Of a stretch of DNA of 64,000 nucleotides, positions 1-64,000 are shown piece after piece. Position 1 is the first letter of the stretch. Each line of letters opens with the position of its first letter. Where the stretch lies: the NCBI RefSeq assembly GCF_009739465.1, contig NZ_WHOM01000055.1, forward strand, positions 62,001 through 126,000, in the 5' to 3' direction. The position numbers and the translations under genes were made by a program. Under the pieces are notes generated by a model that was not told the DNA's origin, did not search any database, and saw only the letters and a program-made list of their open reading frames with translations. The DNA is from Streptomyces apocyni. GTDB lineage: Bacteria > Actinomycetota > Actinomycetes > Streptomycetales > Streptomycetaceae.

Positions 1-939
1 GATCCGCCCGGCCGATGCGCGGCCCTGGGCGAACTCGCCGTTGACGAAGGTGAGGAGCTGGAACGGTCCGAGCAGGAACTGGGCGAGCCCGACGGCCGCC
101 ACCAGCTCACCGACGGTGATCTCGCCACGCATCGCCAGATGCGCGCCGACCAGCCCGATGACGACGATGAAGATTCCGGTCAGGGCGAGGATCGCACCGT
201 CGTGCCAGGCCCGGCTGTTGGCGGCGCGCAGCGCCGCCGCCAGCGAGTCCTGGCTGGTACGCCGGTACCGGTCCACCGCGGCGGGCTCGGCGCCGATGCC
301 CTTGAGCACCCGCAGCCCGCCCACCAGGTCGGCGGCCACGCCCGACGCGTGCGCCGCCCGCTCCTGCTCCACACCGCTGCGTCGTTCGAGCGGCATGCTG
401 ATCCGGTGCCCGAGCCACAGCAGGGGCGGGATACCGAGCAGGACCAACAGCCCGAGCGGTACCGAGATCCGCAGCAGCACCACGGCGCTGATCGCCAGAC
501 CGGCGATCGCCGCGATCCCGAAGGGCAGTACGGCGGGGACCGAACCCACCCGCTTGGCATCGCCGGTCGCGATGGTGGTGAGGACGCCGGGCAGCCGGCC
601 CGCGTCCGCTCCGCCCCGCGGGTCCAGTACGCGGGCGCCCAGGTCGAGCCGTATCCGGTGTGCGGCCTGTTCACCGGCCCGTTCGCTGATCCTGGCAGCC
701 GTCCGGTAACAGGTGGACAGGACGAAGAACAGGGCGGCCAGCACCAGCGTCCAGCGCAGCAGCGCGCCGGATGAGCCGGTCGCCACGGCCTTGTCGATGA
801 CCACGCCGATGACGACGGGGACCATCGCCTCGCACCCTTGGTGCGCCATGCCGAGGAGCGAAGCGTTGACCACATGGCGCCGCTGCCCCTCGATCGCCCG
901 TCGGAGGACATCGCCCCCCGTTGGTCCTCCTTCGAGCAT
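1..939 (-). CDS. ABC exporter, transmembrane domain (3' end cut by window edge)
   Basis: The minus-strand frame opens at ATG 939 and has no stop before the window edge, so only about 313 N-terminal residues are visible and no Walker motifs are reached. The protein begins MLEGGPTGGDVLRRAIEG and carries hydrophobic segments typical of a type I ABC exporter transmembrane domain, including one with LLVLLGIPPLLWLG. I chose ATG 939 because GGAGG lies five bases upstream; an in-frame ATG at 960 would place the start without a ribosome site. It diverges from two FecCD permeases across a pair of iron boxes. Exporters of this layout often secrete siderophores, and the iron boxes support that role by inference. 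The substrate cannot be read from the sequence. Confidence 0.85.
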   Translation of the reverse strand, partial: MLEGGPTGGDVLRRAIEGQRRHVVNASLLGMAHQGCEAMVPVVIGVVIDKAVATGSSGALLRWTLVLAALFFVLSTCYRTAARISERAGEQAAHRIRLDLGARVLDPRGGADAGRLPGVLTTIATGDAKRVGSVPAVLPFGIAAIAGLAISAVVLLRISVPLGLLVLLGIPPLLWLGHRISMPLERRSGVEQERAAHASGVAADLVGGLRVLKGIGAEPAAVDRYRRTSQDSLAAALRAANSRAWHDGAILALTGIFIVVIGLVGAHLAMRGEITVGELVAAVGLAQFLLGPFQLLTFVNGEFAQGRASAGRI

Positions 940-963
940 GCGTACCTCCACAGAGATCATAAG

Positions 964-982
964 TTAGGTAAGGCTACTCTAA
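964..982. promoter_or_regulatory. Iron box (DmdR/DtxR-type operator)
   Basis: TTAGGTAAGGCTACTCTAA matches the streptomycete iron-box consensus TTAGGTTAGGCTAACCTAA at 16 of 19 positions. It ends about 25 bases from the exporter start on the minus strand, where it would block that promoter when iron is plentiful. Confidence 0.85.
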
Positions 983-1018
983 CTACTACCCGACCCGATT
1001 CTTGTAGCCGCCTGACCA

Positions 1019-1037
1019 TTCAGTTAGCCTTGCCTAA
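1019..1037. promoter_or_regulatory. Second iron box in the divergent promoter
   Basis: TTCAGTTAGCCTTGCCTAA matches the reverse complement of the iron-box consensus at 15 of 19 positions. It lies just upstream of the FecCD permease operon, so each arm of the divergent pair appears to have its own operator. Confidence 0.75.
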
Positions 1038-1088
1038 GTAAATCTATTGGTGTGGTGCCGCGTTGTGCCGTCAGGTGGGGGGCAGTCC

Positions 1089-2165
1089 TTGGTTTCGGTC
1101 GACGCGGTGGCGAAACCCGGGAGCGATACCGGCGGCGTTCCGACGCCGCCGCCGCGACGCCGGGGGACCGTGACGGCGCTGCGTGGACTGGGGCTGCTCG
1201 TGGCCGTGGCCGCGCTGGTCGTCGTCTCGCTGCTGAGTGTGTGGGTGGGGACGCGCGGGATACCGTTCACCTCCACCTGGAACGTGCTGTGGGACAACGA
1301 CGGCTCCAAGGCCGCCATCGTCATCCATGACTACCGCATCCCGCGGACCCTGCTCGGCCTGCTGGTCGGCGTGGCACTGGGGGTGTCAGGTGCGCTGATG
1401 CAGGCCCTGACGCGCAATCCGCTGGCCGATCCCGGTCTGCTCGGGGTGAACCTCGGCGCGTCGACCGGCGTCGTCGTCGCCATCGGCTTCCTCGGGGTGG
1501 GATCGGCTCTCGGCTATGTGTGGTTCGCCTTCGTCGGCGCGGCGCTCGCGTCGGTGGCCGTCTATGTGCTCGGCTCGGCCGGGCGCGCACCAGCCACACC
1601 GGAACGGCTGGTCATCGCGGGAGCCGCGCTGACCGCTGTCCTCTTCGCGTTCAACTCGGCGGTGCTGCTGCTCGATCCCGAGGCGTTCGACGCCTTCCGG
1701 TTCTGGACGGTGGGCACGCTCGGTGGCCGCGGCATGGACGTCGTCGTGGTGATCCTGCCGTTCGTCGCGGCGGGACTCGTGATCGCGCTCGCGCTGGCCA
1801 GGCCGTTGAACGCGCTGGCGCTGGGCGACCAGGTCGGGCAGGCGCTCGGCGTCCGGGTCGGCCGGACGAGGGTGCTGGGCGCGGTCGCGGTGATGCTGCT
1901 GTGCGGCGCGGCCACCGCGGCGGCGGGACCGATCGGGTTCGTCGGCCTCGCGGTTCCGCATATCGCCCGGTTCATGATCGGCCCCGACCAGCGGTGGGTC
2001 CTCGCGTACTCGATGCTGCTCGCGCCGATCCTCCTTCTCGGCGCGGACGTGCTGGGCCGGGTTGTCGGCAGCCCCGGCGAGATCCAGGTCGCCATCGTCA
2101 CCGCCTTCTTGGGCGCGCCCCTGTTCATCGCCCTGTGCCGTCGCCGGAAGCTGGTCATGCTGTGA
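1089..2165 (+). CDS. Iron-siderophore ABC permease, FecCD/BtuC family (first)
   Basis: This inner-membrane permease subunit would import ferric siderophore. The translation shows the family's many membrane helices, the early signature GALMQALTRNPLADPGLLG, and the late GPIGFVGLAVPHIARFM region that contacts the ATPase. The start is uncertain: TTG 1089 sits three bases after GGTGGGGGGCAG, while the frame is open back to TTG 1047, next to the iron box. It overlaps the second permease by GTGA. No ATPase or binding-protein gene of this system is present in the window, so those subunits must be outside it or shared with another uptake system. Confidence 0.93.
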   Translation: MVSVDAVAKPGSDTGGVPTPPPRRRGTVTALRGLGLLVAVAALVVVSLLSVWVGTRGIPFTSTWNVLWDNDGSKAAIVIHDYRIPRTLLGLLVGVALGVSGALMQALTRNPLADPGLLGVNLGASTGVVVAIGFLGVGSALGYVWFAFVGAALASVAVYVLGSAGRAPATPERLVIAGAALTAVLFAFNSAVLLLDPEAFDAFRFWTVGTLGGRGMDVVVVILPFVAAGLVIALALARPLNALALGDQVGQALGVRVGRTRVLGAVAVMLLCGAATAAAGPIGFVGLAVPHIARFMIGPDQRWVLAYSMLLAPILLLGADVLGRVVGSPGEIQVAIVTAFLGAPLFIALCRRRKLVML

Positions 2166-3241
2166 ACGCCCTGAAAGCGGACGCGGAGGACGACGTCCGC
2201 ACGGTCCGTGGACTTGTCGTACGGACCCGGGGCGGGTGGCTGTCGCTGCGCGTCCAGGGCAGGGCGCTGGCCGTGTCGGTGGCGCTGCTGGTCACGTTCC
2301 TCGTGGTCGTCGGAGTCACCCTGACCACCGGGGACTTCGAGCTGTCCATCGGCGAGGTGCTCCAGGCCCTGGCCGGGAACGGCTCGGGCGGCGCGGACTT
2401 CATCGTCAACACCGTGCGCCTGCCACGGCTGCTGACCGCGCTCTTCGTGGGCGCGGCGCTGGCGGTCAGCGGGGCGATTCTGCAGAGTCTGTCCGGCAAC
2501 CCGCTGGGCAGCCCGGACATCATCGGCTTCACCAACGGCGCGGCGACCGGCGCCCTGTTGGTCATCATCGTGCTGCACGGCAGCATGACCCAGATCGCGC
2601 TCGGCGCGCTGGCGGGCGGGCTGGCCACCGCACTCGCGGTCTATCTGCTGGTGTTCACCGGTGGCCTGCACGGATTCAGGCTCGTCGTCGTCGGTATCGG
2701 CGTGAGCGCCCTGCTGCTCGCCGTCAACTCGTATCTGATCACCCGGGCCAGCCTGCAGGAGGCGCTGGAGGCGCAGACCTGGCTCATCGGCAGTCTGAAC
2801 AGCCGCGGCTGGACCCAGGCGACCGGGGTGGGGATCGCCGTCGCGATCCTCCTCCCGCTCGCCTTCCGCTATGGCCGCAGGCTGTCGATGCTGGAGATGG
2901 GCTCCGACACCGCCCACGCGCTCGGTGTGAACGTGGAGCGCAGCCGGCTCATCCTGCTCGTCATCAGCGTGGCGCTGGCCTCGTTCGCCACGGCGGCGAC
3001 GGGCCCGATCTGGTTCGTCGCGCTGGCCGCCCCGCAGCTCGCTCGCCGGCTGACCCGGTCGGCGGGTCCCGGGCTTGTCCCGGCGGCCCTGATGGGCGCC
3101 GTACTGCTGGCCGCGAGTGACCTCGCGGTGCAGCGGGTCTTCTCACCGGCGATCCTTCCGGTGGGCACGGCCACCGGCACCATCGGCGGCCTCTACCTCA
3201 TCTGGCTGCTGGTCACCCAGGCGCGTAAGAGCCGCACATGA
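2162..3241 (+). CDS. Iron-siderophore ABC permease, FecCD/BtuC family (second)
   Basis: This is the partner of the preceding permease; two different FecCD subunits normally form a heterodimer. It starts at GTG 2162, overlapping the upstream stop. Family signatures are visible: GAILQSLSGNPLGSPDIIG near residue 105 and GPIWFVALAAPQLARRL near residue 280. The length of 359 residues is usual for the family. About 40 polar N-terminal residues precede the first helix. It is translationally coupled to the first permease and followed at once by a small unknown gene, all behind the iron boxes at 964-1037. Confidence 0.93.
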   Translation: MNALKADAEDDVRTVRGLVVRTRGGWLSLRVQGRALAVSVALLVTFLVVVGVTLTTGDFELSIGEVLQALAGNGSGGADFIVNTVRLPRLLTALFVGAALAVSGAILQSLSGNPLGSPDIIGFTNGAATGALLVIIVLHGSMTQIALGALAGGLATALAVYLLVFTGGLHGFRLVVVGIGVSALLLAVNSYLITRASLQEALEAQTWLIGSLNSRGWTQATGVGIAVAILLPLAFRYGRRLSMLEMGSDTAHALGVNVERSRLILLVISVALASFATAATGPIWFVALAAPQLARRLTRSAGPGLVPAALMGAVLLAASDLAVQRVFSPAILPVGTATGTIGGLYLIWLLVTQARKSRT

Positions 3242-3267
3242 CACACGGAATCCGAAGGGACGGCACG

Positions 3268-3516
3268 ATGACGACGCGCGCTGACAGCATCGAGGCGTAC
3301 GCGCACCTGTGGCAGGCCTCGTCGGGCCCGCACCGGTGGGTGCTGTGGACCACCGCCGAGGAGACGATGGTCTTCGACCGCGAGCTCAACTGCCCCGAGG
3401 ACGTGGACGAACCGATCCTCGGCGAGGTCATGCGCAGGATGCGCGAGGTGGGCGTACCGGAGACCGGCGAGTACCCCGGGCGCTCCTGCGGACGGAGCTA
3501 CGCCGACCGGCCGTGA
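3268..3516 (+). CDS. Small conserved-looking protein of the iron-uptake operon, unknown function
   Basis: An 82-residue acidic protein beginning MTTRADSIEAYAHLWQ, with no membrane segment or recognised motif. ATG 3268 has GAAGGGA seven bases upstream; an in-frame ATG at 3238 overlapping the permease stop is the alternative. It is rich in Trp and Glu and contains a CGRSYADRP tail. It follows the two permeases without a promoter gap, so it is probably co-transcribed and iron-regulated. It is not MbtH: the conserved MbtH tryptophan pattern is absent. I do not recognise the family. Confidence 0.7.
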   Translation: MTTRADSIEAYAHLWQASSGPHRWVLWTTAEETMVFDRELNCPEDVDEPILGEVMRRMREVGVPETGEYPGRSCGRSYADRP

Positions 3517-3534
3517 CCAGGTTTGGCATGTGAC

Positions 3535-3553
3535 TTAGGTAAGGCTAACCTTA
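3535..3553. promoter_or_regulatory. Iron box upstream of GNAT gene
   Basis: TTAGGTAAGGCTAACCTTA matches the iron-box consensus at 17 of 19 positions. It lies 78 bases upstream of the chosen GNAT start, and a longer GNAT reading frame would run through it, which argues for the downstream start. Confidence 0.88.
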
Positions 3554-3630
3554 GTGGCGTCTGGTGCCCCTGGGTGCCACGGTGGCCGAGCCGCGCCCCC
3601 GTGAGCCGTGGGCCGATGGAAGGGAACCTC

Positions 3631-4158
3631 TTGATCACGGCCGCCCCACGCCTCGCCACACCGTCGTCACGCGCCGCCACCCTGCCTGCCCCGGTCACGG
3701 TACGGACCGCGCGCCGCGCGGATGCCGCCGCCCTGGCGGCCTTGTCCCGGCCGTTCGCGCGCTCGGGAGCGCTGCGTGAACGGTCCTTCTCCCGCTACGC
3801 GTTGGACGCGGCCGACTACCTGGTCGTGGACGGAGAGGACGGCACCCTCGACGGCTGCCTGGGGCTGCGCGTACACGCCGCCAACCCGGCCCGCGACGGC
3901 GGGCCCACGGGCGTTCTGTACAACTTCTGCGTCGCGCCACGCAGTCAGGGCCGTGGTGTGGGCGCGGGGCTGCTGCGCGTGGCGCTCGCGCAGGCGACCG
4001 CCCAGTCACTGCACGCCCTGTTCACCGCCACGACCGGCGGCGGCCGCCTCTTCCTCCGCTACGGATTCGCCCCCGCCGCTCCCGGCCTCGCACCGGCGGC
4101 CTGGGTGAACTCCCTTGACCCCCGGCGCGATTCACAGGTGCTGGCCCGCGCGCTCTGA
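3631..4158 (+). CDS. GNAT-family N-acetyltransferase, possibly ArgA-like
   Basis: A 175-residue GNAT domain with the acetyl-CoA loop motif RSQGRGVGAGLL and a following FLRYGF strand. TTG 3631 is chosen because GGAAGGGAA lies just upstream and the iron box at 3535-3553 precedes it; ATG 3616 is an in-frame alternative. Features such as SGALRERS, the GCLGLR strand and the SQVLAR end recall GNATs linked to arginine synthesis (N-acetylglutamate synthase type). It converges on argB. By inference, it could make N-acetylglutamate for the neighbouring ArgB and ArgC, replacing the ArgJ activity lost here. An N-acetyltransferase acting on a siderophore is the main alternative. Confidence 0.8.
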   Translation: MITAAPRLATPSSRAATLPAPVTVRTARRADAAALAALSRPFARSGALRERSFSRYALDAADYLVVDGEDGTLDGCLGLRVHAANPARDGGPTGVLYNFCVAPRSQGRGVGAGLLRVALAQATAQSLHALFTATTGGGRLFLRYGFAPAAPGLAPAAWVNSLDPRRDSQVLARAL

Positions 4159-4270
4159 CCCAGGCTCGCCTCCCACACCGTGCTCAGCCCCGGCCAGGGC
4201 CAGCGGGGGAGTGCCGTACGTGTCCCTCATGACGGCGCGCCAACGGCTGGTCAGCGGCGGGCGGACCGGC

Positions 4271-4307
4271 CAGACCGCCAGACCGCCAGACCGCCGGACC
4301 GGCGGTC
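4271..4307. terminator. Tandem 8-mer and dyad between convergent GNAT and argB
   Basis: CAGACCGC is repeated three times in tandem at 4271-4294. The dyad GACCGC-CGGACCG-GCGGTC at 4289-4307 reaches the argB stop. It could act as a two-way terminator, but the arms are short. Confidence 0.4.
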
Positions 4308-5147
4308 ATACGGCGTCCTCTTCATCCGGCACCACGACCGTGCCCCGGGGCCCGTCACCGGTGAACACGCCGCGCAGCAGCGCGTGCGGCACCCGCCCGT
4401 CCAGTACATGCGCCATAGGCACGCCTGCCTGGGAGGCTCGCAGGCACCCCTCCATCTTGGGGAGCATCCCGCCCGCCAGCTCCGGCAGCAGCTTCTCCAG
4501 CTCGCGGGTGGTCAGCTGGCTGATCACCTCGGAGCTGTGCGGCCAGTTCGCGTACAGCCCCTCGACGTCGGTGAGGACCACCAGCTTCGCCGCGTCCAGT
4601 GCCACAGCCATCGCCGCCGCCGCGAGATCCGCGTTGACGTTGTAGACCTGCCCGTCCGCGCTCCGCGCCACGGGCGACACCACCGGGATACGGCCCTGAT
4701 CCAGCAGCCCCTGTACGGCGCTCGGGTCCACCTCGACGATGTCGCCGACCAGCCCGATGTCCACGGGCTCGCCGTCCACCCACGCCGAGCGCCGTACGGC
4801 CGTCATGGTGTGCGCGTCCTCACCGGACATCCCCACCGCGAACGGCCCGTGGCGGTTCACGAGTCCCACCAGCTCCCGCTGGACCTGACCCGTCAACACC
4901 ATCCGTACCACGTCCATGACTTCGGGCGTGGTGACCCGCATCCCCGCCTCGAAGCGGACCTCCAGATCGAGCCGCCCGAGCAGCGCGCTGATCTGCGGCC
5001 CACCGCCGTGCACCACGACCGGGCGCAGCCCCGCGTGCCACAGGTCCACCACATCCTGGGCGAACGCCCGCTTCAAGTCCTCGTCCACCATGGCGTTACC
5101 GCCGAACTTGATCACAACCGTCCGGCCCTGGAACTCCGCGAGCCCAC

Positions 5148-5151
<4 letters not shown>
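4306..5151 (-). CDS. argB: Acetylglutamate kinase (ArgB), accessory copy
   Basis: ArgB phosphorylates N-acetylglutamate at the gamma-carboxylate, the second step of acetylated ornithine synthesis. The motifs [12 protein letters not shown] near residue 12, [21 protein letters not shown] and [10 protein letters not shown] are characteristic. GTG 5151 overlaps the stop of the argJ remnant as GTGA. At 281 residues it lacks roughly 20 N-terminal residues usual in streptomycete ArgB. The operon has no argD or argR after argB, unlike the standard argCJBDR order, so this looks like a second, specialised set. The iron box near 6420 suggests control by iron, not arginine, and supply of an ornithine-type precursor is the likely purpose (inference). 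Confidence 0.93.
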
Positions 5152-6412
<1,261 letters not shown>

Positions 6413-6431
6413 TTAGCTTAGCCTAACCTAA
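6413..6431. promoter_or_regulatory. Near-perfect iron box between argC and SnoaL-like gene
   Basis: TTAGCTTAGCCTAACCTAA differs from the reverse-complement consensus TTAGGTTAGCCTAACCTAA at one of 19 positions. It lies between divergent argC and the gene at 6524, and could repress both. Confidence 0.92.
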
Positions 6432-6523
6432 GCTCTTTCGGGTCTTGCTCAAGCGGTGGCAGTAGGCGACGATCAGGCGCGCGGTGTGTTCCGGTGACGA
6501 GAGAGGTACTGGTGGAGGTACGT

Positions 6524-6928
6524 GTGTCCGACGACAAGGTCCAGCTGGACCAGCTGATGCGCACGTTCCTCGGCGCGTTCACCAACACCGACGGCAGTCA
6601 GCCAGACCTTGACGTGATCCGCGAGGTGTTCATTCCGCAGGGCATGATCATCAGCATCGCCGGGGACGATCACGTGATCTACGACCTCGACGGGTTTATC
6701 CAGCCCCGGAAGAAGATGCTCACTGATGGGACGCTGACGGAGTTCTCGGAGTGGGAGGTCGCGGAGCGGACCGAGATATCCGGGCCGATCGCGCACCGGT
6801 TCAGCGAATACCGCAAGTCCGGCCTCTACGACGGTGAGGCGTTCGCGGGCTCGGGGAAGAAGACCACCCAGTTCGTCCGGACACCGGCTGGCTGGCGGAT
6901 GAGCTCGATGGCCTGGTACGACGTGTAG
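6524..6928 (+). CDS. SnoaL/NTF2-like protein
   Basis: A 134-residue protein with the cone-fold pattern of NTF2/SnoaL-like proteins: an N-terminal helix LDQLMRTFLGAFTN, a central acidic stretch and the C-terminal strands TTQFVRTPAGWRMSSMAWYDV. GTG 6524 is chosen because GGAGG lies nearby upstream; the frame is open to GTG 6494. It diverges from argC at an iron box, so it is probably induced by iron starvation. Such folds serve as small hydrolases, isomerases or binding proteins. No specific activity can be assigned. Confidence 0.8.
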   Translation: MSDDKVQLDQLMRTFLGAFTNTDGSQPDLDVIREVFIPQGMIISIAGDDHVIYDLDGFIQPRKKMLTDGTLTEFSEWEVAERTEISGPIAHRFSEYRKSGLYDGEAFAGSGKKTTQFVRTPAGWRMSSMAWYDV

Positions 6929-6934
6929 GGCAGG

Positions 6935-7900
6935 TCAGCGCACCCGGCCCCGGGGCTTCAGCGCCACCGGCGGCAGCGCGGGCGCGGGCAGCGGATCGCC
7001 GTCGTAACCGTGTACTTCGCCGAAGCGGGTGCCCTCCATCCAGTCCCTGCGGGCCTGTTCGACCTCCTCATGGGAACGCGCCACGAAGTTCCACCACATG
7101 ACGAGTTCCTCCTCGAAGGGCTCGCCGCCGAGCAGCAGCACCGACGCGTCGGACGCGGCGCGCAGGGGGAGTTCGGAGCGGCCGCAGCCGAGGTAGAGCA
7201 TCGAACCCGGCAGCACGGGGACGCCGTCGGCGTGTACCTCGCCCGACATGGACAGGACGGCGTACTCGAAGTCGCGTTCGAGAGGGAGGGTGGTCTCCGT
7301 CCCCCCGGCGAGGGTGAGGTCCGCGCCGACGATCGGGGTGTACGTCGTCCCCGGTGAGGTCGCTCCGTCAAGGGTGCCCAGGATGACCGTGGCGGTCAGG
7401 CCCGTGGCGGTGACGAGCGGCAGTTCGGGGTGGTGCTCGAACCTCGGGTCGGTGTGCCGGTGTGCCTCGGGCAGCGCCACCCACAGTTGCGCGCCGTGCA
7501 GAAAGCGCGCGTGGGACTTCGGGCTCTCCTCCGAATGGCTGATCGCCCGGCCCGAGGTCATCAGCCCCAACTCGCGGGGCCGTACCGTCTGCAGGCTGCC
7601 GGTGCTGTCGCGGTGCAGCACCTCGCCCTGGTGCAGCCAGCTCACGGTCTGCAGGCCCATATGCGGGTGCGGCGGCACCTGCATGCCAGGCTCGTCCGCG
7701 ATGTCATCGGGACCGTAATGATCAACAAAAGCCCAGCCGCCGACCATGCGCCGGCCGAGGTTGGGCAGCAGTCGACGGACCTCGGTCGACTCGCCCAGCG
7801 TGACATGCCGCGGCGAGAGCAGTTCGCGTACCGGCTCCGCGACCACGAATCCGCGACCACCGCAGGCGGTGACCGTGGCCTGACGATCCAGATTGCTCAT
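6935..7900 (-). CDS. Pirin family protein
   Basis: A bicupin of about 321 residues with the pirin metal-binding signature HPHMGLQTVSWLHQGEVLHRDS split around residue 80, followed by the SHSEESP motif. Pirins bind a single metal ion; bacterial members may be quercetinases or modulators of central enzymes. ATG 7900 is chosen; a TTG three codons upstream is the alternative. It ends six bases from the convergent SnoaL-like gene and is followed upstream by the DHFR-like gene in the same direction. Redox or stress relevance is inference. Confidence 0.9.
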   Translation of the reverse strand: MSNLDRQATVTACGGRGFVVAEPVRELLSPRHVTLGESTEVRRLLPNLGRRMVGGWAFVDHYGPDDIADEPGMQVPPHPHMGLQTVSWLHQGEVLHRDSTGSLQTVRPRELGLMTSGRAISHSEESPKSHARFLHGAQLWVALPEAHRHTDPRFEHHPELPLVTATGLTATVILGTLDGATSPGTTYTPIVGADLTLAGGTETTLPLERDFEYAVLSMSGEVHADGVPVLPGSMLYLGCGRSELPLRAASDASVLLLGGEPFEEELVMWWNFVARSHEEVEQARRDWMEGTRFGEVHGYDGDPLPAPALPPVALKPRGRVR

Positions 7901-7910
7901 ACCGCACAAC

Positions 7911-8465
7911 CTAACCCCGCTCGTACCGGAGATACACCGTCCCGGAAGCGAAGGACCGCTGCTCGGTCAGACGCAACGAGAGCCGGTGCCCGACCGGGAA
8001 GTACGGCTTGCCACCGCCGAGCGCCACCGGCGCGACGAAGAGCCGGAACTCGTCGATCAGGTCGAGGAGCGAGGCCGCCAGCTCCGGGCCGCCGATGTCC
8101 AACGTGCCCTCGCTCTGCTCCTTGAGGCGGGCCACCTCGGCCACCGCGTCCTTCCGCCGCACCAGCCGGACGCCCTGCGGAACCCGGGTGAGCGTGTCGG
8201 AGAAGACAATCCGAGGCGTGTCCAGGTAGATACGGGCGAACTCCGCCTCGACGTCGGGCAGACCCTCCTGGCGCGCGGCCGTGGACCAGGGCTCCTCCAT
8301 CATCTCGTACAGCCGCCGCCCGAACAGGAACGCCGAGGTATCCCGCGCGCGCTCGTTGTGCACCCGGTGCACTTCGTCGTCCGGCGCGGAGAAGTCGATG
8401 CTGCCGTCCGGGTCTTCGATGTAGCCGTCCAGCGACACCGTCATGGAGTAGAGGATTCTGCCCAT
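7911..8465 (-). CDS. Dihydrofolate reductase family (RibD C-terminal domain) protein
   Basis: A 184-residue stand-alone RibD_C domain protein. It opens MGRILYSMTVSLDGYIEDP, the characteristic first strand and loop, and contains LDIGGPELAASLLD, the NADPH-binding strand-helix of the family. ATG 8465 is preceded by GGGAG. Proteins of this type are NADPH-dependent reductases of mostly unknown substrate and are common as scattered copies in Streptomyces. It lies 10 bases upstream of pirin in the same direction, so the two may be co-transcribed. Confidence 0.9.
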   Translation of the reverse strand: MGRILYSMTVSLDGYIEDPDGSIDFSAPDDEVHRVHNERARDTSAFLFGRRLYEMMEEPWSTAARQEGLPDVEAEFARIYLDTPRIVFSDTLTRVPQGVRLVRRKDAVAEVARLKEQSEGTLDIGGPELAASLLDLIDEFRLFVAPVALGGGKPYFPVGHRLSLRLTEQRSFASGTVYLRYERG

Positions 8466-8565
8466 GCTGACTCCCTAGGTGGTCCCTGAGACGAGTACCT
8501 CACGCGTTTCCCCGTACGGGCCAGCACAACGCGCCCGACCGTGTCCGGCGCGCTGCAATGGACGG

Positions 8566-9237
8566 GTGACCGCGCCACCGGACGACTGCCTCGCGCGTAA
8601 CGAGTGGATCTGCGGCGAGTATCTGAGCACCCGCCGGGAGATCCTGGCCGACGCGGTCTGGCAGCATGTTCAGCTGACGACGCTCTCCGTGCTGATCGCG
8701 CTGCTGCTCGCGGTGCCGCTGGCCCTGCTCGCCCGCCGCTGGTCCCCGGCCGCGGGGCCGGTGCTCGTGCTCACCACGGTGCTCTACACGATCCCGTCAC
8801 TGGCGATGTTCTCGCTGCTGCTGCCGGTGTACGGCCTCTCCGCGTCCCTGGTCGTCGCGGGCCTCGTGCTCTACTCCCTCACCCTGCTCGTGCGGAACAT
8901 CCTCGCCGGGCTGCGCTCCGTACCCGAAGAGACCCGGCGGGCGGCTCGCGGCATGGGCTACGGCCCGGTCAGGCTGCTGCTCGCCGTGGAACTCCCGCTC
9001 GCCCTGCCCGCCGCGATGGCCGGTCTGCGGATCGCCACCGTATCGGCCGTCTCGCTCCTCACGATCGGCGCGATCGTCGGATACGGCGGCCTCGGCAACC
9101 TCATCTACGCGGGCATGAACACCTACTTCAAGGCCCAGGTGCTCACCGCGTCCGTCCTGTGCGTGGTCATCGCCGTCGCCGCCGACCTGCTGCTCCTCGG
9201 CGTCCAGCGGCTCCTCACCCCCTGGCAGCGCGCATGA
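8566..9237 (+). CDS. Osmoprotectant ABC transporter permease (OpuC/ProW type, first)
   Basis: A 223-residue permease for glycine betaine, choline or related compounds. It has about five helices and the binding-protein-dependent loop TRRAARGMGYGPVRLLLAVE, where the EAA-like motif contacts the ATPase. GTG 8566 follows a weak site. The next permease overlaps it by ATGA. The system is split: two permeases and a binding protein run forward, while the ATPase gene at 10904-12067 faces them. The substrate group is inferred from family resemblance. Confidence 0.9.
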   Translation: MTAPPDDCLARNEWICGEYLSTRREILADAVWQHVQLTTLSVLIALLLAVPLALLARRWSPAAGPVLVLTTVLYTIPSLAMFSLLLPVYGLSASLVVAGLVLYSLTLLVRNILAGLRSVPEETRRAARGMGYGPVRLLLAVELPLALPAAMAGLRIATVSAVSLLTIGAIVGYGGLGNLIYAGMNTYFKAQVLTASVLCVVIAVAADLLLLGVQRLLTPWQRA

Positions 9238-9908
9238 CGACACTCACCGACGCCTGGGGCTGGCTCACCGACAGCACCCACTGGACCGGTCCCGACGGCG
9301 TCGGCCAGCGCCTCCTGGAGCATCTCGTCCTCACCGTCGTCTGCCTCGTCCTGAGCTGTCTGATCGCCCTGCCCATCGCGCTGGTCCTTGGCCACCTGGG
9401 CAAGGGCGGCGCGCTCGCCGTCAACCTCTCCAACGTGGGCCGCGCCGTCCCCACCTTCGCGGTACTCGTCCTGCTGCTGCTCACGCCGCTCGGCGAGATC
9501 GGCGAGGGCCCGACCGTGGTCGCGCTCGTGCTCTTCGCCGTGCCCCCACTGCTCACCAACGCCTACGTCGGGATGCGCGGCGTCGACCGTGGTGTCGTCC
9601 AGGCCGCGCGCGGCATGGGCATGACCGGGCGGCAGATGCTGTGGCGGGTCGAACTGCCGCTCGCCCTGCCGATGGTCCTGGGCGGCGTGCGCATCGCGGC
9701 CGTCCAGCTGGTGGCCACCGCCACCATCGCCGCGCTCGCGGGCGGCGGCGGTCTCGGCCGCATCATCACGGCGGGCTTCAACCGCGCCTCGACCCCGCAG
9801 GTCGTGGCGGGCGCGGTGCTGGTCGCCGCCTTCGCGCTGCTGGTGGAGGGGCTGTTCGAGGTCGTGGAGCGGGCGCCCGGGTGGGCACGGGGGAGGGCTG
9901 CCGCATGA
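9234..9908 (+). CDS. Osmoprotectant ABC transporter permease (OpuC/ProW type, second)
   Basis: The second permease, 224 residues, starts at ATG 9234 within the upstream stop. It contains VVQAARGMGMTGRQMLWRVE, the ATPase-contact loop, and GGGGLGRIITAGFN near the C-terminus, a common end region of OpuCB-type permeases. The binding-protein gene overlaps its end by ATGA, indicating one polycistronic transcript for the three membrane and binding components. Confidence 0.92.
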   Translation: MTTLTDAWGWLTDSTHWTGPDGVGQRLLEHLVLTVVCLVLSCLIALPIALVLGHLGKGGALAVNLSNVGRAVPTFAVLVLLLLTPLGEIGEGPTVVALVLFAVPPLLTNAYVGMRGVDRGVVQAARGMGMTGRQMLWRVELPLALPMVLGGVRIAAVQLVATATIAALAGGGGLGRIITAGFNRASTPQVVAGAVLVAAFALLVEGLFEVVERAPGWARGRAAA

Positions 9909-10873
9909 GCGGCCGCACGGGCGTCCGTAAGCGGTGGTGGCGTACGGGGATGGGCTCGCTGCTCGTCCTGCTGCTGCTCACCGGGTGCGCTACCGGGCCC
10001 GCACTGGAGAACCAGGGCGCGGTCACCGCCGAACCCGGCGACAGCCGTCAGCTGACCGTGGGGTCCGCCGGATTCACCGAGAGCGACCTGCTGGCCCAGA
10101 TGTACGCGCGGCTGCTGCGCGAGGCCGGGTACCGGACGGAGATGCTGTCGGTCGCCAACCGGGAACTGTACGAACCGGCCCTGGAGAGCGGCCAGATCGA
10201 CGTCGTACCCGAGTACGCGGCCACCTTCGCCGACTGGCTCAACGCCAAGACCAACGGCGCCGACGCACCCCCGGTCGGCTCACCTGACCTGAACGACACG
10301 ATGACCGCCCTGCGCGCCCTCGCCGCACCGCGCGGGCTGACCGTGCTGGACCCGGGGCGAGCCGTCGATCAGAACGCCTTCGCGGTCACCGCCGCCTACG
10401 CCAAGCGGCACCGGCTCAGCACCCTCACCGACCTCGGCCGGTCAGGACTGAAGGTGCGGCTCGCGGCGGGCGACGAGTGCGTCGAGCGCCCGTACTGCAA
10501 ACCGGGCCTGGAGAAGGTCTACGGCATCCACATCACCGGGATCGACCCGAAGGGCGTCGGCACCACCCAGGCGAAACAGGCCGTCCAGAGCGGCCGGGAC
10601 CAGATGGTGCTCACCACGTCCACGGACGCGACGCTCGACGCGTTCGGCCTGGTGCTCCTCGAGGACGACAAGAAGTTGCAGAACGCCGACTACGTGGTGC
10701 CCGTCGTCAACCGCGCCCGGGCTGGCAGCGAGGCCGTCACGAAGGTGCTCGGCAAGCTCAACTCCGTACTGACCACCGAGGATCTGGCGGCCATGAACCG
10801 GGAGGTGGACAGCTGGCGGCGGCTGCCTGCGGATGTGGCCGACGCGTACCTGGAAGACAAGGGCCTGATCTAG
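9905..10873 (+). CDS. Osmoprotectant-binding lipoprotein (OpuAC/ProX-like)
   Basis: A 322-residue substrate-binding protein. The signal peptide ends in a lipobox, LLLTGC, so the mature protein is tethered to the membrane. Family marks include LTVGSAGFTESDLLAQMY at the start of the mature domain and a PEYAATFADWL segment in the pocket region. ATG 9905 overlaps the upstream stop. Together with the two permeases and the facing ATPase it forms a complete quaternary-amine importer. Confidence 0.92.
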   Translation: MSGRTGVRKRWWRTGMGSLLVLLLLTGCATGPALENQGAVTAEPGDSRQLTVGSAGFTESDLLAQMYARLLREAGYRTEMLSVANRELYEPALESGQIDVVPEYAATFADWLNAKTNGADAPPVGSPDLNDTMTALRALAAPRGLTVLDPGRAVDQNAFAVTAAYAKRHRLSTLTDLGRSGLKVRLAAGDECVERPYCKPGLEKVYGIHITGIDPKGVGTTQAKQAVQSGRDQMVLTTSTDATLDAFGLVLLEDDKKLQNADYVVPVVNRARAGSEAVTKVLGKLNSVLTTEDLAAMNREVDSWRRLPADVADAYLEDKGLI

Positions 10874-10903
10874 GGCCCCGATCTAGAGGGAGGGGAGACA
10901 TCC

Positions 10904-12067
10904 TTAGGCGTCCGCCACCGAGTCGAACACGACCTGCTCGCGCGCCACCCCCCGCGCGTCCGCGTCCACCGACCGCCGCAGCGCCTCGTGCAACTTCGCG
11001 GGCGTCAGCACCCCGAGAAAGCGCGCCCCGTCGAGCACGGCCACCCACCCCGCGTCGTGCTGGAGCATCACCCCGAACGCCTGCTTGAGCGGCGCCCCCA
11101 CCGGCACCCAGGAGTTCATCCGGTGCGCCAGCTCCCCGACCGTGCCGTGCTCTGTGGCGAGTGCCAGCTCGTCGACCCCGGCCCAGCCGTGGAGTGCGCC
11201 GTCCTCGTCCAGGACGACGGCCCACCGTGCCGTCTGTTCGCGCAGCCGCGCCGCGGCCCGCCGGGCGCCCTCGTCGATCCGGGCGACCGGTGGCTGCTCC
11301 AGGTCGGCGGGCTCGATCGCGGTGACCGAGAGCCGCTTCAGGCCGCGGTCGGCACCCACGAAGTCGGCCACATACGGGGTCGCGGGGTTGCCGAGCACCG
11401 CGCCCGGTGCCTCGAACTGCTCGATCCGGCCCTGCCCGTACACGGCGACCCGGTCGCCGAGCCGGACCGCCTCCTCGATGTCATGGGTGACCAGCAGCAC
11501 CGTCTTACGCACCGTCGCCTGCATCTTGAGGAACTCCTCTTGCAACTGCTCGCGCACCACCGGGTCGACCGCGCCGAACGGTTCGTCCATCAGCAGTACG
11601 GGCGGATCGGCGGCCAGCGCACGCGCGACGCCGACGCGCTGGCGCTGGCCACCGGAGAGCTGGTGCGGGTAGCGGGTGCCATAGGTCGCCGGGTCCAGAC
11701 CGACCAGGTCGAGCAGCTCCGCCGCGCGCGCCCTGGCCTTGGACCGCTTCCAGCCGAGCAGCGCGGGCACGGTCGCGGTGTTGTCGAGGATGGTGCGGTG
11801 GGGAAACAGCCCGACCTGCTGGATCACATAGCCGATGCGGCGGCGCAGCCGCACCGGGTCCACCTGGGCGATGTCCTCACCGGCCACGAAGATGCGGCCG
11901 CCGGTCGGCTCGATCAGCCGGTTGACCATCATCATCGTGGTCGTCTTACCGCAGCCCGAAGGCCCGACGAGCGTGACCACCTCGCCCCTGCCGACCTCGA
12001 ACGAGAGGTCGTCCACGGCTGTCGTGCCGTTCGGATAGCGCTTGGTCACCTGCTCGAACCGGATCAT
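10904..12067 (-). CDS. Osmoprotectant ABC transporter ATP-binding protein with CBS domains
   Basis: A 387-residue ATPase of the OpuCA/ProV type. Walker A is GPSGCGKTTTMMM, the signature is LSGGQRQRVGVARAL and Walker B is LLMDEPFGAVDP. The C-terminal third resembles paired CBS domains, which sense ionic strength in OpuCA relatives. It converges on the binding-protein gene with a 30-base gap and must be transcribed separately from its own promoter in the 12068-12161 region. The pairing with the adjacent permeases is inferred from neighbourhood and family. Confidence 0.93.
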   Translation of the reverse strand: MIRFEQVTKRYPNGTTAVDDLSFEVGRGEVVTLVGPSGCGKTTTMMMVNRLIEPTGGRIFVAGEDIAQVDPVRLRRRIGYVIQQVGLFPHRTILDNTATVPALLGWKRSKARARAAELLDLVGLDPATYGTRYPHQLSGGQRQRVGVARALAADPPVLLMDEPFGAVDPVVREQLQEEFLKMQATVRKTVLLVTHDIEEAVRLGDRVAVYGQGRIEQFEAPGAVLGNPATPYVADFVGADRGLKRLSVTAIEPADLEQPPVARIDEGARRAAARLREQTARWAVVLDEDGALHGWAGVDELALATEHGTVGELAHRMNSWVPVGAPLKQAFGVMLQHDAGWVAVLDGARFLGVLTPAKLHEALRRSVDADARGVAREQVVFDSVADA

Positions 12068-12161
12068 CCCCTCACGCTAAGCGCGCACGCTGGCCACTGC
12101 CCCCGGAGCGCACTCCCGGTGTGATGAACTGAGCGCGGACCCGCACAGTTCAGGAGCAGCC

Positions 12162-13469
12162 TTGACCACATACCGCCAGCCCGGTGTCGTTCTCACCGAC
12201 CGACACTTCTCCGTCCCTCTCGACCATGACGTGCCGGACGGCGAGACCATCGAGCTCTACGCCCGCGAGGTCGTCGCGAGCGACCGCGTGGACGACGCGC
12301 TGCCCTGGCTGGTGTACCTGGAGGGCGGCCCCGGCTGCGGGGCCCGCCGCTTCGTCGGGGGACAGGCCTGGCTCGGCCGCGCACTGCGCGACTACCGGGT
12401 ACTCCTGCTCGACCAGCGCGGCACGGGCCGCTCCACCCCCGCCAACCGGCAGACGCTCACGCTGCGCGGCGGCCCGCGGGAGCAGGCGGACTACCTGGCC
12501 CGGTTCCGGGCCGACGCCATCGTCCGCGACTGTGAGTTCATCCGGCCCCAGCTCACCGGCGGCGCCCCCTGGGCCGTCCTGGGGCAGAGCTTCGGCGGAT
12601 TCTGCGCCACCCACTACCTGTCGACCGCGCCCGAAGGCCTGAACACGGTCCTCGTCACGGGCGGCCTGCCCTCCCTGGACGCGCACGCGGACGACGTATA
12701 CCGGGCCGCGTACCCACGTATCGAGCGCAAGGTGGCCGCGCACTACGCCCGCTACCCGCAGGACGTCGAGCGCGCCCGCCGGATCGCCGGGTACCTCGCC
12801 GAGCGGGACGGCGTGACGCTCAACGGCGGCTATCGGCTGACCGTCGAGGCGTTCCAGTCCCTCGGCATCCTGCTGGGCTCCGGCGAGGGCAGCCACCAGC
12901 TGCACTACCTCCTGGAGAACGCGTTCGTCCGCACCCCGCAGGGCGCCGCGCTCTCCGACGCCTTCCAGGAGCAGGCGCAGGCCGCGCTCTCGTACGCGAC
13001 GCGCCCGCTGTACGCCGTTCTGCACGAGGCGATCTACGCTCAGGGCGGGCGGCAGCGGCCCACCAACTGGGCGGCGCAGCGCGTACGCGCCGAATTCCCG
13101 CAGTTCGACGCGGTCAAGACCCTCGACTCCGACGCGCCGCTGCTCTTCACCGGCGAGACTGTGCACCCGTGGGCCTTCGACTGCGATCCCGCGCTGCGCC
13201 CCCTGCGCGAGACCGCGGAACTCCTCGCCCAGCGCACCGACTGGACCCCGCTCTACGCTCCCGAGCGCCTCGCGGCCAACGAAGTGCCGGTCGCCGCGGC
13301 GATCTACCACGACGACATGTACGTCGACACGGCACACTCGCTGGACACCGCGCGCGCGATTCGCGGCCTGCGCACCTGGGTCACCGACGAGTACGAACAC
13401 GACGGGGTACGGGCCAGCGGCCAGCGCGTGATCGGCCGTCTGCTGGCCCTGGTCAGGGACGAGTTGTGA
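12162..13469 (+). CDS. Alpha/beta hydrolase, proline iminopeptidase-like
   Basis: A 435-residue hydrolase. The oxyanion region reads YLEGGPGCGARR and the nucleophile elbow GQSFGGFC carries the catalytic serine; IYHDDMYVD near the end holds likely acid or His positions. This size and the GGPG motif fit the prolyl aminopeptidase group (peptidase S33). TTG 12162 is preceded by CAGGAGC. It diverges from the OpuC ATPase gene. It probably trims N-terminal proline from peptides in the cytoplasm. Confidence 0.9.
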   Translation: MTTYRQPGVVLTDRHFSVPLDHDVPDGETIELYAREVVASDRVDDALPWLVYLEGGPGCGARRFVGGQAWLGRALRDYRVLLLDQRGTGRSTPANRQTLTLRGGPREQADYLARFRADAIVRDCEFIRPQLTGGAPWAVLGQSFGGFCATHYLSTAPEGLNTVLVTGGLPSLDAHADDVYRAAYPRIERKVAAHYARYPQDVERARRIAGYLAERDGVTLNGGYRLTVEAFQSLGILLGSGEGSHQLHYLLENAFVRTPQGAALSDAFQEQAQAALSYATRPLYAVLHEAIYAQGGRQRPTNWAAQRVRAEFPQFDAVKTLDSDAPLLFTGETVHPWAFDCDPALRPLRETAELLAQRTDWTPLYAPERLAANEVPVAAAIYHDDMYVDTAHSLDTARAIRGLRTWVTDEYEHDGVRASGQRVIGRLLALVRDEL

Positions 13470-13537
13470 CCACGGGCCCGCTTCCCGAACCCCGAAACCC
13501 CGGAGCGTCCGCCGCCACCAGCGATTAACCTGCGGAC

Positions 13538-14269
13538 ATGACGGATCAGCTCACACCCATGCCCGACGACTGGCAGCGCGCCCTGGCGGTCGTCGCCCAT
13601 CCTGACGACCTCGAGTACGGCTGCTCGGGCGCCATCGCCGGCTGGACGGACGGCGGCCGTGAGGTCGCCTATCTGCTGGCCACGCGCGGCGAGGCCGGAA
13701 TCGACGGGCTGGAACCCGCCAAGTGCGCCCCGCTGCGCGAGCGGGAGCAGATCGCCAGTGCCGCCGAAGTCGGCGTCTCCACCGTGGAGTTCCTCGACCA
13801 CCAGGACGGAGTGATCGAGTACGGGCTCGGGCTGCGCCGCGACATCGCGGCGGCCATCCGCAGGCACCGGCCCGAGTTGCTGATCACCCTCAATCACCGG
13901 GACACCTGGGGCGGTGTCGCCTGGAACACCCCCGACCATGTGGCGGTCGGCCGGGCGACGTTGGACGCCGCGGCCGACGCGGGCAACCGCTGGATCTTCC
14001 CCGAACTCGTCGAACAGGGCCTGGAGCCCTGGGACGGCGTGCGCTGGGTCGCCATCGCCGGGTCCTCGTCGCCCACGCACGCCGTGGACGCCACGGCCGG
14101 TTTCGAGCGCGCGGTGCGGTCGCTGCTCGCCCACCGCGCGTATATCGAGGCGCTCACGGACGAGGACCCGGAGACGTACGTACGCACGTTCCTGACCGGT
14201 ACGGGGAAACGGGCGGCGGAACAGTTCCGCGGCGAGTTCGCCGTCACCTTCGAGGTCTTCAGCCGCTGA
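13538..14269 (+). CDS. PIG-L/LmbE family N-acetylglucosaminyl deacetylase-like protein
   Basis: A 243-residue protein with the zinc motif AHPDD near residue 20 and a later HRDTWGG...DH region holding the third ligand, typical of LmbE/PIG-L deacetylases. Relatives include MshB of mycothiol synthesis and many deacetylases of secondary metabolism. No mycothiol partner lies nearby, so the substrate is open. It starts at ATG 13538 and overlaps the 3' end of the facing flavoprotein gene by 11 bases. Confidence 0.92.
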   Translation: MTDQLTPMPDDWQRALAVVAHPDDLEYGCSGAIAGWTDGGREVAYLLATRGEAGIDGLEPAKCAPLREREQIASAAEVGVSTVEFLDHQDGVIEYGLGLRRDIAAAIRRHRPELLITLNHRDTWGGVAWNTPDHVAVGRATLDAAADAGNRWIFPELVEQGLEPWDGVRWVAIAGSSSPTHAVDATAGFERAVRSLLAHRAYIEALTDEDPETYVRTFLTGTGKRAAEQFRGEFAVTFEVFSR

Positions 14270-15233
14270 CAGCCTGTCCGTCGGTACCGTCCGGGGCGCT
14301 CCGGTCGAGGTCGCTGAAGAGCAACTCGCCGTTGATGGCCGCCCCGGCGCGGTACCCCGCGCTCGCCGCGTTCACCACTTGCTCCATGGGCCCCGCCGCG
14401 TTGCCCACCGCCCAGACGCCGGGCACGCTGGTCAGCCCCGTCGGGTCGACGGCCGGATACGGGCCAAGCGGCGTGTCCTGGGTCTCGGCGCCGAGCGCGG
14501 TGAGCAGGGTATCGCGCGGTACGAGCCGGGGAGCGGCGAACATCGCCGTACGCGGGAACACCCGGCCGTCGGCCATCCGCACCCCGGTCAGCTGGTCATC
14601 CTCGACCACCAGGCCGCCGACCTCCCCCTCCACCACCGAGACCCCGGCCGCGGCGAGCCTGCGCCACTCCTGGTCCGGCAGCTCCCGCACGGTGTGCAGG
14701 AAGAGCGTGACGTCCTTGGACCACTGGGAGACCATCAGCGCCTGATGGGCGCCCATCACCGGCGAGGCGAGCACCCCGAGGGCCTCGTCCCGCACCTCCC
14801 AGCCGTGGCAGTACGGGCAGTGCAGCACATCGCGGCCCCAGCGCTCGGCGAAGCCCGGCAGACCGGGGAGTTCGTCGACCAGGCCGGTGGCCACCACGAT
14901 CCGGCGGGCGTGCACTGACCGCCCGTCGTCGAGCGTGACCTCGAACTCGCCCTGAGAGCCTGTCTCACCGTCCGGCCGTACGGCCGTCACCCGGCCCTGG
15001 ACGACCTCGCCTCCGTACGCCCGCACCTCCCGGCGGCCCTCGGCGAGGAACGCGCCGGGCGGCATTCCGTCCCGGGACAGGACGCCGTACATGTGCGCGG
15101 CCGGGGCGTTGCGCGGCTCGCCCGCGTCGACCACCAGCACGCTGCGCCGGGCGCGGCCGAGCACCAGGGCCGCGCTCAGCCCCGCCGTGCCGCCGCCGAC
15201 CACCACTACTTCGTACGAACTCATGTGGGTCAT
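14259..15233 (-). CDS. Thioredoxin-reductase-like FAD/NAD(P)H oxidoreductase
   Basis: A 324-residue flavoprotein. The FAD motif is VVVVGGGTAGLSAAL, and a CPYCHGWE motif near residue 130 supplies the CxxC pair of thioredoxin-reductase-like enzymes. A second Rossmann segment is less obvious. ATG 15233 has GGAGGTGG five bases upstream. It diverges from an XRE-cupin regulator across 79 bases, a pairing that often means local control. It may reduce a disulfide or oxidise a dithiol substrate, or may be a stress-linked reductase; the partner is unknown. Confidence 0.9.
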   Translation of the reverse strand: MTHMSSYEVVVVGGGTAGLSAALVLGRARRSVLVVDAGEPRNAPAAHMYGVLSRDGMPPGAFLAEGRREVRAYGGEVVQGRVTAVRPDGETGSQGEFEVTLDDGRSVHARRIVVATGLVDELPGLPGFAERWGRDVLHCPYCHGWEVRDEALGVLASPVMGAHQALMVSQWSKDVTLFLHTVRELPDQEWRRLAAAGVSVVEGEVGGLVVEDDQLTGVRMADGRVFPRTAMFAAPRLVPRDTLLTALGAETQDTPLGPYPAVDPTGLTSVPGVWAVGNAAGPMEQVVNAASAGYRAGAAINGELLFSDLDRSAPDGTDGQAVSG

Positions 15234-15275
15234 GGAAACCACCTCCACCACGACCGTCCCGCCCAGCACCACCGA

Positions 15276-15303
15276 TTGACAAACCTCTTTGCCGATTCTG
15301 CAA
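15276..15303 (+). promoter_or_regulatory. Candidate -35 box and dyad between flavoprotein and XRE-cupin genes
   Basis: TTGACA at 15276-15281 resembles a -35 box and the TTGCCGATTCTGCAA dyad at 15289-15303 lies just before the regulator start. It could be the operator of the XRE-cupin protein controlling both genes; this is inference. Confidence 0.4.
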
Positions 15304-15312
15304 GATGGAGTC

Positions 15313-15918
15313 ATGGATGAAACACGGCAGTCGGAAGAGATCGATGACGTGCTGCTCGGGGTCGGCCCCCGGCTGCGGCGGATCAGAAAGGAGCGCGGGG
15401 CGACCCTCGCCGGGCTGAGCGAGACGACCGGCATCTCGGTCAGCACCCTGTCCCGGCTGGAGTCCGGGCTGCGCAAGCCCAGCCTGGAACTGCTGCTGCC
15501 CATCGCCCGCGCCCACCAGGTCCCGCTCGACGAACTCGTCGGCGCACCCCCGGTCGACGATCCTCGGGTGCGCACCAAGCCGGTGGTCAGAAACGGCCGG
15601 ACGATGCTGCCGCTGACCCGTCAGCCGGGCGGCCTCCAGGCGTACAAGGTGATCATCCCGGCCGGTGACACCGAGCCCGACCCGCGCACCCATGACGGCT
15701 ACGAGTGGCTGTACGTCCTGTCCGGGCGGCTGCGCGTGGTGCTCGCTGAACATGACGTGGTGCTCACCCCTGGCGAGGCCGCCGAGTTCGACACCCGGCT
15801 GCCGCACTGGTTCGGCTCCACGGGTGAGGGCCCGGTGGAGTTCATGAGCCTCTTCGGGCCGCAGGGGGAGCGGATGCACGTACGGGCCCGGCCGTCGCGG
15901 AAGCGGAAAGCGGACTGA
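15313..15918 (+). CDS. XRE-family regulator with C-terminal cupin
   Basis: A 201-residue regulator. Residues 10-65 form an XRE helix-turn-helix (LAGLSETTGISVSTLSRLES). The C-terminal half is a cupin containing GYEWLYVLSGRL and PHWFGS, likely the ligand-sensing domain. ATG 15313 is preceded by GGAG. It is divergent from the thioredoxin-reductase-like gene and probably regulates it and itself. The ligand is unknown. Confidence 0.92.
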   Translation: MDETRQSEEIDDVLLGVGPRLRRIRKERGATLAGLSETTGISVSTLSRLESGLRKPSLELLLPIARAHQVPLDELVGAPPVDDPRVRTKPVVRNGRTMLPLTRQPGGLQAYKVIIPAGDTEPDPRTHDGYEWLYVLSGRLRVVLAEHDVVLTPGEAAEFDTRLPHWFGSTGEGPVEFMSLFGPQGERMHVRARPSRKRKAD

Positions 15919-16008
15919 CCAGACTGACCAGACGGTTCCCAGAAGGGCAAGCGACCGCTTAGTATGCGGCCAGCTCAGTGTTCTACGACCCCTCCGTGGA
16001 GGCCCCGC

Positions 16009-16977
16009 ATGCAGGCATGGCGAGTGCACCAGAACGGCGAGCCGGGCGAGGTGATGCGGCTCGAAGAGACGGACCAGCCCACGCCGGGCGAGGGGCAGGT
16101 ACTGCTCCGGGTGCGGGCCGCGAACATCAACTTCCCGGACGCGCTCCTGTGCCGCGGCCAGTACCAGGTACGGCCGCCGCTGCCGTTCACCCCGGGCGTC
16201 GAGATCTGCGGCGAGACCGAGGACGGCCGCCGGGTGATCACCAACCCCGTACTGCCCTACGGCGGCTTCGCCGAGTACGCCGTCGCCGACCAGGCGGCGC
16301 TGCTGCCCGCGCCCGAGTCCCTGGACGACGCCGAGGCCGCCGCGCTGCACATCGGCTACCAGACCGGCGTCTTCGGACTGCACCGCCGAGGGCAGCTCAA
16401 GGAGGGCGAGACCCTGCTGGTGCACGCCGCCGCGGGGGGCGTCGGCAGCGCGGCCGTCCAGCTCGGAAAAGCCGCGGGCGCGCGCGTCATCGGCGTGGTG
16501 GGCGGCGCCGACAAGGTGCGCGTCGCCGAGGAGCTGGGCTGCGACGTCGTCATCGACCGCCGCACGGACAACGTGGTGGGCGCCGTGAAGGACGCCACCG
16601 GCGGCCGGGGCGCGGACGTGATCTACGACCCGGTGGGCGGCGACGCGTACACCCAGTCCACCAAGTGCGTGGCCTTCGAGGGCCGCATCGTGGTCGTCGG
16701 CTTCGCGAGCGGCGTCATCCCAACGCCCGCCCTCAACCACGCCCTGGTCAAGAACTACACGGTACTCGGACTGCACTGGGGCCTGTACAACACCAAGGAC
16801 CCCCAGGCCGTACGAGAGTGCCACGAGCGGCTCACCGAACTCGCCGCCAAGGGCGCCATCAAGCCGCTGATCAGCGAACGGGTACCGCTCACGGACGCGG
16901 CGGCCGCCGTCCAGCGGGTCGCCGACGGCACCACCACCGGCCGGGTCGCCGTAGTCCCCGAGGGAGTGACCGCATGA
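16009..16977 (+). CDS. NADPH:quinone oxidoreductase / zinc-free alcohol dehydrogenase-like
   Basis: A 322-residue medium-chain reductase of the quinone oxidoreductase type. The NADPH loop AAAGGVGSAAVQLG lies near residue 140, and NINFPDALLCRGQYQ and TPGVEICG are usual N-terminal marks. The catalytic zinc Cys is absent, as expected. ATG 16009 is chosen because GGAGG lies six bases upstream. The next acyl-CoA dehydrogenase overlaps it by ATGA, so the three genes to 19276 form an operon, perhaps for degrading an acyl compound. Confidence 0.92.
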   Translation: MQAWRVHQNGEPGEVMRLEETDQPTPGEGQVLLRVRAANINFPDALLCRGQYQVRPPLPFTPGVEICGETEDGRRVITNPVLPYGGFAEYAVADQAALLPAPESLDDAEAAALHIGYQTGVFGLHRRGQLKEGETLLVHAAAGGVGSAAVQLGKAAGARVIGVVGGADKVRVAEELGCDVVIDRRTDNVVGAVKDATGGRGADVIYDPVGGDAYTQSTKCVAFEGRIVVVGFASGVIPTPALNHALVKNYTVLGLHWGLYNTKDPQAVRECHERLTELAAKGAIKPLISERVPLTDAAAAVQRVADGTTTGRVAVVPEGVTA

Positions 16978-18155
16978 CGGACGCCACCGCACTGCGCCGC
17001 AGGACCCAGGACCTGCTGCGCGCCCACCCTCCGGCCGACACCGACCGAGCGGACTTCCTGCGCGCCCGCTTCGACGCCGGGCTCGCCTGGGTGCACTACC
17101 CCGAAGGCCTCGGCGGCCTCGGCGCCCCGCGCGCCCTACAGGCCGTCGTCGACGCCGAGTTGGAGGCCGCGGGCGCGCCGGACAACGACCCGCGCCGGAT
17201 CGGCATCGGCCTCGGCATGGCCGCGCCCACGGTCCTCGCGTACGGCACCGAGGAGCAGAAACGGCGCTGGCTGCGGCCGCTGTGGACCGGCGACGAGGTG
17301 TGGTGCCAGCTGTTCAGCGAGCCCGGCGCGGGCTCCGACCTGGCGGCGCTCGGCACCCGGGCCATCCGGGACGGCGACAGCTGGGTCGTCAACGGGCAGA
17401 AGGTGTGGACCTCCAGCGCGCACACCGCCCGCTGGGCCATCCTCATCGCCCGCACCGACCCCGACCTGCCCAAGCACCGCGGCATCAGCTACTTCGTCTG
17501 CGATATGACCGACCCCGGTGTCCAGGTCAGGCCGCTGCGCCAGATCACCGGCGAAGCCGAGTTCAACGAGGTGTTCCTCACCGACGTCCGGATCCCGGAC
17601 ACCCACCGCCTGGGCGACGTCGGCGACGGCTGGAAGGTCGCGCAGACGACCCTGATGAACGAGCGCGTCGCGATCGGCGGCATGCGGCTGCCGCGCGAGG
17701 GCGGCATGATCGCCCCGGTCGCCGAGACCTGGCGAAGCCGCCCCGAACTACGCACCCACGACCTGCACCAGCGCCTCCTTGGCCTGTGGGTCGAGGCCGA
17801 GGTGGCCCGGCTCACCGGCGAGCGGCTGCGCCAGCAGCTCGCCCAGGGCCAGCCAGGACCCGAGGGCTCCGGCATGAAGCTGACCTTCGCCCGCCTCAAC
17901 CAGCAGATCAGCGGCCTGGAGGTGGAACTACTCGGCGATGAGGGGCTGTTGTACGACGACTGGACGATGCGCCGCCCCGAGATCGTCGACTTCACCGGCC
18001 GCGAGGCGGGCTACCGCTATCTGCGCTCCAAGGGCAACAGCATCGAAGGCGGGACCAGCGAGGTCCTGCTCAACATCGTCGCCGAGCGGGTCCTCGGCCT
18101 GCCGTCCGAGCCGCGCACCGACAAGGACATCGCCTGGAAGGACCTCGCCCGATGA
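16974..18155 (+). CDS. Acyl-CoA dehydrogenase (first of pair)
   Basis: A 393-residue FAD enzyme that oxidises an acyl-CoA. Motifs include WCQLFSEPGAGSDLA, GQKVWTSSAH and SNIEGGTSEVLLN-like NSIEGGTSEVLLNIVAERV at the C-terminus. It overlaps both the upstream reductase and the downstream dehydrogenase. Paired, differing dehydrogenases in tandem often form heteromers that act on unusual CoA esters, such as sterol side-chain degradation. The substrate here is not evident. Confidence 0.93.
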   Translation: MTDATALRRRTQDLLRAHPPADTDRADFLRARFDAGLAWVHYPEGLGGLGAPRALQAVVDAELEAAGAPDNDPRRIGIGLGMAAPTVLAYGTEEQKRRWLRPLWTGDEVWCQLFSEPGAGSDLAALGTRAIRDGDSWVVNGQKVWTSSAHTARWAILIARTDPDLPKHRGISYFVCDMTDPGVQVRPLRQITGEAEFNEVFLTDVRIPDTHRLGDVGDGWKVAQTTLMNERVAIGGMRLPREGGMIAPVAETWRSRPELRTHDLHQRLLGLWVEAEVARLTGERLRQQLAQGQPGPEGSGMKLTFARLNQQISGLEVELLGDEGLLYDDWTMRRPEIVDFTGREAGYRYLRSKGNSIEGGTSEVLLNIVAERVLGLPSEPRTDKDIAWKDLAR

Positions 18156-19276
18156 GCACCCCCGCCCCCGCCGACCTCCTGTACTCGGAGACGGAGGACC
18201 AGCTGCGCACGGCGGTACGTTCGCTGCTCGCCGACCACTGCGCCGCGACCGCTGTCCTGGCCAGGATCGCGTCAGGCCACCCGCACGACACCGAGACCTG
18301 GAAGACCCTCGCGGGCGAGATGGGCCTCGCGGGGCTGCTCGTCCCCGAGCGGCTCGGCGGACAGGGCGCCTCGCACCGGGAGGCCGCCGTCGTCCTGGAG
18401 GAGCTGGGCCGCGCCGTGGCCCCCGTGCCCTATCTGACCAGCGCCGTCATCGCGACCGAAACGCTGCTCGGCTGCCCGGTGGACGCCCCCGAAGTGGCCG
18501 CGCCGCTGGAGGCGTTGGCGTCCGGCCGGACCATCGGCGCGGTCGCCGTGCCCTCGGCGACCGCGCCGGACGGTACGTACCCACGCGCACGCCGCGAGGG
18601 TGACGGGCGGCTGTACGGGCGGATCGCGGCGGTCGCCGACGCGGGCGCGGCCGATGTCCTGCTGGTCCCGGCGGATGACGGCCTGTACGCCGTCGCGACC
18701 GACCAGGACGGCGTCACCGTGCTGCCGCGGACCTCGCTCGACCTCACCCGGCCCGTCGCCGATGTCGTCCTGGACGGCGCCTTGGCCCCACAGGCTCTGA
18801 CCACGGAAACGGCCGTGGCGGTACGCCGAGGGCTGCTCGCCGGTGCCGGACTGCTGGCGTCCGAGCAGCTGGGACTCGCCGACTGGTGCCTGACCGAGGC
18901 CGTCGCCCACACCCGCCAGCGGCACCAGTTCAACCGTCCCGTGGGCTCCTTCCAGGCACTCAAGCACCGGCTGGCCGAGCTGTGGCTGGCGGTCGCGGGC
19001 GTCCGCGCGGCGGCCCGCAACGCCGCCGACGCCCTGGCGACGGGCAGCGCGGAAGCCCCGCTGGCCGTGGCACTCGCCCAGTCCTACAGCGCCCCCGTGG
19101 CCGTACGCGCCGCCGAGGAGGCCCTCCAACTGCACGGGGGCATCGGCATGACCTGGGAACACCCTGTCCACCTCTACCTCAAGCGCGCCAAGTCCGACTC
19201 CATCGCTCTCGGCACCGCGGGCCGCCACCGCGAGAAATTGGCCGAACTGGTGAACCTCCGATTCGAGAACAGGTAA
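18152..19276 (+). CDS. Acyl-CoA dehydrogenase (second of pair)
   Basis: A 374-residue partner of the preceding dehydrogenase. It lacks the strong SEPGAGSD stretch of its neighbour but retains the C-terminal region RQRHQFNRPVGSFQALKH and LQLHGGIGMTWEHPVHLYL, which marks the family. Paired subunits where one has lost some cofactor-site residues are known in heteromeric acyl-CoA dehydrogenases. ATG 18152 overlaps the upstream stop. It ends the operon that begins at 16009. Confidence 0.92.
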   Translation: MSTPAPADLLYSETEDQLRTAVRSLLADHCAATAVLARIASGHPHDTETWKTLAGEMGLAGLLVPERLGGQGASHREAAVVLEELGRAVAPVPYLTSAVIATETLLGCPVDAPEVAAPLEALASGRTIGAVAVPSATAPDGTYPRARREGDGRLYGRIAAVADAGAADVLLVPADDGLYAVATDQDGVTVLPRTSLDLTRPVADVVLDGALAPQALTTETAVAVRRGLLAGAGLLASEQLGLADWCLTEAVAHTRQRHQFNRPVGSFQALKHRLAELWLAVAGVRAAARNAADALATGSAEAPLAVALAQSYSAPVAVRAAEEALQLHGGIGMTWEHPVHLYLKRAKSDSIALGTAGRHREKLAELVNLRFENR

Positions 19277-19291
19277 TCCGGTCGTTTGTGA

Positions 19292-19504
19292 CCCCGATCG
19301 AGTCTGCTCGACGTGTGCGCCGGGATCTTCCTGGTGCAGCGGGCCGGCGGCTGTGTGCTGGGCACGGACGGGCAGCCACTGCGTCTGGAGCGGTCCCTGC
19401 ACCGGGGCGCCGTCTCCTTTGTCGCGGCGGGGACCGAAGACCTCGCTCGCACACTTGCTGGACCTGGCCTTTTCCCCACCGGCAAGGTAGGCGGCCATGG
19501 CTGA
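19292..19504 (+). pseudogene. C-terminal fragment resembling an inositol monophosphatase-type phosphatase
   Basis: After a TGA at 19289 an open frame reads SLLDVCAGIFLVQRAGG, then GTDGQPLRL and FVAAGTEDLARTL. This resembles the C-terminal end of inositol monophosphatase-like enzymes, where a D-x-A-A-G helix and an AGG turn precede the last strand. No N-terminal metal-site motifs are present, so about three quarters of such an enzyme would be missing. Its stop overlaps the start of the viperin-like gene by eight bases. It could instead be a short genuine gene; family assignment is weak. Confidence 0.4.
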
Positions 19505-20411
19505 AGGCGGCACGGGACGGCCTCCGGTCGAGGCCGTGAACTTCCCTATCTGGCAGCCGTGCAACATGCGGTGCGGATTCTGCTTCGCCCGGTTCAAGGA
19601 CGTACGGGAGGAGGTCCTGCCCGCGGGCCACCTGACCGCGAGCGAAGCGCTGCGGGTCGTCGGCCTGCTGGCCGACGCGGGATTCCGGAAGATCACCTTC
19701 GCCGGAGGCGAGCCCTTCCTCTGCCCTTGGCTGGGCGACCTCCTGCGAGCGGCGCACCACGCGGGGATGACCACGGCGGTGGTCACCAACGGGTCGCTGG
19801 TGCGGGTCACCGACACACTCGCGGCCGTACTGGACTGGCTGGTGGTGAGTATCGACAGTCTCTCTCCGCAGGTGCTGACCGCACTCGGGAGGACCACGGC
19901 GGGCCGCCCGCTGTCCGAGGACACCTACCGCTCCCTGTGCGAAGACGTCCACCGGGCGGGTATCCGCCTGAAGATAAACACCGTCGTCACCAGGGCCAAT
20001 CGGCACGAGGACCTGGCCGCGTTCGTCGTCGCGACGGAGCCCCGCCGCTGGAAGATACTCCAGATGCTGCCCATCGCCGGTCAGAACGGCGGACCGGGCA
20101 ACGCCCTGTCCGTGACGGACGACGAGTTCCGGCAGTTCGTACGGCGCCACTCCTGGGTCGCCCGGTACGGCATCGACGTCGTACCGGAGAACAACGACGC
20201 CATGACCGGAAGCTACGCGATGCTCGACCCCGCGGGGCGGTTCTTCGACAACGTGCGCGGCTCGTACACGTACAGCGCCTCCATACTGAGGTGCGGTGTC
20301 CCCGCGGCGCTCCGGCAGATCACGCTCGACCGCTCCAAGTACCTCGCACGCGGCGGCCAGTACGACTGGAGTGCCCCCCTCCCGGTGCTCGCGCGCGGCG
20401 CCACGGACTGA
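19497..20411 (+). CDS. Viperin-like radical SAM enzyme (prokaryotic viperin, antiviral)
   Basis: A 304-residue radical SAM enzyme. The cluster motif CNMRCGFCFA has Cys22, Cys26 and Cys29, and the SAM motif is FAGGEPFL at 69-75. Further stretches align with viperin by eye: NGSLV near 99, LKINTVV near 158, RWKILQM, VPENNDAMTGSY, and the C-terminal LARGGQYDWS. Viperins convert a nucleoside triphosphate to its 3'-deoxy-3',4'-didehydro form, which terminates viral RNA synthesis; prokaryotic ones defend against phages. The nucleotide used here cannot be told. ATG 19497 has only a modest ribosome site (AAGGTAGG) and overlaps the phosphatase-like fragment. It stands alone, with no evident kinase partner. 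Confidence 0.87.
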   Translation: MAEGGTGRPPVEAVNFPIWQPCNMRCGFCFARFKDVREEVLPAGHLTASEALRVVGLLADAGFRKITFAGGEPFLCPWLGDLLRAAHHAGMTTAVVTNGSLVRVTDTLAAVLDWLVVSIDSLSPQVLTALGRTTAGRPLSEDTYRSLCEDVHRAGIRLKINTVVTRANRHEDLAAFVVATEPRRWKILQMLPIAGQNGGPGNALSVTDDEFRQFVRRHSWVARYGIDVVPENNDAMTGSYAMLDPAGRFFDNVRGSYTYSASILRCGVPAALRQITLDRSKYLARGGQYDWSAPLPVLARGATD

Positions 20412-20490
20412 GCCCGGAGCCGCGCAGGACGGGGCACCTCGACACCCGGTACGGTCCCCAGGTCTGGCACACCCATTACATGCGGCATAA

Positions 20491-20507
20491 TTGCGAACTG
20501 TTTGCAA
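20491..20507. promoter_or_regulatory. Nur (nickel-responsive Fur-family) operator
   Basis: TTGCGAACTGTTTGCAA fits the streptomycete Nur box tTGCaa-N5-ttGCAA with one arm differing at one position. It sits in an unusually AT-rich stretch, 31 bases before the nickel-type transporter operon, so nickel-bound Nur would repress that operon. Confidence 0.82.
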
Positions 20508-20538
20508 TAACTGTTGATCTTTAGTAGGGGTGTGGCGT

Positions 20539-22137
20539 ATGAGGGCCCGATCGATACGGGGAACCGGCGCACTGGCGGCGGTCGCCGCTCTGGCGGTCGC
20601 CGCGTCGGCCTGCTCGGCGCCCGGTGAGAGCGGTGGCGGCTCCGGCGGGGCCAAGGACTCGGCCGTGGTCGGCATCGCGTACGAGCCGGAGAGCCTCAGC
20701 CCCCTGCTCGGGTACGGCAAGGACGGCAACTCCAAGATATTCGACGGTCTGCTCACCCACGACGCCGACATGTCGCTCCGGCCCGCCCTTGCCAAGGCGC
20801 TGCCCAAGGTGAGCGACGACGGGCTGACCTACACCTACCAGCTGCGCGAAGGCGTGAAGTTCAGCGACGGCAAGCCCTTCACCGCCCAGGACGTCGTCTT
20901 CACCTACGAGACCATCCTCGACAAGAAGACCAACAACGCCTCGAAGGGCGAACTGGACGCGCTGAAGGGCGTGGAGGCCAAGGGGGACGACACGGTCGTC
21001 TTCCATCTCACGTACCCCTACGCGCCGTTCGCCGAGCGCACCGTACTGCCCATCGCCCCCGAGCACATCGCGGGCAAGCAGGACGTCAACAGCGGCGCGT
21101 TCACCACCAAGCCGATCGGTACCGGACCGTACAAGCTGGTCAAGTGGTCCAAGGGCGAGAAGCTCACCTTCACCGCCAACCCCGACTACTGGGGCGGCGC
21201 GCCGAAGGTGAAGGACCTCACCATGGCGATCATCGAGGACGACGACATCCGGGCCACCCGGCTGCGCGCCGGGGACCTGGACGGCGCGATCCTGCCGCCC
21301 AACCTGGCGGGGACCTTCGCCGGGGACAAGGACCGCACGACCTACGCGGCCACCAGCTTCGACTACCGGGTGGTGACCCTGCCGACCCACAACAAGGTCG
21401 CGGGTGACACCGCCGTACGGCGCGCCCTGGACGTGGCCGTCGACCGCAAGGCGATGGTCGACTCCATCCTGGAGGGCGCGGGCAAGGAGGCCTACGGCCC
21501 GGTGCCCACCGACAGCGAGTGGTTCACCAAGGGCACCGAGCGCACCCACGACCTCGCCAAGGCCAAGAAGATCCTCGACGACGCGGGCTGGAAGCCGGGC
21601 GAGAACGGCGTCCGCGTCAAGGACGGCGTCAAGGCGAGCTTCCCGCTCTGGTACAAGTCCGGCGACAAGCTCCGCCAGGACCACGCCCTGGCCTACGCGT
21701 CGGACGCCAAGAAGGCCGGAATCGAGATCAAGGTCCAGGCCGGCACCTGGGAGGTCATCGAGCCCCGGATGAAGACCGATGCCGTACTCGCCGGTGGCGG
21801 CGCGCCGGCCGACCCCGACTTCGACCAGTACACCCTGCTCACGTCGGAGCTCGCGGGCGACGGCTTCAACAACATGGCCTGGTACGACAACCCCGCCGTG
21901 GACAAGGCCATCGAGGCGGGACGCAAGACCAACGACCCGGCCAAGCGTAAGGCCGCCTACGACACCGTCCAGCGCGAGCTGGTGAAGGACCCGGGGTACA
22001 CGTTCCTCACCCACATCGACCACCTGTACGTGGTCGACACCACGTTCGGTGACCTCACCACGCAGGTCGAGCCACACGACCACGGGCTCGCCGCCGGACC
22101 CTGGTGGAACATCGAGGACTGGCAGCCGAAGAAGTGA
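20539..22137 (+). CDS. nikA: Nickel/peptide ABC transporter substrate-binding lipoprotein (NikA-like)
   Basis: A 532-residue binding protein of the SBP_bac_5 family. The signal peptide ends in a lipobox, AASAC, and the mature domain contains SLSPLLGYGKDGNS and PIGTGPYKLVKW. ATG 20539 is preferred, with AGTAGGGG eight bases upstream; GTG 20530 is an alternative. The family also carries peptides, so nickel is inferred from the Nur box and the five-gene order, which parallels the Nur-regulated nikABCDE of S. coelicolor. It begins an operon whose genes overlap to 25716. Confidence 0.85.
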   Translation: MRARSIRGTGALAAVAALAVAASACSAPGESGGGSGGAKDSAVVGIAYEPESLSPLLGYGKDGNSKIFDGLLTHDADMSLRPALAKALPKVSDDGLTYTYQLREGVKFSDGKPFTAQDVVFTYETILDKKTNNASKGELDALKGVEAKGDDTVVFHLTYPYAPFAERTVLPIAPEHIAGKQDVNSGAFTTKPIGTGPYKLVKWSKGEKLTFTANPDYWGGAPKVKDLTMAIIEDDDIRATRLRAGDLDGAILPPNLAGTFAGDKDRTTYAATSFDYRVVTLPTHNKVAGDTAVRRALDVAVDRKAMVDSILEGAGKEAYGPVPTDSEWFTKGTERTHDLAKAKKILDDAGWKPGENGVRVKDGVKASFPLWYKSGDKLRQDHALAYASDAKKAGIEIKVQAGTWEVIEPRMKTDAVLAGGGAPADPDFDQYTLLTSELAGDGFNNMAWYDNPAVDKAIEAGRKTNDPAKRKAAYDTVQRELVKDPGYTFLTHIDHLYVVDTTFGDLTTQVEPHDHGLAAGPWWNIEDWQPKK

Positions 22138-23150
22138 CGTTCGGCAAGACCGCCCCGGCCCCCGGGCGCATCCCCTGGGGGCCGATGGCACGCATGACGG
22201 GACGGCGGGCGCTGTTCGCCGTCCCGGTGCTGCTCGTGGTGACCTTCGGGGCCTTCGCGATCGCCGCCGCCTCGCCCTTCGACCCCGTCAAGGCGTACGC
22301 GGGCACGGCGGGCCTCACCGCCTCGCAGGAGAACCTCGACCAGCTGCGCGCCAACCTCGGCGTCGACCAGCCGCTGGTCAGCCGATGGTGGCAGTGGCTG
22401 ACCCACGCGCTGAGCGGCGACCTCGGTGACTCCAGCGTGATGCGGCAACCCGTCACCCAGGTCATCGGGGAGCGGCTCGGCTGGTCGGTGCTGCTCGCCG
22501 CGGTCGCGTTCGTGGTGGCCGTGCTGCTCGGCACGGCGCTCGGCGTGCTGGCCGGGCGCCGCACCGGTGGCTGGTGCGACCGAGCCATCAGCTCGCTCGC
22601 GTACACCCTGCAGGCCGCGCCGCCGTTCTGGCTGGGGCTGCTCGCCGTGTGGCTCTTCGCGCTGAAGCTGGGCGTACTGCCCGCGGGCGGGCTCACCGAC
22701 ACCGGGAGCACCGAGGTGACCGCGGGCCAGGTCCTCAGCCATCTGGCGTTGCCCGCCGCCGTGCTGGCCGCCTCCCAGCTGCCGTGGTTCGTGCTGTACG
22801 TACGCCAAGGGGTGGCCGACGCGCTCGATGAGGACCCCGTACGCGGGGCACGCGCGCGTGGCCTCGCGCCGCGCACCGTACTGCTGGGACACGCGCTGCG
22901 GTCAGGGATGCTGCCCGTGCTGACCCTGATCGGCTCCCGGGTACCCGAACTGATCACCGGGGCGCTGCTGGTGGAGACCGTCTTCAGCTGGCCCGGTATC
23001 GCGGCCGCGACCGTCGAGGCCGCCACCGCCGTGGACTTCCCGCTGCTGGCCGCACTCACCGCGCTCGCCACGGTCGCCGTGCTGCTCGGCAACCTCATCG
23101 CCGACCTGCTGTACGGGCTGGCCGATCCGAGAGTGGGCTTCGATGGCTGA
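22134..23150 (+). CDS. nikB: Nickel-type ABC transporter permease (NikB-like)
   Basis: A 338-residue permease of the DppB/NikB type. Hydrophobic helices are evident, and VRGARARGLAPRTVLLGHAL is the ATPase-contact loop. GTG 22134 overlaps the nikA stop as GTGA; ATG 22185, with GGGGGCC upstream, is a shorter alternative. It belongs to the transporter operon behind the Nur box. Confidence 0.88.
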   Translation: MTFGKTAPAPGRIPWGPMARMTGRRALFAVPVLLVVTFGAFAIAAASPFDPVKAYAGTAGLTASQENLDQLRANLGVDQPLVSRWWQWLTHALSGDLGDSSVMRQPVTQVIGERLGWSVLLAAVAFVVAVLLGTALGVLAGRRTGGWCDRAISSLAYTLQAAPPFWLGLLAVWLFALKLGVLPAGGLTDTGSTEVTAGQVLSHLALPAAVLAASQLPWFVLYVRQGVADALDEDPVRGARARGLAPRTVLLGHALRSGMLPVLTLIGSRVPELITGALLVETVFSWPGIAAATVEAATAVDFPLLAALTALATVAVLLGNLIADLLYGLADPRVGFDG

Positions 23151-24012
23151 CCTCTGGCGGCGCGGCGGTGCCGGTGCCGTACGCCGCTCCACGCGCGCGT
23201 GGCGGGTACGGACTTCCGCGGTGATCATGGCGGCCGTGGTGCTCGCCGTGCTCCTCGTGCCGCCGCTGGCGCAACTCGACGAGCAGGCGGTCGACCTGTC
23301 CGCGAAGCTGCTGCCGCCGTCGCTCGCGCACCCCTTCGGGACGGACGACGTCGGCCGCGATCTGCTGCTGCGCTGTGTGTACGGTCTGCGGGTCTCGCTG
23401 CTGGTCGGCCTGGTGGCCGCACTGGTCGCGACCGTCATCGGCACCGCCGTCGGGGCGTGCGCGGCGGCGTCCGGCGGCTGGGTCGACCGTGTCGTGATGC
23501 GGCTCGTGGACATCTTCGCGTCCGTGCCGCACCTGCTGCTCGGCATCTTCATCGTGGCCATGTTCCAGCCGGGCGTCTGGCCCGTGGTGATCTCCGTCGC
23601 GCTCACCCACTGGCTGTCCACGGCCCGGATCGTGCGCGCCGAAGTACTCTCGCTGCGCTCCAGGCCGTACGTCGACGCGGCGGTCTCCGGGGGCGCGTCG
23701 CGGTGGCGGGTCACCGTACGGCATCTGGTCCCGGGGGTGCTGCCGCAGGCCGGGCTGGCCGCGGTGCTCATGGTGCCGCACGCCATCTGGCACGAGTCGG
23801 CGCTGTCCTTCCTCGGCCTGGGCCTGCCCACCCACCAGGCCAGCCTCGGCACCCTGGTGCAGAGCGCCCGTGGCTCGCTGCTCGCGGGCGACTGGTGGCC
23901 GACGCTGTTCCCCGGCCTGTTCATCATCGTCCCGACGCTGGCGATCGCGGGCCTCGCGGGTGCCTGGCGGGAACGGCTCAACCCGCGCCGCCGATCGGAG
24001 CTGACGCTGTGA
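23143..24012 (+). CDS. nikC: Nickel-type ABC transporter permease (NikC-like)
   Basis: A 289-residue permease of the DppC/NikC type. The segment GTDDVGRDLLLRCVYGLRVSL is the usual N-terminal signature of this subunit, split here by its length, and PYVDAAVSGGASRWRVTVRH is the ATPase-contact loop. It starts at ATG 23143 inside the end of nikB and pairs with NikB to form the membrane channel. Confidence 0.9.
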   Translation: MADLWRRGGAGAVRRSTRAWRVRTSAVIMAAVVLAVLLVPPLAQLDEQAVDLSAKLLPPSLAHPFGTDDVGRDLLLRCVYGLRVSLLVGLVAALVATVIGTAVGACAAASGGWVDRVVMRLVDIFASVPHLLLGIFIVAMFQPGVWPVVISVALTHWLSTARIVRAEVLSLRSRPYVDAAVSGGASRWRVTVRHLVPGVLPQAGLAAVLMVPHAIWHESALSFLGLGLPTHQASLGTLVQSARGSLLAGDWWPTLFPGLFIIVPTLAIAGLAGAWRERLNPRRRSELTL

Positions 24013-25067
24013 CCCCGCCCAAACACCTGACCAGCGAATCCGTGTCCGGCGCGCCCGTGCCTGACGAGCCCGTGTCCGGCGCGCCCGTGCCTGACGAGCC
24101 CGTGCTGTCCGTACGCGACCTGTCCGTCCGCTTCCGGATGCGCGGCCAGCGGTACATCGCGGCCGTCACCGGCGCCCACTTCGACCTCGCCGTGGGCCAG
24201 TGCCTCGCCCTGGTCGGCGAGAGCGGCTGCGGCAAGTCGGTGCTGGCCTCCGCGCTGCTGGGGCTGCTGCCCGGCAACGCCGAGACGGCGGGGTCCGCGC
24301 TCCTGGACGGCCTGGACCTGCTCACCGCCGACGAGGCGACGCTGGCCCGCACCGTGCGTGGGCGGCGCGTCGGCCTCGTACCGCAGAGTCCGGCCGCGCA
24401 TCTCACCCCGGTACGCACCGTCCGCTCCCAACTGGAGGAGACCGTCAGGGAGCTGACGGGCACCCGTAAGCCAGCGGTACGCCAGGCGGCCGAGGCCGCC
24501 GCCGAGCGGGCCGCGTTCCCCGCCGACCACCTCGACCGGTATCCGCACGAACTGTCCGGCGGGCTCGCCCAGCGCGCGGCCACCGCGCTCGCGCTGATCG
24601 GCGACGCCCCGCTGCTGCTCGCCGACGAGCCCACCACCGGGCTTGACCGCGACCTCGTCGAGCGCACCGTGGACGAGCTCAAGCGGCACACCGGGGACCA
24701 CCGTGCCCTCCTGATGATCACCCACGACCTGGCGGCCGCCGAGCGCATCGCCGACCAGGTGGCGGTGATGTACGCGGGCCGTATCGTCGAACTCTCCTCA
24801 GCTGAGGCCTTCTTCGGTGAACCCGGCCCCCGGCACCCGTACGCCCGTGGCCTGCTGAACGCCCTCCCCGAGCGGGAGTTCACTCCCATCCCGGGCATGC
24901 CGCCCGAACTCGGCGCACTTCCCGAGGGCTGCGCCTTCGCCCCGCGCTGCGCGTATACGACATCGGCCTGCGCCCACATTCCCCCGCTGAACGCCTCCGT
25001 GGCCTGCCACCACCCGGTGCTGGACGCCGCCCCGGCAGCCGCCGCCCAGGAGGCCACCCGTGCTTGA
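24009..25067 (+). CDS. nikD: Nickel-type ABC transporter ATP-binding protein (NikD-like)
   Basis: A 352-residue ATPase. Walker A is GESGCGKSVLA, the signature is ELSGGLAQRAA and Walker B is LLLADEPTTGLD. The C-terminal region with CAFAPRCAYTTSAC is the cysteine-rich oligopeptide/nickel extension. GTG 24009 overlaps the nikC stop. The first 30 residues are a linker built from two copies of SGAPVPDEPV, coded by a perfect 30-base tandem repeat, before the ATPase domain begins. Confidence 0.9.
   Translation: MTPPKHLTSESVSGAPVPDEPVSGAPVPDEPVLSVRDLSVRFRMRGQRYIAAVTGAHFDLAVGQCLALVGESGCGKSVLASALLGLLPGNAETAGSALLDGLDLLTADEATLARTVRGRRVGLVPQSPAAHLTPVRTVRSQLEETVRELTGTRKPAVRQAAEAAAERAAFPADHLDRYPHELSGGLAQRAATALALIGDAPLLLADEPTTGLDRDLVERTVDELKRHTGDHRALLMITHDLAAAERIADQVAVMYAGRIVELSSAEAFFGEPGPRHPYARGLLNALPEREFTPIPGMPPELGALPEGCAFAPRCAYTTSACAHIPPLNASVACHHPVLDAAPAAAAQEATRA
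24041..24100 (+). repeat. Perfect 30-base tandem repeat (two copies) inside nikD
   Basis: The unit at 24041-24070 is repeated exactly at 24071-24100. It codes for a Pro-rich, acidic decapeptide in the N-terminal linker. Exact copies at the DNA level point to a recent duplication and a length that can vary without breaking the frame. Confidence 0.95.
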
Positions 25068-25716
25068 GCTCGACGCGATCACCGCCGGATACGACCGCCG
25101 GGCCCCCGTCCTGCGCGGCGCCAGCCTCACCATCGCCCCCGGCGAGTCCGTCGGGCTGCTCGGCCCCAGCGGCTGCGGCAAGTCGACCCTCGCGCGCGTC
25201 GCCGCGCTGCTGCACCGGCCGGACACCGGACGCGTCATCATCGACGGCGAGCCCGCGCGCGGCTGGCGGCACCGGGCACCCCGGGCGCAACGCACCGCCT
25301 TCGGCGTGGTGTTCCAGCAGCCGAGGCTCTCCGCCGACCCGCGCCTGAGGCTCCGCGACCTGATCGCCGAGCCGCTACGGGCGAACGGCCTGGCCGCCGA
25401 CGTCGCGCGGCGGGTACCGGAGTGGGCGGACACCGTCGGACTCGGCGACGAACTCCTCGGCCGCCGCCCGCACGAGGTCAGCGACGGGCAACTGCAACGG
25501 GCCTGCCTGGCCCGCGCCTTGGTGCTGCGCCCGCGCTGGCTGGTCTGCGACGAGATGACGGCGATGCTGGACGCCTCGACCACGGCGGCGCTGGTGCACG
25601 TCGTGGAGGACTACCGCCGAGACAGCGGCGCCGGACTGCTCGCGGTCGGCCACGACCGTCTCCTCATCGACCGCTGGTGCGACCGCACCGTCCACTTCGG
25701 TGACCTGAAAGCCTGA
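25060..25716 (+). CDS. nikE: Nickel-type ABC transporter ATP-binding protein (NikE-like)
   Basis: A 218-residue ATPase, short for the family because it lacks the C-terminal extension of NikD. Walker A is GPSGCGKSTLA. The signature region reads EVSDGQLQRACLARAL, with SDGQ instead of the more usual SGGQ. The Walker B position reads WLVCDEMTAMLD, where the usual glutamate-proline pair is EM. GTG 25060 lies within the end of nikD. It is the last gene of the Nur-controlled operon. Confidence 0.88.
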   Translation: MLELDAITAGYDRRAPVLRGASLTIAPGESVGLLGPSGCGKSTLARVAALLHRPDTGRVIIDGEPARGWRHRAPRAQRTAFGVVFQQPRLSADPRLRLRDLIAEPLRANGLAADVARRVPEWADTVGLGDELLGRRPHEVSDGQLQRACLARALVLRPRWLVCDEMTAMLDASTTAALVHVVEDYRRDSGAGLLAVGHDRLLIDRWCDRTVHFGDLKA

Positions 25717-25874
25717 CCTGACCTGACCGGTACCGGATGAATGTACAGCGTCAATAGCACCAACTCGGGGTAGAACACCGACGGTTGACAGGGGCGGGGC
25801 CGCATACTCACCAAGGCCCCGCCCTTCGTCGTATCCGCAGCCGACAGCCGAGTCCTTTCGGGAGGCACACCGTC

Positions 25875-26747
25875 ATGGCCCTCGTCACCCGCCGCAGAGC
25901 CGTCACCACGCTCGCCGCCGCCGTCACCGGCGCGGTCGCCGCACCCTCGTACGCCTTCGCCGGTGAACGCACCCCGCACCCCCACCCGCGCCCGCTCAGA
26001 CGCGCCCACGCGCACAACGACTATCTGCACCCCCGGCCCCTGCACGACGCGCTCGCCCACCGCTTCACCAGCGTCGAGGCGGACATCTTCCTGGTCGACG
26101 GCGAGCTGTTGGTCGCCCACGACCCGTGGGACCTGGACCCCGCCCGCACCCTCAAGTCCCTCTACCTCGACCCGCTCCTCGCCCGCGTCAAGGACCATCG
26201 CGGCTGCGTGTACCCCGGCTATCACAAGCCCGTACAGCTCCTCATCGACATTAAGGCGGACGGCGCGGCGGCCTACCTCGAACTCCACCGCCAACTGCGC
26301 CGCTACCGACGTCTGTTCACCACCTACACCTACGGCAAAGTGCGTCCAGCCGCCGTCACCGCGGTGATCTCCGGGGACCGCGCGGCCCGTGCCCCGATGG
26401 AGTCCCAACGGCTGCGCTACGCCTTCTACGACGGGCGGCTCGCCGACCTCGAATCCCCGGCACCCGCGCCCGCCTCATTGATCCCGCTGATCAGCGACAA
26501 CTGGTTCCAGCACTTCACCTGGCGAGGGTGGGGCCCGATGCCCGCCGCCGAACGCGAGAAGCTGCGTACGATCATGGCCACCGCGCACTCCCGTGGCCAG
26601 CGGGTCCGCTTCTGGGCGACGCCCGACCTGCCGGGCCAGGAGCGCGGCGCGGTGTGGAGCGAGCTCATCGACGCCAACGCCGACCACATCAACACCGATG
26701 ACCTGCGGGCACTCGAAGCGTTCCTCGACGCGTACGACCGGCCGTGA
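25875..26747 (+). CDS. Secreted PI-PLC/GDPD-like phosphodiesterase
   Basis: A 290-residue exported protein. The N-terminus TRRRAVTTLAAAVTGAVAAP is a signal peptide of twin-arginine character. The mature part has AHAHNDYLHPRPLHDALAH and the EADIFLVDGELLVAHD stretch, giving the His and acidic residues of the glycerophosphodiester phosphodiesterase/PI-PLC TIM-barrel, near the Aim6-like group. ATG 25875 has GGGAGG nine bases upstream. It stands alone. It probably hydrolyses a phosphodiester outside the membrane; the substrate is unknown. Confidence 0.85.
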   Translation: MALVTRRRAVTTLAAAVTGAVAAPSYAFAGERTPHPHPRPLRRAHAHNDYLHPRPLHDALAHRFTSVEADIFLVDGELLVAHDPWDLDPARTLKSLYLDPLLARVKDHRGCVYPGYHKPVQLLIDIKADGAAAYLELHRQLRRYRRLFTTYTYGKVRPAAVTAVISGDRAARAPMESQRLRYAFYDGRLADLESPAPAPASLIPLISDNWFQHFTWRGWGPMPAAEREKLRTIMATAHSRGQRVRFWATPDLPGQERGAVWSELIDANADHINTDDLRALEAFLDAYDRP

Positions 26748-26854
26748 AGCCGACAACACACGTTCGGAGTACATGCTGATCGCCTGATGGACCCCTCCGC
26801 TACGCCAGACTGGCGGCCGAAGCCACGGTGCGGATGTGGCGGAGGAGGGCGACG

Positions 26855-27049
26855 ATGGCCATTTCGATTTCTGTGGTGCTGCTGCTTCTGATTCTCGCCG
26901 TGGTCTTCCTGCGCAACGGCGCGCTCAAGATGTCGCACGCCGTGGTCTGTGTGCTGCTGGGCTTCTATCTGGCGAGCTCCCGCATGGCGCCGACCATCCA
27001 CGAGGGGCTGACGGCGACCGCGGACCTGGTGAGCAACCTGAACCCTTAG
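26855..27049 (+). CDS. Small membrane protein, unknown function
   Basis: A 64-residue protein with a strong N-terminal membrane helix (ISVVLLLLILAVVFL) and a second weaker one (VVCVLLGFYLASS). ATG 26855 follows GGAGGAGGGCG. The type is familiar as a short streptomycete membrane protein, but I cannot assign a role. It is convergent with ohrR and overlaps its 3' end by four bases. Confidence 0.75.
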   Translation: MAISISVVLLLLILAVVFLRNGALKMSHAVVCVLLGFYLASSRMAPTIHEGLTATADLVSNLNP

Positions 27050-27558
27050 GACTCGTCCGCGGCGTCCGCTGCGAGATCCGCCGCGTCCAACGCCTCCGCG
27101 AGGACGTTCAGCCGGGTCCGCAGCTCGCGGATCTCGTCCAGCGGCAGGCCGGTGGCGGTGGCGATGCGGCGCGGCACCGCGAGGGCGCGGGCGCGCAGGG
27201 CGATGCCGTTCTCGGTGGGCCGTACGGTGACCGAGCGCTCGTCGTCGCGACTGCGGCGGCGCTCGACCAGATCGGCCGACTCCAGCCGCTTCAGCAGTGG
27301 CGAGAGGGTGCCGGAGTCGAGGCGCAGATACGCGCCGATCTTCTTGACCGGCAGCTCGCCGTGCTCCCAGAGCACCAGCATCACCAGGTACTGGGGGTAG
27401 GTCAGCCCCAGCTCCTTCAGAGCGGTCCGGTAGGCGGCGTTGAAGGCGCGCGCCGCGGAGTGCAGCGAGAAGCAGACCTGCAGGTCGAGCCGGAGGAAGT
27501 CCTCGTCCGCGACGGAGCCGAAGGAACCGACGGAGTCGATCGAGTCCATGGAGTGCAT
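27046..27558 (-). CDS. ohrR: MarR-family organic-hydroperoxide sensor (OhrR)
   Basis: A 170-residue MarR-type repressor. The sensing cysteine is Cys29 in DLQVCFSLHSA, matching the LCFALY motif of OhrR. The winged-helix region contains LDSGTLSPLLKRLE and RSRDDERSVTV. Oxidation of the Cys by organic hydroperoxides releases the DNA. It diverges from ohr, with a perfect palindrome between them. ATG 27558 is the chosen start; ATG 27549 is an alternative. Confidence 0.95.
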   Translation of the reverse strand: MHSMDSIDSVGSFGSVADEDFLRLDLQVCFSLHSAARAFNAAYRTALKELGLTYPQYLVMLVLWEHGELPVKKIGAYLRLDSGTLSPLLKRLESADLVERRRSRDDERSVTVRPTENGIALRARALAVPRRIATATGLPLDEIRELRTRLNVLAEALDAADLAADAADES

Positions 27559-27583
27559 GGCTCAAGGGTAGCGCGTGCGCGAC

Positions 27584-27605
27584 ATTAAGTTGTGCACAAC
27601 TTAAT
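27584..27605. promoter_or_regulatory. OhrR operator palindrome
   Basis: ATTAAGTTGTG followed by CACAACTTAAT forms a perfect 22-base palindrome between ohrR and ohr. It lies in the divergent promoter, where one site could control both genes. Confidence 0.88.
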
Positions 27606-27659
27606 TGTGTGCTCTAGTTGTGGGTGTCAGGTTTCCCCGAGTCGCGAAGGATCCACCCC

Positions 27660-28073
<414 letters not shown>

Positions 28074-28097
28074 CCACGTACTAGTACGTGCGTGCCA

Positions 28098-28478
28098 CTA
28101 CGTACCCAGCACCCGGGAGCGGATCAGAAACCGCACGCCCTCCGGGGCCTCCAGCGAGAAGCCGCCACCGCGGCCCGCCACCACATCGACGATGAGCCGG
28201 GTGTGACTCCACAGCGCGTACTGGCTGCGGGACATCCAGAACCCGACCGGTTCCGCGACCCCGTCGACGGCCAGGGACGCGAGCAGCACATCGGAGTCAC
28301 CGGTGCGGAACTCGCCCTCCGGGTAGCACATCGGTGAGCTGCCGTCGCAGCAGCCGCCCGACTGGTGGAACATCAGCGGGCCATGGACCTCCCGCAGCCG
28401 CCGGATCAGACCGGCGGCTGCGGGAGTCAGCTCCACGCGCGGAGCGCTGTTACTGGTGCTGTCAGTGCTGTCGGCCAT
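28098..28478 (-). CDS. DUF779 family protein
   Basis: A 126-residue protein with the diagnostic GGCCDGSSPMC cysteine cluster and a YPEGEF stretch, as in DUF779 proteins often found beside acetaldehyde or aldehyde dehydrogenases. No such dehydrogenase is present nearby. ATG 28478 is chosen with GAAGGGCG upstream. The cysteines suggest metal or redox chemistry (inference). It converges on ohr. Confidence 0.9.
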   Translation of the reverse strand: MADSTDSTSNSAPRVELTPAAAGLIRRLREVHGPLMFHQSGGCCDGSSPMCYPEGEFRTGDSDVLLASLAVDGVAEPVGFWMSRSQYALWSHTRLIVDVVAGRGGGFSLEAPEGVRFLIRSRVLGT

Positions 28479-28568
28479 GGGCTTCGCCCTTCGGTTTTCG
28501 GGGACGTGCGCCACTCTGCCCCGTACGAGGTTGCGGCAAGGTTGCACGCGACGCCGAGTTCCGCCCGA

Positions 28569-28722
28569 TCAGCGGTGACGGAACCAGTTCGCCGCGGGGA
28601 GCAGCCGGTCGTTGTAGCCGAACAGGGCCTGGTTCTCCCAGCCGTTGCCTGACGAGGGGTCGGCCGGGTCCCAGCCATTGCCGGTGACGGCGGTCCAGGC
28701 GGGCTCCCAGTAGACGACGCCG
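28569..28722 (-). pseudogene. 3' remnant of a GH53 arabinogalactan endo-beta-galactosidase
   Basis: The minus frame ending at 28569 reads GVVYWEPAWTAVTGNGWDP and then GNGWENQALFGYNDRLLP, the C-terminal part of GH53 endo-1,4-beta-galactanases. About 50 residues remain; the catalytic domain is missing. The match stops near 28722, exactly where a LacI fragment begins on the other strand. Confidence 0.8.
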
Positions 28723-28723
28723 G

Positions 28724-29125
28724 CTCGCGGGCTACCGCGAGACGCTCGCCGAGTGCGGACTGCCCGTCGACGAGTCGCTGATCGTCTCGGGCGACTACAG
28801 CAGGGCGAGCGGCGAGAGCGCGGCCGAGCTGCTCCTGCGGCGGGCGCCCGACCTGGACGCGGTGTTCGTGGCATCGGACCTGATGGCGCAGGGGGTCCTG
28901 GACACCCTGGAGCGGGCCGGGCGCCGAGTGCCGGATGACGTGGCCGTCGGCGGCTTCGACGACTCGCCCGCCGCGCTGGCCGCGCGCCCCCAGCTCACCA
29001 CGATCCGCCAGCCCTGGGACCGCATCAGCACGGAGATGGTACGGATGCTGCTGGCCCGCATCGAGGGCGAGGAACCGGCTGCCGTCATCCTGCCCACCGA
29101 ACTCGTACGCCGGGACTCAGCCTGA
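28724..29125 (+). pseudogene. 3' remnant of a LacI-family regulator
   Basis: The plus frame from 28724 reads LAGYRETLAECGLPVDE, then VFVASDLMAQGVLDTLE and VGGFDDSPAALAARP, the C-terminal effector-binding half of a LacI repressor. About 133 residues remain to TGA 29125. The DNA-binding domain is missing, so it is inactive. It is joined head to head with a GH53 remnant, which implies one deletion that removed the 5' parts of two divergent genes. Confidence 0.85.
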
Positions 29126-29178
29126 CGCCGGAACCTCAGAACCTCAGAACCGCAGAGCCCCAGAGCTGCCTCAGCGCC

Positions 29179-30240
29179 TCAGAGCGGAGGCAGCCGCAGC
29201 GCGCCGTTGCCGATCCGGACGTCGCGCACTTCGGTGGGCTCGCCGATCAGCTTGCCCGACAGGTCGGTGGTCACCGCCACGGCGTGCTGGCCGAGGCAGC
29301 GACGGCGCCCGTCGGGCTCGTCGCAGTAGAGCACGTACCCCTTGACCCGGTCGACCCGTCCGGGCAGCAGCCGCCACGCGCCGGTGTAGGTCGAGAGCAC
29401 CGCCTCGGGGCGGGAAGCCGTGAGCCAGGGCGTGACCCCCTCGCGTACCTCCGCGCCGAACCGATCCCGCTCGGCAACGGGGCGGACCAGGTACGCGGCA
29501 CCCGACCCAGGGTCGGCCACGCCGTCACGCCACGGGTAACTCACCCGGTAGTACGCGCCTCTGGAGAGCGCGCCGAGCAGCTTGGGGTCGGTCATCCGCA
29601 TCAGGGTCGGCCGGTCGTCGCCCCCGGTCGGCCGATCGCGCAGTGCCTCAGGAGCGGTGACGAGCACGGAGGTCGTACCGCTGGCGGGAGGCGGTACATC
29701 CTGCGCGGCCCGGGACCGGGACCACTGTTCGACGCACGCGCCGATCTCCGCGAGTACGGAGGTCACGGTGGCGTTCGTCGGTGCGGCCACCACCCACGGC
29801 TGGGTGACGCTGTGCCCCTGGCCGACCGCGTGCACCTCGTAGCCGCAGTCTGCGAACGCCGTGGTCAGCGTGCGCAGGTCGCGCGCCCGAGCCCTGGCGT
29901 CCGCCACGGCCTTGGTCAGCGCGCGCTCACAGTCCTCGCGGCCACAGGTGTCTCCCTGCCGGTCGACCCTCAACCGCACCACGGCGTCGGCGTCGTCGGT
30001 CAGCCGGAAGGCCACCTCCGAGCCAAGGGTCGCGGGAAACAGCGACTTCGCCGAGATCACCTCCAGCTTGCCGGGGAACAGCTCATTGGCGAGCGCGCTC
30101 GCCCGCCGCTGGTCCTCCTTCGTGGACAGCACCCCGCAACCGACACAGGCCAGCGCCAACGACACTACCGAGGCGACCATGCTCCCTCGCCACCACCGAG
30201 CCACCACGCCCACGCCCCCGCTCGCGATCGCCCCGAGCAA
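29179..30240 (-). CDS. Exported protein of unknown function, probable lipoprotein
   Basis: A 353-residue protein whose N-terminus holds a hydrophobic stretch ending ALACVGCG, which resembles but does not perfectly match a lipobox. The start is uncertain between 30240 and ATG 30180. The mature part has scattered cysteine pairs (CGREDCE, YCDEPDGRRRC) and no catalytic motif that I recognise. It is flanked upstream by a dyad at 30293-30310 that may regulate it. Confidence 0.75.
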   Translation of the reverse strand: MLGAIASGGVGVVARWWRGSMVASVVSLALACVGCGVLSTKEDQRRASALANELFPGKLEVISAKSLFPATLGSEVAFRLTDDADAVVRLRVDRQGDTCGREDCERALTKAVADARARARDLRTLTTAFADCGYEVHAVGQGHSVTQPWVVAAPTNATVTSVLAEIGACVEQWSRSRAAQDVPPPASGTTSVLVTAPEALRDRPTGGDDRPTLMRMTDPKLLGALSRGAYYRVSYPWRDGVADPGSGAAYLVRPVAERDRFGAEVREGVTPWLTASRPEAVLSTYTGAWRLLPGRVDRVKGYVLYCDEPDGRRRCLGQHAVAVTTDLSGKLIGEPTEVRDVRIGNGALRLPPL

Positions 30241-30292
30241 TCCACCGGCCGGGTCCCGTACCGCGACCCTAGGAGCCCACCGCGCGGACCGG

Positions 30293-30310
30293 TTGAGTAC
30301 ACCTACTCAA
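30293..30310. promoter_or_regulatory. Inverted repeat upstream of the lipoprotein gene
   Basis: TTGAGTA-CACC-TACTCAA is a perfect seven-base dyad with a four-base spacer, about 53 bases before the lipoprotein start. It is a candidate operator; the regulator is unknown. Confidence 0.5.
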
Positions 30311-30328
30311 CAGCCGGTAGGTACCCGG

Positions 30329-32070
30329 TCAGCCGCCATGCCGGACGGCCAGCGCCAGCACACCGGGACGCAGCCGCCGGAAGTACGTGGCGCGGCTGAG
30401 GTGCAGGCGGCGTGCCACCTGCCCGTGGGTGCCCGACCGGTCGACGTAGTACGCGCGCAATACCCGTCCGGCCTCGGCGTCAGCTGATATCGGGCTTGCC
30501 GCCAGCGTGTCCACGGCTGCGACGAGCCAGGCGCGCGGTGCCTGCACCGTCGCCGTGTGCGCGCTGGCCAGCAGCGGGCTGTCGGCCACGCCTCCGGAGG
30601 TGTGCAGGCTGCCCAACGTGCTGGTGAGGTGCGCTACGGCGGAGCCGTCGGCGGTGTCAGGGCCGGTGCCTGTGCCGGTGCCTGTGCTGTTGCCGGTGGC
30701 GCCCAGGCGGCGGAGCCAGGCGGGGAGCGCCGCGCCGCTGAAGTCGTTGCTGTAGACCTCCGGGGCGCGTCCGCAGCGGTAGATGTCGTCGCGGATTCCC
30801 CCGTGGCGGCGGAAGGCCAGCCGGTCGAGCAGCTGGCGATAGCCCGGATCGGCGGTGGACACCAGCAGCCGTCCGTTCATGACCGCCTGCCGCAGGATGT
30901 GGCGCAGCACGTGGGCGTGGATGGGCGGGTCGGGGCAGAACGCCGCCCCCAAGAACAGCCCACCGCGGTCACCGCCCGCCACGAGGCGCTCGGTGTGCTG
31001 CTGGAGCAGCGGCTCCACCCCAGCCAGGGTCCGCTCCCGGACCGGGATCAGGCTGACCAGACCGATCGGCCGTCCGTCGGTGTTTCGCGGGCCAGCCGGA
31101 ACCCGGTGATGTCGTCGTCCAGCCACTTGGTGACCAGCCGTTCCGTACGACGCCGGTCGAAGCCCTTGAGCGACGCCCAGCCGTGCATCAGGCGGCCGAT
31201 GTCGTCGGCGTCGGACGGCTCGGCCATCCCAATCGGCACCGGCGGGCGGCCAGGTGGGAAGAGCACCTCCCGTACCACCGGATCACCGGCCAGGAACATG
31301 GCCTGCTCCGCCAGTTCGGCCTGCCGCTCGGGTGGCGCCGAGGCGGTGAGCATCGCGCCGCGGTACCGCGCCGCGCGGGAGAGCAACGCGCCGTGCTGGC
31401 CCGGCCGACGCCACTGGTAGGCCAGGTCGAGCAGGGCGCGGTACGGCTCGGCGACGGTCAGTCCCAGGGCGGTCCGCCGCACCAGGCTGAGCCCGGCCAG
31501 GTCCGTGAACAACTCCGGGCCAGCGGCCAGCAGCTTCTCGTCCGCCGTACCGACGCTGGCGAGCAGTCGGAGCGTCTGGGCCCTGCGGCGGCCCGGCAGT
31601 TCACGTTCGAGGCGCTGGAGGATGTCGACGCTCACCTCGTCGGCCAGCGCGCCGGGGGCGGTGGGCGCGGCCCCGGCGTGCAACGCCCGGCAGACGGCAC
31701 GCGCCCGCAGGGGGATGCCACCGGCCAGCCGGACCACGGCGTCCCGCGCTGCCGGGTCCCCGATACCGGACCGGCCCGCGAGCGTTGCGATCTCCTCGTC
31801 GGGCAGGGGAGCCACGGTGAGGGTGATGGGCTCGCCACCGGCCCACCCCCGAGCCGCCCTCAACGGCTTGCGGCTGAGCACGAGTACGGGCCGGTGGTCC
31901 GCGCGCGCGTCGCCGAGTACCTCGGCGATGGACTCCACCGCACCAGGCCCGTCGACGCCGTCCAGCACCAGCGGCGTCCGGTCGGCGGCGGGCAGTCCCC
32001 GCCGACGGCGGTGAGCGACGGCTGGGGCTGGATCATCGCGGAGGGCCCGACCGAGGGCTGACGGCGCCAC
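30329..32070 (-). pseudogene. Truncated and frameshifted ATPase/HTH regulator
   Basis: Two overlapping minus frames make one protein. The first (32070 to about 31088) reads PLVLDGVDGPGAVESIAE, a Walker B-like strand, to DDDITGFRLARE. The second resumes with TDGRPIGLVSLIPVRERT and ends with an HTH-like GQVARRLHLSRATYFRRL. A single-base loss near 31088 separates them; restoring it gives GFRLARENTDGRPIGL. The 5' end has no Walker A motif and begins only 32 bases after BetT ends, so the N-terminal part is also missing. It is probably dead, although the frameshift could be a sequencing error. Confidence 0.7.
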
Positions 32071-32102
32071 GCCGCCCCCGGTCCAGAAGTCCTTGGGCGT
32101 CC

Positions 32103-34238
32103 CTAGGCGTCCTTGTCCGGCAGGTGTACCTCCGCCGTGTCCGGCCGGTGGTCGGGCAGTGTCGAGTGGGCGGTGGCTTCGCGGTGCAGCCGCAGGAACT
32201 CCAGGTACCGCTCGTACTGGTCGAGGATGTCGCCGATCAGCTGGTCCTTGCTGTAGCCCATGACGTCGTAGCCCTGGCTGCCCTCGGCGAGGTGCACTTC
32301 GTAGCGCACATACGTGTCATGCGCGGTGATCGACCGGGTGGCGAACGCCGGGGTCGGCACCTCGTCCGGCCACACCCGGTAGATGAAGATCTCGTTGCCG
32401 CCCATCGGGATGCGCAGCTCCATGTGCGGGACGCCGACCTCTTCGTCGATCCCCTCCACCAGCGACGCGTCGGCGCCCCGCTGACTCAGCGCCGCCGCGA
32501 CGTCCTGGAACGCCGCGCGGCACACCTCGTCCATGAACCTGGTCGCGGCGCGTTTGGTGGGGAAGCTCATCGCCCGGGTAAGGCGCTGGCGCCAGTTCCA
32601 CTCCGGGGTCTGACTGCGGTTCACGGTCCGTCCGGACAGCGACGAGGACAGCGTGGTGGTCAGCGCGTCCTCCCGCATCCGTTCGATGCGCAGCGCCTTG
32701 TACAAGCCCCAGATGATCAGGAACATCACGAACGAGAACGGCAGGCCCATGATGATCGTCGCGCTGGTGAGCGCCTGCACACCGCCGACGAGGAGCATGG
32801 CCAGCGTGAGCAGGCCGGTCGCCGCCGCCCAGAAGATGCGGAGATAGGGAGACGCGTCGGTGAGCGGGGTGGGCAGCCGCGAGCTGAGGTTGCTCACCAC
32901 CAAGGCACCGGAGTCCGCCGACGTGACATAGAGCAGCAGCCCGACGACGGTGGCGAGACCGGCGGTGAACGTGGCCCCGGGGAACTGCCCGAGCAGTTCG
33001 TAGAAGCCCTGCTCGGGCGCGGTCGCGGCGATCTCACCGAACTCGGCGTTCCCGCCCCGCACGAGCCCCAGCGCGCTGTTGCCGAAGATCGACAGGAACG
33101 TCAGCGTGAAGAAGAACGGGATGATCAGCGTCGCGGCGACAAACTGCCGGATGGTGCGGCCGCGCGAGATCCTCGCCAGGAACAGCCCCACGAACGGCGC
33201 CCACGCGATCCACCAGGCCCAGAAGAACAGCGTCCAGGCGTTGAGCCATTCGGTCGGCTGGTCGTACGCGAAGGTGTTCAGCGTCATCGACGGGAAGCGG
33301 CTGACGTAGTCGCCGATGTTGAGGACGAGGCTGTTGAGCATCCGGATCGGGCTGTCCACGAACAGCATGTAGAGCATCAGCACGATCGCGAGGATGACGT
33401 TGAGCTCGGACAGCCGTCTGATGCCCCGGTCCACACCCGCGACCGCGGACACCGTGGCCAGCACCACCGCGAGGGCGATCAGCGCGATCTGTGCCGCTGT
33501 CCCCTGCGGTACGTCGAAGAGGTACGTCAGCCCGTAGTTCAACTGCACGACACCGATACCGAGTGACACCGAGATACCGAAGACCGTGCCCAGAATGGCC
33601 GCGAGGTCGACCGCGTCACCGATCCGGCCATGGATGCGCTTGCCGATGATCGGGTACAGCGCCGACCGGATCGCCAGCGGAAGGCGGTAGCGGAAGGCGA
33701 AGTAGCCGAGGGCCATGCCCATCAGCGCGTACATCCCCCAGCCGGTGATGCCGTAGTGGAACAGCGTCCACACCATCGCCTGCCGGGCGGCCTCGACGGT
33801 CTCCGGGTCGCCCTCGGGCGGGGCGAGATACTGGCTGACCGGCTCGGCGACGGAGAAGAACATCAGGTCGATGCCGATGCCCGCGGCGAACAGCATCGTG
33901 GCCCAGGCGAACAACCCGTAGTCGGGGGTGGAGTGCTGTGGGCCGAGCTTGATCTTGCCGTACCGGGACGCGGCGACGAACACCACGAACAGCAGATACA
34001 GGGTCGCGGCGAGGAAGTAGTACCAGCCGAAACCGTCGGTGATCCACCCCACCACCACGCCGATGGCGCTCTCGGCGCCCGACGGGTCGATGATCGCCCA
34101 GATGGAGATCGCGAGAATCACGACGGACGAGCCGTAGAAGACGACGGGCTTGAGCCTGATCCCGCCCTCCGCGTCCGCTTCCACCTCGGTCGGGTCCTGC
34201 TGCTCGGCGGTGCTGCCGCTCTCTCCGTCACTCGACAC
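32103..34238 (-). CDS. betT: BCCT-family choline/betaine transporter (BetT-like)
   Basis: A 711-residue secondary transporter with twelve expected helices. The family signature WTLFFWAWWIAWAPFVG is present, as is a long C-terminal cytoplasmic tail of about 200 residues, as in osmosensing BetT proteins. GTG 34238 is chosen because AGGGGAG precedes it. It lies four bases downstream of betA in the same direction, so the two form a choline uptake and oxidation operon. No betaine aldehyde dehydrogenase is adjacent. Confidence 0.93.
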   Translation of the reverse strand: MSSDGESGSTAEQQDPTEVEADAEGGIRLKPVVFYGSSVVILAISIWAIIDPSGAESAIGVVVGWITDGFGWYYFLAATLYLLFVVFVAASRYGKIKLGPQHSTPDYGLFAWATMLFAAGIGIDLMFFSVAEPVSQYLAPPEGDPETVEAARQAMVWTLFHYGITGWGMYALMGMALGYFAFRYRLPLAIRSALYPIIGKRIHGRIGDAVDLAAILGTVFGISVSLGIGVVQLNYGLTYLFDVPQGTAAQIALIALAVVLATVSAVAGVDRGIRRLSELNVILAIVLMLYMLFVDSPIRMLNSLVLNIGDYVSRFPSMTLNTFAYDQPTEWLNAWTLFFWAWWIAWAPFVGLFLARISRGRTIRQFVAATLIIPFFFTLTFLSIFGNSALGLVRGGNAEFGEIAATAPEQGFYELLGQFPGATFTAGLATVVGLLLYVTSADSGALVVSNLSSRLPTPLTDASPYLRIFWAAATGLLTLAMLLVGGVQALTSATIIMGLPFSFVMFLIIWGLYKALRIERMREDALTTTLSSSLSGRTVNRSQTPEWNWRQRLTRAMSFPTKRAATRFMDEVCRAAFQDVAAALSQRGADASLVEGIDEEVGVPHMELRIPMGGNEIFIYRVWPDEVPTPAFATRSITAHDTYVRYEVHLAEGSQGYDVMGYSKDQLIGDILDQYERYLEFLRLHREATAHSTLPDHRPDTAEVHLPDKDA

Positions 34239-34242
34239 AGTG

Positions 34243-35901
34243 CTAACTCCCCTGGGGACGGTGCCGGTAGAAGTCAACCGTGGACGGCGCCAAGGGGGTG
34301 TTGCCGAGGATGAGGTCGGCGGCCTTCTCGGCGAGCATCATCACCGGCGCGTAGATGTTTCCGTTGGTGAGATACGGCATCGCGGACGCGTCGACCACCC
34401 GGAGCCCTTCGACGCCGTACACACGCATCGAGGTCGGGTCGAGCACCGACATGTCGTCGACGCCCATACGGGCCGTGCAGGACGGGTGGTACGCGGTCTC
34501 GGCGTCACGGGCCACCCAGTCCAGGACCTGCTCATCCGTGCTGACCTCAGGACCCGGTGACAACTCACCCGCGTCGTATTCGGCGAAGGCGGGCTGGGAC
34601 AGAATGTCCCGCGCCACCTGGATCGCCTCCAGCCACTCCTTGCGGTCATTGGGCGTGGACAGATAGTTGAACCGCAGCGCCGGATGCGCCTTCGGATTCT
34701 TGGACTTGATTTTCACCGACCCACGCACATCCGAATACATGGGCCCGATATGCACCTGATAGCCGTGCTCCGCGCCCACCGGCGTGCCGTCATAGCGCAC
34801 CGCGATCGGCAGAAAGTGGAACATGAGGTTGGGGTACTTCACGACGTCGTTGCCGCGTACGAAACCGCCCGCCTCGAAATGATTGGTCGCCGCAGGGCCG
34901 GTGTGGAACAGCATCCACTGGAGCCCGATAGCGGGACGCCGCGTCCATTTCAGTGACGGGTTGTACGAGATCGGCTGCTTGCAGGCGTGCTGCACATAGA
35001 CCTCCAGATGGTCCTGGAGGTTCTCCCCGACCCCCCGCAGCTCGTGCACCATGTCGATGCCCAGTGGCTGGAGTTCGTCGGGATTCCCGATACCGGACAG
35101 TTGCAGTAGCTGGGGCGTGTTGACGGCACCGCCGCTGAGGATGACCTCGCCACCGAACGCCTGCCGGGCCTGTCGCCCGTACTGGCGGTAGGCGACGCCC
35201 ACGGCCCGCTTGCCCTGGAACAGGACCTGGTCCACCTGCGAGAAGCACTGCACCGTGAGGTTCGGCCGCTTCTTCACGGGATGGACGTACGCGCGCGCCG
35301 CCGACCAGCGCCGCCCCTTGCGGATGTTGCGGTCGAAGCGCGCGAACCCCTCCTGCTGGTAGCCGTTGACATCGGACGTGAGCGGGTAGCCAGCCTCCTG
35401 CGCCGCCTCAAGGAACGCGGTGAACAGCGGGTTCTTCGCGGGTCCGCGCTCCAGCCACAGCGGGCCGCCCTGGCCGCGCCAGTCGTCTTCCCCGGCTACG
35501 CAGTGCTCCATCCGTTTGAAATACGGCAGGCAGTGCGCGTAATCCCAGGTTTCCATGCCCGGGTCGGCGGCCCAGCGTTCCAGGTCCATCGGATTGCCGC
35601 GCTGAAAGATCATTCCATTGATGGAACTCGATCCACCGAGCAGTCTTCCCCGGCCGTGACTGACGCGTCTGCCGCCCATGAAGGGCTCAGGTTCGGAGTT
35701 GTAGCACCAGTCGTAGAAGCGGTTACCGATGACCATCGTCAGCGCGGCGGGCATATGCGTGAGGATGTCCCAGCTCCAGTCGGGCCGACCCGCCTCCAGC
35801 ACGAGCACTTTGTTGGCCGGGTTCGCGCTGAGCCGATTGGCCAGTGCGCAGCCCGCCGATCCGCCGCCGACGATGATGAAGTCGTACTCCGCCTTACCCA
35901 T
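34243..35901 (-). CDS. betA: Choline dehydrogenase (BetA), GMC oxidoreductase
   Basis: A 552-residue flavoprotein that oxidises choline to betaine aldehyde at the membrane. The FAD motif is [17 protein letters not shown] and the GMC signatures include [15 protein letters not shown] and [16 protein letters not shown]. The region HPSCTARMG holds the active-site His. It starts at ATG 35901. It is the first gene of the betA-betT operon, supporting glycine betaine synthesis for osmoprotection, which complements the OpuC-type importer at 8.5-12 kb. Confidence 0.94.
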
Positions 35902-36339
35902 GCCGCTCCCTGGATTCGCATCGCAGCCCCAGTGCTACGCGTAAAACATAAGCGGCGATGAAATCCAGCGCACAACGCAGTACCTGCATTCGGCTCAACC
36001 GGGAGGCAACCGTGGCTTTCGCCGGTAGCCGTCGCGCAGTCGCAGCGACCCCCTGATGCGGCAGCTGGCGTAGCCCAGGGCCAGCCGGGGGTGACGGCGC
36101 TGAGTGTGCTCGACACGGTCTTGGCCGATGACCATGAAACTGCGCTCCGGACGTGATCCTTCACGGCACGGGGTGTCTGAAACCGTGCCACTGCGGATCG
36201 TGAAAATCTCCCTGAGTCTGGTGTTCTGTGGGGCCACAGTGGGCAACGACCCATGAGGAGTCGACTCCCTCGGGCGCCCGGAGGTCATTGGTGGAGCGAA
36301 ACGCCAGAAACTCCCGAATACGGCTACGTATCCGTCTAG
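35902..36339. other. Intergenic region, 438 bases, nothing recognised
   Basis: This region between the divergent betA and terC genes holds only short reading frames without recognisable similarity. A short minus-strand frame ending near 35995 is rich in Arg and might be an old remnant, but I cannot identify it. Promoters for both genes presumably lie here. Confidence 0.5.
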
Positions 36340-37443
36340 GTGTGCGCCGCGAAGAGGGTGACCAGATTGCTTGACGTTCCGCTCTGGCTCTGGGGAGCAT
36401 TCGTCGCGACCGTCGTGGTGTCGCTGGCGGTGGACCTGCTGGCCCACCGCGACACACACGTCATCGGCTTCAAGGAGGCCACGGCCTGGAGTGCCCTGTG
36501 GGTGGGCCTGGCTCTGGCCTTCGGCGTCGTCGTCTTCGTCGTCCTCGGTACGGAGGCCGGTACCGACTACACCACCGCGTGGCTGCTGGAGAAGAGCCTG
36601 TCGGTGGACAACCTCTTCGTCTTCGCCGTGATCTTCGCCTACTTCAGGCTGCCCCGGGCGTACCAGCACCGTGTCCTGTTCTACGGCGTGATCGGCGCGC
36701 TGGTCTTCCGCGGAATCTTCCTCACCCTCGGTGTCGCCGTGGTCAGCCGCTTCACCGCGGTGCTGTTCGTGTTCGCGGCGATTCTCTTCTACAGCACCTA
36801 CAAGCTCATCAAGGGCGAAGAGGAGAGCTTCGACCCCGGCAAGAGCTTCGCCCTGCGCATGCTCCGCAAGATCGTGCCGGTTCGGGATGAGTACGCGGGC
36901 ACCGCCTTCTTCGTCAAGGAGGCCGGGAAGCGGGTGGCCACACCGCTGCTCGCGGTGATCGCCGCGATCGAGGCGGCGGACCTCGTCTTCGCCGTCGACA
37001 GCGTTCCCGCCGTGCTGGCCGTCAGCGACGATATCTTCATCGTCTACACCAGTAACGCGTTCGCCATCCTGGGGCTGCGCGCCCTGTACTTCCTGCTCTC
37101 GGGTCTGCTGGAGCGCTTCCACTACCTGAACATGGGCATCGCGGTCATTCTCGGCTTCATCGGCGTCAAGCTGGTTCTCCAGGCGGCCCACAAGACGATC
37201 AACTCGAGCATTCCGGAAGTGCCCTCGCCGATCAGCCTCGCGTTCATCGTGGTGGTGCTGGCGGTGTCCGTCGTGCTCAGCGTGCGGCGACCCGTACCGG
37301 AAGATCCAATTTCGGTTCCCGTGGGCGAGGCCCCCGCACCTCAGAGCGACACCCAGGCCCCCCGGGAAGAGCCCCACGTTTCCCGGGAAGAGACAGGAGC
37401 CGAGCGGGAGCGCTCGGACGATCCACCTGAGCCAGGGCGCTGA
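36340..37443 (+). CDS. TerC family integral membrane protein
   Basis: A 367-residue membrane protein with about nine helices. The family marks are TAWLLEKSLSVDNLFVFA and AADLVFAVDSVPAVLAVS, with conserved acidic residues in membrane segments. The last 50 residues are polar and acidic. GTG 36340 follows an in-frame stop; TTG 36367 is a shorter alternative. TerC/Alx proteins handle metal ions, including manganese export during secretion. It is about 10 kb away from terD, so the two are not an operon. Confidence 0.9.
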   Translation: MCAAKRVTRLLDVPLWLWGAFVATVVVSLAVDLLAHRDTHVIGFKEATAWSALWVGLALAFGVVVFVVLGTEAGTDYTTAWLLEKSLSVDNLFVFAVIFAYFRLPRAYQHRVLFYGVIGALVFRGIFLTLGVAVVSRFTAVLFVFAAILFYSTYKLIKGEEESFDPGKSFALRMLRKIVPVRDEYAGTAFFVKEAGKRVATPLLAVIAAIEAADLVFAVDSVPAVLAVSDDIFIVYTSNAFAILGLRALYFLLSGLLERFHYLNMGIAVILGFIGVKLVLQAAHKTINSSIPEVPSPISLAFIVVVLAVSVVLSVRRPVPEDPISVPVGEAPAPQSDTQAPREEPHVSREETGAERERSDDPPEPGR

Positions 37444-37450
37444 TCGACGG

Positions 37451-37651
37451 ATGAGCGATCCCGAGCACGAGACAGGTCCCCTCCGCACGATTCGGTGCCC
37501 GGTGTGCGCGCGCCCCCTGCCCATGACCATCAAGAGACGGCACAAGACGCTCGGGGTGTACGTGCCCGTGTGGGGCCCGGGCCCCTGCCGCGTCCCCGCG
37601 TGCCCCAGGTACCTGGAGGAACCGGATCTCAACCGTCCTCGGGGCCGCTGA
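37451..37651 (+). CDS. Small zinc-ribbon-like protein, unknown
   Basis: A 66-residue protein with CPVCARPLP and later CRVPACP, suggesting a four-cysteine metal site. It begins seven bases after terC. The upstream ribosome site is weak (GACGG). Its end overlaps the convergent meaB by 23 bases. I do not recognise the family and cannot exclude that it is a chance frame. Confidence 0.45.
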   Translation: MSDPEHETGPLRTIRCPVCARPLPMTIKRRHKTLGVYVPVWGPGPCRVPACPRYLEEPDLNRPRGR

Positions 37652-38651
37652 CGTGGCCTGAGCTCAGGCCACGCCCCTCGCGGAAGACGCCCAGGATGCG
37701 TTCGGCCGCCAGCGTCGCGGTCAACTCGCCATCCCTGACCTGCTGTTCCAGTGCGGGCGCCATGTCTCGTACGGCCGGGTCGGCGTTCAGGCGGCCGAGG
37801 AGTTCGTCGCGGACCATGTTCCAGGTCCAGTCCACCTGTTGATCGCGGCGTTTCGCGGCGAGCCGCCCGGTGGACTCCAGCAGCGCGCGGTGCTGCTCGA
37901 GGCGCTCCCAGACCGTGTCGAGGCCGGTCGATTCCCGCGCGCTGCAGCTCAGCACGGGCGGCGTCCAGAACGCGTCCTGGCCGTGCATCAGGCGCAGCGC
38001 GCCCGCCAGTTCGCGGGCGGCGGAACGGGCGTCACGTTCATGCGGGCCGTCCGCCTTGTTGACGGCGAGTACGTCGGCCAGCTCCAGGACGCCCTTCTTG
38101 ATGCCCTGCAACTGGTCGCCGGTACGGGCCAGGGTGAGCAGCAGAAAGGAGTCGACCATGTTCGCGACGGCGGTCTCGGACTGGCCGACGCCGACCGTCT
38201 CGACCAGGATCACGTCGTAGCCCGCGGCCTCCATCACCACGATCGACTCACGGGTCGCCTTCGCCACTCCGCCCAGCGTTCCCGCGGTGGGCGAGGGACG
38301 TACGAAGGCCGCGGGGTCCACCGCGAGGCGTTCCATCCGGGTCTTGTCGCCGAGGATCGAACCGCCGGTGCGGCTGGAGGACGGGTCAACGGCCAGGACG
38401 GCCACCCGGTGCCCGAGCCCGGTCAGCAGGGTGCCGAACGCGTCGATGAACGTCGACTTCCCCACGCCGGGCACCCCGCTGACGCCGATACGCCGGGCGC
38501 GCCCGCTGTGCGGAAGCAGCTCGGTCAGTAAGGCCTGGGCCAGTGACCGGTGTTGCGGCCGGGTGGACTCGACGAGGGTGATGGCGCGGGCGATGACCGC
38601 CCGCTTGCCGTCGAGTACGCCCTTCACATAGGTGTCGAGGTCGAGTGCCAT
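37629..38651 (-). CDS. meaB: Methylmalonyl-CoA mutase-associated GTPase (MeaB)
   Basis: A 340-residue G3E GTPase that loads and protects the B12 cofactor of methylmalonyl-CoA mutase. The P-loop is GVPGVGKSTFID near residue 60; VDPSSSRTGGSILGDKTRM and ETVGVGQSE are family marks. It follows the mutase genes by 13 bases in the same direction and belongs to the operon. Confidence 0.95.
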   Translation of the reverse strand: MALDLDTYVKGVLDGKRAVIARAITLVESTRPQHRSLAQALLTELLPHSGRARRIGVSGVPGVGKSTFIDAFGTLLTGLGHRVAVLAVDPSSSRTGGSILGDKTRMERLAVDPAAFVRPSPTAGTLGGVAKATRESIVVMEAAGYDVILVETVGVGQSETAVANMVDSFLLLTLARTGDQLQGIKKGVLELADVLAVNKADGPHERDARSAARELAGALRLMHGQDAFWTPPVLSCSARESTGLDTVWERLEQHRALLESTGRLAAKRRDQQVDWTWNMVRDELLGRLNADPAVRDMAPALEQQVRDGELTATLAAERILGVFREGRGLSSGHVSGPEDG

Positions 38652-38664
38652 GGTCTTCGCGGCC

Positions 38665-40874
<2,210 letters not shown>

Positions 40875-40875
<1 letters not shown>

Positions 40876-42683
40876 CAGGACACTCCCATACGGTCGAGGG
40901 CGGCGGAGAGTACGGCGACGGCATCACAGCCAGCGAAGACATAGGTGTCCACACCCGCGTACGGCCCGGGGCGGCCGGCCAGGAACACCTGCTCGGCACC
41001 CGCCGACCGGAACCGCTCGGTCAGGGCCTCGGCCTGCTCCTCGTACAGTGCGTCGCTGGAGCACAGGCAGACCTCCCGCGCCCCGCTCTCCTCGAACCCG
41101 CCCTCTGTGACGGGCTCGATGCCGCCCGCCTGGAACAGATTGGCGGCGAAGGTGAGGCGGGCCGTGTGAGCGGCGGCGGGACCGAGTGCGGCCAGGTAGA
41201 CGCGGGGCCGGGCCCCGGTCGCGGCGAGGTGGGCGTCGGAGCGGGCGCGCAGCGCTTCGAACGCCTCGTCGCGTCGCACGCGCGGCAGGCCGCCGGAGGG
41301 CGGCTCGGGCGCGGGAGCGCGGACGACCGGCTTCTCCGTCAGATGCGGGAACTCGCTGACACCAGTGATCGGTTCGCGGCGCTTGGCCAGCTTCGCGCTC
41401 CGCAGTGACCAGGTGTCGGCCAGCCGCTCACGGATCATCCCGGAGCGCAGGGCAGCCTCCTGGCCACCGGCCCGCTCGATGCTCTGGAAGAACTCCCAGC
41501 CCGCGTGGGCGAGTTCGTCGGTGAGCCGCTCCACGTACCAGGAGCCGCCCGCCGGGTCGATCACCCGCGACAGATGGGACTCCTCGATGAGGATCGTCGA
41601 GGTGTTGCGGGCGATACGGCGCGCGAACGCGTCCGGCAGGCCGAGCGCGTCGTCGAAGGGCAGCACGGTGACGGAGTCCGCGCCACCGGCCCCGGCGGCC
41701 AGCGTGGCGATCGTCGTCCGCAGCATGTTCACCCAGGGGTCGCGGCGCGTCATCATCACCGGCGAGGTCACCGCGTGCTGGCGCTGCGCGCCCGCCTCCG
41801 AGGCCCCGCAGGCTTCCGTTACGCGGGCCCACAGCCGGCGCGCCGCACGCAGCTTGGCGATGGTCAGAAACTGGTCGGCGGTGGCCGCGTACCGGAACTC
41901 CACCTGGGCACAGGCCTGTTCGATACTGAGCCCCGCAGCGGTCAGTTCCCGCAGATACGCGACCCCGGTCGCCAGCGAACAGCCCAGCTCCTGGGCGGCC
42001 GAGCCACCGGCCTCGTGGTACGGCAGCGCGTCCACCGTCAGCGCCCGCAGCCCCGGGTACCCCTCGGCGCAGCGCCGCGCGAGGGCCGCCACCGGCGCGA
42101 AGCCGAAGGCCTCACCCGTACGGGCCTCGTGGCCCAGCGGGTCCGCGCCCAGGTTGCCGCGCGCGGCCTCCTTGCCGACACCCCGCTCCTCGTAGATCCG
42201 CAGCAGCTCCGCCGCGGCCGACGCGACGTCACTGCCAGCGTCCAGGACGACCGGCGCCAGATCGAGATAGACACCCTCCAGGACTCCGCTGAGCGCGGGC
42301 ACCGGAATGCCGTCCTCGCCGACGACCAGCCAGAGGGAGCTGACGCCGTTCTCCAGGTCGGCCAGCACCGCGCCGCCGTCCGCCGCGGCGTGCCGCTGGC
42401 GTACGTCCCAGCCACCGACGGTGTTGCCCTCCGCCCGGCCGCCGCGTACGAACGGGGCGAAACCGGGCAGGCCGGGTTCCGGCGCCGCGTCGCGCGCGGT
42501 GTACAGGGGCTGGGTGCGGAGGCCGTCCTCGAGCAGGGTGGACAGGGCGTCCTCCGCGGCGGCTCCGGAGACCTCCTTGCCCGCTTTGCGCAGGACACCC
42601 TCCACGAGACCTTGCCACTGCTCATGGGTCGCGTCGGGGAACTCGGCGGCGAGCGAGAGCCCGTCGTCAGGCAGGACATTCAT
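40875..42683 (-). CDS. mutA: Methylmalonyl-CoA mutase, small subunit
   Basis: A 602-residue subunit related to MutB that stabilises the heterodimer. It shares the TIM-barrel pattern ([37 protein letters not shown]) but its B12-binding motif is degenerate, as expected. It overlaps mutB and precedes it in the operon mutA-mutB-meaB. ATG 42683 has only a weak ribosome site. Confidence 0.95.
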
Positions 42684-42858
42684 GCTCGGATGTTAGGCCA
42701 GATTAACAAGCGAGCAGCAGGGTGATCGACTGTGACGTTCTTCTCTTGAAAACCGGCCTGGAGTGCGCTTGCACGCCCGACGCGAGGTGCACGCGCCCTG
42801 CCGCAGCGGTTGCCGTCCGTCCTATGATCACTACTCCGCGTACGAGGGGGCTGAGTGC

Positions 42859-44967
42859 ATGGCGGCAGGCGGGTCGGCGTCGCGACGGGCGCAGGAAGCG
42901 CGGCGGCAGGAACGGCTGCTGCGGGAGCAGTGGCAGGCCGCCCGCCAGCAGGCGCGGCAATGGGAAGCGGCGAGCGAGGGCGAACGGCTGGTCGCCGCAC
43001 AGCTGTTGGTGCTCGCGGAGCGCGGGTGGCGGCTGCTCGTGGATCGCCGCTGGCCCGGGACACGTACCGCGAACGTGGACATGCTGCTGGTGGGGCCGGG
43101 CGGGGTCTTCGTCATCGACGTCAAGAACTGGCGCGCTGCTCCCGTGGTCACGGACGGCAGGCTCCGTGCCGGGGGCGAGCCACGAGATGACCACGCGGTG
43201 AAGTTGCTCGCGGTCACGAAGGCCGCCGAGGGCGCGGTCGCGGCGCTCGGCTTGTCCCCAGTGGCGGTTCAGCCGCTCATGGTGTTCGCGGGACAACGGG
43301 TCGACGCCATGCTCGGCCGGATCAGGATCCTGGGCGAGCACGAGGTGGGGTCCGCGCTGCTGTCGGAGCGCAGCAGACTGCGCGGGGAGTCCGTCCGCGC
43401 GATCGCCGACCATCTGGAACGGGTCTTCCCCGACTACGAGGGATCGACGGTCACGCGGCAGGCACCGCCGCCAGCGCCCGGGCCGCCCGTGCCGGAGAAG
43501 GCGCAACAGGCTGTGTCTGACGGACTGTTCGACCTGGAGGGTTTACGGGACGCGGCCGTGGAAGAGGCGTTGCGGGCCCCGATCGAGCAGTGGATGACCT
43601 TCCTCCATCCCGATCAGGTCGCGCTCGTACGCCGCAACTGGTCGGGACCGGCCCGCATCAGCGGCCCGGCGGGCACCGGCAAGACGGTAGTCGGGCTGCA
43701 CCGCGCGGCCCACCTCGCCAGGCGCGGCGGCGGCCGCGTCCTGTACGTCACGTTCGCCAACAACCTCCCGCGTGTACAGGGCACGTTCCTCACGACCATG
43801 GCCCCGGCGACCGCCGACCGCGTGGACTTCTGCAGCCTGCACTCCTGGGCGCGGGAATTTCTCCGGGAACGCGGCGTCCCCGTACGGCTGCACAGGGAGA
43901 AGGCCGAGACCGCCTTCAGCCTCGCGTGGAAGCACGTCGGACGTGACAGCCGCCTGGCCGAGATCGACCCGGCGCCACCGTACTGGAGCGACGAGATCGC
44001 CCACGTCATCAAGGGCCGCGGCATCACCACCTTCGACGAGTACGCGACCGTCCCCCGGCGCCGCCGCAGGGCGAGCCTGCGTCGCCCGCACCGGCAGGCG
44101 GTGTGGGCGCTGTACGAGGCGTACGAATCGCTGCGCGTCGAGCGCGGTGTGCACGACTTCAACGACGTCCTCTCGCTCGCCCTGGCGGAAGCGGCGCGTC
44201 ACAGGGCCCGGCCCCCGTACGCGGCCGTCATCGTGGATGAGGTGCAGGACCTCACCCTCGTCGGGGTACGCCTCCTGCACGCCCTCGTCGATGACGCCCC
44301 CAACGGACTGCTCCTGGTCGGCGACGGCCAACAGGCCGTCTACCCGGGCGGGTTCCGCCTCGCCGACGCGGGCATCGACATTCGCGGGGACCGCGGACAG
44401 GTGCTGCGGACCAACTACCGCAACAGTAAGCAGATCCTGGACGCGGCACTCACGGTCGTGGCCGACGACGCCTTCGAGGACATCGACGGCCTGCGGACAC
44501 CCGGCCGCCGCGATATCGACCTCACGTACCACGACGGGCAGGTGGTCCGTGTCACGGAGCCCACCGTGGACGCCCACGACCGCCTGCTCCTGGACGCCTT
44601 GCGTGCGCTGCCCGACGGCGCGCGAGCCGACGCCGCCGTGCTGTGCCCTTCGATGAAGGCCATCGGCCACTACCGGCGACTGCTCGCTCAGGCGGACATT
44701 CCGGTATGCCTGCTGGAGCACTACGACGGCCGCCCTGTCGACGCGGTCAAGCTGGGCACGTACCGCAGGGCCAAGGGCCTGGAGTTTAAGCACGTGTACC
44801 TGCCGCGACACGACGCCGCCCTGCCGAACGGAGCATCAGCGGGCGGCTCCGGCGTCGCGGACGTGCCCGAAACGGCGCGGGAGCGTGAAGAACTGCTGCG
44901 CAGCCAGCTCTTCGTGGCGATGACGCGCGCGCGTGACACGCTCTGGCTGGGCAGCGTCGGGGGGTAG
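42859..44967 (+). CDS. NERD nuclease-related domain fused to UvrD/Rep-type helicase
   Basis: A 702-residue protein. Residues 40-150 form a NERD domain (NVDMLLVGPGGVFVIDVKNW, with the D-x-K acid-lysine motif of restriction-like nucleases). The helicase starts near 265: Walker A is GPAGTGKT, Walker B is VIVDEVQDL, and FVAMTRARDTLWLG is motif VI. It lacks the full UvrD length, so part of domain 2B is reduced. ATG 42859 is chosen. Leu229 is coded by TTA, the rare bldA-dependent codon, hinting at late expression. A perfect hairpin terminator follows. It could process or degrade foreign or damaged DNA; a defence role is a guess. Confidence 0.88.
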   Translation: MAAGGSASRRAQEARRQERLLREQWQAARQQARQWEAASEGERLVAAQLLVLAERGWRLLVDRRWPGTRTANVDMLLVGPGGVFVIDVKNWRAAPVVTDGRLRAGGEPRDDHAVKLLAVTKAAEGAVAALGLSPVAVQPLMVFAGQRVDAMLGRIRILGEHEVGSALLSERSRLRGESVRAIADHLERVFPDYEGSTVTRQAPPPAPGPPVPEKAQQAVSDGLFDLEGLRDAAVEEALRAPIEQWMTFLHPDQVALVRRNWSGPARISGPAGTGKTVVGLHRAAHLARRGGGRVLYVTFANNLPRVQGTFLTTMAPATADRVDFCSLHSWAREFLRERGVPVRLHREKAETAFSLAWKHVGRDSRLAEIDPAPPYWSDEIAHVIKGRGITTFDEYATVPRRRRRASLRRPHRQAVWALYEAYESLRVERGVHDFNDVLSLALAEAARHRARPPYAAVIVDEVQDLTLVGVRLLHALVDDAPNGLLLVGDGQQAVYPGGFRLADAGIDIRGDRGQVLRTNYRNSKQILDAALTVVADDAFEDIDGLRTPGRRDIDLTYHDGQVVRVTEPTVDAHDRLLLDALRALPDGARADAAVLCPSMKAIGHYRRLLAQADIPVCLLEHYDGRPVDAVKLGTYRRAKGLEFKHVYLPRHDAALPNGASAGGSGVADVPETAREREELLRSQLFVAMTRARDTLWLGSVGG

Positions 44968-44971
44968 GCGC

Positions 44972-45010
44972 GGCCGGGTGGCGCACCCCCCGATAGTGCG
45001 CCACCCGGCC
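44972..45010 (+). terminator. Strong hairpin after the NERD-helicase gene
   Basis: GGCCGGGTGGCGCAC pairs perfectly with GTGCGCCACCCGGCC across a nine-base loop, starting five bases past the stop. This is a strong intrinsic-type hairpin, without a clear T-run. Confidence 0.9.
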
Positions 45011-45030
45011 TGGATCAGCTGTTCAGCCCG

Positions 45031-45054
45031 TCAGCTCGTCAGCTCGTCAGCTCG
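45031..45054. repeat. Three tandem copies of an 8-mer
   Basis: TCAGCTCG is repeated three times in tandem just before the peptidoglycan-binding remnant. No function is evident. Confidence 0.8.
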
Positions 45055-45062
45055 GGCGCTGG

Positions 45063-45203
45063 TCAGGAGGAGTTGGCCAGCCTCCTGAACGCGGCCTGGG
45101 TCCCCGATCCGGCGATGCCGTCGATCTCGCCCTTGTAGCCGTGGGGCCGCAGACCGTGCTTCTGGAGCTTCTTGGCCTGTGCGCGGTGTTCAGGCCGAGG
45201 TGT
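45063..45203 (-). pseudogene. 3' remnant of a peptidoglycan-binding domain protein
   Basis: The minus frame ending at TGA 45063 reads AQAKKLQKHGLRPHGYKGEI, then DGIAGSGTQAAFRRL, which is the C-terminal part of a peptidoglycan-binding domain as found on secreted streptomycete hydrolases. No start or catalytic domain precedes it; similarity fades near 45203. It is a fragment left by deletion. Confidence 0.7.
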
Positions 45204-45338
45204 GCGGGCGGCGCGGTCTACGCACCGGTGGCGATGTGACCTGCGGGTCCGCCATCCCGACGGGGAATCCCATGGGACGCGAGAAACGGGGTGCGGTGGT
45301 CACCGCCTGGCTCCCGTCGCGGTGGTTGACTGGGCGTC

Positions 45339-46008
45339 ATGCCGCTCGATGCCTATGGCGTGCTCTCCGGAATCCTGCGCCACCACTTCCGCGACCGCCC
45401 CGACACACAAGGCCGCTGGTTCCACGTCAACCTCGAGATCGACGCGCCCGCCGGGAGCTACCGCTGCGCCGTCGACGTGGACAGTAAGCAGTCCGCCACC
45501 GGTGCGGTGGAAGGTGTTCACGCTGGCCGCCCAAGCCCTCGGCCCCGTCGGCGGGCTGCCGCAGGGCTACCACGAACTCACCCGGGCCCCCGGCTCCGGT
45601 GCCCTGGACTTCATCCGCCACCCGGCCCTCGCCGCCAAGCCTGGCTGCGCCTTCCCGACGAAGCTGCCGCTCCCGTTGCAGAAGCTGCTCGGCCCTCTCT
45701 TCTCGCCCCGCCCCTGGACCGCGGGCACCAACCTGGATGCCGCCCGCGCCCTGGAACCCATCCTCGTACCCGGCCGCCGCGTGCTCGTCTTCGGCGAGCC
45801 CTTCGAGTCGCCGGACCTCGGCATGCACAACATCCACCAGAACCAGGGCGACCCACTCGGCAGCCAGTGGTGGGACGAGAACGGCATCTGGCAGGACGGA
45901 GCCACCCTCACCCGCAGGGACGACGGCCGGTACGACGTATTCCTGTCCAAGTTCTCCACCCAGACCGACCACACCGACGAGGACGGCCACCCGACACCGG
46001 GCAGCTGA
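45339..46008 (+). pseudogene. DUF2278 family gene broken by a frameshift
   Basis: The first frame from ATG 45339 reads MPLDAYGVLSGILRHHF to AVDVDSKQS. The second, one base shifted, continues VRWKVFTLAAQALG to FGEPFESPDLGMHNIHQNQGD-like MHNIHQNQGDPLG and WWDENGIWQDGATL, both typical of DUF2278 proteins. The switch is near 45490, after the KQS codons. The joined product would be about 223 residues. Either a real inactivating indel or a sequencing error; the surrounding decay favours the former. Confidence 0.75.
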
Positions 46009-46167
46009 TCACCCCGCCTGACCACCCGACCGCGCAGGCGGGGGGCGGGCTTCACGTCAGCATCGTCACCCGGGCAGCTCTTGCCGCCCCTTCGGCTGAT
46101 GATCTCTCGTGATTCTGTCTGCTCGTTGTCCACCCAGAGCACGGGCGGACGGCGCAGACTTCCGCGC

Positions 46168-46971
46168 ATGGCTGAGCTTCTCGCGACATCCACCACTGGC
46201 CCGCCCATCACAGCTCTCGACGACGGTGAAGGGCCGACGCTGCTGCTCGTTCACGGAGGCGCAGAAAGCGCCACGTCCTGGGACGGCGTGACGCGGGCGT
46301 TGATCGACGATTTCCGGGTGGTCAGGATCGTCCGTCGCCTCTACGCCCCCGGGGCGAGCATTGCTCCGACACACTCCATGGCCGCCGAGGCGGAGGACAT
46401 TCTCGCGATCGCCGGACTCCTCGACCCGCCCGTACTCCTGGTCGGACACTCCTCAGGGGCCGTGGCCGCGTTGGAAGCCGCTTTGCGAGCGCCCCGGATG
46501 CTGGCGGGCTTGTTCCTTTACGAACCGCCGGTGCCCACCCGGTCATTGGCCGGTGGGGAGGCGGCCCGGCGCGCCCGCGAGGCCCTCGCCGCAGGCGATC
46601 CCCGGGAGGCGATGCGGATCCATCTGCGTGACATCGCCCAAGAACCCGCGGAGGTGGTGGAACGGCTGACCGCGGATCTGACGGCAGGGGCCGCGTTCAC
46701 CTCGAAGGTGGCCGCGGGGCTCGCCGACATCGGCGCGATCGACGCGCTCGAGATCGGCGTCGACCGCTTCAGGACGCTCGACGTGCCGACCACCCTGGTG
46801 GAGGGTGACACAAGCCCGTCCCGCCTGCGGGAGCGACTGGCTGACCTGGCGATCGCCCTGCCGAACGCGCGGGTCGTCACACTTCCCGGCCAAGGTCACC
46901 ACGCTCACCTCACGGCCCCCGAGACACTGGCGGGCACGATCCGGGAGTCGGCGGAGCGGGTCTTTGACTGA
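46168..46971 (+). CDS. Alpha/beta hydrolase
   Basis: A 267-residue hydrolase. LLLVHGGAESATSWDG is the oxyanion region, GHSSGAVAAL holds the nucleophile Ser, and GQGHHAHL near the end holds the catalytic His. ATG 46168 is chosen over a longer frame beginning at 46081 because similarity starts there. It is the only apparently intact plus-strand gene between the two remnants, and ends at a long hairpin shared with terD. Substrate unknown. Confidence 0.88.
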   Translation: MAELLATSTTGPPITALDDGEGPTLLLVHGGAESATSWDGVTRALIDDFRVVRIVRRLYAPGASIAPTHSMAAEAEDILAIAGLLDPPVLLVGHSSGAVAALEAALRAPRMLAGLFLYEPPVPTRSLAGGEAARRAREALAAGDPREAMRIHLRDIAQEPAEVVERLTADLTAGAAFTSKVAAGLADIGAIDALEIGVDRFRTLDVPTTLVEGDTSPSRLRERLADLAIALPNARVVTLPGQGHHAHLTAPETLAGTIRESAERVFD

Positions 46972-47001
46972 GACAGCCCGTCACGACGTTCCCTGACGCG
47001 T

Positions 47002-47060
47002 CCCCGCGACCTCTGATGATGAAGGGCTTCCAGGAGCCTTGATCACCAGAGGTCGCGGGG
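47002..47060. terminator. Bidirectional hairpin between convergent hydrolase and terD
   Basis: CCCCGCGACCTCTG at 47002-47015 pairs perfectly with CAGAGGTCGCGGGG at 47047-47060, and the 31-base interior has a further partial stem around GAAGGGCT. It sits between two converging genes and should stop transcription both ways. Confidence 0.9.
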
Positions 47061-47073
47061 CCTGGGCCTGACG

Positions 47074-47658
47074 CTACTTGCTGACGGCGAAGCGCATCAG
47101 GGCGTGCTCATCACCCTGCTTGATCTTCCCTGTCGTGTTGATCACTTCGAGCTTCCAGCTGTCACCGGCGCGCACGGCCTTGGCCACGGCGCAGCCGTTG
47201 TCCTGGGTGAGCAGGCTCGGCCAGATGTCGGCGACCTGCGCGATGCTGCCGCCGGTCGCGTCGTACACCTTGAAGCTGATGTTGCGCGCCTTCTGGAAGG
47301 AACTGCCCTTCTTGAAGGCGGCGGCGACGAAGACGATCGACGTGATGTGTGACGGTATCCGCGCGAACTCGACGGTCACCGTCTCGTCGTCGCCGTCCCC
47401 GTGCCCGGACTGGTTGTCACCGCTGTGCACCAAGGAGCCGTTGCCCATGGGGTCGAGGGAGTCGAGGCCCGCCAGGCGTACCGGGTCCCCGCCGTTCATG
47501 GCGATGGCGATCAGGTCGAGATCGGTGCCCGACTTGCGGCGGAGCTTGCCGATCACCCCGCCACTGGTTCCGGCGGTGGGGTCCCAGGACACTCCGATGG
47601 ACAGATGGGTCACCCCGTCCAGGTCCGCGGGGCCAGCTTCCTTCGTGAGCGTAATCAT
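47074..47658 (-). CDS. TerD family protein
   Basis: A 194-residue TerD-type protein of the tellurium-resistance/calcium-binding fold. It begins MITLTKEAGPADLDGVTHLS and contains IAIAMNGGDP and SGDNQSGHGDGDDETVTV, an acidic loop resembling the calcium-binding site of the family. ATG 47658 is preceded by GAGGATG. TerD proteins form calcium-dependent assemblies linked to phage and stress responses. Only one copy is present here, with no companion ter genes nearby. Confidence 0.92.
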   Translation of the reverse strand: MITLTKEAGPADLDGVTHLSIGVSWDPTAGTSGGVIGKLRRKSGTDLDLIAIAMNGGDPVRLAGLDSLDPMGNGSLVHSGDNQSGHGDGDDETVTVEFARIPSHITSIVFVAAAFKKGSSFQKARNISFKVYDATGGSIAQVADIWPSLLTQDNGCAVAKAVRAGDSWKLEVINTTGKIKQGDEHALMRFAVSK

Positions 47659-47859
47659 GCGTGAGTCATCCTCTGGGTGACGGGACTTCGACACGCAAAG
47701 TGTGCCTGGTATCTCCGGTGATACGCGAACGCGCCTCAACTTTGCCCGTCGGCGACCGCCGACGGGCGGGCAACGGGCCGCCAGGTTCAGGTGCCTGCTT
47801 CGGGCGGTGAGAAGAAGCCGAGAGTCTCTGGGGGCCTCCGAGGCGCCGGCCAGGCGGGT

Positions 47860-48130
47860 GTGCACGGTCGACTGCACCCAGCGCTTGAACACGGCCGGGG
47901 TCGGGGTGCCCTCGAAGCCGCCGATGTCATGGCTCCAGAAACCGAAGCCGGACAGGCCGAGGGAGAGTCCGCCGCGCAACGACTCGGCCATGGGGCCGAA
48001 GTGGGACTCGCAGTCGCCGCCCCCGTGGACCGGGTACTGCTGGGCCGCCCGCCGTGGCGTAGCGGGCGAACAGCAGCGCCTCGCCCTCGCCTCGCTCGGC
48101 GCGCAGCAGATCGAAGACGGCCTGGTGGAA
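47860..48130 (-). pseudogene. Frameshifted remnant of a GH31 alpha-xylosidase/glucosidase
   Basis: The minus strand reads FHQAVFDLLRAERGEGEALL, then after an extra C (near 48032) continues in another frame as QQYPVHGGGDCESHFGPMAE and SLRGGLSLGLSGFGFWSHDI, a hallmark of GH31 alpha-xylosidases. It breaks off after VFKRW. Only about 85 residues of some 700 survive, with a frameshift, so it is dead. Similarity in the DNA beyond 48130 was not recognised. Confidence 0.8.
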
Positions 48131-48184
48131 GGGCGGGGAGAAGGGCCGGGGAGAAGGGGAGAGGGCGCGGAACCTGCCGGGCTC

Positions 48185-49483
48185 CTACCAGAAGGTGGTG
48201 TCCCCGACCATGCCGGCCGTCAGGGTGCTGCCGTCCATGGGGTCGATGAGGAGGAAGGAGCCCGTCTGGCGGGAGTGTGCGTAGGGGTCGACGGCCAGGG
48301 GTTCGGCGGTGCGTAGGACGACATGGCCGATGTCGTTGGCGACGAGGCGACCGGGCCGGGGGAGTGGGGAGAGGTCGTCGAGGGTGAGCCGGGAGGGGAT
48401 CTCTCTCACGATGGCCGCGACGGTGCGGGTGGTGTGCCTGAGCAGGACCCGTTGCCCCTCGGTCAGGGGGGTGTCGTGGAGGTGGCAGACGGTGGCGTGC
48501 AGGTCCTGGCTGGGTGTGGGCGGGGCGTCCGGTGAAGCGATGAGGTCGCCGCGGGAGATGTCCAGTTCGTCGCGGAGCCGCAGTGTCACCGACTGGGGAG
48601 CGCAGGCGATGTCGACCGGTTCTCCGAGGGCGTCGATGCCTTCGACGATGGTGGTGTGTCCGGAGGGGAGGACGGTGACGGGCTGTCCGACGCGCAGGAC
48701 GCCGGAGACTAGTTGGCCCGCGTAGCCGCGGTAGTCGGGGCTCTGCGATCGGATGACGTACTGGACAGGGAAGCGGGGCACGCCGTCGGAGGGGGCGTGG
48801 GCGACCGGTACCGTCTCCAGATGCTCCAGCAGGGTCGACCCGGCGTACCAGTCCATGGTGGCCGAGGGTTCGACCACGTTGTCCCCGGCCAGCGCGGAGA
48901 GCGGGATCGTGGTGATCTCCGGGACGCCGAGGGAGGCGGCGTAGCCGGTGAACTCGGCCGCGATGGCGGCGAAGACGGGTTCCGCGTAGTCGACGAGGTC
49001 CATCTTGTTGACCGCGAGGACGACATGGGGGACGCGTAGGAGCGTGGCGATGGCGGTGTGGCGGCGGGTCTGTTCGACGACGCCGTTGCGCGCGTCGACC
49101 AGAATCACCGCCAGTTCCGCGGTGGAGGCGCCGGTGACCATGTTGCGGGTGTACTGGACGTGCCCGGGGGTGTCGGCCAGAACGAAGCGGCGTCTGGGGG
49201 TGGCGAAGTAGCGGTAGGCGACATCGATGGTGATGCCCTGTTCGCGTTCGGCACGCAGCCCGTCCGTGAGAAGGGCGAGGTCGAGGGTGCTCTGGCCGCG
49301 GTTGCGGGAGGAGTGCTCGACGGCTTCCAGCTGGTCGGTCAGGACGGACTTGGAGTCATGCAGGAGACGGCCGACGAGAGTGGACTTGCCGTCGTCGACG
49401 GAGCCGGCGGTGGCCAGCCGCAACAGTGAAGTGGCCGACGCGGCCGGGTCGGTGTCCAGTGCTGTGGTGGTGGGCCGGGTCAT
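48185..49483 (-). CDS. cysN: Sulfate adenylyltransferase, GTPase subunit (CysN)
   Basis: A 432-residue EF-Tu-like GTPase that drives ATP sulfurylase. The P-loop is TAGSVDDGKSTLVGRLLHD, with DTPGHVQYTRNMVTGAS and NKMDLVDYAE as G3 and G4. It starts at ATG 49483, whose A overlaps the cysD stop. No APS kinase domain is fused to it, so a separate CysC is needed to make PAPS. In a natural-product setting, CysD/CysN supply activated sulfate for sulfation. Confidence 0.95.
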   Translation of the reverse strand: MTRPTTTALDTDPAASATSLLRLATAGSVDDGKSTLVGRLLHDSKSVLTDQLEAVEHSSRNRGQSTLDLALLTDGLRAEREQGITIDVAYRYFATPRRRFVLADTPGHVQYTRNMVTGASTAELAVILVDARNGVVEQTRRHTAIATLLRVPHVVLAVNKMDLVDYAEPVFAAIAAEFTGYAASLGVPEITTIPLSALAGDNVVEPSATMDWYAGSTLLEHLETVPVAHAPSDGVPRFPVQYVIRSQSPDYRGYAGQLVSGVLRVGQPVTVLPSGHTTIVEGIDALGEPVDIACAPQSVTLRLRDELDISRGDLIASPDAPPTPSQDLHATVCHLHDTPLTEGQRVLLRHTTRTVAAIVREIPSRLTLDDLSPLPRPGRLVANDIGHVVLRTAEPLAVDPYAHSRQTGSFLLIDPMDGSTLTAGMVGDTTFW

Positions 49484-50418
49484 CAGAAGTACCCCTCGCG
49501 CTTGCGGTCTTCCATGGCCGCTTCGGAGAGCTTGTCGTCGGCCCGCGTGGCACCACGTTCGGTCAGGCGGGAGGCGGCGATCTCCGCGATGACCTTCTCG
49601 ACGGTGTCCGCGGTGGAGTCGACGGCACCGGTGCAGGACATGTCGCCCACGGTGCGGTAGCGGACCTGGCGGATCTCGGTGCGTTCGCTGTCCTTCGGTC
49701 CTCCCCACTCGCCAGGTGCCAGCCACATGCCGCCCCGCGCGAAGACCTCGCGCCGGTGGGCGTAGTAGATGGCGGGGAGTTCGATCCCCTCACGGGCGAT
49801 GTACTGCCACACGTCCAGTTCGGTCCAGTTGGACAGGGGGAAGACCCGGACGTGTTCGCCAGGGGCGTGGCGGCCGTTGTAGAGCTGCCACAGCTCGGGG
49901 CGTTGGCGGCGTGGATCCCAGCCGCCGAACTCGTCACGCAGAGAGAACACGCGCTCCTTCGCGCGGGCCTTCTCCTCGTCGCGGCGGCCGCCGCCCAGGA
50001 CAGCGTCGAACTTGTTGGCCTCGATGGAACGCAGCAAAGGCAGGGTCTGGAGGGGGTTTCGGGTGCCGTCGGGCCGCTCGCGCAGTTCACCGCTGTCGAT
50101 GAACTCCTGCACGGAGGCGATATGCAGGCGCAGTCCGTGCTTGACCACGGTCCTGTCGCGGTAGGCGATCGCTTCGGGGAAGTTGTGGCCGGTGTCCACA
50201 TGCAGCAGAGCGAGCGGAAGAGGTGCGGGAGCGAAGGCCTTGAGCGCCAGGTGGAGCATGACGATGGAGTCCTTGCCGCCCGAGAACAGGAGCACCGGAC
50301 GGTCGAACTCCCCGGCGACCTCCCGGAAGATGTGCACACCTTCCGACTCCAGTACATCCAGATGACTCAGTGGAAACCTGCTGCCTCGCAACAGCATCTG
50401 GTGGGACGCGTTCCTCAC
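49483..50418 (-). CDS. cysD: Sulfate adenylyltransferase, catalytic subunit (CysD)
   Basis: A 311-residue PAPS-reductase-like ATP pyrophosphatase. The SGGKDSIVMLHLA P-loop and LLHVDTGHNFPE are characteristic, and EIRQVRYRTVGDMSCTGAV is typical near the C-terminus. It catalyses the adenylylation of sulfate. GTG 50418 is chosen; ATG 50397 is an alternative. It is divergent from the trans-sulfuration gene across 224 bases. Position and pathway logic place it in the biosynthetic cluster, but a duplicate of housekeeping cysDN is possible. Confidence 0.95.
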   Translation of the reverse strand: MRNASHQMLLRGSRFPLSHLDVLESEGVHIFREVAGEFDRPVLLFSGGKDSIVMLHLALKAFAPAPLPLALLHVDTGHNFPEAIAYRDRTVVKHGLRLHIASVQEFIDSGELRERPDGTRNPLQTLPLLRSIEANKFDAVLGGGRRDEEKARAKERVFSLRDEFGGWDPRRQRPELWQLYNGRHAPGEHVRVFPLSNWTELDVWQYIAREGIELPAIYYAHRREVFARGGMWLAPGEWGGPKDSERTEIRQVRYRTVGDMSCTGAVDSTADTVEKVIAEIAASRLTERGATRADDKLSEAAMEDRKREGYF

Positions 50419-50642
50419 TCCAGCCCCCGTTCTGCGGATTGTCGAGTCGGGCGGAGCACGGTCGTGGAGATCGTGCCGCGAAAGTCACCTGGCCCCTCCC
50501 GAAGTGCCCGTGTACTGCGCGTACGTGTCCTGGCGGCGATCCTCGCGGCCTCGTGCCGTACGCCGGTAGTCAGGGATTCCCCTGGGGCGCGCTGAAGGGT
50601 GGGCCACTTTACAGTGACAGCCACTCACGCGAGAGGAGCGTC

Positions 50643-51926
50643 GTGGCCAGATCCCAAGGCAACGCCCCCGAACCGGGCAGCGGCAAGGAGTGGACGGACA
50701 GCCTGTCCAGGGGACGCGTTCCGGGACCGAGGCTGGACCAGCAGCGGGTCGTGGACGGTCGGGGCCTGGGCACCCGTAGTGTGCACGCGGGTACTTACGA
50801 GGACCCCGGCACCGGCGCGGTGGGCACACCGGTCTTCCAGACCACGACCTTCCGGTTCACCGAGGACACCTACGCCGCGTTCGACCAGGGGCACATTCGG
50901 GACGTCCCCATCTACGGGCGGTACGGCAGCCCCAACCAGTGGACCGTGCAGGAGAAACTCGCCTCGCTGGAGAACACCGAAAGCGCCATGGTCTTCTCCT
51001 CGGGGATGGCCGCCATCACCACCACGCTACTCGCGCTCACCAACCACGGCGGCCACATCGTGAGCAGCCGGGACGTGTACGGCGGAACGTACAACCTGCT
51101 CCGTGAGGACATGCATCAACTGGGCCGCACCGTCACCTTCACCGATCCCACGGACATCGACGCCGTCCGGGCCGCAGTACGTGACGAGACGCAGGTCCTG
51201 TTCTTCGAGTCACTCACCAACCCCCTCCTCAAGGCCGTCCCGCTCGTCGAGTTGGGGAAGCTCGCCCGGGAGCGCCACCTGCTCCTGGTGATCGACAACA
51301 CCTTCCTCACGCCGATCCATCTGCGGCCGCTGGAACACGGCGCGCACCTCGTGATCCACAGTGCCACCAAGTACCTCAACGGTCATAGCGACGTGACGGC
51401 CGGTGCGGCAGCGGGACCGCGGAAGTACGTCGACAGGATCTGGGCTCAGATGCTCAAGTTGGGCGGTTCGCTGGACGCCGGGATGTGCTTCCTCCTTGAG
51501 CGCGGGCTCAAGACGCTCGCACTCCGGATGCGGCAGCACCACACGAACGCGACCGCGGTCGCGGCCATGCTCGCGGAGCATCCCGTGGTGCACCGGGTTC
51601 ACCACCCCTCCCGTCCGGACTACCCCTGGACCTGGCTTCACGAGGTGTGCCCCGGAGGCTGGGGCGGCATGGTCTCCTTCGAGCTGAAGGGCGGGGACGA
51701 GGCGGCGCTCAAGCTGCTTGACCGGCTGCGTCTGCCGGTGGTGGCGACCAGCCTTGGCGGTGTCGAGTCGCTTGTCAGCCTGCCGTTCAACACCTCGCAC
51801 AGCTTTCTGACCGAACGTCAGCGGGTGGAGGTCGGCATCGCGCCGGGGCTGGTGCGTTTCTCGGCCGGCATCGAGGACACCGAGGACCTGCTCGAGGATC
51901 TCGACCAGGCCCTCGCGGGTCTGTGA
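50643..51926 (+). CDS. Trans-sulfuration PLP enzyme (cystathionine gamma-synthase/lyase family)
   Basis: A 427-residue PLP enzyme of the Cys/Met metabolism family. Lys243 in HSATKYLNGHSD binds PLP, and SRDVYGGTYNLL and DNTFLTP are family marks. GTG 50643 has GAGAGGAGC just upstream. The N-terminal 45 residues look like a linker. Family members make or break C-S bonds; gamma-synthase, gamma-lyase and O-succinylhomoserine sulfhydrylase cannot be separated by eye. Beside cysD/cysN and an OsmC-type protein it makes a sulfur-handling set, perhaps feeding the cluster. Confidence 0.92.
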   Translation: MARSQGNAPEPGSGKEWTDSLSRGRVPGPRLDQQRVVDGRGLGTRSVHAGTYEDPGTGAVGTPVFQTTTFRFTEDTYAAFDQGHIRDVPIYGRYGSPNQWTVQEKLASLENTESAMVFSSGMAAITTTLLALTNHGGHIVSSRDVYGGTYNLLREDMHQLGRTVTFTDPTDIDAVRAAVRDETQVLFFESLTNPLLKAVPLVELGKLARERHLLLVIDNTFLTPIHLRPLEHGAHLVIHSATKYLNGHSDVTAGAAAGPRKYVDRIWAQMLKLGGSLDAGMCFLLERGLKTLALRMRQHHTNATAVAAMLAEHPVVHRVHHPSRPDYPWTWLHEVCPGGWGGMVSFELKGGDEAALKLLDRLRLPVVATSLGGVESLVSLPFNTSHSFLTERQRVEVGIAPGLVRFSAGIEDTEDLLEDLDQALAGL

Positions 51927-51982
51927 GACAAGGGCGCGGGACCAGCGCGGGACAGCGACGCGGGACAGGGAGAACCAAGAAC

Positions 51983-53134
51983 ATGCGCAACGGCCTGAAC
52001 ATCACCGGTGTCTCGGAGAGCGTGCACGAGTACCGGGACAACCCGGAGGAGGCCGTCGCCGACTTCCGGGTCGTCACGCCGCTCCCCGCGCCCGGGGAGG
52101 AGACCGCGGTCAGCCGTACCCTCGCCCTCCGGGACGGCACCTACCGCATCGCCCGCGACTTCACGCTGCGGCACCGACTCGCCCTGGACAGCCGGTCCGG
52201 TGACCCGACCCCCTGGGAGTCGATGCTCGTCGCTGTCGCGGCCTGTGTGCTCACCACCAAGGTCAACGGTTTCACCTCGCGGGGCGTGACCCTGGGCGCC
52301 CTGCGTACCACTGCGCGCGCCCGCTTGCGGCTCGGCCCGGATGGCGCCCCGGCCGCCGGTGCCGTCCTCGACGACCTGGGGTGGAGCACGGAGATCGACT
52401 GCGACGCACCCTCCGAGACGCTGCGTTCGATCAACGAGTTGGTGGCGGTTTTCAGCCCGAACCACCAGGCCGCCCTTGACACGACGTCGGCAGAGGCCAC
52501 GGTCACCGTGCTGGGTCCCACCGGGAGTGAGGTGTTCCCGGTGGTGTGGGCCCCCGCCGTGCAGGAGTCGCCGGACGACTGCGCCGTAGAGGCCGATGTC
52601 GTCTGGGAGTACGGCTCGGAGTCGGCGTACACGACCCGAGTCACCACAGGGGGCATACGCCGGGTGACGGGTCCGCTCGTCGTCGACCAGGCCAAGCAGA
52701 TGCTCGGCATTGACAAGGGGCCCAACTCGCAGGAGATCCTGCTCTCCGCCGTCACCGCCGAGGTCGCGGGGCTGCTGCGGCACGAGCCGGCGCTCAGGGA
52801 TGCGCCGGTGGAGGGTGCCAGGCTCCTCGGCTCGGGCCGGCTCGACACCCGGGGGATGCTCAATGTGGTGAGGGAGGTCCCCAGCCGCTTCCACGACCTA
52901 CGACTCGACCTCGCGGTGGAGTGCGACCCGGGGCATGGCCACAAGCTGGCGGCGGCGCTGGGCGCGGCCTTGTCGCGTGCCGTGCTGCCTGCCACCTTGC
53001 TGGCCCAGCTCACCGTGGCTGTCGAGATGGTCCGCGGTGGCCGTCAGGAGGCCGGCGGCCTGACCACACTGGCTCAAACGGAGGCTGTGCGCGACGAGGT
53101 GACCCGTCGACAACAGGCAGCGCAACAGGGCTGA
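51983..53134 (+). CDS. Large OsmC-like protein with two OsmC-type domains
   Basis: A 383-residue protein. The N-terminal half has PWESMLVAVAACVLTTKVNG, the Cys-containing helix of OsmC/Ohr folds, and a second, more diverged half follows. ATG 51983 is chosen with GGGAG upstream; GTG 51923 overlaps the stop of the PLP enzyme. OsmC proteins reduce peroxides or carry thiol chemistry. Only one of the two expected catalytic cysteines is obvious (AACVLTT), so activity is unclear. It is probably co-transcribed with the trans-sulfuration gene. Confidence 0.75.
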   Translation: MRNGLNITGVSESVHEYRDNPEEAVADFRVVTPLPAPGEETAVSRTLALRDGTYRIARDFTLRHRLALDSRSGDPTPWESMLVAVAACVLTTKVNGFTSRGVTLGALRTTARARLRLGPDGAPAAGAVLDDLGWSTEIDCDAPSETLRSINELVAVFSPNHQAALDTTSAEATVTVLGPTGSEVFPVVWAPAVQESPDDCAVEADVVWEYGSESAYTTRVTTGGIRRVTGPLVVDQAKQMLGIDKGPNSQEILLSAVTAEVAGLLRHEPALRDAPVEGARLLGSGRLDTRGMLNVVREVPSRFHDLRLDLAVECDPGHGHKLAAALGAALSRAVLPATLLAQLTVAVEMVRGGRQEAGGLTTLAQTEAVRDEVTRRQQAAQQG

Positions 53135-53403
53135 GAATCGTCGAAGATCTTCAAAGTGCAGACCTCCGCATGCAGTTCGTTGCTCAACCTTGACTTCGAG
53201 GGGTGAGGCAATTTACGGTCGTGGCCAACACGGGGTTGTAACGGGGGCAGATGAAAATCCTTCGCGTGACCGGCGTTGATTTCAAAGGTTTCCCGTCGCG
53301 ACGCGGCATCTCCGACGGTGATGTTGTCCCCTCCTGCTGTCTTTCGACTGACCTTTGATTTACGTTTTGACGGTTGTGTACACGGCCAGAGAACGGGGAG
53401 ATC
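53135..53403. promoter_or_regulatory. Relatively AT-rich leader before MbtH
   Basis: This 269-base gap has runs such as TTTGATTTACG and TTGACGG, unusually low in GC for this chromosome. It probably holds the promoter for mbtH and the downstream genes; no exact operator can be named. Confidence 0.4.
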
Positions 53404-53604
53404 ATGGCAGAGCGTACGGACGAGCTCACCTATGTCGTCGTAGTCAACGACGAGGAACAGTACTCGATTTGGGCCCGTGGCAGGGTGGCCCCGGCCGGTT
53501 GGCGTGAGGCCGGAATGGCTGGCAGCAAGCGGGACTGTCTGGCTTACATCGAAGAGGTATGGACGGACATGCGCCCGCTGAGTCTCCGTCGCGCCACGGA
53601 GTAA
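53404..53604 (+). CDS. MbtH-like protein
   Basis: A 66-residue NRPS helper that binds and activates adenylation domains. The MbtH pattern is clear: [39 protein letters not shown]. The key tryptophans are in place. ATG 53404 follows GGGGAG, and longer in-frame starts are less likely. No adenylation-domain gene is present in the window, so the partner NRPS is likely beyond the right edge. Confidence 0.95.
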
Positions 53605-53681
53605 CCGAGCGCGCCCGCTCGCCCAGAAGCTCAATCTTACCCGGCGCGATCGGGAATGCCGGGGAACGGGGGTAGGAAGGC

Positions 53682-56432
53682 ATGTCCAGGGTTGTCGTGG
53701 GGCGGCAGCGTGAATTGAGCACCCTTATGGAGATCGTTGAGGGTGTGGTCGACCGGCCAGTTCTGGTCAAAATTCCCGGTGAAGCCGGAATCGGGAAAAC
53801 CAGACTACTCACGGAATTCCTTGCGTGGGCCGCAAAGAATTCATCCCTGAGGTCCCTGGAATGCACGGCGGCCGAAGACCGGCACGGCACGTTCCGGCCT
53901 CTCTCCAGCCTGCCGGGCCTGGACGACCCGCGCCCGCGGGAGAACCCTCTGGCAGACCTACCGGAACTGGCAGACCCCGGCGGGGCCGTCCTCGTCGTCG
54001 ACGACCTGCACCAGGCATCGCACGCCCTCAACCTGACCCTTGAGAAGCTCATCTGGAACCCCCCGCAGCTCAACCTCCTGGTGGTCCTGGCCTACCGGCC
54101 GCACGGGGTCGCCAACCGCCTCCTGGCCGCACTCGGCGCGGCCCAGCCGCAGTGGGACGTCATCGACCTGTCCCTCGGGCCGCTGAGCGCCGAGGCGGCC
54201 GCGGAGTTGCTGCTGGATCAGCTGTGTGGTCAGCATGACATGACCGTGCATCAGGAGAGTGGCGGAAATCCGCGGTATCTGAAGCTGCTCGCCGCGCTGT
54301 GCCAGGGGGACGACTGTCGGGGCGAGCCGCTGCTCCGGGGCACCGCCGAACTCCCGCGGGAGGCCACCGCGTCCATCCTGGCCGACCTGGACACCCTCTC
54401 CGCCATCGCGCGGACCGTCGGCTCCGCGGCGGCCGTGATCGGTGACGCCTTCGACCTTGAGCTCACTGCGGCCGTGGCCCAATTGGACCGTACGACCGTG
54501 CTCGTGGCCGTCGATGAACTGCTCGCCCTCGATCTGGTTCAAGCGGACATGGTGCCCGGCAGTTTCCGCTTCCGGCACCGCGTGCTGCGTGGTGTGGTTT
54601 ATCGCTCGGCGCCCGAGGGCTGGCGTCTGGGGGCGCATGCGCGGGCCGTGGAGGCGTTGAGCCGCGTCCCCAACCAGCCCACCGTGCGCATCGCGGAACA
54701 CGTGGAGCGGGCGGGTGCGGGCGGGCCCGAGGCGGCCGAACTGCTGACCTCAGCGGGGAAGGTCATCAAGCTTCAGGACCCCGAGACCGCCGCCGCCTGG
54801 TACACCGCTGCTCTGCGCATGCTCGGGGAAAGCCCGGACAGCCGGGAACAACGGGTGGAACTCCTGACAGCCATCGCCGAGGGGGCGCTGGTCGTGGGGC
54901 GGCTCGAGGAGAGCAAGGCCGCCCTGGACCGCCGCGAAGCACTGCTCGCCGGCAGCGTCGCCCGGCCTGACGGGGAAGCCGTCGCCATCGAATGCCGGGC
55001 CCGGCTTGCCCAGTTCGCCGGACGTTACACCGAGGCCCGGACCGTGCTGCGCCAGGCCATCGCCTCCCGGGTCCCGGCGGCCGACTCCCGGCGGCTGCGA
55101 CTCGTGCTCGCCGCCACCACCGTCCGGGACACCGGCTGGGAGTGGTCCGAGGACGCCCTCCTGAGTGCCATAGGCAGTGGGGACCACCTGCTCCAGGCCT
55201 TCGCGCTCGGTGTGCACTCGGTTGCCGCGCTGACCGAGGGACGCCGGGCCGTCGCGGAGCGCAGTGCGAGCGAGGCGGCGCAGCTGATCGACTGGCAGAG
55301 CGATGAGCAGCTGGCCTGCCGTACCGATGCCGTGTGCCACGTCGCCTGGGCCGAGATGCGGCTGGGACACCATGCTGAGGCGGCCCGTCACTTCGCCCGC
55401 GGACAAGGGGTGAGCAGGCGGCATGGTCAGTGGCAGGCCATGATTCCACTCCTTGTCGGTCACGGCACCGTCGAGCTGCGGCGGGGCCGCCTCGAGCGTG
55501 CCAGGGAACAGGTGAACCAGGCGATGAAGCTGGCCCAGGGGCCCGGCCGTGCGGACCTGCTCGGCATGGTGCTTGCCCTGCGGGCGGAAATCTCCCTGGC
55601 CGGCGGTGCCACGCTGCAGAGCCTGGATGACAGCCGGGCGGCGGCCGAGGCGATCACCCCGGACACCCCGACATGGCGTCAGATACGGCTGGCACAGGCT
55701 GCGGCGCTGCTCGCCCACGGCGAGCCCGCGGCGTGCATGGCCGCAGTCGTCGACGCGGGCGGTGGCGCCCGTCTGCTCGACCTGCCGATGTGGGACCACC
55801 CCAGGGCCCTCGACCTGTTCAGCCAGGCCGCGCTGGCCGCCGGAGGCCGGAACGAGGCCGAGGAGGCAGCCGAACGGGCCTGGACGGCAGCAGAGTTGCT
55901 GCAACTGCCCGCTGCGCTGAGCCTGGCCGCGACAACCCGGGCCCGGGTGGCGGAGAAGCCTGCCGAGGCGCTCGGCCACGCGCTGCGGGCAGCGGAGATC
56001 GAGGACCATCCCTTCCTGGAGATGCCGGCCCGGCTGCTCGCGGCCAAGGCGCTGTGGGACATGGGGGACGCCGATGGCGCAGCACGAGAGCTGGACGCCG
56101 TCGAGTCGACAGCCGGCCGGTGCGGTCTGGGCGAGGCCCCGGCCGCGGCGCGTGAGCTGCGCGAGCTGATCGCCTCCCGCGCTGCCGCCGCACGTCCGCC
56201 GGTCGAGCAACACATGCTGAGTCAGCGGGAGTTCGAGATCGCGGAACTGGTCAGCCAGGGCCGGACCAACCGGCAGATAGCGCGCAAGCTGGAGGTCAGC
56301 CACAAAACGGTGGAGACACACCTCGGACGGATCTTCACCAAGCTGGATGTGTCCTCACGGGCGCAGATTGCCAGCATGATCGGACGCTCCTCGGTCATCG
56401 CCCGCCCCCGCCGCACAGCCGCCGCGCGCTGA
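53682..56432 (+). CDS. LAL-type LuxR transcriptional regulator
   Basis: A 916-residue regulator of the large ATP-binding LuxR class common in biosynthetic clusters. Walker A is GEAGIGKTRLL at about residue 33, and VLVVDDLHQAS is Walker B. Residues 400-800 are helical repeats. The C-terminal HTH has LSQREFEIAELVSQGRTNRQ and KTVETHLGRIFTKLDVSSRA. ATG 53682 is preceded by AGGAAGG. It sits between mbtH and the operon starting at 56713 and probably activates that cluster. Confidence 0.95.
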   Translation: MSRVVVGRQRELSTLMEIVEGVVDRPVLVKIPGEAGIGKTRLLTEFLAWAAKNSSLRSLECTAAEDRHGTFRPLSSLPGLDDPRPRENPLADLPELADPGGAVLVVDDLHQASHALNLTLEKLIWNPPQLNLLVVLAYRPHGVANRLLAALGAAQPQWDVIDLSLGPLSAEAAAELLLDQLCGQHDMTVHQESGGNPRYLKLLAALCQGDDCRGEPLLRGTAELPREATASILADLDTLSAIARTVGSAAAVIGDAFDLELTAAVAQLDRTTVLVAVDELLALDLVQADMVPGSFRFRHRVLRGVVYRSAPEGWRLGAHARAVEALSRVPNQPTVRIAEHVERAGAGGPEAAELLTSAGKVIKLQDPETAAAWYTAALRMLGESPDSREQRVELLTAIAEGALVVGRLEESKAALDRREALLAGSVARPDGEAVAIECRARLAQFAGRYTEARTVLRQAIASRVPAADSRRLRLVLAATTVRDTGWEWSEDALLSAIGSGDHLLQAFALGVHSVAALTEGRRAVAERSASEAAQLIDWQSDEQLACRTDAVCHVAWAEMRLGHHAEAARHFARGQGVSRRHGQWQAMIPLLVGHGTVELRRGRLERAREQVNQAMKLAQGPGRADLLGMVLALRAEISLAGGATLQSLDDSRAAAEAITPDTPTWRQIRLAQAAALLAHGEPAACMAAVVDAGGGARLLDLPMWDHPRALDLFSQAALAAGGRNEAEEAAERAWTAAELLQLPAALSLAATTRARVAEKPAEALGHALRAAEIEDHPFLEMPARLLAAKALWDMGDADGAARELDAVESTAGRCGLGEAPAAARELRELIASRAAAARPPVEQHMLSQREFEIAELVSQGRTNRQIARKLEVSHKTVETHLGRIFTKLDVSSRAQIASMIGRSSVIARPRRTAAAR

Positions 56433-56712
56433 CAGCCGCGGCACTCCCGTCGTACGGCGGCCTTCAGGCGGGAGACGCCATGCGACGGCCTCTGCCCGCA
56501 GCTCTCCCACAGCCCTCCCGCGTACCGGTGGACGTGTGAACCACTGGCCTCCCGCTGTCGTCGCGTGATCGACCGGCGGGCCTAGTCAGGGCAATGACCG
56601 ACAGGTCCCGCGGCGGTCGGGATGCCAAGGTGGTCGCGAGCCTGAACGCCCTTTCTGACCCTGGTAACGGGCCCGACGTCATTCATAGTTCACACACTCA
56701 GCGGAGGAGCGT

Positions 56713-57456
56713 ATGGGGGCCTTCGGTCCGGCCGCGAACGGCTTCACGGAGCACGCATTGGAGGAGGCTGCCGCGGACATCGCCCGGAGCGGCTACACGG
56801 CGCTGGACGGAGGTCGTCTCCGCACTCTGCTGCCCGCGGACGTGCTCGAGACCTTCAGTCAGTTCTGGAACGACCTGCCCGCGGATGAGGCGCTGACGGG
56901 CGGCGGCGGATACCGGTACCGGCGCTACGGACGCGTTCGGGTGGAGGTCGGTGCGGAAGAGCCGTCGTTCGAGGTTCTTCCCCACACCACCTTCCGGCAG
57001 GACGGCATTCCGCTGTGGCGCGGCGCGGAACGAGAGTTCGCGCCCATCGAGGAGAAGGCGCTGCTGCATCCGGGCATGGCGGCGCTGACGGGCTTCGACA
57101 CGGCTCTCGCCACCGCGATCAGCGGTCGGCGCAGCTGGGAGTTGGGCATCCATCAAATCCGCATGGTCGCAGGCCAGGACGAGGACGGTCTGCCCACGCC
57201 CGAGGGCCGTCACCGGGACGGCCACTGGTACATAGGGATGCATCTGCTGAGTCGCGAGGACTGTCAGGGCGGCGAGTCGACGATCTACCCGGAGCAGGGC
57301 GAGCCGGCCAAGTTCACCCTGCGGACCCCGCTCGACTCCGTGTTCGTCGACGACCGGCAGGTCACGCACGAGGTGTCGCCCACCAAGCCCATCCAGCACA
57401 CGGGTATTCGCGACATGCTCCTGGTAGACATCAACCCCGGGGGCGAGGCCCGGTGA
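56713..57456 (+). CDS. 2-oxoglutarate/Fe(II) dioxygenase, 2OG-Fe_Oxy_2 family
   Basis: A 247-residue dioxygenase. The metal triad is plausible at His167 and Asp169 (GRHRDGHWYIGMHLL) and His219 (DDRQVTHEV), and Arg233 (IRDMLLVDI) would bind 2-oxoglutarate. Relatives hydroxylate free amino acids such as isoleucine. ATG 56713 has GGAGGAGCG before it. Its stop overlaps the LysK-like start as GTGA, so it heads the seven-gene operon. It probably hydroxylates an amino acid building block of the product. Confidence 0.9.
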   Translation: MGAFGPAANGFTEHALEEAAADIARSGYTALDGGRLRTLLPADVLETFSQFWNDLPADEALTGGGGYRYRRYGRVRVEVGAEEPSFEVLPHTTFRQDGIPLWRGAEREFAPIEEKALLHPGMAALTGFDTALATAISGRRSWELGIHQIRMVAGQDEDGLPTPEGRHRDGHWYIGMHLLSREDCQGGESTIYPEQGEPAKFTLRTPLDSVFVDDRQVTHEVSPTKPIQHTGIRDMLLVDINPGGEAR

Positions 57457-58550
57457 CCTGGCCGGCCCCGGGCCATGAGACCGAACTCCTGCGCTCCATG
57501 GTCGAGATTCCCTCCGTGTCCGGCGACGAGGGCGAGCTGGCCCTCATGCTGGCCGAACGGATGGCCGCCGCCGGATTCGACAGTCACATCGACGCGGCCG
57601 GAAACGTCCACGGAGCCGTCGGTGACCCGGAGGGCCCCGAGATCCGGATGCTCGGGCACATCGACACGGTCCCCGGCGACCTGCCGGTGACACGGGAGGG
57701 CGACGTCCTCACCGGCCGCGGCACCGTCGATGCCAAGGGCCCGCTCGCCGTCATGATCTGCGCCGCCGCCCGGCTCGCGGACCGCGCCCCGGCCCGCCTG
57801 ACGGTGATCGGGGCCGTGGGGGAGGAGGCCGCTTCGCACGGTGCCCGGCACCTGCTCCACCTCGCACCGCCCGACGCGCTGCTCATCGGCGAACCGAGCG
57901 GGGTGCACGCCGTCGGCATCGGCTACAAGGGAGTCTTCCGGTTCCGTACGGACTTCACGCAGCCGCCCGCCCACACCAGCTCCAGCCAGGCGACCGCGGC
58001 CGAGGTGGCCGTCGCGTTCTGGCAGGAGCTGAAGGCCTCGCTGGCCAAGGGCCTCACCGATGACACGCCGCTGTTCCAGCGTGCGCTGCCCACTCTCGTC
58101 GGCATGACTGGCGGACTCGAACACGCCACCCTCGACATCTCCTGCCGCTTGCCCATGGGCTTCGACACGGAGGCGTTGACCGAGCGGATGCGCTCCGACT
58201 GCCGCGTCACTGTGGTCGAGGACGTGCCCGCCGTCCGATCCCGACGCACCGATCCCGCCGTGGCCGCGCTGAACGGGGCCATCGCGTCGCGCGGGGGACG
58301 GCCCGTCCCCAAGCTGAAGCTCGGCACCTCCGACTGGAACGTGGTCGCCCCCCACTGGCCCGTCCCTACGGCCGCCTATGGGCCGGGGGACTCCCACGTG
58401 TGCCACAGCGTCGACGAACGCATCAACCTCACCGAGTACCTGGCGGCCATCGACGTGCTGACCGATGCGCTGCCCCGGCTCGCCCACGCACTGCGCCGCG
58501 CCCGGTCCACGGACGTCGCCGAGCATCTCCCAGGGAGGGTCCTGCAGTGA
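57453..58550 (+). CDS. LysK-like M20 hydrolase (release from amino-group carrier protein)
   Basis: A 365-residue zinc-dependent M20-type hydrolase. Metal sites are [11 protein letters not shown] (His69, Asp71), [12 protein letters not shown] (Asp93), the Glu124-Glu125 pair and GEPSG (Glu147). The sequence [17 protein letters not shown] is very like LysK, which cleaves LysW-gamma-lysine. GTG 57453 overlaps the dioxygenase stop. In AmCP pathways this enzyme frees the finished amino acid from the carrier. Alternatives are ArgE/DapE-like deacylases, but the LysX neighbour favours LysK. Confidence 0.88.
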
Positions 58551-59428
58551 CCGCAAGGGGACAGAAACTGGCTGTACTCGCTTCCAGGACGCGGCTGGAG
58601 GAGAAACTCCTCCTGGCCGAACTCCGCAGGCGCGGCATCGACTTCGAGCACGTCGACGTCCGGCGCCTGACCGTGCGTCTGAACACCTCCGAGCGCCTCG
58701 TCCTGCCGTACGCGGGAGCGCTCAGCCGGGAGATATCGCATACCCGCAACCTCCACGCCACCCGACTGCTCGAGCACGCCGGAGTGCCGGTGGTCAACAG
58801 CTCCGAAGTCATCTCCGTGTGCGGAGACAAGCTTCTGACCACGCTCGCCCTGCGCGACGCAGGGCTGCCCACCATCCGGGCTCTGGTCACGCTCAGCCCC
58901 GAGGCGGCGCTGGACGAGCTGGACGACTTCGGCTACCCCGCGGTGGTCAAGCCCCTCACCGGTTCCTGGGGGCGGCTCGCTGCCCGCATGCACGACCATG
59001 AGCAGGCCGAGGCACTGCTGGAACACCGTGCCGCGCTGACCGGACCACAGCACCAGATCACGTTCGTTCAGGAGTACGTCGACAAGCCGGACCGGGACAT
59101 CAAGGCGTACGTCTTCGGCGGCGAGGTGATCGGCGCGATCTACAAGGTGCGCGAGGACCACTGGCGCACCAACACCGCGCGCGGCGGCCGGGCGGAGAAG
59201 TGCCCGCTCACCGACGACCTCGCCAAACTGCTCCAGGCCACGTCCGAGGCCGTCGGCCCCGGAGTGCTCGGCGTCGACGTCATCGAGCACCGGGACGGCC
59301 GGATGTACGTCAACGAGGTCAACCACACTCCGGAGTTCCACGGCGCGATCGAAGTGCTCGAGACCGACCTGGTCGGCGCCTACGTCGACTACGTACTCGG
59401 CGCACTCGCGCTGGGAGCCGGACGATGA
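58547..59428 (+). CDS. LysX-like ATP-grasp ligase
   Basis: A 293-residue ATP-grasp enzyme. Lys135 in VVKPLTGSWGRLAAR and the metal motif NEVNHTPEFHG (residues 256-266) match LysX/ArgX, which couples the alpha-amino group of glutamate or alpha-aminoadipate to the C-terminal Glu of LysW. GTG 58547 overlaps the LysK-like stop. A LysW gene (about 55 residues, Cys-rich, ending EDWGE) is absent from this window, so the carrier must be encoded elsewhere or be unusual. Confidence 0.92.
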   Translation: MTARGQKLAVLASRTRLEEKLLLAELRRRGIDFEHVDVRRLTVRLNTSERLVLPYAGALSREISHTRNLHATRLLEHAGVPVVNSSEVISVCGDKLLTTLALRDAGLPTIRALVTLSPEAALDELDDFGYPAVVKPLTGSWGRLAARMHDHEQAEALLEHRAALTGPQHQITFVQEYVDKPDRDIKAYVFGGEVIGAIYKVREDHWRTNTARGGRAEKCPLTDDLAKLLQATSEAVGPGVLGVDVIEHRDGRMYVNEVNHTPEFHGAIEVLETDLVGAYVDYVLGALALGAGR

Positions 59429-59763
59429 GTCACCCTCAGCAACCGGTGGCGGAAGCGGCCGTGGGCCCGGACGGGCTGCTGGAGCTGCCTCCCGGGTACT
59501 ACGACTGGCTGCGGGTCCGGCTGTGCCACCCGGCCCGCCAGGAGACCTCCGGTGTCGCCTGGCTGCACTTCGCCGATGTCGTCGACCCGGAATTCCTTGT
59601 CGCCACGGCCGGGTCGACCGTGGCCTGGCTTCCGGTGCCACGTCGCGGCGTCCTGCACAGCGTACGTCTGCCGGGCCAGCCGGAACTGGCGGTATCCAGC
59701 GTGACGCCGGTGCCCTCACACGCCCGCACCTTCCGACCCGACGGAGGCGACGCGCATGACTGA
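59425..59763 (+). CDS. Unknown 112-residue protein between LysX-like and aminotransferase genes
   Basis: A small protein with no CxxC zinc motif and no EDWGE tail, so not a standard LysW. It has a Trp-rich middle (YYDWLRVRL, SGVAWLHFADVVDP) and an acidic, His-containing tail, FRPDGGDAHD. It overlaps both neighbours (ATGA at 59425; eight bases at its end), so it is translated with the pathway enzymes. I do not recognise it. It might be an accessory or carrier-related protein. Confidence 0.75.
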   Translation: MSHPQQPVAEAAVGPDGLLELPPGYYDWLRVRLCHPARQETSGVAWLHFADVVDPEFLVATAGSTVAWLPVPRRGVLHSVRLPGQPELAVSSVTPVPSHARTFRPDGGDAHD

Positions 59764-61084
59764 TCGGACACGCATGGCTGGCCAAGGGAAACTCGCCATG
59801 CTCGGTGGCGCCCGCACCGTCACCAAGCAGGACGTGACGAAGGCACTGACCGGATGGCCCGTGGTGACCGAGCGGGAACACGCCGCGTTGCGCGACGTGT
59901 TGGACGGCGGCCTGTTCACCTCCAATGACGGAGGGCGCGGCGAGGTCAGCAAGCTTCAGACGGAGTGGGCTCGTTACGTCGGGACCCGGCACTGCGCGGC
60001 CGTTGCCAACGGCACCGCGGCCCTGGAACTGGCCCTCGCCGCCCTCGACCTGGAGCCGGGCGCCGAGGTGCTTGTGCCGGCGCTCACCTTCGTCGGCAGC
60101 GCCGTGCCCATCATCCAGCGAGCGCTCAAGCCGGTCTTCGTGGACATCGACCCTTGGACGTACACAATCGACCCGACGGCCGCCGAGAAGGCCGTCACCG
60201 GCCGCACCCGAGCCGTGATCGCCGTCCATCTGCACGGACTGCCCTGCGATATGACGGCCATCGCGGCGCTGGCCGACCGCCACGGCCTCTATGTCATCGA
60301 GGACGCCGCCCAGGCTCAGGGCGCCACCTACCAGGGTCGCCGGGCGGCCTCGCTCGGGCACATCAACGCGGTCAGTCTCAACGTCGTGAAGAACCTCCCC
60401 ACCTGCGGCGAGGGCGGCCTGGTCACCACCGACGACGAGGCGCTGCACGAACGCGTCGTGCTGCACCGTCAATTCGGCGAGGAGCTGAAGCCCGGCCGGG
60501 ACCGTGACTACCTGTCCAGGGTGCCCGCGGGCAACGAGAAACTCAGCGCCGTGCAGGCCGCGTTCACCCGTTGCCAGCTCGAGCGCCTGGACTCGGACAG
60601 TGCCGCTCGCGATACCGTCGTACGCCGCTTCCTCGACCGCCTCGACGCCCTGCCCGGCGTCGTCGTCCCTGGCTGTCCCGAGGACCGCACCCACGCATGG
60701 CACATCCTGCGGCTGAGGTTCGACCCGGCTGCCGCAGGCTACCCCGAGCTGGCGCCCGGAGCGTTTCGGGCCGTGGTCCAGCGGGCGCTACGCGCCGAGG
60801 GAGTGCCCGTACAGCCCTACCAAGTGGTGCCGCTCCCCGGCCAGCAGGCCTTCCACGATGTCGGCGCGGACATCGGGGACTTCCCCGTGAGTCTGGCCGT
60901 GATCGACGAGTCGGTCACGCTCCAGCGCTGGCACCTCAACCCAGCCTGCGGACCCGTACTCGATCTGTGTGCCACCGCGTTCGACAAGGTATGGGGCCAA
61001 CTCGACACCCTGGCACCCGTGATCGCCTCAGCCCGGCACCGCCCGCTCTGGCACACGGCTGTTAACGGAGGAGCAGCGCGATGA
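59756..61084 (+). CDS. DegT/DnrJ/EryC1-type PLP aminotransferase
   Basis: A 442-residue aminotransferase. Lys212 in LNVVKNLPTCGEGG is the PLP lysine and Asp183 (VIEDAAQAQGA) contacts the ring nitrogen; VANGTAALELAL is the phosphate-binding region. Such enzymes usually act on sugars, but homologues aminate carrier-bound ketoses in AmCP pathways. ATG 59756 lies inside the previous gene's end. Followed directly by split transketolase genes, it probably aminates the ketone formed by them. Confidence 0.92.
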   Translation: MTDRTRMAGQGKLAMLGGARTVTKQDVTKALTGWPVVTEREHAALRDVLDGGLFTSNDGGRGEVSKLQTEWARYVGTRHCAAVANGTAALELALAALDLEPGAEVLVPALTFVGSAVPIIQRALKPVFVDIDPWTYTIDPTAAEKAVTGRTRAVIAVHLHGLPCDMTAIAALADRHGLYVIEDAAQAQGATYQGRRAASLGHINAVSLNVVKNLPTCGEGGLVTTDDEALHERVVLHRQFGEELKPGRDRDYLSRVPAGNEKLSAVQAAFTRCQLERLDSDSAARDTVVRRFLDRLDALPGVVVPGCPEDRTHAWHILRLRFDPAAAGYPELAPGAFRAVVQRALRAEGVPVQPYQVVPLPGQQAFHDVGADIGDFPVSLAVIDESVTLQRWHLNPACGPVLDLCATAFDKVWGQLDTLAPVIASARHRPLWHTAVNGGAAR

Positions 61085-61920
61085 CAGCGTCCACGGAAAC
61101 AGCCCAACCGTCCTTCGCTGAGCAGGCGTTGCGGATCCGGGAGCACATCCTGAAGATGGGCGCCTCGCCGCACGGCGCGCACATCGGCGGCAGCCTCTCC
61201 TGCGCGGACGTGCTGCTGCATCTCTACACACGGGTGCTCGACGGCCGCCCTCAGGAGCCCGACTGGCCGAACCGGGACCGCTTCGTGCTCAGCAAGGGCC
61301 ACGCCGCGCCCGCGCTGTACGCGGTGCTGGCCGAGACCGGGTACCTGCCGGTGGAGGAGCTGGAGACTTACACACAACCCGGCAGCCGACTGGCCGGCCA
61401 CCCGCTCAGCCGGGTGCCCGGGGTGGAGTTCCCCACCGGGTCGCTGGGCCATGGCCTGTCTCTCGGTACCGGCGTCGCCTTGGCCATGCGCCGACTAGGC
61501 CGCCCCGCACGGGCGTTCGTGCTGCTCGGGGACGGCGAACTCCAGGAGGGCTCGGTCTGGGAGGCGGCGATGGCGGCCGCCCACTACCGGCTCGACAACC
61601 TGGTGGCCATCGTCGACCGCAACGGCCTGCAGATCACCGGTAGCACCGAGGACTGCGTGGCCCTCGAACCCCTGGCGGACCGCTGGCGCAGCTTCGGCTG
61701 GTCCGCCGTCGAGATCGACGGCCACGACGAGTCCGTGCTGGAAAAGACGTTCGCCGCGCTCCCCGCGCGGACCGGGAAGCCCACGGTGATCATCGCCCGG
61801 ACCGTGAAGGGCCGGGGCGTGGCGCTCTTCGAGGGCAAGAAGAAGAGCCACTCCGTACAGCTGAGCCCGAGGCTCTATCAGCGGGCGAAGAAGGACCTGA
61901 GGTCAGGCAGGACGACATGA
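61081..61920 (+). CDS. Transketolase, N-terminal (ThDP-binding) subunit
   Basis: A 279-residue half transketolase. GDGELQEGSVWEA (150-162) through NGLQ (181) is the thiamine-diphosphate/metal motif; SKGHAAPALYAVLAETGY and PTGSLGHGLSLGTG line the cofactor. ATG 61081 overlaps the aminotransferase stop. Split transketolases occur in secondary metabolism, including vazabitide-type pathways, where they move a two-carbon unit to a carrier-bound semialdehyde. Partner is the next gene. Confidence 0.94.
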   Translation: MTASTETAQPSFAEQALRIREHILKMGASPHGAHIGGSLSCADVLLHLYTRVLDGRPQEPDWPNRDRFVLSKGHAAPALYAVLAETGYLPVEELETYTQPGSRLAGHPLSRVPGVEFPTGSLGHGLSLGTGVALAMRRLGRPARAFVLLGDGELQEGSVWEAAMAAAHYRLDNLVAIVDRNGLQITGSTEDCVALEPLADRWRSFGWSAVEIDGHDESVLEKTFAALPARTGKPTVIIARTVKGRGVALFEGKKKSHSVQLSPRLYQRAKKDLRSGRTT

Positions 61921-62903
61921 GCGACGTACGCACCGAAGCACCGCCCGAGCAGGGGTGGGCCGAGCGGTACGCCGTACCCGCGCGGGAAGCCTACCGCCGC
62001 ACCCTGGTGGATCTGGCCCGGTCGGACCCACGGATCTTCTGCGTCGATTCGGACATGGGCGGACTGGAGACCCTCTTCGGCGAGGAGTTCCCCGCGCAGT
62101 ACGTCAACGTGGGCATCGCCGAGGCAAACCTCCTTGGTGTCTGTGCCGGGCTCGCCCACTCCGGGCTGCGGCCCTACGCCAACACCATCGCCAGCTTCGC
62201 CGCGGCACGCGCCTGCGAGCAGCTGAAGGTCGACGTCGCGGGCAACAACCTGCCGGTCCGGGTCGTCGTGACGCACGCCGGGCTCTCCGCCGGTCACTAT
62301 GGCCCCACTCACCACGCACTGGAGGACATCGCCATCGTGCGGACGCTGCCGCACATGACGGTGGTCGTGCCGTGCGACGCCGCGGAGACGGAGGCGGTCG
62401 TGCGGGCCACCACCGACCTGCCCGGCCCCCTCTACGTGCGGCTGGGACGCGGTGCGACGCCGCTGGTGAACGAGGGTCCTTACGACTTCCGCCTCGGTGA
62501 GGCCCGGCTGCTGCGCGAGGGCGAGAACGTCACCCTCGTCGCCACCGGCCCCTACCCGGTGGTGATGGCCCTGGAGGCGGCCGAACTCCTCGCCCGGCAG
62601 GGGTACTCGGCGCGGGTTCTGAACATGCACACCATCAAGCCGCTCGACACCGTGGCGCTCGGCCGTGCCGCCCGGGAGACCGGTGGCATCGTCACGGTCG
62701 AAGACCATGTGCGGGTCGGTGGACTCGGAGCGGCCGTCTGCGAGACGGTCGCGGAGGATCATCCCTGTCCTGTGCGCCGGATCGGCGTGCCTGACGGCTA
62801 CCTCGACCATGTGGCGGACGAACGCCAACTCCTCGAGTACGCGGGAGTGCACCCGCAGTCCATCGCGGCGGCGGCCCTCAGTATCGCCCGGGGCCGGGAG
62901 TGA
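61917..62903 (+). CDS. Transketolase, C-terminal (pyrimidine-binding) subunit
   Basis: A 328-residue C-terminal half. Glu69 in NVGIAEANLLGVCAGLA is the glutamate that activates the thiamine aminopyrimidine, and HAGLSAGHYGPTHH contributes substrate-site His residues. ATG 61917 overlaps the preceding stop. Together the halves make about 607 residues, near usual transketolase length. It is the last gene of the operon; the facing GNAT gene ends five bases away. Confidence 0.94.
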   Translation: MSDVRTEAPPEQGWAERYAVPAREAYRRTLVDLARSDPRIFCVDSDMGGLETLFGEEFPAQYVNVGIAEANLLGVCAGLAHSGLRPYANTIASFAAARACEQLKVDVAGNNLPVRVVVTHAGLSAGHYGPTHHALEDIAIVRTLPHMTVVVPCDAAETEAVVRATTDLPGPLYVRLGRGATPLVNEGPYDFRLGEARLLREGENVTLVATGPYPVVMALEAAELLARQGYSARVLNMHTIKPLDTVALGRAARETGGIVTVEDHVRVGGLGAAVCETVAEDHPCPVRRIGVPDGYLDHVADERQLLEYAGVHPQSIAAAALSIARGRE

Positions 62904-62908
62904 GCTGC

Positions 62909-63745
62909 TCAGACAGCCACGGACGTCCGCGCCGGCGGGCGGCGCCACCAGGCCAGCAACCGGGGATGGCGCTGCCGGGGGCGGCAGAAGGCGTCCACGG
63001 CGACGGCGGGGCGGACGAAGAGCGTCTCGCCTCCGGCTCCGCCGCTTTCGCCGCCGTCGTGGCACGTCAAGGCACGTTGCACCATGGCGAGTTCGGCGGA
63101 CGTCGCACCCGGCCAGAAGTCCGCCCCGATCGCCTTCGGGTGGGCCGGGACCTGCTCCCCGGAGGCCAGCAGCCGCGACCAGCAAGAGGTGCCACCGGCC
63201 ACCGCCCGCCACTCCAGGAGCAGTCCGGGCCCGACCGGTGCGGCATCGTGCGGCACGGGCATGAGCCGGGCACCCAGAGCGCGGCGCATGTGGACCTCGG
63301 AGAGCGGTTTGTCGGCCGCGCCGAAGTGTCGCACCGTGCGGTAGCCAAGGCGTGCGTAGAACGCCGGGTTGCCCCGCTCCACCACCGCGTCCAGCGCCAC
63401 CTCACGGGCGCCGGCGGCCGCGGCGGCGGCTTCGAGCCGGTGCACCAACGTCGTCGCCGCACCGGTGCGGCGACAGGTGGGGTCGACCGCCAGCCGCCGT
63501 ATCTCCCACAGCTCCGGCGTCACCCGCACGGCCCGCACCGTGCCCACCAGCCGTCCGGCGTCCCGTGCCACCCACAGCGGTTGGCCCGCGGCCAGGTCCC
63601 GGTGGACCTCCTTCGCGTCTGCCAGGGCGCCGTCCGCGGTTGGCAGTCCGGGTAGGAGATCCCCCGTCGCATAGGCAGTCCGCACGAGTTGGGATATCCG
63701 CTCAGCGTGTTCCCGGGAAAGGGAAGTGATGAGGTCCACATGCAT
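62909..63745 (-). CDS. GNAT-family acetyltransferase with extra C-terminal domain
   Basis: A 278-residue protein. The N-terminal 150 residues are a GNAT domain; DPTCRRTGAATTLVHRL is the acetyl-CoA loop and NPAFYARLGY the following strand. The C-terminal 125 residues are of unknown type. ATG 63745 is immediately after an in-frame stop codon, so it is the earliest possible start. It overlaps divergently with the start of the gene at 63740. It could tailor or protect against the product (self-resistance); that is inference. Confidence 0.85.
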   Translation of the reverse strand: MHVDLITSLSREHAERISQLVRTAYATGDLLPGLPTADGALADAKEVHRDLAAGQPLWVARDAGRLVGTVRAVRVTPELWEIRRLAVDPTCRRTGAATTLVHRLEAAAAAAGAREVALDAVVERGNPAFYARLGYRTVRHFGAADKPLSEVHMRRALGARLMPVPHDAAPVGPGLLLEWRAVAGGTSCWSRLLASGEQVPAHPKAIGADFWPGATSAELAMVQRALTCHDGGESGGAGGETLFVRPAVAVDAFCRPRQRHPRLLAWWRRPPARTSVAV

Positions 63746-64000
63746 TCACGCATGGTAAGCACGGTCGTCGATATTTCAGAAGCCTGCGACAATCGCGGAA
63801 TTGCGAAATCAGGCGCCGACGAGTCCTACGGATTCAACATCTGGCGCAACACCTTTCCCGCCGAGAGCCTACCGGCCCCCGGCTCATCGGTGGCCGTGGC
63901 GGGAGTGACGTTCGAGTTCCCGGCCAGGGAGAGCGGTCGCGGCGACAACATCCGGTGCCGCGGCCAGCTCCTGCCACTGCCCGCCGTCCGCCCCGACTGG
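63740..64000 (+). CDS. Unknown protein, N-terminal part only (cut by window edge)
   Basis: The frame is open from ATG 63740 to the edge. It begins MHSRMVSTVVDISEACDNRG and continues SYGFNIWRNTFPAESLPAPG, with later DNIRCRGQLLPLP. GATGAGG lies upstream; ATG 63752 is a shorter option. The mix of Gly, Trp and Phe suggests a beta-sandwich, but I do not recognise the family. The start codon shares ATGCAT with the divergent GNAT start. Confidence 0.65.
   Translation, partial: MHSRMVSTVVDISEACDNRGIAKSGADESYGFNIWRNTFPAESLPAPGSSVAVAGVTFEFPARESGRGDNIRCRGQLLPLPAVRPDW

Follow-up and report, generated by a model that had tools for sequence, protein, structure and literature searches.

An orphan viperin gene in Streptomyces apocyni and its probable origin in a toroid, IMPase-like phosphatase and viperin operon

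Viperins are among the immune enzymes common to animals and bacteria. The window considered here is a 64,000-nucleotide stretch from the 7.03 Mb genome of Streptomyces apocyni (G000; assembly GCF_009739465.1, contig NZ_WHOM01000055.1, positions 62,001 to 126,000); all features of the window given below lie on its forward strand. A first-pass annotation, made from the letters of the window, had proposed a viperin homologue at 19497−20411 without a kinase partner, in an otherwise housekeeping neighborhood.

The gene at 19497−20411 starts with ATG and encodes 304 aa in a frame free of internal stops, with coding-like GC contents of 0.67, 0.51 and 0.89 at codon positions 1, 2 and 3. Its product scores 276.5 bits (E 2e-82) with the prokaryotic viperin model NF038283 (viperin_w_prok), which has a cut-off of 180, and matches three PADLOC pVip models (E 6.7e-95 to 2.9e-73); the top model is a viperin-kinase fusion, yet no kinase is present at the locus. 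A sequence search of the PDB returns viperins or viperin-like enzymes as its top nine matches (E 5.5e-40 to 2.2e-36), with MoaA at 9.1e-8. All motifs named by the first-pass annotation are found: CxxxCxxC (C22/C26/C29), GGEP (70−73), KIN (159−161), RWK (184−186) and GGQYDW (286−291). The three Cys, GGEP, K159, N161, RWK, R285 and G287 are invariant in an 11-row viperin alignment that includes the window protein; the middle residue of KIN (I) and several positions within GGQYDW are variable. The K-x-N, RWK and C-terminal GGxY regions align to the solved viperins 7n7h, 6q2p, 5vsl, 6b4c and 7n7i. The predicted structure has a mean pLDDT of 84.5, with residues 32−42 poorly modeled, and fits mouse viperin with CTP at TM 0.82 and rmsd 2.2, as against TM 0.65−0.66 and rmsd 6.2 for MoaA. 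An enzyme of the MoaA, PqqE or tungsten-cofactor type that merely resembles viperin was also considered, as such proteins give weak matches to the window sequence (MoaA model, 71.7 bits against a cut-off of 284; tungsten maturase model, 31.8 bits against 380); however, the viperin model is far ahead, the TM values favor viperin, and phylogeny places the protein with viperins rather than with the MoaA- or tungsten-type radical SAM enzymes whose company would have refuted the first-pass annotation, so this identity was rejected as extremely improbable. The gene is a prokaryotic viperin, as first proposed, and the assignment is well supported by model score, sequence, tree and predicted fold.

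Upstream of the viperin gene lie acyl-CoA dehydrogenases, the nearest at 18152−19276, and downstream an ABC-transporter solute-binding protein of the SBP_bac_5 family (20539−22137; both genes typed by Pfam) with permeases. These flanks agree with the first reading as to the dehydrogenases; the label "nickel" given to the transporter is not established because the SBP_bac_5 family serves peptides too. No kinase occurs among 13 neighboring genes typed by Pfam, a set that leaves out a gene near 24.0−25.0 kb, and the 304-aa frame holds no fused domain, which bears out the earlier remark that a kinase partner is missing. A PADLOC scan of 10 neighbors gave no sign of a defense island, with only generic ABC-ATPase matches (mad3, mad8) in two genes and helix-turn-helix matches in one.

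Between the dehydrogenase and the viperin gene is the 3' stub of an IMPase-like gene (19295−19504), which retains roughly the final 70 codons and lacks the metal-site motif of the N-terminal part; its TGA stop (19502−19504) overlaps the viperin start at 19497 by 8 bp, the corresponding overlap in S. carminius being 14 bp. In the 220 bp before the viperin gene, and in the correct frame, the stub is 71% identical over 56 aa to the C-terminus of the S. carminius IMPase-like protein (E 8e-24; E 5e-20 as a whole-genome match). Stub and viperin gene occupy what appears to be an inserted stretch at approximately 19277−20473, with its left end between 19277 and 19295 and its right end between 20412 and about 20473; the latter is a reading by eye from the conserved leader of the binding-protein gene, which starts near 20473, as local alignments did not fix it. 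The gap from the dehydrogenase to the binding-protein gene is 1262 bp in the window. The binding-protein gene is present in 10 of 40 relatives, and four of these ten (G004, G006, G015, G019) have an acyl-CoA dehydrogenase directly upstream and no viperin match, at a spacing of roughly 100−170 bp by alignment ends; the other six gave no dehydrogenase match within the 1.5 kb examined. No transposase gene was seen in the inserted stretch and no convincing repeat at its ends; an imperfect 19-bp repeat (79%) at 19283−19301 and 20536−20554 was considered as a target duplication and rejected as likely chance. Insertion of a fragment and insertion of a whole unit with later deletion fit these observations equally.

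The gene to which the stub corresponds belongs to a recurring arrangement. Viperin, IMPase-like and squalene-cyclase-like toroid genes stand together in nine loci, spanning two gene orders and two phyla: S. carminius (L005), all five genomes of the genus g106 (L064, L065, L077, L078, L079), genomes G1402 (L096) and G1398 (L097), and a plasmid of the gammaproteobacterium Candidatus Thiodictyon syntrophicum (L067), where integrase genes lie nearby. The order is toroid-IMPase-viperin in L005, L067 and L097 and viperin-toroid-IMPase in the remaining six (L064, L065, L077, L078, L079, L096); in L064 and L065 there is a 4-bp overlap between adjoining genes. On the Thiodictyon plasmid the toroid gene is interrupted by an IS630 transposase gene (L067, 3979−5022). 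Two further viperins, from Kibdelosporangium aridum (L006) and Rhodococcus rhodnii NRRL B-16535 (L007, with two toroid stretches), have a toroid beside them and no IMPase match; the genes downstream of viperin in these two loci (by eye, DUF445-like and Crp-like) are very similar across families, which may reflect transfer or a mislabeled genome. No toroid match (E ≤ 1e-4) was found at 15 other viperin loci (L008−L015, G014, L068−L073), although several of them are on short contigs, where the absence is weak. In the five g106 genomes the unit adjoins the same universal-stress-type gene; this constancy is closer to that of a stable core gene than to that of a defense gene with rapid turnover, and it counts against the reading preferred below. 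Two of these five genomes also have a polyprenyl synthetase gene in the vicinity (L065, 3422−4459; L064, 3280−4320). The viperin of S. carminius is the closest found, at 67% identity to that of the window. The window genome itself yielded neither the remainder of the IMPase-like gene, its other IMPase-family and toroid proteins matching at E 3.9e-11 or weaker, nor a toroid gene of matching strength, the best match (E 5.5e-7 over 113 residues) being away from the viperin gene; with a stub for the phosphatase it holds a remnant of the unit and is not a member.

The metal-site motif DPLDGTNN (DPxDGT) is present in all seven IMPase-like proteins tested, of nine; the L005 protein scores 127.6 bits with Pfam Inositol_P, and three that were scanned fall well short of all NCBIfam equivalog cut-offs. 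Squalene-hopene cyclase domains are recognized in the toroids (Pfam SQHop_cyclase_C, 74 bits), whose scores are far below the NCBIfam cyclase cut-offs. DxDD is the catalytic motif of class II terpene cyclases; it is found in none of nine toroids tested (one of these being a partial protein). Six of the nine carry two hydrophobic C-terminal stretches, while the L006 and L007 toroids have no membrane stretch. A toroid fold model gave drimenyl diphosphate synthase as its top fold match, which is a hint only because the model is poor (pLDDT 62.5). The N-terminal region of about 150 residues has no convincing match: its PDB profile matches, mostly to designed repeat proteins and at best reaching E 1.5e-7 across 27 positions, were judged compositional, and a nudix identity found no support, with no nudix box in nine toroids and no Pfam nudix match in four N-terminal pieces. 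PADLOC returned no match for three toroids and one IMPase-like protein.

In the main tree, built from 26 viperins with no outgroup, the window protein is sister to that of S. carminius (99/98), and the pair falls within a clade of ten rows (97/96) whose nine members besides the window protein all have a toroid neighbor. This nesting argues that the loss of partners is secondary, and by its placement the window viperin is a secondary orphan rather than ancestrally solo; the housekeeping surroundings described by the first-pass annotation, correct as to the flanking genes, are thus a secondary state, as both the 3' stub of a partner gene and the toroid-linked clade show. All 12 toroid-linked viperins fall on one side of a branch with a support of only 23/0, so the tree does not establish a single origin of the three-gene unit. 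An outgroup tree again joins the window protein to S. carminius (99/97), with outgroups on very long branches that do not join together; its rooting is therefore unsure.

The gene is rare among close relatives. Only two of 295 genomes of the same genus pass the viperin cut-off, the window genome and G014; at E ≤ 1e-25 the window protein finds a match in one of 391 genomes in the order and three of 394 in the class, each count including the window genome. The viperin gene of G014 (L017 / L066) is distant (33% identity); a PfkB-type kinase gene follows it and an AIR-synthase-like gene precedes it. At five other loci (L018, L020, L024, L026, L027), Streptomyces-like radical SAM proteins, each roughly 300 aa long, score 74−93 bits with the viperin model, well below the cut-off of 180. 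No viperin relative was found in viral contigs and phage records, so no phage-borne source was seen. Where the genes occur, they occur together: of 225 genomes of the family f19, eight have a viperin and seven a toroid, all seven among the eight, with both genes in one cluster and adjacent or one gene apart. Under independence such co-occurrence would have a probability of 1.5e-12 by genome and 8e-5 by genus (4 and 3 of 68). In the eighth genome, G1341, a single frameshift, which could be a sequencing error, divides a viperin gene of the toroid-linked type (L098, about 7832−8715), and neither a toroid nor an IMPase match lies within some 8 kb of it. A Bacteroidetes viperin N-terminus (L015, 8001−8590) also lies in two pieces in different frames. 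Among 72,556 plasmid records, the sole toroid match (E ≤ 1e-10) and the sole IMPase match (E ≤ 1e-25) both come from the Thiodictyon record, beside the viperin gene; 13 plasmid records hold a viperin, and of seven neighborhoods examined three have a kinase beside it, one the three-gene unit and three neither. Distances among 11 toroids and their 11 viperins are correlated in a mirror-tree comparison (r 0.92; none of 5000 permutations as high). A phylum-wide toroid search gave no match in 396 genomes, a sample without a known positive; the same query finds relatives in the f19 search.

The window protein departs from other viperins at one position above all. Codon 17 (19545−19547) is CCT, encoding Pro, at the site of the near-universal His that follows VN(F/Y/W); this His is present in all 25 aligned viperins and in G1341 and L015 outside the alignment (27/27), as well as in mouse, Nematostella and one Trichoderma virens enzyme. 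The residue is not strictly defining of viperins, since a second, solved T. virens viperin-like enzyme (9dfn) has Phe there; an F40H variant of that enzyme, with His in place of this Phe, has been deposited in the PDB with CTP and SAM (9dfu), indicating that the position drew earlier attention and that natural change at it exists in another viperin-like enzyme. Pro17 is the sole change in the window protein at columns fixed in at least 95% of the 25 other viperins; a second change, at 88% conservation, replaces Phe with Tyr282 (Phe in 23/25). When closer relatives are compared in 14 rows, the window protein has two unique changes at fixed columns and the other rows have 0 to 7, so that the count is unremarkable and it is the site alone that stands out. 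It is possible that Pro17 is a sequencing error, as a single genome shows the change. Taken as real, it makes normal activity less certain than the first-pass annotation assumed, and to judge from the sequence the activity may be altered or failing.

A serious possibility, which stops short of probable, is that the gene is turning into a pseudogene, without its partners no longer under selection for its former activity and already showing a first sign of damage in Pro17; in a variant of this reading the enzyme has shifted to another substrate. The position of Pro17, where every other viperin compared carries His, favors decay, as does the fact that G1341, the sole other toroid-less viperin of the family survey, is split by a frameshift. 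The stub points the same way: it differs from the S. carminius gene by 0.19/0.20/0.50 at the three codon positions over 54 codons and has hardly decayed, so that the truncation looks recent relative to the split from S. carminius, and an open viperin frame is then by itself no proof of present use. For the variant, the second T. virens enzyme offers a precedent, having Phe at the site and having been crystallized with CTP and SAM both in that form and as the Phe-to-His variant. Against decay, all 304 codons are open, Pro17 is the sole change at a column with at least 95% conservation among the 25 viperins, and the count of two unique changes is not unusual; GC3 (0.89) and the codon-position differences from the S. 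carminius viperin (0.24/0.20/0.42) count likewise against decay, but both mostly reflect history before the loss.

The reading preferred here, and judged probable, is that the window holds a genuine viperin severed from a toroid/IMPase/viperin operon, of which nothing is left but the viperin gene and the phosphatase gene's 3' end, and that the activity of this viperin is most likely altered or reduced. In relatives the proposed operon combines a squalene-cyclase-like α/α-toroid, often with two C-terminal membrane helices, with an IMPase-like phosphatase and viperin. By its family the viperin is predicted to be a SAM-dependent [4Fe-4S] enzyme that removes water from a ribonucleoside triphosphate and so yields the 3'-deoxy-3',4'-didehydro nucleotide, a product that would halt phage RNA synthesis; the bacterial enzymes produce ddhCTP, ddhGTP and ddhUTP (PMC10732462). 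When the unit is complete, the phosphatase may well limit or convert this nucleotide, with the toroid perhaps a membrane-held binding or docking part. For the orphan, control by the partners would be lost and one otherwise fixed residue of the active region is changed (His to Pro at 17), which together make altered or reduced activity the most likely outcome. A bolder extension, offered tentatively and rather unlikely as a whole, is that the three genes form an undescribed system whose terpene-cyclase-like toroid, non-catalytic and held in the membrane, would sense or bind there what viperin makes or what the phosphatase turns it into; viperin would then be the maker of a signal or prodrug and not only of a chain terminator, and the window would hold an orphan altered at the very site where a fungal paralogue diverged.

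Two other accounts of the unit have to be weighed against the severed-operon reading. Instead of an intracellular defense by chain terminators, the unit could be a small nucleoside-analogue pathway in which viperin makes a ddh-NTP, the IMPase-like protein strips phosphate in the manner of Pur3, which we take to be an IMPase homologue, and the toroid binds or releases the product, the window being a broken piece. The nucleoside part of puromycin is made with the monophosphatase Pur3 and the nudix hydrolase Pur7, with homologues in the A201A and ADG clusters (PMC11641026, PMC9239236). An intact metal site in every IMPase-like protein tested and retention of the unit throughout g106 are in keeping with such a pathway; on the other side, a non-systematic look noticed no shared transporter or tailoring gene, a polyprenyl synthetase being nearby in only two of the five g106 loci, and neither nudix search of the toroids gave a match, so that this account is considered unlikely. 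Distinctly improbable is the view that viperin is a defense gene sufficient by itself, with the toroid and IMPase genes as passengers. Single viperins can shield E. coli from T7, as one assay recorded for 9 of 48 Asgard proteins (PMC11291487), and loci without kinase or toroid exist; yet the gene overlaps, the two orders in two phyla, the co-occurrence and the mirror-tree signal all speak against passengers.

Taken alone, the window is a modest result: one rare, real viperin with its partners lost and its activity in doubt. Alongside the intact S. carminius unit, however, the orphan amounts to a natural deletion experiment, with Pro17 flagging a residue of interest, and a compact unit containing a phosphatase and a membrane toroid would be a testable handle on how bacteria control a toxic nucleotide. 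In the searchable literature, at the level of titles and the beginnings of abstracts and with the main viperin-neighbor papers outside it, no link of viperin with an IMPase, a squalene or terpene cyclase or a toroid was found, and the toroid-IMPase-viperin unit is provisionally regarded as undescribed. Accessory genes named in print, in the parts of the papers available, are HicA and RelE (PMC10865869) and, for archaeal viperins, a TPR protein (PMC12988326); the kinase is known here as an accessory from the names of PADLOC models.

Compared with known systems, the window gene shares with prokaryotic viperin (pVip; NF038283; alias SAND) its family, CxxxCxxC, GGEP, K-N, RWK, the C-terminal region and the predicted fold, and differs in having no adjoining kinase, in Pro at the near-universal His 17 and in belonging to a clade tied to a toroid and mostly to an IMPase-like gene. 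The second T. virens viperin-like enzyme (9dfn) likewise has a viperin fold and a non-His residue at the Pro17 site; it is fungal, with Phe instead of Pro, and 32% identical by fold alignment. The closest counterpart is S. carminius L005 (toroid-IMPase-viperin), which provides both the nearest viperin and the nearest IMPase match, whereas all three of its genes are intact, His is retained at the Pro17 site and the flanking genes are others. Viperin systems with accessory genes (kinase, archaeal TPR protein, HicA/RelE toxins) also pair viperin with conserved neighbors, but the partners here are a squalene-cyclase-like toroid and an IMPase-like phosphatase, neither named in the available parts of those sources. 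The toroid of the unit resembles squalene-hopene and class II terpene cyclases in its toroid repeats, SQHop_cyclase_C match and fold match to drimenyl diphosphate synthase, and differs from them in lacking DxDD (9/9), in its sub-cut-off scores and in the C-terminal hydrophobic stretches of six of the nine proteins. As in the Pur7-Pur3 step of puromycin synthesis, a phosphatase stands beside an enzyme expected to make a modified NTP; in the unit, however, there is no recognized nudix enzyme, and the modifying enzyme would be a radical SAM dehydratase.
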